Assembly (NCBI GenBank): GCA_012845835.1
Contig: JABAKD010000026.1
Coordinates: 9,905,699-9,969,698 of the forward strand
Source: Undaria pinnatifida
Lineage: Eukaryota > Sar > Phaeophyceae > Laminariales > Alariaceae
Direction: 5' to 3'
DNA length: 64,000 bases
The notes below the pieces were generated by a model that was given only the letters and a program-made list of their open reading frames with translations, had not been told where the DNA came from and ran no database searches. This document shows, piece after piece, positions 1-64,000 of this stretch (its first letter is position 1; every line of letters starts with the position of its first letter). The translations under genes and the position numbers were made by a program.

Positions 1-423
1 AGATCCTCTCCCTCGGTGCTGACGGTGCCCTCTCCGTCTTTCTCCTCTTCGCCTCCCCTTCCCTCGCTGATGCTGGCCCTTGCTTCTTCGCGGTTGCAGC
101 CTGTGTCGGCCTCATTCGCCGCAAATAAGCGAGCCCGTCGCTTGCCTGCGTTGCTCATCTTGCCCGCGAAAAACGATCAAACCCGAAATACGAAACCGAT
201 GCTCGCTGCACCTCCCCTTGCGTCTGCGTGTTGCTCTGCAGTTCGTTTCGCTGCTCGCATGGAAGTGTCAAGCTCCCACGGCACTTTCACCGAAAGCCTT
301 CCACTATAATACAACCCCTCTCCCCTTCCACATTCTTGCCTCCTCAAATTGCACAAACTCCATATTCGAAATGAATTTGAATATATTAATTTTCAACGTG
401 ATATATGATATTTATAGATGCAG
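1..423. other. Left flank, no gene recognised
   Basis: I see no gene here. The first 300 bases are pyrimidine-rich and open in two overlapping frames, but neither translation shows a domain and both are Ser/Leu/Pro-rich in the way random pyrimidine-rich DNA is. The last 100 bases are AT-rich and lead to a TA dinucleotide that borders the transposon beginning at 426. Confidence 0.4.
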
Positions 424-1217
424 TACAGTGGGGGTCACTCTGCAGTGCGGGTATGTGCCAGGGGATTTCGCCCGCACTGTAGCGGGCATCCGCACCATAT
501 AAATAAGCGCCTAAATAGTGCCCATACCCGCACTATTGGGGTTCCCCAATAGTACGGGTATGCGCCTCCCCAATAGGGCGGGTATGCGCACTATTCGCGA
601 TATCATTAGGATAAAAAGTCGGACGTAGGCAACAACGACGGTTATGAAGGTGGCACTGTAGTGGATGCAACGAGCCAAGGGTTGAATAGATATCAGTGCC
701 GCCACGCGGATAGAAGCCCGAGGCCGCTCAATGGTAGGAAGACAACATGCAGGTTGGCGCAAATACAGCTGTGCAGTACTGGTGTACTGCGCAGCGGTGA
801 AAACCAAACCCTGGACAGCCGAGAGAATAGTTGGTCCACGAAATGTTACGCAATAAACGCTGAGTCTCCCAACAGGTGTGTCTGTGCACGCAGCCCGATG
901 GTTGTTGTTTCATTATGCATCGACGGTTCCGTGGATATTGGAAAAACAATCACAAGGGAACACCCTACAATGAAAGCTACAGAAAATTATCCCAACATTC
1001 CAAAAGCGAACACGTGAGTCCACCTACACAAAGAGACACCTTTTCAACAAATCCCAGACATCCACAGACAAAAAGCAGGGGGGAACACGTTCAACAAAAA
1101 GAGCACAGGCACAATAATGACCCAGGCTAATGTCCTTCAACCACGCTCTCCCTCAGTTTCTCGAAGAACACCCCACACTACACAATGCCGCCCACGTTAT
1201 TGGGGTTAACGTGAAGT

Positions 1218-2061
1218 TACCGTAACTGACACAAGATAACACACCCCGGTGATAACGTTTTGGGATTTGATACCATTGCTACCGGATGTGGTATCCTGTG
1301 GGAGGAATGATATCTTGTGTAACCCGTGTGATAAAGTGCAGCTCGCAGGGGGCCCAAGGGGGGTGTGATAAACCAGGGGGTGTGATAGAACGTCCGAAAA
1401 CCCACAAGGTGTGTTTGGAGGTGTGATAAATGAGGAGGGGTGATGAAAAGGGGTGGTGATAGCACATCCGAACACCCACACGGTGTGTTTGGGGGTGTGA
1501 TAACAGTTGAACAGCTGCTGCCGCACACTTGAAGGGGTGTGGTATGCCTGCACGAACACTTGCAGCTGCCCCGCACTCCTGCTGTAGGTACCTACCTGTG
1601 ATACCCGGTTGTGGTAAAACAAAGGGGCCCAACCCGAGGTGACGAAACTCCTTAGCACATGATCTCGGTGATGACTCAACCCCCTCAACGCCGAAGAAAG
1701 TTTCAAACAAAATACGGGCTTGGATTGGAGATTACAAAATAAAATATACCCGAATCGAAGGTACCCCGCCCGATATTATACGAGGCAGTGGCTGCGCCAT
1801 CCGTCCTCCCCCCACTCAAAAGTGGGCTGCTGCTATCTACCTTGCTATCGGTACGACCGAAAAAGAGTTACGCAGAGACACCACGACCAAAAATCACAAA
1901 CCGCAAATATACACTACGATGTCACCGGGGTGTGTTATGTTTTGTACCCCGGGTGGTAAATCGATGGTTTGTAAGAAACGTCGAAAATTATCACCGGGGT
2001 GTCGCATCTTGTGGGGGTTGTGATTTCGTGTGTACTGTGATATCTTGTGTCAGTTACGGTA
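1218..2061. mobile_element. Nested fold-back/MITE-like element with GTGTGATA repeats
   Basis: A 21-bp sequence beginning TACCGTAACTGACACAAG at 1218-1238 returns as its exact inverse complement at 2041-2061. Directly inside each end, variants of the word GGTGTGATA and its complement recur many times (for example 1241-1560 and 1925-2045). This gives an 844-bp element full of short inverted and direct repeats with no plausible coding capacity. It sits inside the pogo-like element, so it is presumably the younger insertion. The target duplication is not clear (possibly TA). Superfamily is unknown. Confidence 0.55.
1390..1503. repeat. Two direct ~40-bp repeats, period 74 bp
   Basis: The segment at 1390-1430 (ACGTCCGAAAACCCAC...) recurs at 1464-1503 with a handful of changes. 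Each copy ends in GGTGTGATAA. They are part of the subterminal repeat structure of the nested fold-back element. Confidence 0.6.
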
Positions 2062-2293
2062 TTACGAAAAAAAACACCAAGAAGCAAACCCCGAAAAAAA
2101 GCGACTCATTCAACACATGTGCAGCAAAACGGCTCTCATTGGATGTACGCGTCAAAATACGCCCGGACATCAGTCTGGCAAGATGGCTTTCATGCATGCG
2201 CTTCGATCATCAGCACCCGTGCCCTCTTGAGCTAGTAGATGGCCTCGTCCAAACCACACCCTGCCGCGTAGTTTTCTAGGAGGACGAAGTGTT

Positions 2294-2640
2294 TTAGGAA
2301 AGTTCCGCGTGAGCCAGTGGCTCAGCACGCCCCCCTCTGATGTTTCCGTCCTCGTCATCGTCCTCCTCCTCCTCGCTATCCGAAGACTCCCACCCCTCCA
2401 CCGACAAGCCCTTCAAGGCCGCCGTCACGCCATCCGCCTGATCCAACCGCTGCTCCTCGACGACATATTTCTGGTCTTCGATTGATGCATACGTCTTGGC
2501 CGATTGATGGAGGTTTGAGAGAACCTCCATCTTCTGGTCCAGGCTCAACCTCGTGCGCGGTGCACTTCGGTTCGCCTTTTTTGCATCCCACCGCTTTCGT
2601 GCGTTGTGGGATGCAGCCCGCTTCTTGCGCCTTGCGCTTT
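2294..2640 (-). pseudogene. Basic-then-acidic C-terminal remnant of a transposon protein
   Basis: The minus-strand reading first gives a Lys/Arg-rich stretch (ARKRWDAKKANRSAPRTRLS), then a helical segment (SLDQKMEVLSNLHQ), and then a strongly acidic run (SSDSEEEEDDDEDG) before a stop at 2294. Composition and location suggest the C-terminal tail of the protein once encoded by the pogo-like element. Upstream the frame is lost around 2640-2720, where a weak splice-acceptor-like sequence occurs, so either an intron or a frameshift separates it from the rest. I could not find a DDE catalytic core or a CENP-B type helix-turn-helix, so the transposase assignment is only contextual. An unrelated small nuclear protein remains possible. 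Confidence 0.35.
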
Positions 2641-3251
2641 CCCGTGGCAGCAGTAGCGGCCTGTTGAGAAGACAAGCATGTATGACAGATGCGATTCATT
2701 TCGCTCTCGCCTTCCTCCTCCACCTCGCCTCATATGCTGTGCAGTCTGCCGCCGCATCTTCGTCGGCATTGGTGACGGTCAGGGGCTTTAGGTGTGCAGG
2801 TGCTGAGATCACAGAGTTCGCCTGCTGCACATGGCATCGTGCGCCTCTGCCGTGCTGCTCTCGTGGCTAGTAGGTTTATCCCGCTGCTATGCGGTAGGGT
2901 AGGTTTGTGTATGTATCTCGGGGACTCGTCTATGGGTTTGACCGCGAATCTAGGCTGTTATGACGTCAGACCCGCACTATAGAGGGTTCTAATAGCGACC
3001 AAACCCGCACTATACAGGCGTGCCTCGAATAGTGCGACACCCGCACTATTGAGGGGTCTAAGTTGTCCCAAGCGATTTCACCCACATTATACCGGGAAAC
3101 CACACTATATAACCCGCACTATAGAGGGACCCCCACTGTATAGTCTATAGCATCCAGGAGTTTCGGCAATAATATCTCAGGTATACGATACACAGCAATT
3201 TGCAGGCAAGTCGTATCCAGATACCTGTTACATGTAATACAAGGGCTCCGG

Positions 3252-3279
3252 ATGGGCGCCGGCATTCGCCGGCGCCCAT
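3252..3279. other. Perfect 12-bp GC-rich hairpin
   Basis: ATGGGCGCCGGC, a four-base loop ATTC, and the exact complement GCCGGCGCCCAT form a very stable stem-loop. It lies in the 330 bp between the pogo-like element and the gypsy 3' LTR. The usual CTRR end of a Helitron does not follow it on either strand. Confidence 0.6.
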
Positions 3280-3469
3280 GCTTCGGGTAGGGCAGGGCAG
3301 CACTTCGACAACTCAAGGTGAAGCTGTCCGATTTGGCATGCATTGAACTTTAAAGTAATGCCAAGAGTTTAATACGAACATGGGATCACGAAAGTCATTT
3401 TTTGACAGAAGAAAAGCGTAATATTATATAACAAAGAAGGCAAGGATATGCAACGACTGGATAAATATA

Positions 3470-3890
3470 TATTTTAGACACCCGTACCCAAGTCTCCAAT
3501 CTCTTGTCCCAACTCTCTCACCGCTTCTGAGTTTTTTTCCTCCATGTCTACCTTCGGGCTGATTCCTCCCGTCTTCTTGTTGGAACAGCTGCCTGCAAAC
3601 ACCAGTCTCGTCTCACGCAGTCCTCTTCCAAGCGCTCGTACAATATAACAGATGTTGTGATGAAACCTCCAAATGTGCCTCACGGTAACGTTCGCTGTAC
3701 TCAAGCTCGGTTCGCAGTCACTCACACACGTGTCAGATCAAGTTCATGTTCCTTTTTCCCTCGTTTGGTTTTGTTTTTTTATGGACTGAGGCCGTGAGCG
3801 GCACGCTTTCTAGACTGATCGGCGTAATATAGACCTAGGCAGCATTCCGCCACGGGGTTTCATGTGACGTCATGTCAATCCGCCGCAACA
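3470..3890 (-). repeat. 3' LTR of the DNMT gypsy element
   Basis: A direct copy of 12594-13012. In minus orientation it starts TGTTGCGGCGG at 3890 and ends at 3470 with GTCTAAAATA. The copies differ by scattered substitutions and short indels. The left flank TATA matches the right flank of the other LTR. Confidence 0.85.
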
Positions 3891-3898
3891 CCCCCCCC
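3891..3898 (-). other. Polypurine tract (G8)
   Basis: Eight C residues on the plus strand, read as GGGGGGGG on the minus strand, directly abut the 3' LTR start. This is the expected place of the plus-strand DNA primer and fixes the element's orientation. Confidence 0.7.
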
Positions 3899-4300
3899 AG
3901 CACGGCTTCCCAGAAGTACCGTGCTAACCGGGCTGCGGATACACTGGAGTAAGAGTGAGAGCCATTTCCCACACTTAGTCGTGTCTCGATTACCATAAGG
4001 CTCGAATAAGTGGCGTCTAACATTTTCATGGATTGGCGTCTCTTAGGGGGTAGGGACCCTGGGCCTCGCGCTTTCTCGCATTAGGTCCCAAATCGGTACT
4101 GCTGGACTTGCTAGTATTTCTCATCAAGCGCACCAGCTGAAAGCCTCTTATCCACCACTTCCCGGCTTTTACCATTAACCCGGGTAGGCCGAGGCTTTGA
4201 TCCTCCTCGCTGGTCGATCTTCGGCCTACGTCTTCTCCCTTTCTCCATCAGCCTCCACTTCACGTTCCACGTTTACAAGAACCGGATTGCAAATTTCCGG
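3899..4300 (-). other. 3' untranslated region of the gypsy element
   Basis: About 400 bp between the last recognisable pol codons and the polypurine tract. No conserved reading frame or second gene (for example an env-like ORF) is visible here. Confidence 0.5.
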
Positions 4301-4309
4301 TCCTCCTAC

Positions 4310-4680
4310 CTTTCAGGATTTCATGTTCGTTGAGCTCCTCCCAATCTCTGCCTGCGTACCGAACCCGCCAGTACGGTTACTTGTAGTCGAAGACCTTTGA
4401 AAAGTGACGCTTCTTGTTTCCTCCAGCGTCCGCGATTTCCCTCTAGATCACGGTTCCCACGGGGTGTTGTTTCAACGCTTGTTCGCGGTCGATCCCATCT
4501 CTTTCCTTCCGCGTTAGCGTCGAAGTTGGTGTTGCCCGGCACTCCGCTCCGTGATACGTTTCCCACAGCGCGTGGAAAACGTCCAGCTGTAAAGGGGTGA
4601 AACTGTCTCGTGCCTCCTCTTCGGACAGCTACTGCGACTCTGTGCCATCCACGAATCGTCCCTTTTATCGCCACCTCCAA
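4310..4680 (-). pseudogene. C-terminal pol tail with Tudor-like YWRVRY...DWEEL motif
   Basis: Past the integrase frame, the minus strand continues in a shifted frame. At about 4310-4405 it reads KVFDYK, one stop codon, then PYWRVRYAGRDWEELNEHE. An aromatic-W-x-V-x-Y-x-x-x-D-W/EEL pattern is characteristic of small Tudor/chromo-like readers appended to pol in some algal and protist retroelements. The stop and the frame change show decay. The tail could steer integration through histone binding, as chromodomains do in chromoviruses, but that is an inference. The middle part (4410-4665) is Arg-rich and shows no domain I know. Confidence 0.5.
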
Positions 4681-5780
4681 GCGTTGCCTTGACCCATCAC
4701 AGCCTTTCTGTCTATTAGGGTGTACATAGGCGACGCTAAAATCGACGGCTCCGCTTGTCCGAAGTCAACTCCCCATGCCAGGTGAGCAAATTCGTTTTCG
4801 AAGTCGTGACGGAGGTCGTCCGGACGTAAGTGAAACGTCTTGATCTTCGATGCTGACGCCCGTCGTCGGCGAACCCGTCGCCCATTCATCGTGACGATGT
4901 AGCTGAGTCCTGGTAAGACAACTGCAGTCACCTCCCAAGGGCCGGTCCAGTGCTCGTGGGCTATTTTATTATGTATCCGTTCCCTGGCCATCACAGACTT
5001 CGCCTCCTTCACCAGCACCTTATCTCCGACAACAACAGGAGTTCCCACCGAGGTCCGACCGATTTTAACATTCCGACTCTCACGACGTTTCTGCCTGTCT
5101 TCATGTCTTTTCGATAGAGCCATCCGTACATCCCGTACCTCCTTGTACGCTTGACGTTTGTCGGCCACGTAACTGTGCATCCCGCCTCTAAAATCACCAC
5201 CATCTCTCTCAGGGTGCGTATCATCAAGTTGCGTGCATGCATCACGACCGAAGAAAAGACGGAAGGGAGTTGGCTTCCCCGGTAAGCGCAGGTCCGGCGT
5301 GGTATGATGGATCCACAGTGCCGGTTGTACGTACTCGTCCCATCTGCGAGGCCAGGTCTTGCACAGTTCTCCTAGTGCTTCGTGTAGCCACCCCCCCAGT
5401 CTCTCCACCGTCCCCTGTGCACGTGGATGATCGGCAGGCCCATAGGCGATGGTCACGTACAACCACTTACATAAGTGTTGCATCACCTCTGCCGTGAACT
5501 CGGATCCCGGATCACTGCGAACATACAGCGGTAGCCCAAAAGTAAGCATCACTTCGAGCAGTTTCCTCGCTACTCCGATTGCTTCTTTCGTAGGGATTGG
5601 AAAGGCGAACAATAACTTGCTGGCTTTGTCGACTTCTACCGTAGAACTTTGTTGCCTGCGTCTGACTTTACCCCCATGTTCTGGATGTCGACTTCGAGAA
5701 CTTCCCCGGGTCATAGAAACCTCGACGGTAGCATGGCAACCCGTTGACTCGCTGACCGCTTGCGACGTCTGCACCCACAC
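4665..5780 (-). pseudogene. Integrase core of the gypsy element
   Basis: A 371-residue open stretch carries an rve-type integrase. SDPGSEF holds the second catalytic Asp (residue 90) and GTVERL holds the Glu (residue 126), separated by exactly 35 residues, the D,D35E spacing. VDKASKLLFAFPIPTK lies upstream. The first catalytic Asp is seen only in another frame near 5700, in EVLEVDIQNMGVKSDAG, so a frameshift splits the fold. Residues 145-330 cover the usual HxTP-like region (HHTTPDLRLPGKPTPFRLFFGRD, shortened here to its core TPFRLFFGR) and a C-terminal SH3-like part (DKVLVKE, HEHWTGPWEV, GLSYIV). The protein would insert element cDNA into the genome. This copy is inactive. Confidence 0.85.
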
Positions 5781-6320
5781 AAGAGGACGTGGTTTCTAAC
5801 GTCCTTTATGAAGGTGGGCCAGCAGTACCGATGACAACTCAAGGCTGTTGTTCTCGCCGTCCCCGGATGCCCATAGGTGCTGTGCGCCAGCGCTATAATC
5901 ACTGGAACGAGATCGGGGAACTGAAAGTCGTGGGATCTTTCCCCGAGGTGCTACCCACAAGAGGCCGTTATCATCCATCACATATTCGCCACCTCCTGAT
6001 CCTCGGTTTCCCGCTTCCTGGATTTCTTTCCGAATATTGCCAAGTACCATATCTTTGCACTGCCTCTGCATCAGCTGTGGCAAATCCTGGAGAATAGCTG
6101 TCACTCTTTCCAGCATGGATGGCTGTGACCGCTGGGGTCCCTTGGCCTCTTTCCCTGATCCGCTTGAACGGCTGCTGGTGTCCTTCGGTGATTCCTCCAA
6201 CGGATTACGTTGCCGTTTCGGTCTCGGGATGGGCTTTCTCTGTCCCCTGCGTTTGCGTGGGCGATCAACTTCCACTGGTAGTTCGGTAGTAGTGACCATC
6301 TGCGCCGTTGCATTCTCCAC
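5711..6320 (-). pseudogene. Basic linker and integrase zinc-binding region
   Basis: Two frames are needed. The upstream one (6320 to about 5890) gives a Lys/Arg-rich segment, RPRKRRGQRKPIPRPKRQR, a likely nuclear localisation signal. It is followed by a helical stretch and by YVMDDNGLLWV, the usual entry into a pre-integrase domain. The downstream one (5902-5711) gives HSTYGHPGTARTTAL, then a Trp-containing stretch, then a Cys pair before RRRK: the HHCC zinc finger of integrase, with the Cys pair spaced one residue short. The shift between frames falls near 5900. The linker separates the DNMT module from the integrase. Confidence 0.7.
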
Positions 6321-6383
6321 CTCCTCCTCCTCAGGTAACGGCGGTTCTGCCTCCCAGACAACCTCCGGTGCCTGGGAAGTGGC

Positions 6384-7405
6384 CTATGCCTGCGATCTCG
6401 TGACCGCTCTTGTCACCTCAAAGGCTTTTGATGCTGCGAGGTAATCCTCAAACACCATGCAGGCCAATCCTTCTAGTTCCGCGACCTTTGGTATCGGTTT
6501 TCCCAGTAAGCCTTGACCAGCTAGTTGAACTAATACTGCTCGTATCATTGGAGGAGACGTAAAATCTGCGATGACGTTTGCCGCGGCGCTTTTGCTGACC
6601 GTCTGCGGGATCACGCAGTGTTCCTGCCCGGTGGTGATTATGGCGTAGCCGTTGGAGTGCAACTCTTCGGGTTCTTCAAGGCGTGCCGCATCCGCTGCGT
6701 GTGCGATATACCCTTCGGTTGGCTTTTCCCCCATGATGTGAGCACGGTTCAAATAGATGATGGGTTCGTTGAACCAGAAAATCGCTCGCCCTCCGTTACC
6801 TCTCTTTAGGAAGTATGCGCCTCTTCGTCATAAAAGTTTCCCTAATTCCTGAACTGGTTGCTTTACCTTCTCCAACCTCCGCTTCCAAACAGCTAACTTC
6901 CCTTTTGTGGCAAGGCCTCCCTTGATTCCTACCACGAAAGTCCGTTGCCTCCTCCACGGAATCCCTACTTGGCTCGCTAGTATCTCCGCATTGTCCACGA
7001 TGTATGACTCTCGTTGCAAAGCGGGGAGAACCTCGTCGTTCCATTCCGTCGTTTGCAGAAGGTTGGCCAAACATTCGAGTATGAAAACTCGCGCGTCTGA
7101 AGCGATTGGGCTAAGCTACTCGCTCCGGATATTCCCTCCTTCTCTCGTGTCCCTTCAAACCTCCTGCAGGCATCACCGACCACCACGTCTGGTTTCACCT
7201 CTCTCAACATGGTTAGGCATTCATGCGACCCTGTTGTCACCCTAAGTAGCTTCGCACCGTTGTCCAGTCCGTTTGCTCTGATGCATTCCAGTGTTCTCCA
7301 GTCCTGGTCTACTGCTCCTCTGACCGTTAGCAATTCCTCTGATGCAAGGATGCTGCCTCGCCCCCCACAGTCGAGCATGACCACCCTGGAAGCTCCGGTG
7401 CGATG
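6384..7405 (-). pseudogene. C5 cytosine DNA methyltransferase module within pol
   Basis: Between RNase H and integrase the minus strand encodes the ordered motifs of a C5-DNMT. MLDCGGRGS corresponds to motif I (AdoMet binding), GAVDQDW with TLECIRANG to motif II, and PDVVVGDACRRF to motif IV with the catalytic Cys at 7166-7168. RVFILE corresponds to motif VI Glu, and VGIPWRRQRTFVVGIKG to motif VIII. After a variable region that would hold the target-recognition part (RAIFWFNEPIIYL...), FTSPPMIRAVLVQL corresponds to motif X. The span of about 330 codons fits one catalytic domain. Frameshifts lie near 7105 and 6800-6840. The canonical PPC is DAC, ENV is ECL, and the motif VIII Gln is Trp, so this copy is dead. 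The parent would have transferred methyl groups to cytosine in DNA. DNMT-bearing retroelements are known to me from dinoflagellates and charophyte algae. Confidence 0.83.
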
Positions 7406-7429
7406 ACAATTTGGGCCTGTTGAGTATCT

Positions 7430-8358
7430 GCCTCGGATGGGTCTGCGATTGTGAGTGCGCCGGCTGCAAGTACTGCAAGATTTTGAGTACTAGATCCGTC
7501 CACATCTTCTACTCCTACGGTTTCGAGGTGTACGCCGTCGAGCGCTGGCCCCTGTGATCCTTTGTAAATGTTTGGCAGCGACTCGTCTCTTGGAAAAAAG
7601 TCGTCCAAATCTTCGATCACGATGCTCTTGTTCGGTAACCGCGACATGGCGTCTGGGAGCTGATGTTGTGTCGCCGGTCTCCACTTCAAGGTTATGTCGT
7701 GCTCCGTCAACCTCAGAGCCCAGCGGTGATATTTCGGTGTGAGAGGTTGGCGTTTGAAGAGCCAAGTCAACGCCGAACAGTCCGTGATGAGCGTGAACGG
7801 TCGCCCCCAAAGATAGGGTTGGAATTTGCTCACTGCCCACATGACCGATATGCATTCACGGTCTGTTGCTGACCTTTTGGAGTCTCCTCTCGACCATCGT
7901 TTGCTGCCGTACGCGATCACGTTCTCCATTCCTTCGATGCATTGTGTTAGCACCGCTCCTGCTCCTATCTCTCTGGTATCGGTGGACAGCGAGAACGGTT
8001 CTGTCCACACCGGCAGGGCTAGGATTGGAGGTGACGTCAAAGCCTCGATAAGCGCATTAAAAACTTTGTTCTTCTCTTCTCTCCGCGGGACTTTCTCTTT
8101 CTTCGCTCTCTTGGTTCCGAACCTTGGATCTCTCAGCAAGTCGGAAATGGGCGCCACAACTGTGCTATACTGGGGTGCGAATTGCCGTAAGTACCTTGTC
8201 ATGCCCAGCAACACTCGCACTTCCTCCACCGTGTTCGGCCTTGACAGCTGCGTGATAGAATCGACCTTTCTCGGGGCCGGCCTGGTACCAAGTCTATCCA
8301 CGATTATGCTGACGAACTCCATGACCGACTGACAGAAATGCGATTTCTGAAGATTCAC
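7430..8358 (-). pseudogene. RT thumb/connection and RNase H of the gypsy element
   Basis: A long open stretch begins just past the RT palm with NLQKSHFCQSVMEF and LGMTRYLRQFAPQYS, the standard gypsy RT connection. It then shows a full RNase H. The acidic residues are visible in STDTREIGAGAV (Asp), ATDRECISVMWA (Glu), LITDCSALTWLF (Asp) and QLPDAMSRLP (last Asp). The domain would degrade the RNA strand during reverse transcription. After about 7600 the frame runs through an acidic linker (VIEDLDDFFPRDE) and is lost just before the DNMT module near 7400-7430. Confidence 0.88.
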
Positions 8359-8394
8359 GGTTAATCGTCCTTGCCGTAGACACTCTAACGTTTC

Positions 8395-9075
8395 TCGCAG
8401 CAGTCCCCATTGATCTTCAAGGGTTTCGACGGGATGGCGATGTCGTCTAACCAGTTCCTAATTCCCCTATCCTTTACGGTTAACAGTGGCCTCCAACGTA
8501 GTTGGCAAACGCCGAAGGCACTGTTTTCAACCCGAAGCCGCAGCGAACGTATTCGTACAGCTTTCCGTCCGCGTCTCGAAATGCCGTCAGGTGTCGATCG
8601 TCCTCATGGATCTCGAGCTGTAATAATCCTGAATCTAAATCGATGCTGAAGAAACACTTCGACCCTTCCATCTCATCCATAATATGCTGCAAGTCCCCAA
8701 GTCCACCACTCTGTGATTTGAGAAGGGCATTGATACCTCGAAAATCCTACACGCCCCGCACTGTCCCATCTTTCTTGCGAACCGTTGAACAATTGGCGGC
8801 CCACTCGGAAGTTGATTCCCGAATGAATCCATTCTTCAGGAGTTTCACCGCCTTAGTCTGAAGCATCTCGCGCTGTTCCGGGCTGTAGTGTCGAATGGGC
8901 GCCACGTATGGCCTGACGTTGGAATCTTTGAGCTCCAGTCGCATGGGCACTCCTTTGCACGCTGGTACGCTTTGGAGCTGACCGAGAACACGTCGATGTA
9001 CTCGTTGAGAATGCCCATCAATGTGTCCTTTTCGCTCGGACTGAGCTGTCCGAAGTTGGCCTCTCCCAGGTCCAC
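8395..9075 (-). pseudogene. Reverse transcriptase fingers and palm
   Basis: Three frames together give a gypsy RT. LNEYIDVFSVSSKAY (9000-9060) leads into RPYVAPIRHYSPEQRE and WAANCSTVRKKDGTVRGV. Then follow FFSIDLDSGLLQLEIHEDD (motif A Asp), FRDADGKLYEYVRCGFGL, and near 8440-8458 NWLDDIAIPSK, the YxDD motif C with Trp in place of Tyr. Frameshifts occur near 8950, 8750 and 8500, and another just past motif C. It would copy element RNA into DNA, but this copy cannot. Confidence 0.85.
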
Positions 9076-9106
9076 CTTGGGGGCTTCGCTCGGAATCTCT
9101 GCGATT

Positions 9107-9361
9107 TCACCCCTTTTTGTTGCATTGCTCCGGTGGCCTCCCTTTGACTTCTTTTTTGATCCCCTCGTCCTGTTTGGGGCTTGTCGGTTCCTCCGACACC
9201 GGGTTTATGAGTGACTTCATGCGTTCCCGATCGTAATTTTTAACAGCGTAAACAGTCGCAATCACCAGCCCCCCCTGGATCTTCACATTATCCTGGGTAA
9301 CAATCGACAACTTACATTGAAGTGGTTTACGCGGGAACCACCACAGTGCCCCCCTTGGCAC
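9107..9361 (-). pseudogene. Protease-RT linker of pol
   Basis: An 84-codon open stretch (PRKPLQCKLSIVTQD, GGLVIATVYAVKNYDRERMK) fits the beta-rich segment between protease and RT in Ty3/gypsy pol, followed by an acidic/basic linker. No catalytic residues are expected here. The interval 9362-9535 continues the same region in broken frames. Confidence 0.55.
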
Positions 9362-9535
9362 TCATAGATCCACTCCTAGATTAAGATCGTAGAGGTTAGT
9401 TGGTTCTACCACTACGAGCTGCTGTACTTGAGGTTGAGGGCCTTTGACAAAGGCGTCTACCTGGATACTGGTATCACCTTGAACCTCTACGTCTTCCGCA
9501 ATGCGTAATTTCCAGTGCAGAGTGCCTTCGTCCTC

Positions 9536-10090
9536 CTAAACAGAGCTTCCTAACTCCATAATCCCCCCCGGGATCTTCGGTTCCTCTAATTCTTCCGGTT
9601 CTCGCTCGTCTGTCGATGGCTTCACCCCGCAATAGTGGTCGCATTCGGCACACATCGCTCCTGCTGCGGCCTCTCCGACCTCCGTCGGGGCGAATGGTAC
9701 CCACGAAATGGATGGTGTCGGCCGGAAACCCTCCTCACCATCGAAACTGATGATACTTCCATTGTCCGTCATGAACGCGACTCCAAGCACCATCGCATAC
9801 GGAAGTCCCTTCACCACCCCGAACTTCTCACGGAGGATTTGGTCGATCGATGCAAAGACTAGTGGTAGCAAGCGCGAGCCTACCACTTCCATCGGGGGTA
9901 CGGCGCTATTCTTTGGGTTTGCTGCGCGGAGTAGGCCGTCTCCCGTTGGATTTATCAGCGATATTCCCCAACCATCACGTTCTTCAATGAGTTCGATGAA
10001 CTGCCATGATACATAGTTTCCCCCACCCGCCTCAGTATCCACCAGCACCGCAATCGGAAGTCGCCGGTTCGAGCTCGTTGCATGCCACAA
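9536..10090 (-). pseudogene. Retropepsin-like aspartic protease
   Basis: A 184-residue open stretch carries the retropepsin pattern: VLVDTEAGGGNYVS at residues 15-28 stands where VDTGAGxNF(I/V)S is expected, and MVLGVAFMTDNGSIISFD supplies the later hydrophobic-Leu-Gly flap-to-core segment. The active-site Gly is replaced by Glu, which should abolish activity. The C-terminal third is acidic and contains three Cys residues. The protein would cleave the gag-pol precursor during particle maturation. Confidence 0.72.
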
Positions 10091-10117
10091 CTTTGCATGA
10101 ACCCAACCTGTGACGTC

Positions 10118-10660
10118 TTAGTTTGCAGTGCTCCTATTTTCGATCGGTGAGAGGAATTCTTTGAACCCTGGCTGCTCTTGACCAGTGAACCCTGACTGCC
10201 GTTGGCCAGCTGGCTGTTGTTTGATCAGTGAATCCTGGCTGCTGTTGGCCAGTGAACCCTGGCTGCTGTTGACCAGCAAACCCTGGCTGCTGTTGGTCAG
10301 CAAACCCTGGCTGTTGTTGGCCAGCGACCTTGGCGCCATCGGAGGTTCCCATCGCGATCTAGGGTTCGGCGGTTCTCTTCTTGGGATTGTCTGTGGACCC
10401 CATCGTCCTCTGATTTCAAACGGTGACGGTAGGGAGGGAGCGGACATCTGATTGTACCCGCCTCCCGTTCCTACATGATTTGCCGGTCCTGCTGCCCCTT
10501 ATTCTGCACCACCCTGTGGACCCCATCCAACCGGGCCGCTCGATGGTGGGCCTCCATCCTGGCCGCCCTGAGACGGGCCTCCCTGTGGTGGGCCTTCCAT
10601 CGGGTGAGGTGCACCAAAAGGTCCCCAAAAAGGTACCCCTCTTCCTGCCATGTTGTTTTC
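10118..10660 (-). pseudogene. Gly/Pro/Gln-rich gag-like segment with QQPGF repeats
   Basis: A candidate start at about 10651 gives MAGRGVPFWGPFGAPHPM and a Gly/Pro-rich stretch with GG-QGG repeats. After a stop, the next frame continues with PFEIRGRWGPQTIPRRE and then five tandem copies of a pentamer-like QQPGF[A/T][D/G]Q (or NSSQGLL in the other frame). This looks like the low-complexity, nucleic-acid-binding end of gag. No capsid-like helical domain was recognised, so the main part of gag is missing, strongly diverged or lies upstream in an unreadable state. Confidence 0.45.
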
Positions 10661-12593
10661 TTCAATCACTCTTCCCCCCCCTCCCCGGGACGCCGCCCGT
10701 TTCCCTTTGATGAAACCTCTCGCTTTGCTGTCGGGTAGAGTAAGATGAACTGGACGAAGTTGTGCAGTACACGACGGACTCGACGACGCTGTGTTGTATC
10801 CGACGAATGGAGCTGTGCAGTAGGAGCTGTGCAGTATGCGACGGACTCGATGAGGCTGCGTGGTATACCATGTACTCGACGCAGCTGCGTCGTATAAGGT
10901 GAAGATGGTATCCAACGATGGCAGGCTAGGGAGACGAGTGGAGTCCAGGGGATCGATGGAGTCTAGTAGCACCAAGTTTTCCGCATCAAACGGGTATAAA
11001 CAGTGGCTTGGGACAAGGTGGGTGGGAAAGAAAGTTGGTGAAAGGTTTCGAGTACATGAATATTTACCTTCCTGGTTTGTTGAAAGTTGTCCTCTTATCA
11101 TAATATACATGAAATCCTTCGGAAATGCTGCCCTTCGAAAGCTGGAGTCTTCACCAACAGAATAACGTATGGAATCCCTTAGGTATCCAAGACACATCAA
11201 TCCATTTGTAGGCATTAGCTACATCTGTCATTGTTGTACATCCTTCATGCACATTTTTTGAACGAATTTGGAACAGAAGAATAAATCATTTTGTAAACAT
11301 CTATCGAAGTATAAGCGTCCATACGTAACACAACAATCGATGAAGTTTCAAGGTCTACATATATTCATACATAGCTATTAGTAGTAAATTACTACGCGCC
11401 TTGAAAGGACTTGTATAGTATCTCTCCATGTAGCTCCACTGTATGCAGTAGTTCCCATGTCGGGTATAGCTCCACTGGCATGCGAAATGTTTTTTTGTTC
11501 TCATTAATTAATATTAATGCGTTCTTACAATCCTTACAATTCCAACGTACTTATCTCACTTCCCCTCCATTAATGCATTATTTACAATCCTCAAGATGCC
11601 AACCTACTTATCAAGCTTCCCCCTTTCCCATTCCAATAAGATAATGTTCCTAAACCATGTTTCCAATTCCGGTAAGTTCTTAACATGACAAAGAGCAGCT
11701 ATAGAAATGCTTAGATTCCCCATATAAGATTAAAAACCAGAACCAGTTTGCAGTATCACTACTCTTGAAACACATGTGCGAACGACCTCGCAGTACCTAT
11801 ACAACCTGCGAAGACACAAAATCCCCATCACAAAGGCCAAAACCAAATTGCTTGCAAAACAGACCCTTGTCTTATGGGTGTCTCACAGCATGCAACAAGT
11901 GTAGATCAACAAACAGACCCGAACTCATTTTCAACCCGTATGATGAACGCAAGCACGTTCCTACTGTGGCTTATCACGTATGAACTTACTCGTCATTGAA
12001 AGCAAAAATGCAAGCTTTGCGGAGCAATTTACAATTAATGCATACCAATGTTTCTTCTGCATCGCATACAAAAGAAACAGTGAGTCAGTCAAGGCGGGGA
12101 GAATCTTGTTTGCTCTCTGTATATACTGTTGTGCGTAGCATGGACTGAGTGACTCCTCATCATGTATAAACTATCAAGCGTCTCATTCCTCGCCTCCACT
12201 GTCTAGAAATGACGACCACTGATTCTCATCACTCATGCGGCCTGCTGTACCCCTGCTTCTATTTCTGCGGTGTCTGCCTGTGGTTATCCTGCAACGTGTG
12301 GGGTTTGTGATACTGCTTCAAGCGAGATTTTCCTACACGAGCAAGATTTTTACCATTATAATATACAGTTGAACTGCCATGAAATTCTATTCAACATCCT
12401 GTAAAATTGATTCATGTTTAGACTACTCCTTTCTTTCCACACTCTATTTTATGCATTCTTTCACCAAAAATGGCCTGGCATGCTGCTGTACTTCTACCTG
12501 CGCATTTACGACCGTACTTCTACCTGCGTCAAGCGAGACTATCAACCCACACGGATCCCAGCTAAAGCCCTATATAACGAACGGAAGAAGAGC
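10661..12593 (-). other. Long leader / unrecognised interior next to the 5' LTR
   Basis: Nearly 2 kb without a recognisable domain. Positions 10740-10900 contain degenerate direct repeats built on GTGCAGTA and CGACGGACTCGA. 11480-11660 is AT-rich with a loose ~60-bp duplication around ATTAATGC...TTACAATCC. 12240-12540 repeats the phrase CTTCTACCTGCG / TCAAGCGAGA. It may be a true long leader, a degraded gag, or one or more unrecognised insertions. Confidence 0.4.
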
Positions 12594-13012
12594 TATTTTA
12601 GACACCCGTACCCAAGTCTCCAATCCCTTGTCATAACTCTCTCACCGCTTCTAGTTATTTTCCTCCATGTCTACCTTAAGGCTGATTCCTTCCGTCTGCT
12701 TGTTGGAACAGCTGCCTGCAAACACCAGTCTCGTCTCACGAAGTCCTCTTCCAAGCGCTCGTACAATATAACAAGTGTCCGGATGAAACCTCCAATAATG
12801 CCTCACGGTAACGTTCGCTGTACTCAAGCTCGGTTCGCAGTCACTCACACTCGTGTCAGATCAAGTTCATGTTCTTTTTCCCTCGTTTGGTTTTGTTTGT
12901 TTTGGGACTGAGGCCGTGAGCGACACGCTTTCTAGACTAATCGGCGTTATACATATCTAGGCAGCATTCCGCCACGGGGTTCCATGTGACGTCATGTCAA
13001 TCCGCCGCAACA
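12594..13012 (-). repeat. 5' LTR of the DNMT gypsy element
   Basis: Direct copy of 3470-3890; read on the minus strand it begins TGTTGCGGCGG at 13012. TATA follows at 13013-13016 and matches the outer flank of the other LTR. Transcription signals were not identified with confidence. Confidence 0.85.
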
Positions 13013-13885
13013 TATAGGCGAAACACACTATGGTAAATGCACCGCCAAGGAAAAGTTGGCGTCTATCAAACGAAAATACCGAAAAGAGTGATGAGAACCT
13101 CGTCGCCTCTAGGCGAAACAAAAGAGGCCTTGGCATTAATGAAGAGACTGCATTGCTGTCCCCGTGGCAATGGAGGTTCGAAGTCGACAGGATGCAAAGT
13201 CGGTTTGCATCAAACGTCGACATGGGGCCATGCCAGCCGGCGAGGGTTTGGAAGAAGATTGCTTTGTTTGTTACGTGAAGGTTGTCGTATTGATTGGTCC
13301 GCGTGGTCGCGGGCGAGGAAAAAAACGAAGAAGAGGAGGGCGATCTCTCGTTGCGGCGGCGTTGTCTAAGATAGGTGCGGGGGCGGCTTTGCTCGTACGG
13401 GAGGTTGGCGTAGCGCTTCTTCTCTGTTTTTTCTCGGGAAGGCGGGACATGTGTGTCTCCTGTCTTTGCTTCGTGGGTGCTTTCACGTTGTCGAAATCGG
13501 ACGCGTCCCCTCAATACGTAATATCCGGAGTGTCTCTACCATGACGAATGCTGATAGTGCCGTGCGTATTTCCTAGAGACTGACATATTATTTGCTGGTA
13601 GTGATAATGATATTGATTTGCAACATATTTTTTCTTCATCCCACTTATTATCCCCGCACCACTCTCGCGCCCCCTTCCAGCAGTAACTCAGATCAGGGGT
13701 CACATAGCGGGCCCTCCTCCTCCCTCCCCACTTCGGCACGTGCCTTCATTTTTACCGCGAGAAGAATCCAGCATTTTCTGCCCTCGTGGACTCGCGACGA
13801 ATTGTACCTACTCACGCTGCTAGGCGCTCTTAGCAGTTGATCCCTTTTTCGTTTTGCATTTTTGCAAATAAAGTTGGCAATATTT
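13013..13885. other. No gene recognised
   Basis: Several overlapping open frames exist at 13160-13540, one Arg/Gly-rich and then hydrophobic, but none shows a domain, a plausible start or splice context. I regard the interval as non-coding or as an unrecognised old repeat. Confidence 0.35.
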
Positions 13886-14375
13886 CAGTCAGTTGTTGTT
13901 GTTGTTGATCTCACATTAACTCGCATAATCAAGTCGGTGGTCACAGGACAGGCTCCAGTCACTCTGGAGCTGAGCAATACCCTAGGGAAAAACACAAACA
14001 ACCCAAGGTGGAACATGCATAAATTAAAATGGTGGGAATCAAAGAGATGCTAAAGCTGGACCGCTCCGCAACTAATGCACAGCTGACGCGATTTATGCTA
14101 TCACCAGAAACATGCAAAAAGTGAAATCGGGAGTCAGTCTACGATGTGCCAGGTCCATACCGGTGCATGCGTCTCATTACTCGCGCCTGGAAAAAACGAC
14201 TATACTGCTTGCCACTTAAGAAAGACTACCACGCATATAGTACACGTAGTATCACTACGCATACGCACAACAGACGCAAGTCAATGGGAAAAAAGAAACA
14301 AAGAACAAAGAAGAGAAGGGAACGGAAATGGATGCATAGGACCAAGAAAAAGAAAAGAAGAAAAAAATCGGGGGG
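13886..14375. repeat. Dispersed repeat, copy A, with purine-rich tail
   Basis: From the short GTT run at 13890 through AACTCGCATAATCAAGTC, CTCGCGCCTGGAAAAA and CATACGCACAACAG to an A/G-rich tail (14285-14375), this segment aligns along its length with 17240-17790. Both copies start with a TGT/GTT microsatellite and end with A/G-rich DNA, so they are members of one interspersed family. A tail of that kind suggests a retroposon, although no coding or pol III boxes were found. Confidence 0.55.
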
Positions 14376-15740
14376 TCTACTGGCGAGTCTGCCATCAGAA
14401 CGAGATGTCACGTTGTTTTTCGACGGTCTACAGCAGTACTACGAACGACTTCCGATACACCCACCGAAGCAAGGACTACCGGCCAATTACGCGATCGACA
14501 GATGGCCGTGGTTGTCACGAGCCCCTGTGTTGGGGGCCCCTGTTCCCTGCCTCTTGTTGGCTCTTGTTTGGGTAAAACATGCGGTGTGCTCGATGGTCTC
14601 ACGGCAGCAGCATACCAGAACGTCCGCTCGTACGACGTATCATTCTTACAGGAAATGAAATATACTTTTCTTCATCAATATGAACATAAATCGGTTGTTA
14701 TATTCTGGACAGAGTGATGCGTGTACGACTAAACTTTCCAACGGCAATCGTACTGCATTCTGAGCTATTTGCTGTGGTTCTGGTTGCTACTAGTTGATGC
14801 AGTATGTGCTAGAAGTTTCGCCCTTCGGCTGCTGCTGCTACACCTGCTGTTGTGTGTTTGCCAATGTCGTCAGTTGGCGTTCATGCTCGTGGTACATACT
14901 GCTGTTCTCACCCAGTACGTACGGGTTTCCTCGTACCTCAACCGTACGACGACGAGCTCAAAACGTAAGGGAGGTGGCATGAAATGGCATGGACAATGGC
15001 CACATAGAAGCGAGCACAGCGGGTTTTTTCGCTGCGAATCAACCGCACTCGTTCATACACACAGCAGAGGCTGCTTGGAGTGTCAGCGGCCGTGCTAAAG
15101 TCAGGGCCAAAGGCCGAAGAGACGGCTCTACCTGCTTGGTTTTGTCTCGAGATTCTGTTACGTGAAAAATCATGATTTGGGAGTTATTTCGTCACGAAAC
15201 GTCTTGCCGTCGGTAATTTGTGTCACTAAGTTGTTGGATATCGTCGGTAATTTGTGTCACGTTTTAGGTGAACCCACACAAAAAAATCGCCTTCCCTAAG
15301 GACAAACGGAGCAAAAACGAAAACAATAAAGACCGGGCAAGAAACCAAACGAGCTCGTAAAAAAGTACATCAAAGAAACTAACGCGCAAGAGTATGCCAC
15401 CGCCATATTCAAAACATTATCAAGTACCGTTTGGAAATGATGCCAATTTTGCAAATCATCCAGACCTTGCAGACATTAAGATTGTAGCAAAAATTCCGCA
15501 ATTCCTCCTCAACATGCGGTATTTTAGCAACTTCTCGCTTGTCTCGCTCGGCATACGTCTGCTTTCACGTCGATGTGCGGAACGGACACGGCAAGGCGAG
15601 GGGCATTGGAGCCGCCCCCCGAAGGCGGCGCTCAAACGAAACTATATTCGACCGAGGATTCTAGTTCCGCGAATCGCATACTTCGGCCGAGACAAACGAA
15701 AACTCCTGACCAAATCCCTGACACCAAAGAAGGATTTTAT
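14376..15740. other. No gene recognised; one small ORF noted
   Basis: An ATG-started ORF at 15394-15744 (MPPPYSKHYQVPFGNDANF) would encode 116 residues, the last part basic, but no domain or splice structure supports it. The rest of the interval shows no repeat or gene I can name. Confidence 0.3.
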
Positions 15741-15744
15741 ATAG

Positions 15745-16360
15745 ATTTATGTACTCGTACACTTTGTGAGGGACAGTCTATGGCATCCTCTTAGAACTGG
15801 TAGCAAGGTATTTATGATGGGAGTTGTTGCTGAAGCAACAATTTAGGCTACGTAGGGTCATGATTACGTACGCTGAGATACGAGTTGTTTAGACAACAAA
15901 GCTGTAAGGTTTGTATTACTGTGCGGTCTTTTGCTTTCTTGGGGTAGTCTAAACTAATACAAAATATATATATATATACATATTTTTACCTGCGCTGAGG
16001 GTATAGTCTATTCGTCGTTGAGCTACGAACATCGCATCGCGCGTGCACGCCCCTCGCGTGGTCACTCCACATCGACACATCATATATCTACATCTGAACC
16101 TTTTGCTCACCATCTGCTTTCATGTGCAAAGCAAAGCAAGTCGACTGATCAACACATCGGCTGGGGCTTGCTGAACAACATCATATTCTTCTCTTCTGTA
16201 CATTGGTTGGAGTCTTCTCCTGCAGGCTCACCTAACCGTGACCCGCGTTTTCTTCAAATCATATACGAAGGCTCTGTCTTCATCGGATCATCCGAAAGCG
16301 AGCCTACGAGCGTACACCAGCTACGAGCTGATACGTGCCACGTGCCATCCCATATATAGG
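15745..16360. repeat. Dispersed repeat family R, copy 1
   Basis: This segment (ACTCGTACAC, GGTAGCAAG, GGGAGTTGTTGCTGA, GATACGAGTTGTTT, GTGGTCACTCCACATC, CAGGCTCACCTAACCGT, CTTCATCGGATCATCC) matches 23640-24146 followed by 25437-25520. The second copy is interrupted by inserted elements, so this copy shows the unbroken order. A TA repeat lies at 15966-15979. No coding potential was recognised. Confidence 0.6.
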
Positions 16361-17239
16361 AGGTTATAATAGTTAATGACCCTCGTGTTGAACCATCTCG
16401 AGGAGCGGCAGTAAGGTTCAACATCACTGAAAACGACTTCTCAAGACATATACTGCTACTTACACGAGCTTCATGACGAGCAGGACGAGGAAAAGATCAG
16501 AGTTCAACGTACTACGGGTTCTTCGTCGACGCGTGAGTGAGCGTGTGCTAAGGAGGTCGTCCACAGACGTCGATAAACAACTGCTACTCCAGTTAAGGAG
16601 GAATTGACCGTGCGAGACACACAGAGAACATCGTCGCTTCGTGAGAAGGTTGGTTGTATCCCTGTCAACCAACTTCTCATTCTGCGTCTAGAAATATTTA
16701 GACGCGGACCTGCCTGCGGTACGTTTTCCATCCACTACCACCACGATACCAGTACCGCCGAAGGTTAGGAGCTCTGTTTTGCGTGGTCCATATCGTGTCC
16801 CGTCAGCCTCTGGACGCCGCGAGCAGCAGCTGTTTTGAAAGCAACACCCGGCCGTCCTGCTGCATTGTAAAAAGGTCACTGATTTTCCTTCCCAAACTGA
16901 GCCGAACCAAAGACGTTGAAACAAAATCATTTTCGGATGTTTTCTCAGCATCTACGAAGAATTCGGACCGGTCATACCTGGTACATACGGAGATATAACA
17001 ATTTCGATGACTACGTACCAAGGAAATTATTGAAGTCCTGCTACTGCTGTGTCACCCGGAGTGGGCAGCTAGACTCTACGGTATCATACAAGACATCTGA
17101 GTGAACTGCCCCCTAGTCAACACTGCTTATCATCATTATAGGGGACGTCAACACCAGCATCATTCTCACCAACGTCATCACAAGACTGCGAAAGTTCGAT
17201 GAGCGCAGCCCAGCCGATTTTTTAGATTGGTATGAACGA
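16361..17239. other. No gene recognised; contains an inverted repeat
   Basis: At 16643-16678, GAGAAGGTTGGTTG and CAACCAACTTCTC form a stem of about 13 bp with one bulged base and a nine-base loop. No gene is recognisable around it. Overlapping ORFs near 16700-17020 have no domain. Confidence 0.35.
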
Positions 17240-17790
17240 TTGGTGGCTGTTGTTGTTGTTGTTGCTGTTGTTGCTGTTGTTGTTGTTGTTTTTATCACAT
17301 TTTAACTCGCATAATCAAGTCTGTGGCGACAGGAAAGATTCCAGTAACTCTGGAGCCGAGGAATGCCCCAGAGAAAAACACAAACCACAGGTGGTACACG
17401 CATATGTCACAGTTGACGCAGTTTCTGCCTCCGCAAGAAACATAGGAAACGTTCAATCGAGGATCAGCCTACCATGTTCCAGGTCCGTACTGGTGAATAC
17501 GTGTCACTACTCGCGCCTGCAAAAACCGATTATACCGCTTGCCACCCAGGAAAGCCTACCACGTATATATTACACGTCGTACATATATCTTCGCATACGC
17601 ACGTGGAACGCAAATCAATCGGAAAAACGAAACCAGGAAAACAAAAGAAACTGAGGGAAAGGTTAGGAAAGGAAAAGAAAAAATAGAAAAAAAAGCGAAA
17701 AGGGAAACAAAATGAAAAAAAATTCAAGAAAAGCAAGAAAAGACAAGACAACTACGAGGAAGCAAGGAGAGAAGAAGAGAAAATTTTGTA
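17240..17790. repeat. Dispersed repeat, copy B, with (TGT)n head and purine-rich tail
   Basis: Second copy of the family at 13886-14375. A pure TGT/GCT run occupies 17248-17291, then AACTCGCATAATCAAGTC and CTCGCGCCTGCAAAAACC recur, ending in a long A/G-rich tail (17635-17775). Confidence 0.55.
17248..17291. repeat. (TGT)n microsatellite
   Basis: About fourteen TGT triplets interrupted by two GCT units. Confidence 0.85.
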
Positions 17791-17813
17791 CTAGAAGACC
17801 CGTAGGAACTGAC

Positions 17814-17927
17814 TAAAGACGGCATTAGGATCATGGACGGTATCAAGTGCATCAATAGCACTGAGGAGAATAAAGACGGCATTAGGCTCATGGACGGTAT
17901 CAAGTGCATCAATAGCACTGAGGAGAA
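17814..17927. repeat. 57-bp tandem duplication
   Basis: TAAAGACGGCATTAGG and the following 41 bases occur twice in a row (17814-17870, 17871-17927) with essentially one substitution. The period is a multiple of three; one frame reads KDGIRIMDGIKCINSTEE twice, the other strand is open as Ser/Leu/Met-rich. There is no sign that either is a real protein. Confidence 0.8.
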
Positions 17928-18046
17928 AACGTAACAACGCCAAGAAGTCACGGTGGCCTCACGCTAGCTTGTGACGGCGATTGCTATGCCCACAAATTTC
18001 AAGACGATGATGGCCAGACCCGGGCTTCAATCCCTTAGGCGGAACA

Positions 18047-18075
18047 CCCCCCCCCCCCCCGCCCCCCCCCCCTAC
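18047..18075. repeat. Poly-C tract
   Basis: A nearly pure run of about 28 C with a single G at the downstream side of the LINE; C-rich DNA continues to about 18135. Confidence 0.8.
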
Positions 18076-19224
18076 CCTCTACTCTTGCCCTCCCGCCGTC
18101 CCGCGCTCTTCTCTCCCCCCCTCCCCCCCTCCCCTCGGCCGCTAGGGGATGCCGGCGGTCGATAGCGCTGCCGCGGCCTCTTCGTGTCGCTCTGGAGCTC
18201 CGCGTCACTCCGTCTCATGCTATTCCCGCATGAACAACTTGGCTCTCTCCTCTACCTGTCTAACCCATCTGCCGGCCTTCTGAGCAGACGTTTGCCCCCC
18301 TTCGAGTTTCATCTTAACGACAGACATATCCTTCTTTACATGCACCAACTAGTCCTTCTCTTGCCCCCCTGAAAAGCCCTTACCCCCAACAAAATCCCCA
18401 AACAATATCCTCCGTTTGTGCACTATCGCCCTTATGCTCTCTGAAGCCATCTTGGCAAGCGCATCGGCGTATGATGGGGTGTTGTCGTCGCGCTTCCGCT
18501 TCCGCCGTCCTAGGCATCGGAGGAGCATGGGGTGGTGAACCCGTCGTAGAATGTCATAATCGGCATCGTTCGAGCTCCACGTCATGCAACCGTACCGTAG
18601 TGCCTCGAACACCTCGGATTTCAGCAAACGCACCTTCAACCGTAAAGCGCACACCCGGGCGGTCATGGATTTTTCTCTTGTACAGCCGGAAGCACGCCCA
18701 GGCCTCTGAAGACGCCCCAATATTTGAATGCTAAGATGTGATAGTCCCGCCCAAGTACACAAACTCGATAGTTCGTTTGTATACCTGGCCGGATGCATTG
18801 ATGGTGAACGACACCTTCTCCCCGCCTTCGGTTTGCAGGCACGTGACATCTGGTTTCGCCTCGGAGACCGCAAGCCCGAACGCCGAGCACGCAGTCACGA
18901 TCACTGTCATCATCCTCTCCAGCCCTTCTGGTCGTCGCGATACGATGCCCGCATCATCAGAGTAAAGCATAGCCCGTAATCTTCGCGCGTCCTCCTCCTC
19001 CTTCCCCCTCCGCCCGTCGACCTTGCCGGTGCGCAAAATTCCCTACTTCTCGCCTTTCTCCTTCTTTCGTTGGAGCTGCGCCATGTTGTCCGTGGTGGCT
19101 GCATCAGCGAAAAAGCGTTTGCCGGCCACACGCAATGCCGCCGGGCGAAACATGTTGAACGGCATCGGCGCGAGCGCGCATCGTTGCCTGAGACCTTGCC
19201 CCACGTCGAACGTACCAGAAGAGA

Positions 19225-19465
19225 CATTCCACGATAGAGGTTGCACTGTATGCGCCAAAACGTCCCTGAGCGGTTGGGTTCCTCATGTGAGGAACTGCCA
19301 GTCAATAAAGTATTTTCACGAGTACGTTATATTTTTGGACTAAGGCATAGAAGCGTGGTCGGGTTGCGCCAACGAACGCCTTCGAAGTCATTTTTCGGGA
19401 GAGATATTGAATTCCTCATGTGAGGAGCTAAGGTGACGTTCTTCTGCAACCCTACCGTGGAATGG
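19225..19465. mobile_element. MITE inserted in the LINE
   Basis: CATTCCACGATAGAGGTTGCA at 19225 (shown in part as CATTCCACG...GGTTGCA) returns as its near complement ending at 19464, giving imperfect ~20-bp inverted ends around 240 bp of non-coding DNA. The LINE reading (CVRLDD before, FDVGQG after) resumes across it, so it is a later insertion. CTCATGTGAGG occurs twice inside (about 19281 and 19414). A target duplication was not resolved. Confidence 0.55.
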
Positions 19466-19948
19466 CTTAGAAAACATTCTATCATCCAACCGCACGCATG
19501 CTTGCATGCCGTCGGGGAATTTGCGGATGACGGCGAGCGTTCTCTGTAGCACCCCTAAACGAGCAAGGAAATCCCGCAGAAGGGTTTGGTCGACGAAGTC
19601 ATATGCTTTGGTAAGGTCGATAAAGCACAAGTACAAGGGGGTGTCCTTCTTTTAATCTAGTACCTGCAGTCGTCGTACTACGAACATCATGTCAACCGTC
19701 AATCGTTGGGGTTTAAGCCGACAATGTTCCTTCGGCAGAATGTTCTCGCGTTCGCAATAGTTACTCAGCCGACCCGTGATGACATTGAAGAGAACAGAGT
19801 ATCGAGGCGCGACATCGTAAACCTCATCAAAGGTCATACTCGCCCGGCCGAAGCAGCGGTTGGGACGGTATCGTCACCAGCACTTGTACAAGAAATCGCA
19901 GCTGATGAAAAGGAAAATCAAGATATATACCCCATTTTATTATTACTA

Positions 19949-22690
19949 TGGAGAAACCGGCGTCTTTAATAGTCCTCAAGCACAAGGATGCGACTGGATG
20001 ACCGGTAAGGAGCAAATTCTCCTACAAGAGCTTGTTGCGATATTCATCAAGGTCACTGACCATGTGATCCGGGAGAAAATCGAAAAGCTCGTCAACTCCA
20101 ACATAAAGCAAGGAAATGACCCGGACTCTAATTTAATCGAAAAGACGCTCGCGCGCTCTGAGCTCCAGAATATGGGTGAGACGATTTCCGACCGCAGAGC
20201 TAAGGACATGTGTTCAAGGATTAGCGGCGCAATACAAGCATGTCAAAATGATGATGTACCAATACCCGACTTTCGACGTCACTCAGATTCAAAGCACGAC
20301 GCGCCATCTTTGTTGGATGATCTTTCGGGCAAGAGCGATACCAAGATCACTGGTCGTGGCGTTGCCATGACTGCGGCATCGACTTGCAGTCATTGAGGGA
20401 AGGAAAGACCCTACGCCCGGTACTGCTGGAACTGGAAGGATGAAAACGACTGCAGACCTATTGGCGCTCGCGAAAAGCAGAAGAACAAGGAATCTTCAAA
20501 CGGCAAGGCAGCATCCAACGTTGAAGTTAAGCACACGTGGTGTTCTGTACACAAGACTACTTCTCAAGTCGATAAGAAACGCCACAGCCAAGGAACACCA
20601 CGCTCATCGCCGAGTGGACGCGCTCACACTGCATCTTTTGTACAAGGCGCAAACACACACCTCCTACAGCGACGAAAAGGCGTCCCTTAATTTCGACGAT
20701 GACTTCGTGGAAGGGTTCCCGTTTGAAGGACTGCTAGTTGGTAGCGGCAACAGGGGTTTGACCTCAACAGCGACAAGTACACGATGATTGTGGACAGCGG
20801 CACGTCAAAACACTTGATACACGAGGAGCTGATCCAAGAATACGGAAAAACATAAGGCATTACAAAAAGCTAAAGGATCCGACGGTCATCATGACTAACG
20901 GAAGCAAGGAGGTATTCGCAACAGAAACAGGCACAATCTAGGGATACATCATCGACCAGGCCGGCCAGCGTGTTGCTGTTGGCATCTCGACCATGTCCGT
21001 ACCTGGACTGGGACGCAACATCTTCTCCTTTATCAAAGCAATGCAATAAGGGGTAAGCACTGTCTTTGAAACGGGAAACCGCCACTTGCACGTCAACAGA
21101 AATAATTCACTTCCTCTCGCCCGACCGTCAAAGCAAAAGGCCGTATGCTTTTACATGGAATTTCTTCGCACCCTGGGCGGCACGGCTGATACGTCATCAA
21201 CGCCTGCTGTGATTCCGGCAGCACAGGCAAGCAACGACGCCAATCCAGGCGATTACACCTCGGACGAGACCCACGAATTCTGCACCAACTCCAGAATAGC
21301 CATGAAGCACACCACGACGGTAACGCCCTAACGGGAGAGGGTATCCGCCGGGTATCGGCAGAATCATGCGGCTGTGAAGAAGTGCACAGGAACAGGCGGA
21401 TACAACACGCCTGGAGAGGCTACTGTTACAGAGACTGGGTGCCAACATGCGCAAATCCCGGACACCACGCTCGAGGAAGCCAGTCACTGAGACGGAACGC
21501 TCTTGTGCGCTAGCCAAGGACATGCTACACTACTACTAAAACAACCTTCTGGAAAGGGAAAAGTCATCGACAACAGCCGGAGCGTCATCGACGGGAGCTG
21601 GAGCATCCTCATCAGACGATGAAGCGTCATCGTCGCCAAATATTGAACAATCGCAATCAAGGGCGGAGAACTAATGCAAGAAGCTGGAGTCTCCTTGTAA
21701 GAATATACGCCTACCATTACGCCCGGAGAAGTTCATTCTACTACGGCTGGGGCCGCATCGGATGCACCGCATCACGAAACCGCCACACAAGACCGAATCC
21801 AAGAGTCGAGGATACATTCGACACCACGCACGCAACAGGAGCATTCGGGACAAACCCACTAACCAAGTGTGTAGGATTCACCTACACCAAGAGAGACCCT
21901 TCCCGGATCTCGGATGAGCAACCCCCCCGGTGATTAAGATCTCCATCGACACACCAAGATGCCATCCACTTCACGGATCAGCATGGTCTGGAACTAGGGC
22001 CAATCAAACATGTTCGCATGGGCTCTTTGGAGCAGCAGCATCTGGATCACCATCGCATACCGAAGCAACTGCGACGAGAATCACAGGATCAACTTCATGT
22101 TGGGTCACGGGAACACCAGCTGAACCAACGGCATTACACGGGACCGTTGGAGTCGCTGGATCATCGCCATCTAGGACCACTGGATCACCAGGTGGGCCAA
22201 GGGTCGACGGATCGACAATGTCTGCTACATCCGGGATTGCACCAGTTATGTTCGATCCACGCCTTGGAGGCAAGCTCAACAACGAAACATAAAGTCAGGG
22301 GGAGGTTTATACGCCCACGACAGAAAACGGACAGCGGCGAGTAAACCCGGCCACAAGATCTGCAAAAATACAAAGATGACCTAGAGCCACCGTCGACATC
22401 TCCGGCTTTCGTCTACACCCGCAAGCCAACCTCAGGCTTCCTCTCAGTTCCGAACGAAGAACCCATAAGCATCGACGTCAAGACACAGAACCTCTCTGCA
22501 TAAGTATCAGTCGAGGCGAAGCCAATGACGGCAATCACTTTTGAGGGAAATGATTTAACAAACCTCTCCAACTTCAACATGAAGGTAAGCCTGTAGTTCG
22601 AAGCGACGGACAACGCACGAAGCATATCTAACGACGTCTCCAGCAATAACGTCTACGTCGGTAACTTTTACACTACCAAGGTCGAGCCAC
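19949..22690 (+). mobile_element. Ty1/Copia fragment: gag, zinc knuckles, protease, linker
   Basis: The plus strand starts with an ATG at 19949 (MEKPASLIVLKHKD) and continues in alternating frames through a Copia-type gag (EQILLQELVAIFIKV, TFDVTQIQST). A CCHC knuckle at about 20383-20430 has its second Cys replaced by a stop (CSH, stop, GKE) and the His by Pro. A second Zn-like motif, WCSVHKTTSQ, lies at about 20538. The protease follows with MIVDSGTSKHLIHEEL at about 20784, having the DSG active site. Further downstream is the Ser/Pro/Gly-rich linker that normally precedes Copia integrase/RT, and a TRSA-type segment near 22350. No integrase core, RT or RNase H is present, so pol is truncated. 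LTRs were not identified. The head abuts the truncated LINE, orientation opposite. Confidence 0.72.
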
Positions 22691-23639
22691 TGGAGTTGTG
22701 AAATGCGTTATCTGTTGGCCAATATTGTACGTAGTGTGTCGCATGTTCTCTTTGTACGAAGCGGGCAGACACAACAACCAGTGTTGTGCACGGTTTGGGG
22801 ATTGGAGAATATCGCAGTTGGTACCAAATAAGAATACAAGGCGAATACGCAATTTCGACTGCACACCTGAATACTGCAATTGACTACGCATCTTCGGTAT
22901 TTCAACCCATACGTCCGGAAAACTCGCAACCTGGACACGTACACGCGGAAGATTAAGGTACACGAGAGTTGATGGTTCTCTAGAATAAGTGGTATTTCTT
23001 TAGCAGTGCGTCGCTGGTAGTGCCCCTTTGTTCCTATAATTGTGGGCGGCAGGAACACTGGTAGGCTGTTCACTCCTGAAATTGTTGCGGAATGATGACC
23101 AGATTCACTGTTTCAGACCTCTGCACAATCGTCTTTTATCTCTTCGTTGTTGATTAACCGAGCGGAATATGGTTAACGTCTGGTGATTGTATTTCAAAAT
23201 TGTGAGCTAGTAAGTTAACTTACATAAACAAGAAGCATGTATAATAGTGTCAGAGCGTGTCCGCTTATTTTGCATTCACCCCTTAGATATTTAGCACGAT
23301 GAGCCTGCTCTACGCAAAACATTTCCCCCAACATTTATCATTAATGCTGCATGTATTTCCGTAATGGAGTTTTTCGCATACAACGCAGAGTGAGCAAATC
23401 TTAACATAACGGGGTTAGGTAATAAAAATGATACATATTGTCAGTAACCATCATGTCGTTAATTGATAACACTGAAAGCCATCTGGTATACATTGCGAGT
23501 TTCTAGTACAACAGGCAGTTTTCAGCCTGGTGGTTGTCGTTTATCGATGAGCCTTAAACATGCAGAGGTCTCAGCAGTAACATCTTAGGTATATCATACA
23601 CAGCAGTGTACAGGCTAATCGTATCCACAATCCGGGTGC
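22691..23639. other. No gene recognised
   Basis: No coding or structural feature stands out. Around 23575-23635 the phrase AGGTATATCATACACAGCA resembles AGGTATACGATACACAGCA at 3180, suggesting a minor dispersed repeat. Confidence 0.35.
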
Positions 23640-24146
23640 ATGTCGTACGTACTCGTACACGTTGAGAGGTACAGTCTTCGGTTTCCCTCGTAAAACCGGT
23701 AGCAAGATATTTGTTATGGGAGTTGTTGCTGAGGCAAAAATGTAGGCTACGTAAAGTCTTGATTACGTACCCCGAGATACGAGTTGTTTACATGACAAGG
23801 ATGTAGGTTTTCGTATTGGGATCAATCGCTTTCTTGGGATCATAGCTTGTTTCACATTTGTTGTTTGTACCTCATGCTGAGGGTTTATTTGCCTTTGATC
23901 TACGAGCAGCGCATCGCGGGTGCACCCCCCTCACATGGTCACTCCACATCTACACATCATTAAATTTACATCGGAACCTTTTGCTTACCATCAGCTTTTA
24001 TCTGATGTGCAAAGCAAGTCAATTAATCATCATGTCGGCTCAAGGTCGTCAAACAAAATCATCATTTCATTTTTCAATAGTTGGAGCTTTTCCCCTACAG
24101 GCTCACCTAACCGTTGCCTGCGTTTGCCTCAAATCATTTAAGCTGT
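23640..24146. repeat. Dispersed repeat family R, copy 2, left part
   Basis: Matches 15745-16265 in order. The match breaks exactly where the miniature LTR element starts (24147) and resumes at 25437, so this copy was an insertion target. Confidence 0.6.
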
Positions 24147-24520
24147 TGTTAAGGACTTTAGTGGGGTATTACTCCGTTTGACCACTTGAAAAAGGTTAAC
24201 CAATAGCTTACCCAAACTAAGCCTTATAACACTCCCCCCCCCTGAACCGGCGGGATAGAAGGTCGGCCGGATATACGGGCGGACCTGTCAATATGTCCAA
24301 GCCGTTTCATTTCATGGGTATACCGGGGAGAGTATTTTTCAAGTTCGCCATGGGAAAATCTGAAAAAGTTTATTATTGTGGATGTGGGGATCGAACCCAC
24401 GACCCAAAAACCCATGGTCTGTCGACGACGCCATTTGTCAAGGAATTTAGTGGGGTATTAGTCCGTTTGACCACTTGCCACTGGTCAACCAATAGCTTAC
24501 CCAAACTAAGCCTAATAACA
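24147..24520 (-). mobile_element. Miniature LTR retrotransposon (TRIM-like)
   Basis: Two 85-bp direct repeats (24147-24231, 24436-24520), each TG...CA, flank about 204 bp. Read on the minus strand, the LTR (TGTTATTAGGCTTAG...) is followed after two bases by TGGCGTCGTCGACAGACC, a plausible tRNA primer-binding site. The other LTR is preceded by a run of about ten G plus AG, a good polypurine tract. The interior has no ORF. It does include GTGGGTTCGATCCCCAC, a perfect T-arm-like stem-loop with the pol III B-box. A second PPT-like C-run and a GAACGGCGGG fragment follow the right LTR, so part of another tandem unit is present. The same family occurs at 50810-51463. Confidence 0.72.
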
Positions 24521-24552
24521 CTCCCCCCCCTGAACGGCGGGGCTGACACAGT

Positions 24553-25110
24553 ATGTGCTCAACAAATTTTCCAAGAAATCCCCGCCGTACCACGTCACTC
24601 AAGAAGACGTTTCGACTCCCCTCCAACGGCTGGAGGTGGAGCAGATCAGTAGTCATCCGTCGGTACGGGGGCGAGGTGGCGTCATCGCGGTGCTATACAA
24701 GACGCATTGGGCGGGACTCCCCGAACCGTCCTGGGAGCGGGAAATGGACCTTCACCTCTCCCGCTCTCACATATTGCGTTATTGGGCCGGAACCCCGGAC
24801 CAGCACCGCCAAACCACCCGCCTTTACCGCCGAATGCGGATCGGGGCGGCACAGCGTGAGCTCTCCCGCAACAACGGGGAACGTTTCCTAGCGCCGGGCT
24901 ACGCCTGTGTTCCCCGCACCGATTATCTCCGTCGCTACCACGACACAGCACTCCCTAAGGGGGCCCACGTTTGGTACAAGGGAGACGATGGTTTATGGTG
25001 GCTAGAAAAAAATCAGCGCGAGCACTACCGAGGACAAGGTATACCTGGTCCGCTTTCTGGACGACCCGGGACCGATTAAACTCCCTCTTCCCCCGGCGTT
25101 CGTAGAACCG
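24553..25110 (+). pseudogene. Chromodomain-containing C-terminus of a Ty3/gypsy polyprotein
   Basis: The reading LEVEQISSHPSVRG, VLYKTHWAGLPEPSWERE and SRSHILRYW (about residues 28-75) is a chromodomain: a beta-strand entry, a W-x-x-x-x-x-x-W/E aromatic pattern and a terminal helix. It is followed by a basic stretch and TALPKGAHVWYKGDDGLWWL, then after a frameshift near 25030 by VYLVRFLDDPGPIKLPLPPA. This tail is one I associate with stramenopile chromovirus-like elements. Upstream RT and integrase are absent, so this is only the 3' end of an element. The LTR at 25166-25435 follows it. Confidence 0.72.
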
Positions 25111-25165
25111 GAGTTTCCCCGAATCTCGCATATTTCTGCATATGCGACTCATCAGGGTGGGCTAG

Positions 25166-25435
25166 TGTTAAGATACGGCCTCGAAAGGCCTGTAGGTTAT
25201 CGAATTTGAGATCATATGGATGGGTTTCGTATGATAAGGTTGGCGGTTTATATTCGGGGAAGTTAGGAATTAGATCGGAGGCACGCGCCTCCGATCTCAG
25301 AAGCTATCCCGGGCTCTGGTGGAAACGAATAAACCTACATCTCTACGAAGGAACGAAAGTGAGTACTCTACGAGGACCTGCTCAATTGGCAGACCTGCAG
25401 GGGGCACTCTGTGTCCCCCACCTATTTATTGCACA
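25166..25435 (+). repeat. 3' LTR of the chromodomain gypsy fragment
   Basis: A 270-bp segment starting TGTTAAGATACGG and ending TTTATTGCACA lies directly downstream of the chromodomain coding region, preceded by the purine-rich CAGGGTGGGCTAG. It ends where dispersed repeat R resumes. It contains AATAAA at about 25329 and a strong hairpin at 25272-25297. No matching 5' LTR is in the window. Confidence 0.6.
25272..25297. other. Perfect 11-bp hairpin inside the LTR
   Basis: AGATCGGAGGC, loop ACGC, GCCTCCGATCT. It lies about 30 bp upstream of AATAAA and may be part of the R region of the LTR, acting at the RNA level. Confidence 0.6.
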
Positions 25436-25520
25436 GAGTGTCTTCATCGGGTCATATGAAAACGAGCCTAGGAGCGTACACCAGCTACGCGAGCTGATAC
25501 ACGCCACGTGCCATCTCAAT
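25436..25520. repeat. Dispersed repeat family R, copy 2, right part
   Basis: GTCTTCATCGGGTCAT, GAGCGTACACCAGCTACG and GCCACGTGCCATC match 16270-16350 of copy 1. Confidence 0.6.
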
Positions 25521-25799
25521 TATAAAAAGCTACTACCAGGTATTATTTATATAACAACCGTAAAACGATGTCGTTCATGGTGTTGACCCGAAACTCGGTA
25601 CCAGGTACAAGAAACCCAGAGGGGAGAAGCTGGATGTAGCAACACTTCTCGTACGAGATCGTGGTCGCGGACCAAACGTTGCATGTGCGGTAGCTTGTGT
25701 CGCACAACAAGACAACGTGAAACAACGGTTACAGTGATTTTCCCGACGGGGTGTTGACGCGGTGTTTTTATGGCTGTGTATCGGTAGCACTTAACGCTA
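25521..25799. other. No gene recognised
   Basis: Short non-coding spacer between repeat R and the first poly-C block; no feature seen. Confidence 0.3.
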
Positions 25800-27520
25800 C
25801 TATTGAGATAGAATATATAATATAAAAAAAATTAAACAACCCTTCCCCCCCTCGCCGCTCCGTCCCCCGATTCTCCCCCCCCCCCCCTTCCGCCTAGTCT
25901 GTCCAAACGCCCCACTCACAATCAAAATCAGCCTGAGTAATAAACACCTATACGCAGTTGATATCACGTCATTATCGTTCTGACCATCCATGACGTAGTT
26001 TTCAATTATTTTCCCCCCGACCCCCCCTCCCCTCTAACGCCCCCTTTTCTCCGACCACCTGCACGATCGCCTAGACCTAGCACCACGCGTATAACAAGTT
26101 GCTACATATCTTTGATCTCACAGCCGAAGTGTATTTGAATATTATTTGTGACCTAAACCTCCTAAAAAATCCCCCCCCCCCCCCCCTCCCTCCCCTCTTG
26201 CTCTCCCTTACTCAAACGCCCCACCAAATATCGAAATCCGACACATTAACAAACACTTCACGCACAGGATATCACCTCATTATCTTTCGAGAGCCATCCA
26301 TGCCGCTGTGTTCCCCCCCCCCCTCCCCCCCCCCCGACTCGAACGCCCCCTTCTTCCCCATCACCCGCACCATCGCCTAGACCTAGCACCACACGTATAA
26401 CAAACCCCTCACCTGAAGCCCTCCCCCCCCCCCCCCCCCCCTCCAACGCCCCCTCTTTTCCGACCACCTGCACGATTGACTAGACCTAGCACCACGCGTA
26501 TAACAACCTGCTACATATCTTTGATCTCACAGCCGAAGTGTATTTGAATATTATTTGTGACCTAAACCTCCTAAAAAATCTCCCCCCCCCCCCTCTTGCT
26601 CTCCCTTACTCCAACGCCCCACCAAATATCGAAATCCGCCACATTAATAAACACTTCACGCACAGGATATCACCTCATTATCGTTCGAGAGCCATCCATG
26701 CCGCTGTGTCCCCCCCCCTCTCCCCCCCCGCCTCGAACGCCCCCTTCTTCCCCATCACCCGCACCATCGCCTAGACCTAGCACCACACGTATAACAAACC
26801 CCTCACCTAAAGCCCTTCCCCCCCCCCCCCCCTCCGCCCCCCGCCCCCACCCCCCACCTTCCCCCCCAACCCATCCCAACCCCACCCCCTCGAACACTCC
26901 ACCCTCTCTTTACTCACTGATTGCACGACTTACTCCAGGATATACATGATAAACTGATGTATTATTTCCAAAACCGTCACATTTATCCCCTCAAAATAAT
27001 GTATAGTTTCCAGGCACATATTGAGCTGCCCCCCCCGCCCCCCTCGCCCCCCGCCCCCCCCTCCCCCCCCCGCCCAACCCCCCCCCCCCCCCTGCCCCAA
27101 CCCCCCCCCCCCCCCGCCTCCAATAATATACTGGTGCCAAAACCGTCAGATTTATCCCCTCGAAAGGATTTATAGCTTACATGCACAAATTGCCCCTTTC
27201 CCCCCCCCCCCCCCCTCCCCCCCCCCTCCAAACCCGCTCGCTTTTTATCAAAACCAGGCCCCCTTTCCCTTCACAGCTGTCCGATTTTGTCCCCCTCAGA
27301 AACGGGTTTTATAGTTTCCGCGCACAGACTGACTAAAACCATCCTGTTGACCTTGATAGCTACACTGTAGTTGCAAGGGGAGTCGCCGATCTATATCCTC
27401 AATGAGGACACGAAACTCGTAATACGCGCGATCGGAGTATCACGCACAGCTTGCAAATATGAGTTTCGACGAAATCTTCGATCTCACAGCTGGAGTGTGT
27501 TTTCGTTTTTTATAATATTA
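25800..27520 (-). repeat. G/C-tract repeat family, long copy 1 (inverted)
   Basis: Tandem subunits carry runs of 8 to 17 C (for example 25879, 26170, 26423, 26582, 26819, 27030-27120). These are separated by conserved phrases such as AAACGCCCCACC, GATATCACCTCATTATC, GCCATCCATG, CGCCTAGACCTAGCACCA and AACCGTCAGATTTATCCCC. The right end (27280-27510) contains AAACGGGTTTTATAG, GTTGACC, TAGCTACACTGTAG and CTTCGATCTCACAGCTG, shared in inverse orientation with 35085 and 52295. No protein is encoded; apparent Pro- or Gly-rich ORFs are products of the tracts. Minus is used for orientation relative to copies 2 and 4. Confidence 0.8.
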
Positions 27521-28880
27521 TTGAAAAAAAATCGTTTGTTGTTGGCTCGCTGCTCTCCGGCGCCCCTGGGTTTCTTCTCGCAGTTTCGGCCGCGGGGCAA
27601 GCTAGCCTGTCATGAGTATATTGTAAACCATGACGGGATCTCGACAGAGCTCCGTGGCGGTTCTCTGCGCATGAAACGTCGCCCAGCTGACTGTGGATTG
27701 CGTTCCGTCTCCCTGAGACGAGCAGGTTACTTGCAACACCCCAAATATATATTTTTTACGTTTTTGATAAGCGTTTGCAATTTTGCGTTATTTTTTGTTT
27801 TGTTTGTGAAGAAATGGCCGCGTACCCGCCCAGTCTCGGATCGCCTTGTCTGTTTTGATCGCACCCTCTCAGCAGTTGCCACAGCATGAGAAGCAGCAAT
27901 AGCCGCAGCAATAGCGGCAGAAAAATAGCAGCGGTACACATCCGCCGAGCGCCGTGTACCTCGCGGCGGCGAGCAGGGTGCAGACAGGGATGTATCATGC
28001 ACAGAAATGGTCCCTGTTCTCTCGATTGGTATGCCGTGTCGGCCGAGCATTGAAGCAGCAAGACCATTATCATATCTAACTTATAACGTCCCCTATATTT
28101 TACCCAGCAAAAAACTGTCAACAGATACGCAACGTTTCGTTGGCTTCCAAGGCCACCGCGATAGCTGCCTGGCACCGTGGGCACCTGGTGAATGCGCGAC
28201 GCGTGCCGGGTCTCCTCGACTTTGAGGGGTCGAGGTTAGCCGATTTCCGTTGCGACCTGGCCGGCATCGGCCAACAGAGGGTGTCTCGGGATGGGGTGCC
28301 TGGTGACTACATGAGACAAATAAACCTCGGTGTGTGGCTGGAGGTGACTCGTGTGGACATAAATGTAAGATGGGTTCGAGCACAAGACGCCCACCAATCG
28401 TTTTTTACATTACCATCGAAATTATTGAGTTGCTCTTTGTAACCCCTCGGCTCCGGGTGAATGTTGCTTCTACGTCACCAAGAGCAGTAGCTACGATACA
28501 TGTCAATATGTTCCTCTAATAGTATATGTGTAACTTGCAACCACTCCCCCTGCTGCAAGTATTTTTGCTCATGACATGTCCTAACCCAATATTGTAGCAA
28601 TGGCCATAGTGTTCATTTTTACAGGTCACAACCCGGGGCTCCCTCTCAAGTACACAACTTTAGTAGATTTTTACAGGAGGTGTATCTTGCTCATATCGTC
28701 GAGAACCGTTTGCTATGGGGCAGGACCTGGATCAAACGTATTACTTCTCTATATGTATGCAGACCCCCTCCCCCTGCGTTGCATTGGAGCTGTTACGTGT
28801 GCACCTCCTTTCCGATGCAACCTCCTACATTTCATCATTATTAGACAACTGTTGTAATCGTACCGTACTCTAGCTGTGGC
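27521..28880. other. No secure gene; one GC-rich ORF noted
   Basis: At 28140-28442 a TTG-started frame (ASKATAIAAWHRGHLVNARR, then GLLDFEGSRLADFRCDLAG) is GC-rich and less repetitive than its surroundings. AATAAACCT follows at 28319, reminiscent of the LTR at 25166-25435. It might be a retroelement 3' remnant. Near 27885-27935 there is an AGCAGCAATAGCCGCAGC repeat. 28740-28830 shares GCATTGGAGCT...CACGTG with 30850-30900 and, inverted, with 30515-30580. Confidence 0.3.
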
Positions 28881-28889
28881 ATTACTTGT

Positions 28890-29105
28890 TAACAGTAGTA
28901 GTAGCAGTAGTAGTGATAGTAGCAGTAGCAGCAGTAAAGGTACCACGTCGTACATGTTGCTCATGCCTGGCAAGTAGCTTCTACCTTTCCAATAGCTGCT
29001 GCGATTGTCCAGTAGTTGTGTTACAAAAGTAATAATATACTATATAGGCATAGTCGTAGTGGTAGTGGTAGTAGCAGTAGCGGTACTAGCAGTGGTGGTG
29101 GTTGG
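28890..29105. repeat. (GTA)n / (GTAGCA)n imperfect microsatellites
   Basis: AACAGTAGTAGTAGCAGTAGTAGTG at 28890-28940 (in triplet steps) and a second imperfect GTAGTG run at 29045-29100 flank the tRNA-like array. The same triplet borders the array's other side at 30418-30476. Confidence 0.75.
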
Positions 29106-29124
29106 CTGTACAACACTACCCACT

Positions 29125-30415
29125 GTGACTACGTGGGCCAGTGGGTATGGCTATATAGACTATCTAACTATCTGGGTTCGAATCCTCCCAATATCACATT
29201 CCCGCTTTTTTGCCTGAAAAAGCGAAATAAGGAAATATCGCGTGTTCGCGACCGTGCCCGCTGGATACGTGGATGGTTATGACAGTTTGTCTTGAGTGCG
29301 TGGCGAGGGGAGGGCCCCGGATATCCCTGTTACGAAGTCGGTGAGAGTCAATTGACGGACACGCTCAAACATACATTTTGTTGGTTATACGGCACTGCCG
29401 ACTGCACCACCACGTAGCAGTGACTACGTGGGCCAGTGGGTGGTGTTATATAACCAACCGAAGATATGTTGGGGGTTCGAATCCCCTGAGTGCGTGGCGA
29501 GGGGAGGGCCCGGGATGGCCCTGTTACGAAGTCGGTGAGAGTCGATTGACGGACACGCTCAAACATATATTTTGTTTTTTATATGGCACTGCGGACTACA
29601 CCATCACCTAGCAGTGACTACGTGGGCCAGTGGGTAGTGTCGGTTCATCAACCGCAGATATGTTTGGGGTTTCGAATCCCACCGATGTCACATTTCCGCC
29701 TTTTTTCCTGAGAAGAAAGCAAAAAAGGGAAATAACAACGTCTTCGCGAGCGTGCGCGCTGGATGCGTACATAGTTGTGCTGGTTTTCTCCTGCGTACTA
29801 CGGTAGTGCGTGGCGAGGGAAGAGCCCCGGCTATCCCTGTTACGATGTGGGTGAGTGTCATTTGACGGACTCGCGAACACATTTTTTTGTTGGTTACATA
29901 GCAGTACCCGTAGTCACTGGATGCGTACATAGTTGTGATAGTTTGCTCCTGCGTACTACGGTAGTGCGTGGCGAGGGAAGAGCCCCGGCTATCCCTGTTA
30001 CGATGTGGGTGAGTGTCATTTGGCGGACTCGCGAACACATATTTTTGTTGGTTATATACTGCACTACCCACTGAACCACGTAGTCACGTGACTACGTGGG
30101 CCGGTGGGTACTGCTATATAACCAACAACAGAAGATTTTTTGAATCCCACCGACTTCATATTTCCGTTTTTTTCAGTGAAAAGCAACATAAGGAAATAAC
30201 GTATTTGCGAGCGTGCGCTGGATACGTGAATGTTTGCGATCGTTTGTTTCTGAGTACTACGGCAGTGCGTGGCGAGGGGAGATCCCCGGATATCCCTCTT
30301 ACGAAGTCGGTGAGAGTCAATTGACGGACTCATAATTTTTTGTTGGGTATATAGACTATAGCACTACCCACTGAACGTGACTACGTGGGTCAGTGATCAG
30401 TGCTATATAACGCAC
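29125..30415 (+). repeat. Tandem array of tRNA-headed inverted-end units
   Basis: Heads starting GTGACTACGTGGGCCAGTGG occur at 29125, 29420, 29614, 30088 and 30377. Each has a pol III A-box-like TGGGCCAGTGGG, and the first two have an intact B-box, GGTTCGAATCC (29175 and 29474); the third and fourth are mutated. Units then share a stem CGCTTTTTTGCCTGAAAAAGCG-like region, TGCGTGGCGAGGGGAG, ATCCCTGTTACGAAGTCGG and TTGTTGGTTATA. Each unit ends in CACTACCCACTG...CCACGTAGTCAC, the inverse complement of the head. Unit length is about 190-295 bp, with a doubled or truncated unit at 29614-30087. Part of each unit could be called a tRNA-related SINE, but the terminal inversion is MITE-like. Functional tRNA is unlikely. 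Confidence 0.75.
30076..30099. other. Perfect 24-bp palindrome at a unit junction
   Basis: CCACGTAGTCAC followed without a gap by its complement GTGACTACGTGG. It arises where the inverted tail of one tRNA-like unit meets the head of the next. Confidence 0.85.
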
Positions 30416-30417
30416 TG

Positions 30418-30476
30418 TACTAGTAGTAGTATCAGACGTATTAGCAGTAACAGAAGCCGTAGCAGTAGTAGTAGCA
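30418..30476. repeat. Imperfect (AGT/GTA)n microsatellite
   Basis: Triplet repeat at the right boundary of the tRNA-like array, followed by a short segment (30515-30580) that is an inverted copy of 28740-28830. Confidence 0.65.
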
Positions 30477-30974
30477 GTTTACATGCCCAACCCGTGGCTC
30501 CCTCCCCATTAATCAGCTATGTAGGAGGTTGCATTGGAGATGCGGTGTACACGTATCCGCTCCAATGCAATGCCCTGGCGGAGGGAAGGCGAGAGCCTTT
30601 TGCAGTTTGGCAGCAGGACCTACATCAATAAATCAAGGTCTTCTTTTCTCCTTAGCAAGAGCTTCTTGACTGCCTTCGCTCTTCCATTAGATGCCACACT
30701 TCTCAATGAGTCTACAACCCATCGCACGGCGCGCATGCCGCTGTTACGGGGGTATGAGCAGTAGTAGCGGTACTGGTGGTGTAGGTATCAGTATAGCAGA
30801 ATTAGCGCACCAGTTAGTACTAATAGGACTTCTCTCCATATATAAACCGTCTACCCTCCTGCCCCATTGCATTGGAGCTTTCACGTGTACACCACCCTTC
30901 TAACGAACAACCTCCTACAGTACCTTTCGCCATTTTCAACTACTATAATCGTATAGTAATAGCTGTGGTTCTTT

Positions 30975-31041
30975 AGTAATAGTGGTAGTAGTAGTAGGAG
31001 TAGTAGGAGTAGGAGGAGGAGGAGTAGGAGGAGTAGTAGTA

Positions 31042-31087
<46 letters not shown>

Positions 31088-31089
31088 AA
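30975..31089. repeat. (GTA)n/(GGA)n microsatellite
   Basis: About 115 bp of GTA triplets with interspersed GGA/GAA; the poly-Leu and poly-Thr frames on the minus strand are artefacts of it. Confidence 0.9.
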
Positions 31090-32245
31090 GCATATGTCAA
31101 GATCCTAGTCAAAGCTTGAGAGTACCGCCCTAAACAAAAAAACATGGCCCTTTTTCGCTTATCTCCCTCAGCGCCCATACGCCTTCGAGGTCAGGTAATC
31201 AACGGATGTGGATGGGCGAGGGGCGTTGAAGCGGCCCTTCGAAAACAGTGCCCGAAAAATGCGATTTGGCATAGAAATCCAACATCCGACAATCCCATAT
31301 TGAGGCCGCGACGATAAAAGACACTTTGCCAATCCCTGTATTCTCAAATTCGTGTATTTTTCTAAACATAGGTATGGTTCTATTCCGAATCAGATACTAC
31401 GCAATGACGCAGTTGATTGTGTGATTCTGGTATGACGACAGTGGGTTGTCGTGGAGATTTTCGATATTACGTTGGATACATTGAAGTGGGACGTCACGAT
31501 GGTGGCGTAGTATTTGTAAAAAGTAGCCGGCTTTGCCAGTGCCGAGCGCACTCCACGCTGTTCATAGGGAAAGAGGCATCATTGAATACATACATCTTCT
31601 GCTTGTCTTTATACCGGCAACCCCACTATCCCACTTTTGTTCGCAGAACGGGTAGTAAGCCCTCTACGCCCCATAAAGATCAGCAAACATCAATATTTGG
31701 CAATAATTTCAATGCTCGGGGATTCGTACTTATTTCATGCGTACAAGAACCCCAAGACGGAGGCCGTCTCGAACGTAACCCCTCAATCACTCCTCCCCTT
31801 ACCTCATAAAGTGTGCGGGCGTATTTTGGCACACAGCTGAATCCTCTTGGATGAGTCGTGTTAGTTTGTGGTCGAATTCGTAAAACGAAATTGAGTCTCG
31901 CATCATTACGTCACTGGCTGTACCGTTCACGACTGAGTTTATCATGCACCTCGAGACACGCATCCCAGAACCACGAGCCCTCGCAATAAATTGAAATCCC
32001 AGACTTCCGTAGGCCAGTATATAACTACCGATTACCGCGAACATCGAACTTATAAAACATCGTCAATGCCATTTAGCTAAGTTCCGTATAGCCCAAGGTT
32101 GGGATTGCTCTCCGCGTACGATAATCCCCGTTCTCAATGACCAAGACCAGATGCGCACGAAATAGGTATGCAGCCTTTACGATCTCTACCGCAAAGTCCA
32201 TTGAACTCTGCGCGATGGCGGCAACATCAGCAGGCCAGATCGCGC
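31090..32245. other. No gene recognised downstream of the fucosyltransferase exon
   Basis: Open stretches at 31417-31840 (plus) and 31799-32044 (minus) show no domain. This may include the 3' untranslated region of the minus-strand GT23 gene. Confidence 0.3.
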
Positions 32246-32443
32246 TTAATCCAGCGCAAGGCTACGGTGCCTGTTGGGGTGCCAAGCAGAGTCCAAACTG
32301 ATGCACGAACTCCTGGATTTCCCGGCACCCTCCCTGAGTAGCATGACAAACCTCCCCATGTTGGAGCTGAAAGTACCGACAAAAACGTCCGCTGCCGCAA
32401 GCTGTTCGAAGTCCGCCATTAAATAAACGAATGATGCATACAC
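32246..32443 (-). CDS. GT23 (FUT8-like) fucosyltransferase, last exon
   Basis: The minus strand reads YLMADFEQLAAADVFVGTFS and then SSNMGRFVMLLREG, a Ser-rich CISLD step, and SAWHPNRHRSLALD before TAA at 32246. ADxFVGTFSSNxGR is the C-terminal signature of the FUT8/NodZ-type alpha-1,6-fucosyltransferases (family GT23), which transfer fucose from GDP-fucose in the Golgi. The exon start is set at a possible acceptor (CACAAG before GTGTATGCA), but the frame is open further to about 32563 and another acceptor exists near 32500, so the 5' edge is uncertain. There is no frameshift. It pairs with the exon at 34534-34764. It may be a live gene or a recent pseudogene; intermediate exons were not found. 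Confidence 0.68.
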   Translation of the reverse strand: MYASFVYLMADFEQLAAADVFVGTFSSNMGRFVMLLREGAGKSRSSCISLDSAWHPNRHRSLALD

Positions 32444-32940
32444 CTTGTGCGGACATTGTGTGCAAGTGAGGAGCGCGGGGATGGAGTTGGCTGTCGGACT
32501 GACATCGTTGACGGAACAAAAAATGCTACCGGCATGAGTTCGATGTTGGTTCGTGGATGACAATTACACGGCGGGCGTTCGCACTGTATTTCGGGGGCTC
32601 CTTGCTCGACGAGCGCTACAGCATATGCATCAACCGCGGACGAACGCAATATATTGGCATGCACAAACCGATGCACAACCAACCCCAGGAGGTAGGAACC
32701 CAACGCGGTCTCTAGCAGCTAGGACACGCGACGAACGCTTTTCGGCACGTGTAGAGAAGCACCTCGTTGGCGATAAAAGTCGATGCACGTCGAGCCAGCA
32801 ATGCCTAAACCGCAAACCCGGGCCTTATACTTGCCTTTGTGTTGCAGGCATTCACATTGCGAAAGGTCTGAAGCGTGCTCGAAACCATTTGAGCTGCCCG
32901 TGCTACGACCTAGACTAATCAAAATCGTTCACATCGAAAG

Positions 32941-33013
32941 ATAGAGTGTTTGACTATATGGTTTGGGCGCTTCGGGATATAGTGTTGACTATATGGTTTA
33001 GGCGTTTCGGGCA
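32941..33013. repeat. ~36-bp tandem duplication
   Basis: GACTATATGGTTTGGGCGCTTCGG is followed by GACTATATGGTTTAGGCGTTTCGG (each quoted here as two near-identical copies differing at two places), inside the presumed intron region. Confidence 0.6.
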
Positions 33014-33561
33014 AACGGCGAAATTTTCAAGTGCCTGAAAGCTTTAAGCCTGCCTTCCATTTGCGCATGGCAAACATGTAGATTTTAGGCGTAAACGCAG
33101 TGGTTTAGGTCCGCTTGTTCGTGAATAGTTGATTCAGGCCTCCCGCCAGCCGAGCCGTGTCAAACAACAGCATTTTAGGGGCGCGACCGAGGGTAAATTT
33201 CAAAATAATTGCGGTGACGGACGTGCGCGGTACCCGTAATCCCTGGGGTTTAGTATGGAAACCGTTCGCAGCACAGGCGTGCTGGATGATCGCTCTTGTA
33301 TGACGGGTTGTAAGTATACTTTTTGATTTGCGCTCAATGGCGGCACGCGGCTACGGCAGATACACCCGACATTTCACACCGCCTTTCTCCTGGTTTTGGG
33401 AGTTCCGGACTAGTGCGCCTTTTTCGAGCGCCTAGACGGGCTTTCGTGCGTTCCTGTCCGTGCCTTGCAAAACAAGCGTACGCTTGGCTTGGAAACAGTG
33501 GTTCATGCGTGCTTCTTTATATCATCGGGGCCAACCTTAAAGCGTGACACCATTTAGAGTC

Positions 33562-33920
33562 CAGGGCCTAACCCATCGTAACCCTTTTCACGAATCGGTT
33601 AGAACTAAACTGATCCACACCGCCTAGATCCCATGTTTCCCGCTTTGAGATGCTACGCCATGTAAACTCAATGACACTTCACACGGTCATCATGCGCGAA
33701 AGAGCGGTCTAGCATAGATCCCGGCGACCAGGTGTGATCTAAAGTAGATCCTGCTCATTGTATCGTTTAACGGCGTGTTTTGCATTATGCAGGTGTGAAT
33801 CTAGATCGTACAGAAACGATAACCCACGATTACCCCGACCCCTCAATTCAGAGTTCGCGCTGACAACCCCAGTTAGAGTTAACCGTTCGTGAACCGTTGG
33901 GGTAGCCCGGTTAACCCTTA
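33562..33920. mobile_element. Possible hAT-type MITE in the gene's intron
   Basis: CAGGGCCTAACCC and the following TTTTCACGAATCGGTTAGA at the left, and the inverse of GTTCGTGAACCG...GGTTAACCCTTA at the right, form long but imperfect inverted ends around about 360 bp. The CAGGG-like end is reminiscent of hAT elements. No 8-bp target duplication was recognised. Confidence 0.35.
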
Positions 33921-34533
33921 CGATACAAGTAGGCGTTGACCTTTGGCTAATAGCGTCCTCGAAATATCTGGGCATCGGGATATTCCGTCCGATGTGTGAA
34001 TGTTACAATAAATATACGGCCCTCTAGTCATATGAGACTGTCTGTTGAAGATCGTCCTCTGCCACACCGGTTTGCTGCCCAAAAAAGAATTTTTCCCCTG
34101 ATACCCAACACATCATGATTCAGACAATATCGATATTCTTCCTTTGACTAACCGCGAACCGTGTTGCAAAATAATCCAACATAACTCATCATCAAAATTG
34201 AATTTTGTTCGAAGTCATGAAACATCACAGAGATCGTTATTGATGTTTGCCAGCTAGTGAAGAAAAATGGTTCCTCGGGTTGCTCGGTGGCTATCTTCAC
34301 GACTGAAAGTTTCGACAAGACACCTAAACTTGCCGCTAGTCGATTGCACCTCTACCACTGTAGCGACATACGAAACATTTCCGTCAGTTCGAACATTCAT
34401 TGCTGAGGTATATTGAAACCTGGCAGCGATGGTATTCTGGCCAGCGGGCAACGGTTGACGCTGTTGTACCTCTACCGCAGCACTAGCAGCAACCGTACAG
34501 TGGAGTAAAGAGCACTGTGTGTAGATGGTTCAC

Positions 34534-34764
34534 CTGTTTCATCGACACGGTAGTCACTTTCGGAATTTGGACTCCACCTGGCACTCCACCTGCGACGTAA
34601 ACAATATCATCGTTGTGCACGTTGGGAAAATATGCGTGGGCAAGAAAGCGGACCTCGTCCACCACGGTTTCGTCGTCCGAGGCCACCCATATTCCTTTTA
34701 TTTCGTCCGCTGAAGGTTGCGTAGGATGATCCCCGAGGTAGGTTACCGCCGCAGCCAAGTATGT
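34534..34764 (-). CDS. GT23 (FUT8-like) fucosyltransferase, internal exon
   Basis: On the minus strand a pyrimidine-rich acceptor (TTCCCACAG at about 34765-34773) opens a 231-bp exon, exactly 77 codons in phase 0, that ends ATGAAACAG followed by GTGAAC, a good donor. It reads TYLAAAVTYLGDHPTQPSAD, then EIKGIWVASDDETVVDEVRF and AHAYFPNVHNDDIVYVAGG. KGIWVASDDETVVDE corresponds to the VYLATDDPSLL step of FUT8, N-terminal to the signature in the last exon. About 2.1 kb separate the two exons, with a candidate MITE between, and at least one linking exon is expected there. Upstream exons were not found; a copy of the G-tract repeat starts about 320 bp further on. Confidence 0.68.
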
Positions 34765-35084
34765 CTGTGGGAACGTGAACGACGGGGAGGAAAAAAGCTG
34801 TCGGTTCCTCGTTTATGCATTTATTACTCTACTGCTCCTCTGCCTGCACGGCTACCGTCCGCACGTGGGCAGGCAACGGTATTGCATGTCATATCCGGTA
34901 CAGGTATTCCTTCCCCATTTTAGAAAACAAGTGCCCTTGCCAAAGAAATGGTAGCAGCCACGTTGTCTGCACACGGTTTAGGTAGAACACTAGGACGTGG
35001 AAAGCAGTCAAAATACTTTAATAGAAGCATACAGTACATACACGCCACATCTACAGTACCTCAGCATGTAATAAAAATTAAAAT

Positions 35085-37085
35085 ACACTGCAGCTGTGAG
35101 ATCGAGGATTTTGTCGAAACCCATCTTTGCAAGCTGTGTGTGATATATCGATCGCGCGTATAACTGGTTGTGCGTCCTCATTAAGGATATAGGTCGGCGA
35201 CTCCATTTGCCACGATAGTGTAGCTATCAGGGTCAACAGGGTGATGTTAGTGAGTTTGTGCGCGGAAACTAAAAAACCCGTTTTTGAGGCGGACAAAATC
35301 TGACAGCTGTGGAAGGAAATGCATCACTTCATCAAGTAAATCCTGTAAGTCGAATAACCGGTGAGGGGAGGGCGGAGGTTTGAGGGATGTGGGGGTTTGG
35401 GTTTGATCAAGAGGGGGGGTAGGGGGGGGGAGGGACGAATCGCAGCGCAATCTGTGCGTGGACACAATTAATCCTATCCTGTAAATCGTACAACCAGTGA
35501 GGAGAGGGCGGACCTTTCGAGGGGTTGGGGACGGGTTGACGGGGGAAGGGGGGGAGGGGGGGGGGGGGTCGAAAGGGGTTTTCAAAAACATCTTCAAGTC
35601 GCGTAGATGTAGGGGTTCGCTATACGCGTGGTGCTAGGTCTAGGCGATAGTGCGGGAGGTGAGGAAAAAAGGAGCGTTAGGGAGGGAAAGAAGGGGGGGG
35701 GGCAAGGGTTTTTGAAAAGGTCTAGGTCACACATAATTATAAAAATACAATCCAGTTGCGAGATCGAAGATTTGGTCGAAAGTCATATTTGCAATTTTGT
35801 TCGTGCTACTTCGGTATGTAGTATGTAGGGGTTTGTTATACGCGTGGTGCTAGGCGATCGAGCGGGTGGTTGGGAAGGAGGGGGCGTTGCGTGGAGGGGG
35901 GTGGGGAATGAAAGCTACGTCATGGATGGGTTGACAGATAACGACGTGATATCATATGCGTGGAAGTGTTTATTACTCTGGCCGAATTCGATTGTAGGTG
36001 GAGCCTTTAGACAAAAAGGCGGGGTAGGGGGAGGAGGGGGGGATGAATTGGAGTTACAGTATGGATGGCTAGAAACAGAATGAGGTGATATCAGCTGGCT
36101 GGTGGTGTTTACTACTCTCAGGAAGAATTTGATTTTAGGTGAGGCGTTTAAACAAGAGGGATCGGGGGGGAAGGGGGGCGGGGGACGGGGGGCGGGACAC
36201 TTCAAAATATGCGCGAAAACTGTTTATCCTTAAGGGGGACAAATCTAACGGTTGTAGCAAAAAGGCATCCCTTTATATCACCTGCATGGTATTGTTTATT
36301 ATTCTAGAAGATTTCATGTTATATGGACAGAAAGATAATGAGGTGACGTCAGCCAACTGGTAGTATTTACTACTCTGGCAGATTTTGTTTTTAGGTGGAG
36401 CGTGTGAACAAGAGGGATCGGGGGTCGGGGGGCGAATGGGACACTTCAACATGTGCGCGGAAACGATAAATCCTTAAAGGGGACAAATCTGACGGTTGTA
36501 GCAAGAAAACATCCCTTTATATCACCTGCCTGGTATTGTTTGCTATTCTAGTAGATTTGATGTTAGATGTGGTATGTAACGCAATCTTTAGGTGTGTGAT
36601 AAAGAACATATTAAATCTTCATACTAAGTTGCTGTACATGGGTCGCAAGATAGAATATACAACCATGTAGTTACTATTACTTTCGGACATCACTAAATAT
36701 ATCAAAGAAATACATTTTGCAAAATACAACAGGCGAGGTGATGTGGTCATGCAACGTCACCACCATTGAGCACGAGAGGAAGAAGTGCGAATCGTCCATG
36801 TTTTGAAAGGAACGCTTGGTGTACCCGCGCTCAATCACGTTACTCATTTAGTCATACTTCGTTTGGCATAGGTTGGGAGGCGATCATGCAGACGGTATGT
36901 ACGAAATACCGTACGCAATACGGAGTAGGTGTGTAGTGTGGTCTACCGCAATTTACATATCTCCCTGTACTTCCTTTTAACAATATTATTACCTCAAATG
37001 TACGATTTTAACGCCCATGATTCTCACCGTGCTGATGAGGGGCTCTGAGGTTGTCAATTCTAAGACAGAGATATGAGTGAGGAAG
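35085..37085 (+). repeat. G/C-tract repeat family, long copy 2
   Basis: It starts CAGCTGTGAGATCGAGGATTT and passes GGTCGGCGACTCC, TAGCTATCAGGGTCAAC and AAACCCGTTTTTGAGG. It then enters G-run subunits (35405-35440, 35545-35570, 35690, 36150-36190) separated by TATACGCGTGGTGCTAGG, GAGGTGATATCAGC, TTTACTACTC and GGGGACAAATCTGACGGTTG. It ends in a G-run-free segment with CAACAGGCGAGGTGATGTGG, TTTGGCATAGGTTGGGAGGC and GTCTACCGCAATTT. The whole is collinear with 52285-54330. No terminal repeats, protein or target duplication was established. Confidence 0.8.
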
Positions 37086-37104
37086 ATTACCTCTGAGCGC
37101 TGAG

Positions 37105-37333
37105 GTGCAAGCGGCGAAATTACGCGTACTCTTAGACCGGTACACTTACAACTCTCCGCTCTACCGCTCGCCACCCGGCCCCTGGCGACCGCACGCCCGT
37201 GCCTTGCCCGCCCTACACAAAAGCCCTCGGCGTCCGCGGCTACGCAACCGCCGACGAGTCCCAACTCCCCGAGCGCGGGGCATGAAAAGCCTCTCCCGGG
37301 AACGGCTCGCGATCTTCCCCGAAAGGTAAGAAA
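37105..37333 (+). CDS. Possible isolated exon or retroelement remnant, basic
   Basis: A GC-rich frame (AAKLRVLLDRYTYNSPLYRS, then Pro/Arg-rich, ending KSLSRERLAIFPER) runs into GTAAG, a good splice-donor sequence. Base composition and low-complexity-free start make it less random than neighbouring frames, but I do not recognise it and there is no acceptor-verified 5' edge. It lies between the G-tract repeat and the 570-bp satellite. It could equally be a fragment of an unidentified element. Confidence 0.2.
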
Positions 37334-37384
37334 GAAACCCCACCCAGCTTCTGGCGTACCACAGGATCACAGGTGACCCCGCTG

Positions 37385-40300
37385 TAATGCCGTGTTGCTA
37401 CTGTATGCTGCTGTTATGGATTGTTCGGTACGTGCAGCTCCACTGATGTTGTACTGCTGTTGCACTGCTGTGGTGGTGGGGTGCGACCGTCCAAGTCGCT
37501 CCGTACCGTTTCTTTCCCGTAGACATGTGCCTGCATTTTTGTCGTACCGAGTTCGTGTCGTACTCTTTGTCGTACCGAGTTCGGGTGGAAGTCCACCCCG
37601 TCGCCTAGCGATACCTTCTTCTTTTCCAGTCAAGAGGAGTTGCTTAGTGGCACCTCCTTTTTACGGGCACTTCATCTTGCAGCAAAAGCTTTCTTCATCG
37701 TACTCCTATACCGTTTGAGTCTCAGTTGCGGTATAAGTTCCCGTCGACTCGCAGCCATTATGGATTGGTCGGTACGTGCTGCTCCACTGCTGTTGTACTG
37801 CTGTTGTACTGCTGTGATGGTGGGGTGCAACCGTCCAAGTCGCTCCGTACCGTCTCTTTGCCGTAGACACGTGCCTGCACTTTTGTCTTGCCGAGTTTGT
37901 GTCGTACTCTTCGTCTTACCGAGATCGGGTCGAAGTCCACCCCGTCGCGTAGCGACACCTTCCACTTTTTCAGTCAAGAGGAGTTGCCTAGCGACACCTC
38001 CTTCTGACGGGTATTGCAGCTTGCAGAAAAAACATTCTTCATCGTACTTCTCTACCGTTTGTGTCTCAGTTGCGGTATAAGTACCCGTCGACTTGCGGCA
38101 GCTTCCCCTTCCAAGTATTGGGTGCTTTTATAATGTGGCAGTTATGCGGTATCCCGATCGACTAGCGGCAGCTTCTTCTTCAGAGTGTTTGGTGGTTCTT
38201 AAATTTCGCAGTCGACAAAACGAGTTGCCTAGCGCCAGCTTCTACGTAAGGTTATGTACTGCATATGAAGTCGGTTGCAACTTCTGAGTGTCTTCCGCTG
38301 TTGCGTACAAGTCTCGGTTGCGGTAGACTATACCCCGTCGCCTATAGCGGCACCTTCTTCCATGTATTAGGTTGATCCTTATTATGGCGGGCGACTGTCC
38401 AACTACCTCCGTACCGTCTTATTCCCGTAGACACGTGCCTGCATTTTTGTCTTAGCGAGTTCGTGTCGTACTCTTTCTCTTGTCGAGTTCGGATAGAAGT
38501 CCAAACCTGGCGCCTAGCGACACCTTCCTCTTTTTCAGTCAAGAGGAGTTGCCTAGCGACACCTCCTTCTGACGGGTATTGCAGCTTGCAGAAAAACGTT
38601 TCTTCATCGTACTTCTGTACCGTTTGTGTCCCAGTTGCGGTATAAGTACCCGTCGACTTGCGGCAGCTTCTCCCTCCAAGTATTGGGTGCTTTTCTAATA
38701 GGCAGTTATGCGGTATCCCGATCGACTAGCGGCAGCTTCTTCCTCAGAGTGTTTGGTGGTTCTTAAATTTCGCAGTCGACAAAAAGAGTTGCCTAGCGCC
38801 AGCTTCTCCGTAAGGTTATGTACTGCATATGAAGTCGGTTGCAACCTCTGAGTGTCTTCCGCTGTTGCGTACGAGTCTCGGTTGCGGTAGACTATACCCC
38901 GTCGCCTATAGCGGCACCTTCTTCCATGTACTTCGTTGATCCTTACGGTAGTATTGCGGGCAACCGTCCAAGTCGCTCCGTACCGTCTCATTCCCGTAGA
39001 CACGTGCCTGCATTTTTGTCTTGCCGAGTTCGTGTCGTACTCTTTCTCTTGCCGAGTTCGGATAGAAGTCCAAACCTGGCGCCTAGCGACACCTTCCTCT
39101 TTTTCAGTCAAGAGGAGTTGCCTAGCGACACCTCCTTCTGACGGGTATTGCAGCTTGCAGAAAAACGTTCCTTCATCGTACTTCTGTACCGTTTGTGTCC
39201 CAGTTGCGGTATAAGTACCCGTCGACTTGCGGCAGCTTCTCCTTCCAAGTATTGGGTGCTTTGCAAATGTGGCAGTTATGCGTTATCCCGATCGACTAGC
39301 GGCAGCTTCTTCTTCAGAGTGTTTGGTGGTTCTTAAATTTCTCAGTCGACAAAAAGAGTTGCCTAGCGCCAGCTTCTACGTAAGGTTATGTACTGCATAT
39401 GAAGTCGGTTGCAACTTCTGAGTGTCTTCCGCTGTTGCGTACGAGTCTCGGTTGCGGTAGACTATACCCCGTCGCCTATAGCGGCACCTTCTTCCATGTA
39501 CTTCGTTGATCCTTACGGTAGTATCGTGGGCAACCGTCCAAGTCGCTCCGTACCGTCTCATTCCCGTAGACACGTGCCTGCATTTTTGTCTTGCCGAGTT
39601 CGTGTCGTACTCTTTCTCTTGCCGAGTTCGGATAGAAGTCCAAACCTGGCGCCTAGCGACACCTTCCTCTTTTTCAGTCAAGAGGAGTTGCCTAGCGACA
39701 CCTCCTTCTGACGGGTATTGCAGCTTGCAGAAAAACGTTCCTTCATCGTACTTCTGTACCGTTTGTGTCCCAGTTGCGGTATAAGTACCCGTCGACTTGC
39801 GGCAGCTTCTCCTTCCAAGTATTGGGTGCTTTGCAAATGTGGCAGTTATGCGTTATCCCGATCGACTAGCGGCAGCTTCTTCTTCAGAGTGTTTGGTGGT
39901 TCTTAAATTTCTCAGTCGACAAAAAGAGTTGCCTAGCGCCAGCTTCTACGTAAGGTTATGTACTGCATACGAAATCGGTTGCAAGTGTCTTCCGCTGTTG
40001 CGTACGAGTCTCGGTTGCGTTAGACTATACCCCGTCGCCTATAGCGGCACCTTCTTCCATGTATTTCGTTGATCCTTACGGTAGTATCGCTGGCGACCGT
40101 CCAAGTCGCTCCGTACCGTCTCATTCCCGTAGACACGTGCCTGCAGTTTTGTCTTACCGAGTTCGTGTCGTACTCTTTGTCTTGCCGAGTTCGGATTGAA
40201 GTCCAACCCATCGCCTAGCGACACCTTCTGTTTTTTCAGTCAACGGGAGTTGCCTAGTGACATATCCTTCTTACGGGTACTGCAGCATGCAGAAAAACGT

Positions 40301-40860
40301 CTCTTCATCGTACTCCTGTACCGTATGAGTATCCGTTGCGGTATAAGTACCCGTCGACTCGCGGCAGCTTCTCCAAGTATTGGGTGCTTTTCTAACTTGA
40401 CAGTTTTGCGGTATACCCGTCGACAAGCGGCAGCTTTTACTTTACGGTGTTGGGTGGTTCTTTAATTTCGCTGTCCACAAGAGTTGCCTAGCGCCAGCTT
40501 CTATTTATGGTTATGTACTGCATATGAAAGCGGTTGCAACTTCTGAGCGCCTTCCGCTGTTCCATACGAGTCTCGGTTGCGGTAGACTATACCCCGTCGC
40601 TTAGCGGCACCTTCTTCTTCCATGTATTTCGTTGATCCTTACGGTAGTATCGCGGGCGACCGTCCAAGTCGCTCCGTACCGTCTCTTCCCCGTAGATATA
40701 CATGTGGATTCGGGTTGAAGTCCACTCCGTCGCCTAGCGACACATTCTTTTTCTGTCAGTCAACAGGAGTTGCCTAGCGACCCCTCTTTGTTACGGGTAC
40801 TGCAACTTGCAGGACACGTTTTTGCGCTTGCAGAAAAAGTTTTGGTTGACCGTTAATAAA
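37385..40860. repeat. 563-570-bp satellite array with internal subrepeats
   Basis: The landmark CCGTCCAAGTCGCTCCGTAC (or near form) recurs at about 37487, 37831, 38394, 38964, 39534, 40097 and 40660. The first interval is truncated (344 bp) and the others are 563 or 570 bp. Units at 38930-40070 are nearly identical; the outer ones are more diverged, and the right end has a deletion. Within each unit a shorter motif, approximately GTYGCCTAGCGACACCTTCT with variants GACTAGCGGCAGCTTCT and GACTTGCGGCAGCTTCT, recurs five or six times. The array is therefore hierarchical. ORFs in it repeat with the unit and are not convincing proteins. Confidence 0.88.
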
Positions 40861-41104
40861 TATTTTTAAAGCTTTCAGAGACGACTCCGTCTCCTGCCGG
40901 CATTCTGCCCTTCCAAGGTTTGCCCGCTTCGTCGGCTAATCACCGACGACATAGGTTTCTTCCAAAATATTAACTTTTCCGACACAAATTGCACATCAAC
41001 CTCTTGGTAGGAGTCATTACTATTCACCTGTACTCTCCTCTTCCTCACAGTCTCTTGAAAATCAATCATGAGGGTGGGGCCGCTGAAGGCGGTGCCGCCC
41101 GATC
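40861..41104. other. Spacer; small minus-strand ORF noted
   Basis: A minus-strand frame at 40875-41069 starting ATG (MIDFQETVRKRRVQVNSND) is open for 64 codons. It is not recognised and is flanked by repeats on both sides. Confidence 0.25.
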
Positions 41105-41345
41105 CTTGTACATCTTACAAATACAACAAGCGAGGTGATGCGGGCATGTAATGTCGCCGCTATTGAACGCGAGGGTGGCCTTACTTCGTTAGGCATATAC
41201 TACTGCGTTTAATGGAGGTTGTCAGGCGATCATGCAGAAAGCAGGTAGGCACGAAATTCCCTGCGTATTAGGTTGGTAGTGTGTCTACCGCAGTGTTAAC
41301 GTATCTGTCTGTACTTCCTTTTCGGCATATTTTATATGAGCAAAT
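41105..41345 (+). repeat. G/C-tract repeat family, right-end fragment
   Basis: CAACAAGCGAGGTGATGCGG, GTTGTCAGGCGATCATGCAG and GTCTACCGCAGTGTTAAC match the distal, G-run-free ends at 36730-36970 and 54035-54265. Confidence 0.65.
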
Positions 41346-42234
41346 ATACTGCCCAGCTGCAACAGGAAAAGCGGAATCGAAAGAAGCAGGAACAACAGGA
41401 GCAGCAGCAACACCCGCATATTAAAATATAGGCTGCACTGGAGGAAGCTTGAAACTCCGGACTTGAAACGTGTTAGTGATAAACAATCCGCATCTATATG
41501 CCAACGCGTAGTGGGGAGTATGGCAAGAGCGCCGTTTTCTAGAGAATTACTCTAGATGCCCTGAATGCAGGTAATTTTTCAGGGTTCGGTACGGGGTACT
41601 CGCACTGCGAGCACCTGTAATATGTCGGGGCTCTTTGTCGCGCACTATTTCATGCTTAACACTCTGAACTACTTCATATACATCGTGTATATAACGGCAT
41701 GCTGCTACTACTTTACTGTGAATACCGCCATGAACCCCGGTGTTCGTTGAGGTTAAAGTGAGCAAAAATACTGCCGGTACCGCACCAACACTTGGCGTTT
41801 ATCCGGGTCACATCACAGGGTTCAGGGCTGTGTTTTTCTTTACGTATAAAGCACTGTCCTGTGGATGTTGGTGGTGTACTCCGGGCTCTGCGATTGCATT
41901 GATTGCTCGCATTTGCTACATTTTCTCCTCGTAATATATCTTGTTTGCGGTCATCGGCGCTGGTCATCAGCTCGCAATACCGCACGCACTGTTCGAGAAA
42001 CTCTTGAAAGCTAAATGCGAAGTTCGTCGTTCGTAGCTAGGAATACTACCGTACTGATGAGAAGTACATACAAAGTGTAGCATATATAGTTAAGAAACGT
42101 TGAGGGCGCCTGTTGAAAGGTACGTCGCGAACACAAGTTTTATCCTCCGAGGGACGTCATAGCCGTTGCAGACAATTTCATAGGAAATATTCGTTTATGT
42201 TTCTGATGAGTTCAAAAACTAATGAAGCAGTAGC
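41346..42234. other. No gene recognised
   Basis: Around 41385-41415 there is a short AGCAGCAGCAA-type repeat. Open frames at 41565-41985 have no domain. Confidence 0.3.
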
Positions 42235-42540
42235 TTAAAAATAGGTATATGGCTCACTTGATAAACTGATGCATTTCCTTCCCAAGCTGTCAAATTTTGT
42301 CTCCCTCAGAAACGGGTTTTATAGTTCCCGCGCACACACTGCGCAACATCACCATGTTGACCCTGATAGCTACACTGTAGCTGCAAAAGGAATCGCCCAC
42401 CTATATCCTTAATGAGGACACACAACCCGTAACTCGCGCGATCGGAGTATCACACACAGCCTGCAAAGATGAGTTTGGACAAAATTTTCGACCTCACAGC
42501 TGGAGTGTACTTTAATTTTTGTAATACGTATATGGCTGTG
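42235..42540 (-). repeat. G/C-tract repeat family, left-end fragment (inverted)
   Basis: AAACGGGTTTTATAGTTCCC, ATGTTGACCCTGATAGCTAC and TTTCGACCTCACAGCTGGAG are the inverse of the starting segments at 35085 and 52295. No G-run subunits follow. Confidence 0.7.
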
Positions 42541-43189
42541 CTGGAATAGGCAGTGACACCTAAAATTACAACATAGGATAGAAAGGGGTGACGCAAGAGA
42601 ACATTGCCGTTCATAGTCTCGTATATAACTTCCAGGTAAGTACCAGTACAGTGTGCCTTTTTACTCTACTACCCAAATGCCAGCTGTAAACCTCAGCCTG
42701 GCTATATTTATAACCTTTCTGCTACGGATTTCTCCTATCGTAAGCCTAGATGCGTAGGTGTACAAGATGATGGCGTTAGGCTGCAAAACGAAACCTCACG
42801 CGGGCTCTTTCAACCGCTGCAAAATGCATTTATGCTATTTCGGAGTTTCATTTCACAAAGCCTTTAGTGCGTTGCTAAACATTGGAAAGGCACACTCGCA
42901 TCAGGCGGCGTGCTGTTCTCTCAGAGTCCGCCCGCTCCCCTCTTCTCTCTCATTCGTCCGGGCAAACCGGCGTAGTAGGGGCGGGGAGAACATATGATAG
43001 GAAAAAAACGTACAATCGTTATGTGTAGAGGATCATCGTTTGTCGTAGGGGAGGCGGCGAGGTTTGTCTCGTAGCGGGGTTGGTCGCGGACTCATTTACA
43101 AAGAAGCACACTCACTCGTCAATACGCTGATCACTGCCGTACGTACTATTGATGCACTGCTGAGCTACCGTGTGGTAGTACCGTTAAAT
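42541..43189. other. No gene recognised
   Basis: A 79-codon frame at 42758-42997 has no domain. Nothing else stands out. Confidence 0.3.
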
Positions 43190-43545
43190 TATTTCACTTA
43201 CCGCCGGACTGCTATGTAACAGGTAGTGGGGGTGGTCGCGGTTGGTGGTGGGTGGGTGGTGGGGGGGTGGTGGGTAGGTGGTGGGTGGAAGGTGCATTGC
43301 CTGGCAGGTTCGTAGATCCTTTCGTAGCTGGGTTAATTGTTTCGTGCTGTGGGGGTTGGCCTTATTTATGTTGGTCGGTGGGTAGTGGTGGTGGGTGGTG
43401 GGTGGTTGGTGGTGGTGGTGGGTAGGTGGATGCTCTGAGAGGTGGTCGGCGGGTTGGCGGATCCTTTCGTACGTGGATAAACTTTTAATGTTGTGGGGGT
43501 TGGCCTTATTTAGCATTTTCTTGTTTTCAACGCTATTAAACCGGC
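43190..43545. repeat. GGT/GGGT-rich direct duplication
   Basis: Two G/T-rich stretches (43220-43290 and 43375-43430, many GGTGGTGGGTGG words) are each followed by GATCCTTTCGTA... and TGTGGGGGTTGGCCTTATTTA (43313-43372, 43460-43514), so a unit of about 150 bp is duplicated. The His/Pro-rich minus-strand frame is a consequence of the repeat. Confidence 0.65.
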
Positions 43546-43584
43546 CGAGAAGAAATTGGATGCTTCGGGAGTACCACTAGGAAG

Positions 43585-44070
43585 TAGTGGGTAACCTGCA
43601 GTGCTCTAGAGGGGCCACTATACAACAGTGTACTTGATGCTCTACACAACGCAAGAAATGAAAGAAGAACGAGAAATGTCATCTTGTTGGTGCAGCAGCA
43701 GTAATACAGTTGCTGTGCAGAAGGTCTCACGTGGGCGAGGACCAGCCAAGGCACACCCCATCTTCTCAGTGTACTGCTTTGCCAAGCCTTATCACAGGTA
43801 ATAGCTGAGAGCGCACTGCCCAAAACATTGCATGTGACAAACATGTGGTTGACAAATTTTGCTGCTGACGTACTATAAAGGGACCACTACAGCGGAGTAC
43901 TTGCTTGATGCTCCTTATTGCAGAAGATGAGAGAAGGACGAGGGGTATAATCGTGTCGGTGCAGCAGCCATACAAGCTAGGTCTGACGTCGGTGAGGACC
44001 GGCTAAGTCAATGTACTTCTCTGCCAAGCCTGATCACAAGCAAAGCTGATGGCGTACTGCCCACAGACCT
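43585..44070. repeat. Diverged ~260-bp tandem duplication
   Basis: GGGGCCACTATACAACAGTG, TTGATGCTC, GGTGCAGCAGC, GCGAGGACCAGCCAAG, CTTTGCCAAGCCTTATCAC and GCGCACTGCCCA occur in order, and again in altered form from 43878 to 44065. Confidence 0.6.
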
Positions 44071-45600
44071 ATAAGCACATGATACGACATCCATGAAAAA
44101 TGTGCTTGTGCTGAAGGTGACATAAATGTGCCTGACACAGTGGTTGAACGAACAATTTTTATCAGCACGTTATTGTTTAAAACAAGTCGTAGACAGGGCT
44201 TAAATTTTGCCTGCCCCTTTCAAGGAAATTACAAAATAATTTCTGAACTTTCCGTTTCGGCTGAATGTCGCCCTGTGTCTGGTCGAGCGGTCGATGAGCG
44301 TGGAAATGGCTGGCGGACCGTTGAGGCTGTCCATGTGTGCTCACACTACCCTACTGGGCTCGGAGAGGATCAAAGCTTACTTTGCCAATGTCGAAATATT
44401 GTTGATGCTGCGAACGCCATGGGCGGATTGGTGGGTGCACGGTGGTCCACCTGGGTGGATGCAGGGCGATGAGCTCGCGACGTACAGATTTCCTCTCAAA
44501 CCCTCCACCTATAATGACGAAATTCGGCCGAGGCCAACGACATGTGCTAGGGTCTCGAGGAAAGCAAAAATTGTCGACATGATGCAGCTGTCGCCAGGGA
44601 AGGCTTTTGAGGGTAAAAAAGGCGTGGTCTGGAGCTTCTGTGGGAAAGGCGACACACACGGTCTTGATATTGAGCCAAACAACTCTCACAGAACCTAAGG
44701 TTATTCTGAGAGGATCACGCCGAAGTTACACGTCATGCGCCGTTACGCATCACTCTGTATTCTGGAATGTTCTTTTTGACGGCAAAGAAGAGCATTCGAG
44801 GCGCCTACATCTCGTACATATCACGGTAACCGGTGCTGTAGTTGGGTACAGAATGTCGCGGCGAACGCGCAAGAGGATATACACATCAGCCGCACACCAA
44901 AAACAAACTTTGCATGCCGCTCACCCTGTGTCCCTGCCTACGATGATTGCTCCTACAACACATTGCTTCCGCAAACGCTTCTAATAATGTTGAATTTGGA
45001 GTTTCCGGGTACTGTTTCCGGCTCACAAGACCACCTATGATCATCTTGACTGCGTTGTAAAATCCCAGGTACCCTCACGTGATCGAAACACCATTGCTTG
45101 TGGAGTTCGACACAAGATTGCGGCGTTTTGTAAGTGGGAAACAATTAACCCCGTTTTTCATTCTGCCGTGTGCGACCGGATTTTACAATCACCGCCGAGT
45201 CGCGATGCACCGAGGATAGAGAAGCATCCAAGTATATATCGAAGGTTTAAGGTCATAACCTGAAATCACAACGTCGGTATGGAGCATCTGTTTTCTGTGC
45301 GAATATATTCAGAGATGGCATCAAAGTTTCTGTGAAGAACACCTGTGATAAGAAAGGGAAGTTATATACTCGAAAGAGCGCTTGAGGCCCAAGCGAAGGG
45401 AAAAGGAAAGAAACGAGAGAGAGGAGAGTTGTCATGGTGAACTGGATAGCCACTTGATCATCACGGAATAATGACCGTGGTTCAGTAGAACACCGGGAAA
45501 ACAGGACAATCTTGACATACTCAAGAGTACGTGTACATCTAAGCTCCACTGAATATTCAACGGAAGATTCGACGTAAGATGCAACTGCGTACCCCATTCG
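44071..45600. other. No secure gene; overlapping open frames
   Basis: 44128-44700 is open in two plus frames and one minus frame. The minus one includes WPRPNFVIIGGGFERKSVRR, the plus one WADWWVHGGPPGWMQGDELA. Neither shows a domain I know, and no splice pair was convincing. They are recorded as unrecognised. Confidence 0.25.
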
Positions 45601-48600
45601 GGCTAATAGACTGCACGGATAGACTGCGCATTAACTTAGATATGAATCAAACCTCCATATTCCCAACACCCCTCTGCGATCTCCGAGCCAAAACCCCTTC
45701 GGTCGATGCATCCCGCCTCCACGCTCTCGCCCAATTAGGGGGGTGCCCCTTCCAATCCAGCCGCACCCGGAGAGGATGAAAGCCCATTTGCGGTGGAAGA
45801 CATTTTTCCATGCCTGTACAACTCCGACGAAACGCGGACGAAAATATTTCTCAGGGGTCGACACCGCCCCGCCCGTGTGGAACTCCAATCCCATTGGCCG
45901 CTGGTTGGCGGTAGCGGCATAGACGTAGTGGGAGATGGGGCCCACATTCCCAATTGAAAAATGCATCCGTACCTCTACAACCCCGACATCCTGCGGACGA
46001 TAAACGATACCCCGAAGCGACACCTCCACGGACGGTGAAGAAACCACAGCCCCGTCGACTTATCGCTGATTGCGTGGAGCTCGTACATAGAGCCAGCGTC
46101 GCATGGAGACGAAAGCGTCCCACCTCAGAACCGTTGTCCTTCGATGAGCTCACAGACGCATGCTACGATAGAGGTAGAACTTTTCGTCTAAACGGTTTCT
46201 GAAAGAAAGTGCTGCTTAATCAAAAGTCGTTGGAAATAGGACATTGTTCTCCATGATTCTTGCTGTATACCTAGGCCATGGGATTTTTCATCCCGTAGCA
46301 GTTGTAATTTTCTCTAATCAGTTTTTGGGAGAGGCCCTAAGCACCCAGATTGATGAATGTGAGTAAAAATAGTTGAACCTCTACCGTTGCACCCGTCTAC
46401 AACTTTGACAATCTGGAAACAATATTGGATGTACCTCGGGTTGACACCACCCCGAACCATATGGAAGTCGCAAGTTCAGCAAGCCGATCCGGAATAATAG
46501 GCTGAGGCTCGTGTACAAAGCTCTTCCCGCATAGGATACGGTCCCATCGTCGGGGCATAATTTCTTCCATACCTCTTCAACTTCGACAACCGGTATACGA
46601 AAACGGATTTTTCCGGTGTCGATGGCACCCCACGCAGTCTCTAAACCCCAATCCCGTTGGCCAACAACTGATTTTCATGAACTCCTATCACCAGCGTTGC
46701 CAAGGGACCTCAGCGGCCTGCCCAGGTGGGCAGTTCCATCGCAACCGGGAGGACTAAGCCCCCACTCTTTATTTCCGGTGCAGAACCCTCCGTAACGCTA
46801 TATATCTGACGACACGGTTTTGCAAGGTTGAGCTCCCGGGTCGACACATCATCGGAGTGGATACCCGAACCAGGTTGGCTGATTGGTAATTGGCTAGGGT
46901 TCGTATATGGAGCCAACGCCATCAGGCGAAAGTAGGCTCCACCCTCGGAAAATTAATCCTTCGATAGTGGTTCACCTCTGACGAAATGCGGACAAAAATC
47001 GGGTTTTACCGGATCGACACATCCCCAAACGGTGTGGAAGCCCCAATATAATTTTTTAATCGCTGATTCGCTGGAGCGCGTTGAGTTAACGCCCCCGGGG
47101 TTGGATGGACGCCGACCCATGGGGTGCGGAGTTCCGGCACACCCGGAGGCGCAGGATCGTACCTTCAGATCCCAACTTTCCGTACCTCCACAACTCCTAT
47201 ATTCCTCGGAAGGCAACGTAGCTTCCCCGGGGCGGCACCGCCTCGCGCTCTGTATTAACCTGATATTCTCTGGTCGATCGCAAAATTGACTGGGACTTGT
47301 CCGACAACCAGCGGACGAAAAAATATATACACCGAGTTGAGATTGCCACGCAGAGCCTGTAAACCTAACCCCGCCGGCCGATCGCTGATTGGCTGGAGAT
47401 CGTATAAAGAACCAGCGTCACCTGGGAACGGTAGTTTTCCCCACCATAAGCGCAATTCCTTCAATATGTCTTCAAATTCGTCATACAGGTGACTAAAATC
47501 GAGTTCTACCGCCCTGAACGCTGGGGATAACCCCGTTGTTGTTGGCTTATCTTTGATGTTCTAGAAATTCTACAGCCAGCGCCATGTTAAGGAAATAGAG
47601 GCACACCACAAGGAAACAGGTCCGCCATACCCTGGGGGTATTACGGCCCAACTTCTAGGTGAGAACTTCCCTCGTATCTCTACAGCCCCAAACCGGAGGA
47701 CGACAACGATGAAATCATGGGTCGACACCGCCCCGCGCGGTGTGGAAATCTCAACCTGATTGAAGTTTTGATGATTGGCTAGCGCTCGCATATAGAGTCA
47801 AATCCATGTATTGCATATTCGCCGGAACGAGGAGATTTCCCGAGTCCAATCCACCCGGCAGGGTGTAGAAACTCCACTTTCGTTAGCTACTCGTTGATTT
47901 GCCGGAGCTCGTAGAGTCAACGTCACGGGGAAGGATAGAGGCCCGCCCAAGGGGGCGAATTCCGCCGTTCCGGGAGGATAGGATGGTACCCCCGCACAAG
48001 AGTAATTCCGTAATTCTACAACTCCGATATGTCAGGGACGAAAAGCAAGATTTCTCGGGTCGACACCATCTCGCACAGTGTGCAAACCTCAACGTCGTTG
48101 GATGATTGCCGATGCACTGGACGTCAATGAGCCAGCGCCTTGAAAGGATTGACGCCTACCAATGGCGGGCTGATCGTCAGTACCCGGGTGCGATACAGAA
48201 ATACCTCGGTGTACTGACAACTCTGATAACCCGGGGACGAAAACGGTATTCTTCACGGTCGGCACCGTTTCGCACGGTGTGGAAGCCCCAACGCGACTGC
48301 CTGGTTGCTGATTGCCTGGGGATCGTACATGGAACAAGTGCTACCGGGGAGCATAGATTCAGGTCTCTTCTTCGGATTTGCTTCGATGTACTTGCAATCC
48401 CGGCAACGTGAAGAAAAAAACGGGAGACGGCCGGATCGACACCACATCGCAGTTGTGAAACCCAATCCAACCACGTCATCGCTGATTTGCTGGTCGCGTT
48501 CGTGTAGACACCCCCTGATCAGAAGTCCTTCTATACGTCTATAACTCTGACAATCCTGGAACGAGAATGTAGTTCTCCTGACTCAACATCGCCACCGGCC

Positions 48601-49130
48601 GTATGAAACCCTAGTGCCAATGCTGGGTTGTGCACCATACCTCGGAACTTGCATATAGAGTCAGAGCTACCAAGGATTGAACCATTGTCATCGCCGGTGT
48701 ACAAAGTTTCATCCGTACATCTGCAGTTCAACCAACTGACGCAACAGGCAATCCCCGGCGTCAATATCGCCATGCATAGTGTGGAAACACCAGACCCACC
48801 GAACCATCGCTTGCTGGCGGGGGCGCGTTCATAGAGCCAACACTACCGGGGAAAGTTATACTCCTATCCTTGGCGCAGCAGTCCTTCAATGTCTCTACAA
48901 CTTCGACCACCAGCAGACGAACATGGAGCCCCCCTTGTCGGCACCGCTCCGCACGGCGTTGCAACCCTAAACCGACCGGCCGATCGCTGATTTGTGAATT
49001 TCGTGTGCATAATCAGCGCCACCAGGAGAGTATAGGCGAGTCAGTAGCCGTAAACCTCCGACAACCCCGGGACCACAACCGAGTTATCCTCGGCCGATAG
49101 CGGCCCTCACAGTTAGCGGTGTCAATGAAG
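45600..49130. repeat. Old, diverged ~180-bp satellite array
   Basis: A loose consensus recurs: CTCTACAACTCCGACA, then GGACGAAAA, GGGTCGACACCGCCCCGCAC, GGTGTGGAAGCCCCAA, GGCCGATCGCTGATTGGC and GGAGCTCGTATATAGAGCCA, then GCGCCACC. The GTCGACACC landmark is seen near 45857, 46438, 46839, 47013, 47720, 48058, 48258, 48436, 48578, 48760 and 48939; the best-spaced intervals are 142-200 bp, mostly about 180. Individual copies differ at many positions, so the array is old. Numerous short ORFs follow the repeat and are not genes. Confidence 0.75.
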
Positions 49131-50809
49131 AGTGATTCCACCTCAAATATTCTATCCAAAAACTTCGGATCGACCAGGAAAGAAAGTATAATACATGTTG
49201 ATCAATGTCACCTGAGAAATAGTGGCATGAGTGAGGTGATGTGAACCAGTACACGTTTTATAATAGAAGTTTCAATTAGTGCGAAAATTGCTGTCAACGT
49301 TCTTTCTTATGTACGTTGTCTTTCTTGGTCGAGGTGTGTTAAAACCCCCCAAAAGGCAAAAGAACGCTTAGAATCTGGAACGATAAGCAACCTTGCTTGC
49401 TCTTGATTAGTTATCACGTCGAACAGTTTCCTAGCGTTCCCATCCAGACCGTGAATGGAATCGGAAAAAAATGTCCCAGACTAGCAAATAATGTACAGAA
49501 AAACGGAACGGCCTACTTGGAACGAGATTCAGAGAACCTATTGGTGTTGCAAGTGGTTCTCCCTAGGTGTGAGGCCCACGAGGGTATGGGTGCTCATGGG
49601 ATGACTTAACACTCACGTTGCGGAGTGTGTGTGGACGTCGTCGGGCTCTCCCGTGGCAGGAGCCACGCAATACCGCCATGGTCTGACGAGATAGTTCACG
49701 AGGTCAATGACCGGGTTGCAAACGAAGCTCCGGCAATATATATTCTGGCAAACGCGTGGCACCCTAGTTGTTGAGGTAGCCTTCGTCGATCCACGAGGAG
49801 GGCAATATCACAACTTCTTGATTAGCCCCAAGGGCGACACTTGGATGGCTAGTGCCGTCTTCTGTGAGGTGTGCCTTGAAAAGTACTTGCATGTGAAATC
49901 GCTATCTGTTTCTCGAGGAATCGCTTCCCACGTGAGGGCTCCTCTGCCTTAGAGTCGAGCTGCACGGTCCCGCCGGGAAGGTGTGTTGCGCTAACTATAT
50001 GTTCAGGTCGATAGAAAATTCACTAGTGTCACAGTGTCACATCGGACACAACCAAGTTCGAATAAAATGAATGAATGCCAACGGCGTCGTTCCATTCCAT
50101 CCGTCCCGACGAGGTCGAAATAAGTGAAGACACCCCCCCAGAGTTGTTTCAGCTAGCGAAATAAACCGAACGTTGAATCAATCCTTGGGGGTTTGGAATA
50201 TGTGTCAATCAGACTTGAACCGCCAGCTGCGTCTTAGAGACGAACGTACAACCTGCAGTGAATGGGGTGGATGAATAAAAGGCGGAAGTACAAAAACACG
50301 CAGTGTCTGCAGCAGCAACACAAAGCGTGTCGGTAAGCAACAAATAGACAGCGACACCCTCAGCAGCAACAAACCGCAGAACAACATCAGCAGCAACAGC
50401 AGTAGCAGAGATAGGACGGCGGCGGTACTTTAGCAACAGAAACAAAAATTGCGGTGGTAAAAACAGCACACCAAAGCAGGGGCAGCATGTTGCACGGAAT
50501 GTTGTAGGCCGTTGTGTTTCTATGCAGCAGCATCAGAGAGAGGAAGATCCATATAGCACGAGAGAGTAAGACACCATCACCACCGGTCCGGCAGCGTCGC
50601 AACGGCGACAGCAGCAGAGAGAGCTCGCGATACAGGTCGTGGCAACAGATGAGTAACACCAGCAGCTTCAGTAGCACGCAATCTGCATAAAGAAACTCCT
50701 GGCGAAGAAAAAACATTAACAAGCATTACTCGTGACCCTTTTGCAGCTACAACATGCAGCAACAGAGAGGAGAGGGTCCTAGGGGCAAAAGAGACCAACA
50801 ACACCGTCA
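49131..50809. other. No gene recognised; CAG/GCA-rich segment
   Basis: An 81-codon frame at 49707-49952 (WQTRGTLVVEVAFVDPRGGQ) is unrecognised. 50290-50420 is rich in CAGCAGCAACA repeats. The rest shows no feature. Confidence 0.3.
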
Positions 50810-51463
50810 TGTGAAGAAGTTTGTGGGGTATTAGTCCCATTGACCACTTGCAAAATGTCAACCAATAGCTTACCCAAACTAAGCCGTATAACATTGTCCC
50901 CCACCTGAAACGGAGGGATAGCAGGTCGGCCAGATATACGTACGGGCGGACGCGTCAATATCCAATCGGTTTAATTTCCTGAGGATGAAGGGAGAGTAGT
51001 TTTCAAGTTCGACATGGGAAAATCTGAAATCATTTCTCATTATGGATGGAGGAATTCAACCCCCCGACCCGAAAACCCCATGGTGTGTCCACGACGAAAT
51101 TTGTTCAAGAATTAGTGAGGTATTAGCACTTGCGAAAGTTTAACCAGTAGTTTTCCCTAACTAAGTTTTAAAACACTGTCCCCTCCTGAAACGGCGTGCG
51201 AGCAGGTCGACCGGATATACAGGCGGGCGTGTCAATATCGAAGCGGTTTCGTTTCCTGGGGATACCAGGAATATTTTTTTTTCAAGTTCGACATGGGGAA
51301 AGACGTCGACTTTTTTGTACTGTGGATAGTTGAATTCGAACCCACAACCCAGAAACACATGGCCTGTCGACGACGCCAATTGTTAAGGAATTAGTGGGTA
51401 TTAGTTCTCTTGATAACTTGCGAAATGTTAGCAAATAGCTTACTCAAACTAAGCCTTTTAACA
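50810..51463 (-). mobile_element. Tandem miniature LTR retrotransposon with GTCA target duplication
   Basis: Three LTRs (50810-50893, 51102-51175, 51381-51463, each TG...ACA) alternate with two interiors of about 200 bp, the same family as 24147-24520. GTCA lies directly outside both ends (50806-50809, 51464-51467), a 4-bp target duplication that fixes the boundaries. On the minus strand the right LTR is followed by TTGGCGTCGTCGACAGGCC, a primer-binding-site candidate. The interiors have no ORF. The LTR-interior-LTR-interior-LTR order is a typical product of unequal recombination between LTRs. Confidence 0.8.
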
Positions 51464-52284
51464 GTCAGGAGTATTTCACAAGATCACAGCAGCAACAAAA
51501 AATGGAGCCACTATTAATAGTACAAGGTTCCTCGGGTGACACCACGCGCTCAATGAGGCGAAGGCTAGAAGAGCGCGTAGCCCATAGGATCACATGGATA
51601 GTAGCAATGATTTACAGTAGGACGGCAGTTCCTCAGCAGTAGCGACAGTGACTGATAATCGCAAAGAGACGACCATGACTCAACGCGACGGTGGCCGATA
51701 GGGACACATGGAAATAGTAACGTTTTGCACGAAGACGGTAATTCACAGCCGGAAGTCGACAATGACCGACATGACCACATATTATTTGAAACAACAAAAA
51801 GATGATGTCGAGACGGAAGATAATGCAGACGTGGTCGATAGCCGAGAAGAAATCACGGTCTAGTCCATGAACAAAAAAAAACGACACTCCACTCAATCTT
51901 GGCGTCTCACGTGTCGAAGCCGCGAAAATACGAATATATCCGCATTGTTGTTTTGACGCCAGGAGATGCGTATGCGTTAACTAATACTCAGAACGAATGA
52001 GGACATACCCTCAGCAGCGCACGTGAACCAACATTTTCTAAACTCAACGAAGCCAATACCGCACGAAAACACGTTAGTTATAATACATCCCCGGCTCCGT
52101 GTGTACAAAACGGGCTATGCGACAAATGAGGATTATTCAAATACCGGATTTCGCCCTGCTATATAATATTGAACGTGGTCCAGTAACATGAGTTTTGGTA
52201 GTGGTTTTCCCCATGCGGGGTACCTGATAGAATGTATCGAACTACTAGTTTCACAGCAGCAGTTTTATATTTGTTACCAAAAAG
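51464..52284. other. No gene recognised
   Basis: Weak duplication of the phrase CATAGGATCACATGGATAGTAG / CCGATAGGGACACATGGAAATAG at about 51583 and 51695 (shortened words CACATGG and ATAGTA shared). No coding region was recognised. Confidence 0.3.
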
Positions 52285-54330
52285 AAAACACACTGCATGA
52301 AGCTGTGAGATCGAAGATTTTGTCGAAAATCATCTTTGCAAGCTGTGTGTGATACTCTGATCGCGCGTATTACGGGTTGTGTATCCTCACTAAGGATATT
52401 GGTCGGCGATTCCCCGTGCAACTACAGTGTAGCTATCAGGGTCAACAGGGTGATGTTAGTCAGTCTGTGCGCGGGAACTATAAAACCCGTTTTTGAGGGG
52501 GACAAAATATGAAAGCTGTGCAAGGAAATGCATGAGTTTATCAAGTGAATCCTGCAAATCGAATAACCGGTGTGGGAAGGGCGGAGCTTTCAAGGACGCG
52601 GGGGCCCGGATTTGATCAAGAGGGGGAGCAAGGGGGTGGGACGGGCGGGGCAGCTTAATCTGTGCGTGGAAACTATAATCCTATCGTGTAAGTCGTGAAA
52701 TCCGTGAGTAAAGGGCGGAGCGCTTGAGGGGGTGGGGGTGGGGGTTGTGGGCGGGAAGAGGGGGGGGTGGGGGGGCAGAAAGGGTCTTCAAACCATCATC
52801 ATTAGATCGTACATATGTAGGGGTTTGTTATACACGTGGTACTTGGTATAGGCGATGGTGCGGGTGGTGGGGAAGGAGAGGGCGTTGGGGGCAGGGGCAT
52901 GAATAAAAGCGACGTCACAGATGGGTAGAAAGATAATGAAGTGATATCAATTGCGTAGAAGTGTTAATTACTCTGGCTAATTTCTACTTAAGGGCGGGGA
53001 AAGAAAACGAAGGGGGGGGGGGGGGAATGAATTGGAGCTAAGGTATAGTTGGCTAGAAAGATAATGACGTTATATCAGCCGGCTGGCAGTGTTTACTAAT
53101 CTCAGGCAGTTTTTTATTTTAGGTGTGGCGTTTGAACAAGAGGGATCGGGGGGAAGGGTAGGCTGGGCGCGACACTTCAATATTTGCGCGGAAACTATAA
53201 ATCCTTAAAGGGAACAAATCTGACGGTTGTAACAAGAAGATATCTTTTTATATCACCTGCCTGGTATATAATATTATTGTGGAAGATTTAATGTTAGATG
53301 GACACAAAGACTATGAGGTGATATCAGCCGGCTGGTTGTGTTTACTACTCTGGCAGATTTGGATTTAAGGTGGGGCGTTTGAAAAAGAGGGATCGGGGGG
53401 GGGGGGGGGCGGACAGAACACTTTAATATGCGCGCGGAAACAAAAAATCCTTAAAGGGGACAAAGCTGAGGATTATACCAAGAAGACACCCCTATATATC
53501 ACCTACCTGGTATTTTTCATTATTTTGGAAGATTTAATGTTACATGTGGTATGTAACGCAATTATTTGGTGTAGTAAAGAACGGGTTATAGATTCATAAT
53601 TTGTTGTTGTACATTGATCGCTAGATAAAATACACAACCATGTAGTTTCCATTTTTTTTCTGACATGGCTAATTGTATGAAAGATACATATATTGCAAAT
53701 TACAACAGGAGAGGTGATGTGGTCGTTCAATGTGACCACCATTGAGCGCGGGAGAGAGAAGTGCTTCGTCAGTGTTTTGAAAGGAAAGCTTGGTGTACCC
53801 GCACTCAATGACGTTACCTCGTTAGTCATACTTCGTTTGGCATAGGTTGGGAGGCGATCTTGTACAAAGTACTCTATGTAACGAGTAGATGGGTAGTGTG
53901 GTTTACCGCAATTTTAACATATCTGCCTGTTCTTCCTTTTGAAATCAACATTGGCTCAAATGTACGATGTTACGCCCAAAATTTTCACCGTGCCGATGTG
54001 GAGCTCTGAGGTTGCAAATTCTAAAACAGAGATGCATCTTACAAACACAACAAGCGAAGTGATGCGGCCATGATATGTCACCACTATCGAACACGAGGGT
54101 GACTTTACTTCGTTAGACATGTGCTACTGCCTTTGGTAAAGTTTGTCAGGCGACCATGCGTTTGGTAGAGATTGTCAGGCGATCATGCAGACGGCCGGTA
54201 GACAGGAAATACCCTGCATAATAGTTTGGTAGTGTAGTTTACCGCAGTGTTAACATATATGTCTGTATTTCGTTTTCACATTGCTATATTCTAGTGTACG
54301 ATTATACGCCCCGTTTTCTCCCCACTGCCG
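52285..54330 (+). repeat. G/C-tract repeat family, long copy 4
   Basis: Collinear with 35085-37085. GCTGTGAGATCGAAGATTTT leads, then G-run subunits (for example 52755-52785, 53013-53027, 53394-53411), then the G-run-free end with CAACAGGAGAGGTGATGTGG and TTTGGCATAGGTTGGGAGGC. An additional partial end copy (54020-54265) follows, so the distal part is duplicated. Confidence 0.8.
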
Positions 54331-55559
54331 TCGGAGATGTTGTGGTCCTGTCGATGTCGCGTCCATGTCTGGTGCTCTTGTTAGTGGTGATCATGAGAAC
54401 ACGCCTTAGCGTGTAGTAGATGATCACTGAGTGATTTTATTCTCTCTTACATCAAGCCAGGTATTAGTAGTATATATGTCAACGCAACCGCTTGCTTGAA
54501 AACGAAAAATAAAATTCCTCAGGCCTAGTACATAGTTTGTAAATTTATAGAGCGTATGATAATTCAATGGAACGATAGAGATGCCTTGCGCAACAACGAA
54601 TACAACGATTGACAATCAACGTAAAATCAACTACATAAATCAAATCCGCAGCACCAACAACAATAATCGACAAAACATACATCGAAGGCGTTGTACATCC
54701 GGAGACTGAACATACCGTACCTGCTATTATTATATTGTATGTAGACGTTTTGACACTACTCTGTTGAGATTACAGGGGACGAGTCGGCATTGGAAGGCGT
54801 ATTTGATGGTGGTGAGTGTGGACTGGCCATAACAATCGAGAAGCCGTGAGCACAAAAAAGTGCGAAAATAAAGTGCGCTGTCATGATCCCATCACGACGT
54901 ACGATGTCCTACTAAATGAGAATAACAACAACAGCATCGAACAACACCGGCAAAAAGAATAGGTATGCGATGCGCTGCATATATCAGGTATATACGCACA
55001 GCACCAACAATATCGTATGCACGTTGACATTTGGACACCATTCTGCTGTTGAGATTACATTGAGGGGAGGGGCGTGTTGAAAGAGTCCAATTCACCACAG
55101 AACATGTACGGGTAGGTTTACGATTTACGGTCGTACTGTGCGTGCAGGTTGCGAGTACAGGTGGCGCCTGTTCAGTCTTCGAAAGTAGTGAGAGATGGGC
55201 AAAGCGAGCCGACAAACGCCGAAAAAAAATCTATCAATCGACGGTATCGAGAGAGCAAGCCTGAGAGACGGTAAAGCAAGCCTACTTTCGTGGAAAAAAA
55301 TCCGAACACGACATCATAATTTCAATCGTAGATTGTACTATGTCAGCAGTTACAAATATATTCGACACGGAGAGCAGCCTACGTTCACCGACGAGCGCGA
55401 AAAGAGGGATCTGGGAACTGAAGGGTGGCCTGTGGGAGGATGGAATGCAGCGGCGAAGGAAGCATTTCCGCAAAAGGACAATTGACAACAATTTTACAGT
55501 AACACAGAAATAAATACCATCAGCAGCAACGCGCTTATACATATGTACCACCAAGTGTT
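54331..55559. other. No secure gene; loose internal duplication
   Basis: CAGCACCAACAA and CTGTTGAGATTACA occur twice about 290-360 bp apart (54650/55000 and 54761/55040), indicating an old duplication. A 96-codon frame at 55195-55485 (GKASRQTPKKNLSIDGIERA) is lysine/arginine-rich and unrecognised. Confidence 0.3.
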
Positions 55560-57340
55560 CCTTTTAAAACACGGACGATTCGCACTTCTCCCTCTCGTGC
55601 TCAATGGTGGTGACATTGCATGACCACATCACCTCGCCCGTTGTTATTTGCAATATGTATCTCTATAAAAAAAAAGCGATGCCAGAAAATAATGGTAACT
55701 ACATGGTTGTACCTATCGGTTGAAATAATATATCTTGCGATCCATATACAACAACAAATTATAAAACACGTTGTTTACCACACCTAAAGATTGTGTTGCA
55801 TACCACATCTAACATAAAAAATTCTTGAATAATAAACAATACCAGGCAGGTGGTATAAAGAGATGTATTTGTGCTACAACCGTCAGATTTGTCCCCTTTG
55901 GAAATTTAGAGTTTCCACGCACTTATTGAAGTGTCCCGCCTGCCCCTCGCACCCCCACCCCCGATCCCTCCAGTTCAAACGCTCCACCTAAAATCAAAAT
56001 CTACCAGAGTAGTAAAAACTATCAGCCGTATGATATCACCTCATTATCGTTCCGCCCATCTAACATTAACTCTTCTAGAACAATAAACAATACCAGACAG
56101 GTGATACAAAGGGATGTCTTCTTGCTACAACGGTCAGATTTGTCCCCTTTGATGATTGATTGTTTCCGCACACACACATTGAGGTGTCCCGCCCGCCCCC
56201 CGCCCCCTGATCCCTCTTGTTCAAACGCCCCACCTAATATCAAATTTTGTCATAGTAGTAGACACTAACAGCCGGCTGATATTACCTCATTTTCTTTCTA
56301 GCCATCCATGCCGTAGCTCCAATTCTTTTCCGCCCCCCTCCCCTCCCCTGCCCTCTCCCCCCGTTCCCCCTCCCCCATTTTTAACCACGCCTTTTTGTTC
56401 AAACGCCCCACCTACATTCGAAATCGGCCAGAGTAATAAACACTTATACGCCATTGATATCACGTCAATATCTTCTTAGCCATCCATGACGTAGCTTTTA
56501 TCCATGCCCCCCCCCCCCTCTCGTCAACGACCCCTTCTTCCCCAACACCCGCACGACGGCCTAGACCTAGCGCCACGGGTAAAGCAAGCCCCTACATATA
56601 GGCGTAATACGCGCGCTAGTAGTATCACACACAAGCTTGCAAAGATGAGTTTTGTCAAAATTATCTATATCATAGCTAGAGAGAATTTATATATTTGTAT
56701 GTGACTTAAACCTCTTCAAAACCCTTTTCCCCCTCCCGCGCCCCCGACCCCCCCCCTACCGCCCCCGCCTCTCTCTCTTCTTTTTTTTTACAGCTACGTC
56801 TTGCTCAAACGCCCCACCAAACCTCGAAATCTGCCAGAGTCATAAACACTTCCACCAACTTGATGTCCCTTCATCATCTTTCAAGAGCCATCCACACCGC
56901 TGCTCCAATCTCCCCCCCCCCCGCAACGCCCCTTCTTCAAAACCACCCGCACTATCACCTAGACTTAGCACCACGCGTATAGCAAACCCCTAGATCAAGG
57001 CGGAATAAGGATGTTGTTTTAAAAACCTTTTCGCCCCCCCCACCCCCCGCCTCCTACCCCCTAGAACGCTCTGCCCTCTCCTCACTGGTTGTACGACTTA
57101 CTCTACAGGATTTATAGTTCCCACACACAGATTAAGCTGCCCCGCTCGTCCCTCCCCCCCCTCCCCCCCTCCTCCCCCCGTTGCCTCTTCATTAAACCCA
57201 GGCCCCCACGCCCATAAAACCTTCGCCCTCCCCTCACTGGTTATTCGATTTACAGTATTCCCTTGATGAGTTGATGCATTTTCTTCCACAGGGCGCACAA
57301 AAGCTCTTTTTTTTCGCCCTTTAGGACGAGGGGGGGGTAC
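55560..57340 (-). repeat. G/C-tract repeat family, long copy 5 (inverted)
   Basis: Begins with the inverse of the G-run-free end (GGTGGTGACATTGCATGACC), then C-run subunits with AAACGCTCCACCTAAAATC, GATATCACCTCATTATCG, AACGGTCAGATTTGTCCCC. C-runs lie at 56330-56390, 56508-56518, 56745-56758, 56910-56921, 57040-57060, 57150-57180 and 57350-57360. It is oriented opposite to the copy 1.2 kb upstream of it (52285-54330), so the pair forms a large inverted repeat. Confidence 0.78.
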
Positions 57341-57979
57341 GAAAACCCCCTCGCCCCCCCATTACGCCACATAATTCCCTATGCACACAACCCCCGTTCT
57401 AAATCATATATAATGAGAGGGCAGGGGGAGTACTATAGAGCAGACACGCAGCCCTCTGGTTGCGCGGCAGCAGCCTGCGTACCAGGTACGCACAGCGCAG
57501 AGCAACGGAGCAAAAGGGAGAAAGCAAGAGAGATTGCTCATATTGAGCACAGGCTTCACGGTGAAGGGACCCCTGCTACAACCCTCCGTCGACAAGACAG
57601 CTTCGCTACAAAGCGTCTGCCGAAAACCAGCCGATGGCGAGGACCTCATCTGCTGCCGCGGAGTCAACTTCGGTGACGGTTCAGGAATAGACGAGGGCCA
57701 GGCCATTAAGCATGAGTGTTCGTCACAGCACCGAGAGTGAGTGGAGAGGCATGGGAGCTGTAGTGTGATATTGGAGGGTATCGTGAAACTCGCAGCAGCA
57801 GCACCGGCAAGCACTGGAAAGACAAAAACTCTGGTTTATCATATGTAAAAGTGCTCATCATCGAGCAGTGTGTGTATCGTGCTGCCTCTTCCCCAATAAC
57901 GGACAACATTAGCAGTATCAAGAGCCTGGCCTTTGCAGCAGGTGCAGCAGCAGAGCAGATATACCAGATACCATAGCCG
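57341..57979. other. No gene recognised
   Basis: Overlapping frames at 57404-57814 on both strands show no domain. Confidence 0.3.
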
Positions 57980-57982
57980 CAT

Positions 57983-58222
57983 GATCAAAATCGACAATAA
58001 AAAGCGCGCGAAATGCTGACCAACAAAGTTACCCCGCGTCCCTGTTGGTCCCTGCATGCCTTTCGCATGCGAGCAGAGCACTTTTGCCGATCGGAAAAAT
58101 CGCCGCGAAGACCAGCAGCGGCAACTGGGTGTGCAAGAAGTGCAAGCGCGATTTCGGACGCAATGTAGAGCAACTGAGCCGGACCCACGTGGAAACTCAC
58201 GGACAGCCGCTTCAACACAAGT
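57983..58222 (+). CDS. Possible exon with a C2H2-like zinc finger
   Basis: A plus-strand frame without ATG reads KIAAKTSSGNWVCKKCKRDF and then GRNVEQLSRTHVETHG before TGA at about 58220. WVCKKCKRDF...L...H-x3-H matches a C2H2 finger in its key positions (C-x2-C, a Phe four residues on, a Leu, H-x3-H), but the loop between the second Cys and first His is 14 residues, not the usual 12. The frame is closed upstream at about 57981, so a start would need splicing. Possibly an exon or a transposon-derived zinc finger (for example a BED-like remnant); no neighbours support either. Confidence 0.25.
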
Positions 58223-58551
58223 GAGGACTAGTGAGGACAGCAGTTGTTGCATTGGCTAGCACAAGCAGTTTAGATAAAAACTGAAAAACGTCAGCTGTGA
58301 GTACGAACGATTGAATAGTTGAAAATCAAGTTTACAAGCTGCGTGGTACATTAGATCTACGTTTCATTTATGACATGGTGTTTGTGAAGTATGGCTGGTT
58401 GTTAATACACTGCTTCACAATTTTCACGGGAGGTCGTTCGCGCGTGTTCAGCATTTTGGGAACTGCCATGCTGTATGAGGCTGCACGCCTTGTCGATGTG
58501 TGTATCTGAAAAGCAGGAGCAAATTCGTATTTTCTTTCCACCGCTGATCAA

Positions 58552-59190
58552 TTGCCATTGCTCATGTCGCAAGTTGTATGTCGACCAACGTGTGTCGACA
58601 GGAGTGCTGGTGCCGCGGCGGCGGTGGAGAGCGTGCGCACGTTGCTGGATTTTTTCAACCCGAAGAGCGCCACGGACGGCGCGAAGGAGACGCCGGTGGT
58701 GATCAACAGTAGTAGCGGCGGGGGTGAAAGCGGTGACGCTGACGTGGTGGCGACGGGAGTTGTGAGCAGGGGCGAGGGTGGTACGGGCGCGGGCAGTGAC
58801 GCCGACGTGGTTGTGACGGGAGTTGTGCGAAAGGGTAAGGGTGGTGCGGGCGCGGGCAGTTTCACTGACGTGGTTGGGACGGGATTTGTAAACGAGCTTG
58901 ATTATTGTGAGGGCGCGGGCATTGAGATGTATAGTGTTTTCTCCGACCCTGCAGACGGGAGTGGTCCCGCCGATAGGATTATGTGGTCCACGCTCGCATC
59001 TACTGCGCGGGATTACGTCTGGCTGTCCGGGAGCCTCAAACACTATCCATCAACTCTCCATGGTACTGGCAAGCAGGGGGTGTCGTGGGAGGTTCGGATA
59101 AACCTGAATCGCGTGTCTCTCCACGCGGTGCCAACTGCCTCCCGCGGCATCTTGAGCCCAGGCTGTGCGGGAACGGAAGAACAACCATGA
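58552..59190 (+). CDS. Unknown protein with Gly-rich ~21-residue repeats
   Basis: One of the longest ORFs in the last 15 kb (212 codons; both starts near 58540-58560 are possible, so the 5' edge is uncertain). The order seen: SVRTLLDFFNPKSATDG, a LxxFF sequence resembling a weak PCNA-interacting (PIP-box) motif; then three tandem repeats of the form G-DADVVATGVVSRGEGG, at residues about 61-80, 81-100 and 101-120; then an unrelated tail (RDYVWLSGSLKHYPSTLHG). The opposite strand is also open because of GC-rich codons, so coding status is uncertain. No family is recognised. A second plus frame (58983-59486) overlaps and could be a continuation through an intron. Confidence 0.35.
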   Translation: MPLLMSQVVCRPTCVDRSAGAAAAVESVRTLLDFFNPKSATDGAKETPVVINSSSGGGESGDADVVATGVVSRGEGGTGAGSDADVVVTGVVRKGKGGAGAGSFTDVVGTGFVNELDYCEGAGIEMYSVFSDPADGSGPADRIMWSTLASTARDYVWLSGSLKHYPSTLHGTGKQGVSWEVRINLNRVSLHAVPTASRGILSPGCAGTEEQP

Positions 59191-59554
59191 GGCACGTGCG
59201 CGCGGTGTTTAGAAATCAAGGGCATGAAGGCATACACGGTTTCGCGCCCAAGCGCGGCGATTGCCCACCATTGAATATTTCTGACTTTATTGACCACCTT
59301 GAATTGACGCAAGAATTTACATACCTAAACAACCTGAAGTACAGTTTGGCACCCCTTGCTCTTGCCATGTCGGCTTGCTTGCCAAGCGACGTTTTTACGC
59401 AAGAGTGTGCAGTAAACCATCATACAGGGGCACAGCCAAGAAACGAACCACTAAGCAAGGAAACCAAGTATAACATAAAACAATGAACAAAAAACGTTTG
59501 GGCCTCGGGGGGCGGGGGGAGGCGGGGGGGGTAGGTGAGCGGGATACCTTTCCT

Positions 59555-59815
59555 TGTACGCCCTTGCCCACAGCTGTAATATTTGGTTTCCCTCAAAAAC
59601 GGGTTTTATAGTTTCCACGCCAAGATTGACTAACATCACCATGTTGACCCTGATAGCTACACTGTAGTTGCAAGGGGAATCGCCAACCTACATCCCTAAT
59701 GAGGACACACAACCCGTAATACGCGCAATCGGAGTATCACACACAGCTTGCAAAGATGAGTGTCGACAAAACAGTTGATCTCACAGCCAAAGTGAATTTT
59801 TAATTTTATACTGTA
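59555..59815 (-). repeat. G/C-tract repeat family, left-end fragment (inverted)
   Basis: AAACGGGTTTTATAGTTTCC, ATGTTGACCCTGATAGCTAC, CTTGCAAAGATGAGTGTCGA and GATCTCACAGCC match 42270-42510 and, inverted, 52295-52530. A short G-run (59505-59530) precedes it. Confidence 0.7.
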
Positions 59816-60288
59816 TACCATGCATGGTGTGCTGCAGGCGTACCACACATTGACTAGCACAGCTCACTGGCGAACAGCTTGACTGTTGACGGATGCTGGC
59901 AGTATCGAGTTGTTAGGTGACGTTGTTATTTGCAACACCGTTGACGTCCTTGCGTTTTTTAGTGATATTTGAAATTTAATCGGTAGTACGCACTGACGTT
60001 TTTCGATTTTTTTTACAAAACACAACTTTGACTTGCATCATACAAAGCGTATTTACAGTGAACGACAGTCTACGGAAATTCCACCGAAGCGTACGTTTTT
60101 TCGTAATCTTTTGTTTTGTATATATTGGTTGAAAGAGACGGTCGGCGCAATGATACTTCTGCGTGTTGCAATACTGTAGTAGTGTCTCGTCTTCACATAA
60201 AACCGTCGTATCTACTCAACGACGTGATGTACCCAATGTCCGTGTTGATTTTCCATTCTGGACTTGTACAAGTTTTTCTGTGTTCACA
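59816..60288. other. No gene recognised
   Basis: AT-rich spacer without a recognisable feature. Confidence 0.3.
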
Positions 60289-60868
60289 GAAGAAAAACCG
60301 ACATGCGTTCTGAAGAACGTGATGCAAGAGGACCAAAGAGAAAAGCTGCAAGAAGAACAAGACACACGACGAAGGGGCACAGATAACTGTTTCACGGAGG
60401 AAACAACACCACGAAGAGGAAGAAGATACCGGCACAAGGTCGGCGGAGAGGGAAAACACCGGACCAGTGAGACAAACAAGGCGGGAATAAAACAATCAAA
60501 CCAAGACGACAAGTAAACGTCATTACTGCCCCTTTCGCACTCCCCCCTTTGAATTCACCTCGAACAAACAAAGACAAACAAAGAAAAACCGACATGCGTT
60601 CTGAAGAACGTGATGCAAGAGGACCAAAGAGAAAAGCTGCAAGAAGAACAAGACACATGACGAAGGGGCACAGATAACTGTTTCACGGAGGAAGCAACAC
60701 CAAGAAGAGGAAGAAGATACCGGCACGAGGTCGGCGGAGAGGGAAAACACCGGAACAGTGAGACAAACAAGGCGGGAATAAAACAAACAAACCAAGACGA
60801 CAAGTAAACGTCATTGCTGCCCCTTTCGCACTCCCCCCTCTGAATTCACCTCGAACAAACAAAGACAA
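60289..60868. repeat. 291-bp tandem duplication
   Basis: AGAAAAACCGACATGCGTTC at 60291 recurs at 60582, and the whole 291-bp unit, ending GAATTCACCTCGAACAAACA, is repeated with very few substitutions, so the duplication is recent. Each copy is open for part of its length as a Lys/Glu/Arg-rich frame (VMQEDQREKLQEEQDTRRRG in copy 1), but with different frames in the two copies, so coding is doubtful. Confidence 0.85.
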
Positions 60869-62565
60869 GCGAAATACAACTCACCGTCGCTTTAGGAGCT
60901 ATGGAAGCACGCGCTCCACTTAATAGTCGAAGCGATACCTTGTCACATGATCTACCATTTCGTTTCTGCATTCGTTGACATACGTCTGCTCCCTCCGTCC
61001 CCCTAAATTCCCCTTGTAGCAATGTGAGACTGAGAAATGAATATGACAAAGCGAGTCTGGGAAACGATATTGATATATATGTTATATAAACTGGACTGCG
61101 AACAAACTACCAGAAGAACATGTTGTGATAATTGGCAGTTGAGAACCTTATCTCGCGACAATCAAGCGGTGTCCGAGTATATATATATATATGGTTCAGT
61201 ACTCGACGATTCGTCGGATATTGAAGACTTAGAAACTAGCACTGGAATGCAACCGGTGTGTGTGTAAAAATTGAGATTGGCGAAAGGAACGGCACGAACG
61301 ATCATTGGAGAAAGAGGCTGAATATGGGATTGACCCATGGTCTCATCAGAATGAGTATTATATGCGAAATGAAAACGAAAAATCTACGTCAAACATTCGA
61401 CCGAGACCCGAGACTCGGAAGCCAGACCGAGGACAGCATGCGAGAAGCGTGTACGGCTCGTAAACGATCTCGCACCACGGGCAGCAAACAACTTCGACAG
61501 AACGAGCATGAAAAACCACTAAAACAAATCAGACTCAGAATCGAAGCACAGGTTCTTTTTATCCGTAAACTGATAGAGGTTGTGTCTGATACGCCGAGGG
61601 TGTTTTATTCAGGACTGTCATGAACAACCCTAAGAACTGTGGGACTGATACAAGAATATCGTAAACGAATGGTACTCGTAGCTTAATGGACCTGTTACTT
61701 GTCCGAGAACTGTCAACTGATTTGACATGAAAATGGGGGATGCCAACGGAATGAAACATGCCTGATAGGGAATATGTTATACAAGATCTTTTGTACAATG
61801 TCTACTCGTACCGATCATGAACGATCTTTATACGAGTCTGAGGGATATACTGGATCAATGAGAATTATAACAGAAATGACGCTGAGACACAAATAGGTTT
61901 CATCTAATCTAGTGCCGGTTGGCGAGTTCCGACCCGGCATTCCTGAATGATACCCTCTGCTCGACCTTCTGTGGGTGGTCATAATAAGTCTTCAAGGCCA
62001 CGGTTGGACCCAAGCGTCCCTTGGTACCCGGGTTTCCGGTACTTCTAATCTCTAGATGTATTATGAAAACAGAGACAAACATGGCCATGTTAACGCGCTT
62101 CGATTAGAAGCTCGGCTGGTTCGTGGCTTAAGATTAAGTTATAGTGCTCAAGAGTGTTTCATCCACAGACGTTGTGAGCTTCTTTGGATTGGTCTTCGGC
62201 TGGTTCTCAGCAGAGGTCCTCACACCGACTGTGAGGCGCTGCAATGGTCGAAACTTGGAGTGCACAAAACGAGACAAAAACGATCTCGAACTGAACAAGT
62301 ACACTTTCACTTTCGGGCAGCCTCAACTCCTTCCAAGCAATCACAGCCCGCGAAATTGAGAGACGCTCCTGGTGGGGCGTGTAAGGGCGTCGGGTACACC
62401 AGGGGGTAGATGTAGACACCCAGGCGCGACTCGCGAGATGTGTTCGTGACTTCGAGCTTGCGAGCCAGGAACACCAAATTCTTATGAAAGCGCTAACGAT
62501 TTTCATTTCACGCGTGGGAGTTAAATACGATGGGTACATCACAGATGAAGAACGGTTCTCACCAA
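60869..62565. other. No gene recognised
   Basis: A TA-microsatellite lies at 61177-61190. Frames at 61258-61623 and 62056-62409 are open for 120 codons each but have no domain; the first is Arg/Lys-rich. Confidence 0.3.
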
Positions 62566-62628
62566 ATATTTGCTGCGCGCCAGGCGGATGATGGAGCTGC
62601 GCACCAGGCGGATGATGTAGCTCTCATC
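62566..62628. repeat. 24-bp tandem duplication
   Basis: GCGCGCCAGGCGGATGATGG is followed at once by GCGCACCAGGCGGATGATGT. Confidence 0.7.
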
Positions 62629-63039
62629 GAGTCGTATCTGGAAAGTGCTACAAAACATATGTCATTCCTGTGGGATATGAGGTTATGGAGTCCAAAATAG
62701 GGAAAAACAATGCTGAAAATCGCTTGGTTATTGGCTCTATGCCTTTGTTTCCTGAACGGTGAACTACAATATCTTGTTTGCAGTTGCCATAATATATTTT
62801 CAAGTGGTTAATGTGTACGCGAACTGTCCCATACGCGCTCCTACTTAACAGATTCTTGAGAGAAAGTCCGTGGCCTTTAAATTTGTTTGGCACAATGATA
62901 ATTAAGTAGTTGTTTAGAGCTAAGCAGTTGCAGACGTTTCGCTCGATTACGTTTTTATGGGTCTGTGTTTCTGAAATATCTTTCAGCAGCATGTCTTTTT
63001 ACGAGTGATTTTCCGAGCTGGTTTAGTGGGCGCCTGTCC

Positions 63040-63405
63040 GTGGCCAGCTCTCCCCGTTCCCTGTTGCCCCTCTCAGGTATGTGATGAGTTTCATGGTGTG
63101 TAACGTTGAAAACTATCGGTTTCTTATTCTTGGAATTCCTCTGCAGGGGTTGCAGGTGCGTTCTAGCGTAGGACACACTGTAGATGAAATTTTGTATTGT
63201 GCATTTTGGCTTTATTGTTCCAGCCGGCTCTCCCCGTTCCCTGTTGCCCCGCTAACATATGTGATGAGTTTCACGGTGTGTAACGTTAAACACTATCGGT
63301 TTCCTATTCTTGGAATTCCTCTGCATGGGCTGCAGGTTCGTTCTAGCGTAGGAAACAATGTACATGGAATTTAGTACTGAGTATTTTTGATTTATTGTTC
63401 CACAC
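63040..63405. repeat. 178-bp tandem duplication
   Basis: CTCTCCCCGTTCCCTGTTGC at 63048 recurs at 63226; both copies continue through TGATGAGTTTCA, TCTTGGAATTCCTCTGCA and TTCTAGCGTAGGA to TTATTGTTCCA, with about one change in ten. Confidence 0.8.
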
Positions 63406-64000
63406 TTCGTAATCCTTTGTTTGGTATACTGTGATTGCCACTGCGTCTGTGCGTTGTGCACCACCGAGGTTTTTATCCCAAGCGGTATTTCGGGTGGTAT
63501 GGGCAATAGGCGGCTGCGCGGGATATATCAGAAATATTCCCGCGCGTTGAGCTGTGTGGTCTGGGCTTTCAGAGGTTCAGTGGTTCAGTCTTATCGAGTA
63601 TTGTTGCGTATCATGCCGCTCGCGCAGCTCGAGCTCCGCGCGACCATGATGAAGGGGAATTTCCGTGTGAGTTGAGCACGTTAAACAAGTCTTATGACTG
63701 GGTTTGTAGGCGTTGGCCACTATTGATTTTGCACGAATGCCTGTTATGTGTGTTGGATCTCGTTGTCGAGGTGTAACGTGGACATGGCATGTGTACCTGC
63801 ATTTTGCCTGTGGTGCTTCAGGTGTTAATGGCACACTTTTATCCATCTAAAATGGCCGTCTTCAACAAGGGCGTATAAATGCGAAAAATACGACACCACA
63901 CTCTCTAACTATTACTTTGGACATTTCAACCGGGGGTTACAGGGACCCCCTCACCCCCCTTCCCCGAACGACACCCCATTTCCTCTAGAAACCATCTCTA
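63406..64000. other. No gene recognised at the right edge
   Basis: Frames at 63421-63846 have no domain. The last 60 bases are C-rich and may begin another tract-bearing repeat. Confidence 0.3.

Follow-up and report, generated by a model that had tools for sequence, protein, structure and literature searches.

The brown alga Undaria pinnatifida very probably harbours a multicopy Ty3/gypsy retrotransposon whose pol gene carries, in frame and in the order RNase H-domain-integrase, a domain of about 320 residues that is descended from a C5-cytosine methyltransferase and moves with the element. We analysed a stretch of 64,000 nucleotides (the window; G000:C33:9905699-9969698 in an Undaria pinnatifida assembly of 511,146,479 bases), for which a preliminary description made from the letters alone had proposed a methyltransferase-like domain between the RNase H and integrase of such a pol gene, in a host suspected to be a stramenopile. 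The host is indeed one, and the arrangement was found both in the window and in an unbroken frame at another locus, L032. The window copy is a decayed element on the minus strand, its coding regions interrupted by stops and frameshifts, with the following features:

12571..13012, minus strand: 5' LTR, which pairs with 3449-3890 (the element runs right to left)
10499..11215, minus strand: open frame at the gag position, with no Pfam match at E up to 1
9536..10090, minus strand: probable protease region, an open frame with DTxAG- and LGxxF-like motifs
7387..8881, minus strand: reverse transcriptase and RNase H (RT-RH) in three frame pieces, with 87-92% identity to the L032 RT-RH
7103..7384, minus strand: probable methyltransferase-derived domain, part 1, with 88% identity to residues 2-95 of the protein P0003
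6432..7112, minus strand: probable methyltransferase-derived domain, part 2, with 87% identity to P0003 residues 95-321
4932..6428, minus strand: linker, H2C2 zinc finger and integrase core, with 76% identity to the L032 linker and integrase (IN)
3891..3898, minus strand: polypurine tract (a G run on the minus strand) adjoining the 3' LTR, read from the sequence
3449..3890, minus strand: 3' LTR, partner of 12571-13012

The two LTRs differ by 37 mismatches across 440 aligned positions (a separate alignment gave 92.9% over 421), and the element is flanked by ...GATA on the left and TATA... on the right. The bounding LTRs of the preliminary description therefore stand, but the target duplication that it reported is not exact. 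In the ORF at 7327-8358 the RNase H was recognised by Pfam (RT_RNaseH, E 6.5e-27), and the linker and integrase (6428-4932) occupy a single frame in which stops are present. The ORF at 4665-5780 matched rve at E 4.2e-4 and 21.0 bits, below the cut-off of 32.6, and both H2C2 and rve were found in the part of L032 that corresponds to 4932-6428. We take the DTxAG- and LGxxF-like motifs at 9536-10090 to mark the protease; Pfam returned DUF6789 alone for this region, below cut-off. A short tandem repeat with a unit of about 24 bases lies upstream of it, at 10162-10334. Ten selected window ORFs, in which host genes were sought, gave no Pfam match above cut-off.

The domain of the window copy spans 7384-6432 (minus strand) between RNase H and integrase. 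Its first part holds motifs I (LDCGGRGS), II (AVDQD) and IV (GDACRRF), and its second part holds motifs VI (FILECL) and VIII (GIPWRRQRTFVVG) and an X-like motif (ADFTSPPMIRAVL). The motif order that had been read from the letters is thus present, but it is split over two frames, with a TGA at 6828-6830 inside the second part; the catalytic cysteine is likewise there, but in GDACRRF instead of the (P)PCQ that is usual for motif IV of C5 methyltransferases.

A search of the Undaria genome with P0003, which is 323 aa long and open across the whole domain, gave at least 128 matches, counting fragments and split copies (124 of 321 candidates scored); the figure is a minimum for matches and not a copy number. 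Among the matches listed, 44 span at least 310 of the 323 P0003 residues, and 17 of these 44 are free of stops. Three loci (L044, L041 and L042, at C22:388258, 413120 and 437985) are evenly spaced, about 24.86 kb apart, which resembles a tandem segmental duplication. L032 provides a full-length copy with the order RNase H-domain-integrase: its stop-free frame of 3,963 bases contains RVT_1, RT_RNaseH, PF00145 (19.7 bits, under the cut-off), H2C2 and rve in that order, and its LTRs are identical across 443 bases and have TG...CA ends. GACA flanks L032 on both sides, but the flanking tandem repeat itself contains GACA. We read L032 as a recent insertion that brought the domain along, although gene conversion between its LTRs may be an alternative source of their identity. 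The multiple matches and the open pol frame between identical LTRs indicate that the domain belongs to a mobile element, as had been argued from the window.

Profile comparison gives good support for a C5 methyltransferase ancestry of the domain. An hhalign comparison of the domain family with aligned sequences of E. coli Dcm plus nine proteins from a phage collection, of which one carries the annotation hypothetical (Dcm relatives L002-L028 were excluded as too similar to be useful), gave a probability of 92%, an E value of 6.5e-7 and a score of 56.6, against a peak of 21.0 among 25 column shuffles. The match places family columns 19-292 on Dcm 108-452, from motif II to motif X. A first run had given 90% and E 1.5e-6, with 50 shuffles peaking at 22.5, and the control comparisons, in which the RT-RH and IN of L032 were entered as single sequences, gave 0.05% and 0.09%. 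Most of the signal came from motifs VI-VIII (78%, E 1.8e-5). The C-terminal part by itself gave 6% and E 0.0059, with none of 25 shuffles reaching its score, and motifs I-IV by themselves were below significance, their score being reached by 4 of 40 shuffles in one comparison and by 1 of 25 in another; the assignment of this stretch rests on the collinear alignment. In the alignment of motifs I-VIII, the family cysteine sits on the cysteine of Dcm FPCQPFS.

Searches with individual sequences gave matches near threshold. PF00145 was the sole Pfam family matched by P0003 (E 1.5e-4, 21.8 bits, cut-off 22), and DNA methyltransferases ranked first when P0003 was compared with PHROGs (E 4e-4). Ten of 30 family members matched PF00145 at E up to 10; P0002 and the distant relatives P0095, P0099, P0101, P0104 and P0108 had no PF00145 match. 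Nothing in NCBIfam was significant, the best methyltransferase match having an E value of 0.11, and searches of the PDB by phmmer (P0003) and by hmmsearch (A4) found no methyltransferase. AlphaFold models of the domain were of low confidence (mean pLDDT 28.8 and 52.0). In the genome, a PF00145 search at E up to 1, which works exon by exon and could thus overlook a host gene whose exons are short, gave 35 matches, 32 of which belong to the domain family by comparison with the other genome matches. Thirteen of the 32 exceed the PF00145 cut-off, each being weak singly (best E 0.003). Homology to C5 methyltransferases is thus significant at the level of the family, but in the PF00145 check that the preliminary description had proposed, the window copy stayed below the cut-off and matched only with its motif VI-VIII piece (6828-7070; E 0.0023, 17.9 bits, cut-off 22).

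The remaining three of the 35 matches lie near C33:9.58-9.60 Mb, about 310 kb from the window, where the region G000:C33:9580000-9599900 holds other methyltransferase-like stretches (L059, L060, L095 and L096) with TGIGGF and SGIGF motifs and the genome's best PF00145 scores (65.8 and 34.1 bits). ORFs nearby resemble a TnpB/Fanzor protein and a different gypsy element. The region is perhaps an endogenous large-virus insertion.

We counted the conserved residues in the 23 gapless copies out of 30 fetched, excluding seven length-variant copies. The cysteine of motif IV was retained in 20 of 23, in the context GDAC where PPC is standard, and the proline and glutamine were absent. The glutamate of motif VI was retained in every copy, the motif reading ECL in 22 and ECF in one. 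The two arginines of motif VIII were retained in 22 and 21 copies, and the aspartate of motif II in 22. Standard C5 methyltransferases have FxGxG as motif I and ENV as motif VI; in the family, aspartate replaces the phenylalanine of motif I in 23/23 while the glycines are kept, and no copy reads ENV. A second subfamily, represented by P0095 from a JGI contig and in Undaria by L089, which is itself decayed, keeps the cysteine (GDSC, HAC) and has glutamine in place of the motif VI glutamate.

Relatives were sought among 5.8 billion proteins. A first pass (5,350 candidates) gave one relative, P0002, and later searches with two small alignments at E up to 10, each scoring about 8,000 candidates, gave at least 93 and at least 92, mostly from ENA contigs. 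The latest search found the second subfamily, and among its roughly 8,000 scored candidates there was no bridge to ordinary methyltransferases. The viral and prokaryote contigs that were searched yielded no confirmed relative. The clusters of P0008 and P0034 have 133 and 91 member sequences, far above the other matches, and P0008 terminates in a stretch that looks like translated sequencing adapter.

An RT-RH search of the Undaria genome gave at least 94 matches (86 of 2,118 candidates scored), and six of those listed group at 58-61% identity. The two of these six that we inspected, L110 (C24:2232000-2236000) and L111 (C27:18743400-18747200), are sister elements of the gypsy type whose pol frames are open but do not contain the domain. 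They are 57-61% identical in RT-RH and IN (integrase 57-58%), and after RNase H their frame continues over some 20 residues into a linker with the family's VTRAVTR stretch and on to integrase; tblastn found no trace of the domain in either. The domain is therefore not required by every relative. L089 does carry it, at 41% identity, with 53% in RT-RH and 49% in IN. Relatives with open frames that lack the segment, which the preliminary description had named as evidence against its reading, do exist, but same-family copies and a more distant element have it, so that the objection holds in part. In a tree built from RT-RH and IN together, the two lineages that have the domain grouped with 67% ultrafast bootstrap, a grouping with which the RT-RH-only tree agreed (0.90) and the IN-only tree disagreed (0.76). 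The trees do not decide between loss by the sisters and gain by the others.

We estimated selection as NG86 dN/dS in four clean-frame copies and obtained 0.388 for the domain (bootstrap 0.21-0.70), 0.385 for RT-RH and 0.70 for the linker and IN. As a neutral simulation for four copies spanned 0.45-1.40, the four-copy value for the domain is only marginally low. For 13 stop-free copies the domain value was 0.459 (0.32-0.64), against 0.59-0.90 in a neutral star-tree simulation. We read the domain as being under moderate purifying selection at a level similar to that of RT-RH.

The CpG observed/expected ratio was 0.945 for the window element and 0.996 for the remaining window sequence (0.87-1.14 when taken in 4-kb stretches), and across 30 element loci it averaged 0.923 (0.890-0.947), slightly under the rest of the window. 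Transitions at CpG sites between copies were not in excess, their ratio to other C/G sites being 0.80 in 23 copies and 0.93 in four. These data speak against lasting CpG methylation and are compatible with a brief or non-CpG mark, and the earlier proposal that the element methylates its own copies is thus not upheld in the form of lasting CpG marks. In the domain region of the 23 gapless loci of L029-L058, C-to-T differences were most frequent in CCT (1.92x the mean) and least frequent in CCG (0.47x), rates in which copy pairs are not independent.

What the domain does can be approached by weighing these results together. That an ordinary gypsy linker merely resembles a methyltransferase by chance is highly improbable and was already disfavoured by the sequence comparisons: the window copy alone does fall below the Pfam cut-off, six relatives have no PF00145 match, NCBIfam gave nothing significant, and the PDB searches returned no methyltransferase, but the family-level E value stands far from its shuffles and controls, DNA methyltransferases were top-ranked in both Pfam and PHROGs, and the motifs are collinear. 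A captured domain that has lost its function and is hitching along would fit the worn motifs and the two sisters that do without it in open pol frames. This we regard as quite unlikely, since the dN/dS of the domain lies below the 13-copy neutral simulation and equals that of RT-RH, 17 of the 44 matches that span at least 310 residues are stop-free, and the domain is also present in L089, which is only about 50% identical in pol. We instead favour, with modest confidence, the account in which a mobile domain derived from a C5 methyltransferase has an accessory role in Pol. The domain would be translated within Pol, would remain with, or be cleaved from, the complex responsible for synthesising and inserting cDNA, and may act there as a nucleic-acid-binding, possibly base-flipping accessory for cDNA synthesis or integration, its methylation being weak, altered or absent. 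The part of this account that has the accessory role proceeding without heritable methylation we hold to be evenly balanced.

Two further readings would retain catalysis. In one, the domain may methylate fresh element cDNA de novo and thereby hide or regulate copies, as has been suggested for such elements in dinoflagellates and charophytes. The retention of the motif IV cysteine, motif VI glutamate and both motif VIII arginines (20, 23, 22 and 21 of 23), the likeness of the domain dN/dS to that of RT-RH, and the slightly lower CpG at element loci (mean 0.92) are all consistent with this, and retroelement DNMTs are reported, in the accessible parts of one study, to be able to methylate CGs de novo (PMC5890265). 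However, CpG transitions between copies are not excessive, motifs I, IV and VI depart from the standard, and brown algae are described in the accessible text of a survey as having no DNMT1 (PMC13076208), so that marks would probably not be maintained; we see this as a tentative possibility, on the unlikely side. In the other, the domain could be a new type of C5 methyltransferase whose active site reads GDAC/ECL/WRR and which continues to modify nucleic acid during retrotransposition, be it cDNA, an RNA-DNA hybrid or primer RNA; this we think doubtful.

Methyltransferases are known from other mobile elements. According to the accessible parts of the report, KnitGypsy-Dnmt3 of Klebsormidium nitens is a gypsy element with a C5 methyltransferase inside its Pol ORF and under purifying selection (PMC5890265), both of which resemble the Undaria arrangement. 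It differs in that its enzyme is Dnmt3-related with conserved key residues, whereas the Undaria domain is highly divergent, probably too much so to be placed with eukaryotic Dnmt3 in a tree; its repeats are DIRS-like, whereas the Undaria element lies between direct LTRs; and its host is a methylating charophyte, whereas Undaria is a brown alga. The same portions describe SymbioLINE-Dnmt and SymbioDIRS-Dnmt3 of the dinoflagellate Symbiodinium as retroelements with built-in C5 methyltransferases (PMC5890265). These are LINE and DIRS elements with functionally conserved key positions, and SymbioLINE-Dnmt copies are CG-poor, whereas the Undaria element is an LTR gypsy with CpG near expectation. 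Among brown algae, the Sola1-1 transposon of Ectocarpus encodes a ParB-methyltransferase protein (PMC12477816, accessible portions) and thus, like the Undaria element, carries a methyltransferase accessory. It is a DNA transposon with a predicted N4-cytosine or N6-adenine enzyme, in contrast to the C5-type domain described here, and no C5 methyltransferase is named in the accessible text of that transposon survey (PMC12477816).

The host context is reported in several sources, each cited here from its accessible portions. A brown algal survey finds DNA methyltransferases wholly absent, DNMT1/3/5 included, with the exception of DNMT2-type tRNA enzymes (PMC13076208). DNMT1 orthologues are named in early-branching brown algae, citing a 2024 study (PMC12344493), so that the loss may not cover the whole group. 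S. japonica is described as having DNMT2-like enzymes only and about 1.4% methylated cytosines (PMC6916402). A review lists DAM- and DCM-encoding gypsy and DIRS elements in stramenopiles, among others, and in its accessible text does not name the Undaria element (PMC6338049); the corresponding text of a DNMT survey that covers diatoms and other microeukaryotes likewise has nothing on it (PMC9998398). Among the literature titles and abstract openings listed, a scope that took in little of the subscription literature, we found no report of the element, in agreement with the earlier suggestion of an unrecorded case. We rate the Undaria element as a divergent form of the known DNMT-bearing gypsy type, in a telling host.

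Two questions become testable with a kelp element that maintains a domain of this kind: do these domains benefit the element itself and not the epigenetics of the host, and does a changed active site remain functional? For kelp methylome and gene surveys, it means that weak PF00145 matches may stem from a retroelement. If the domain were a new type of enzyme and had relatives in other kelps, it might explain the traces of 5mC reported in Saccharina, where DNMT2 is the sole candidate so far in the accessible part of that report (PMC6916402).
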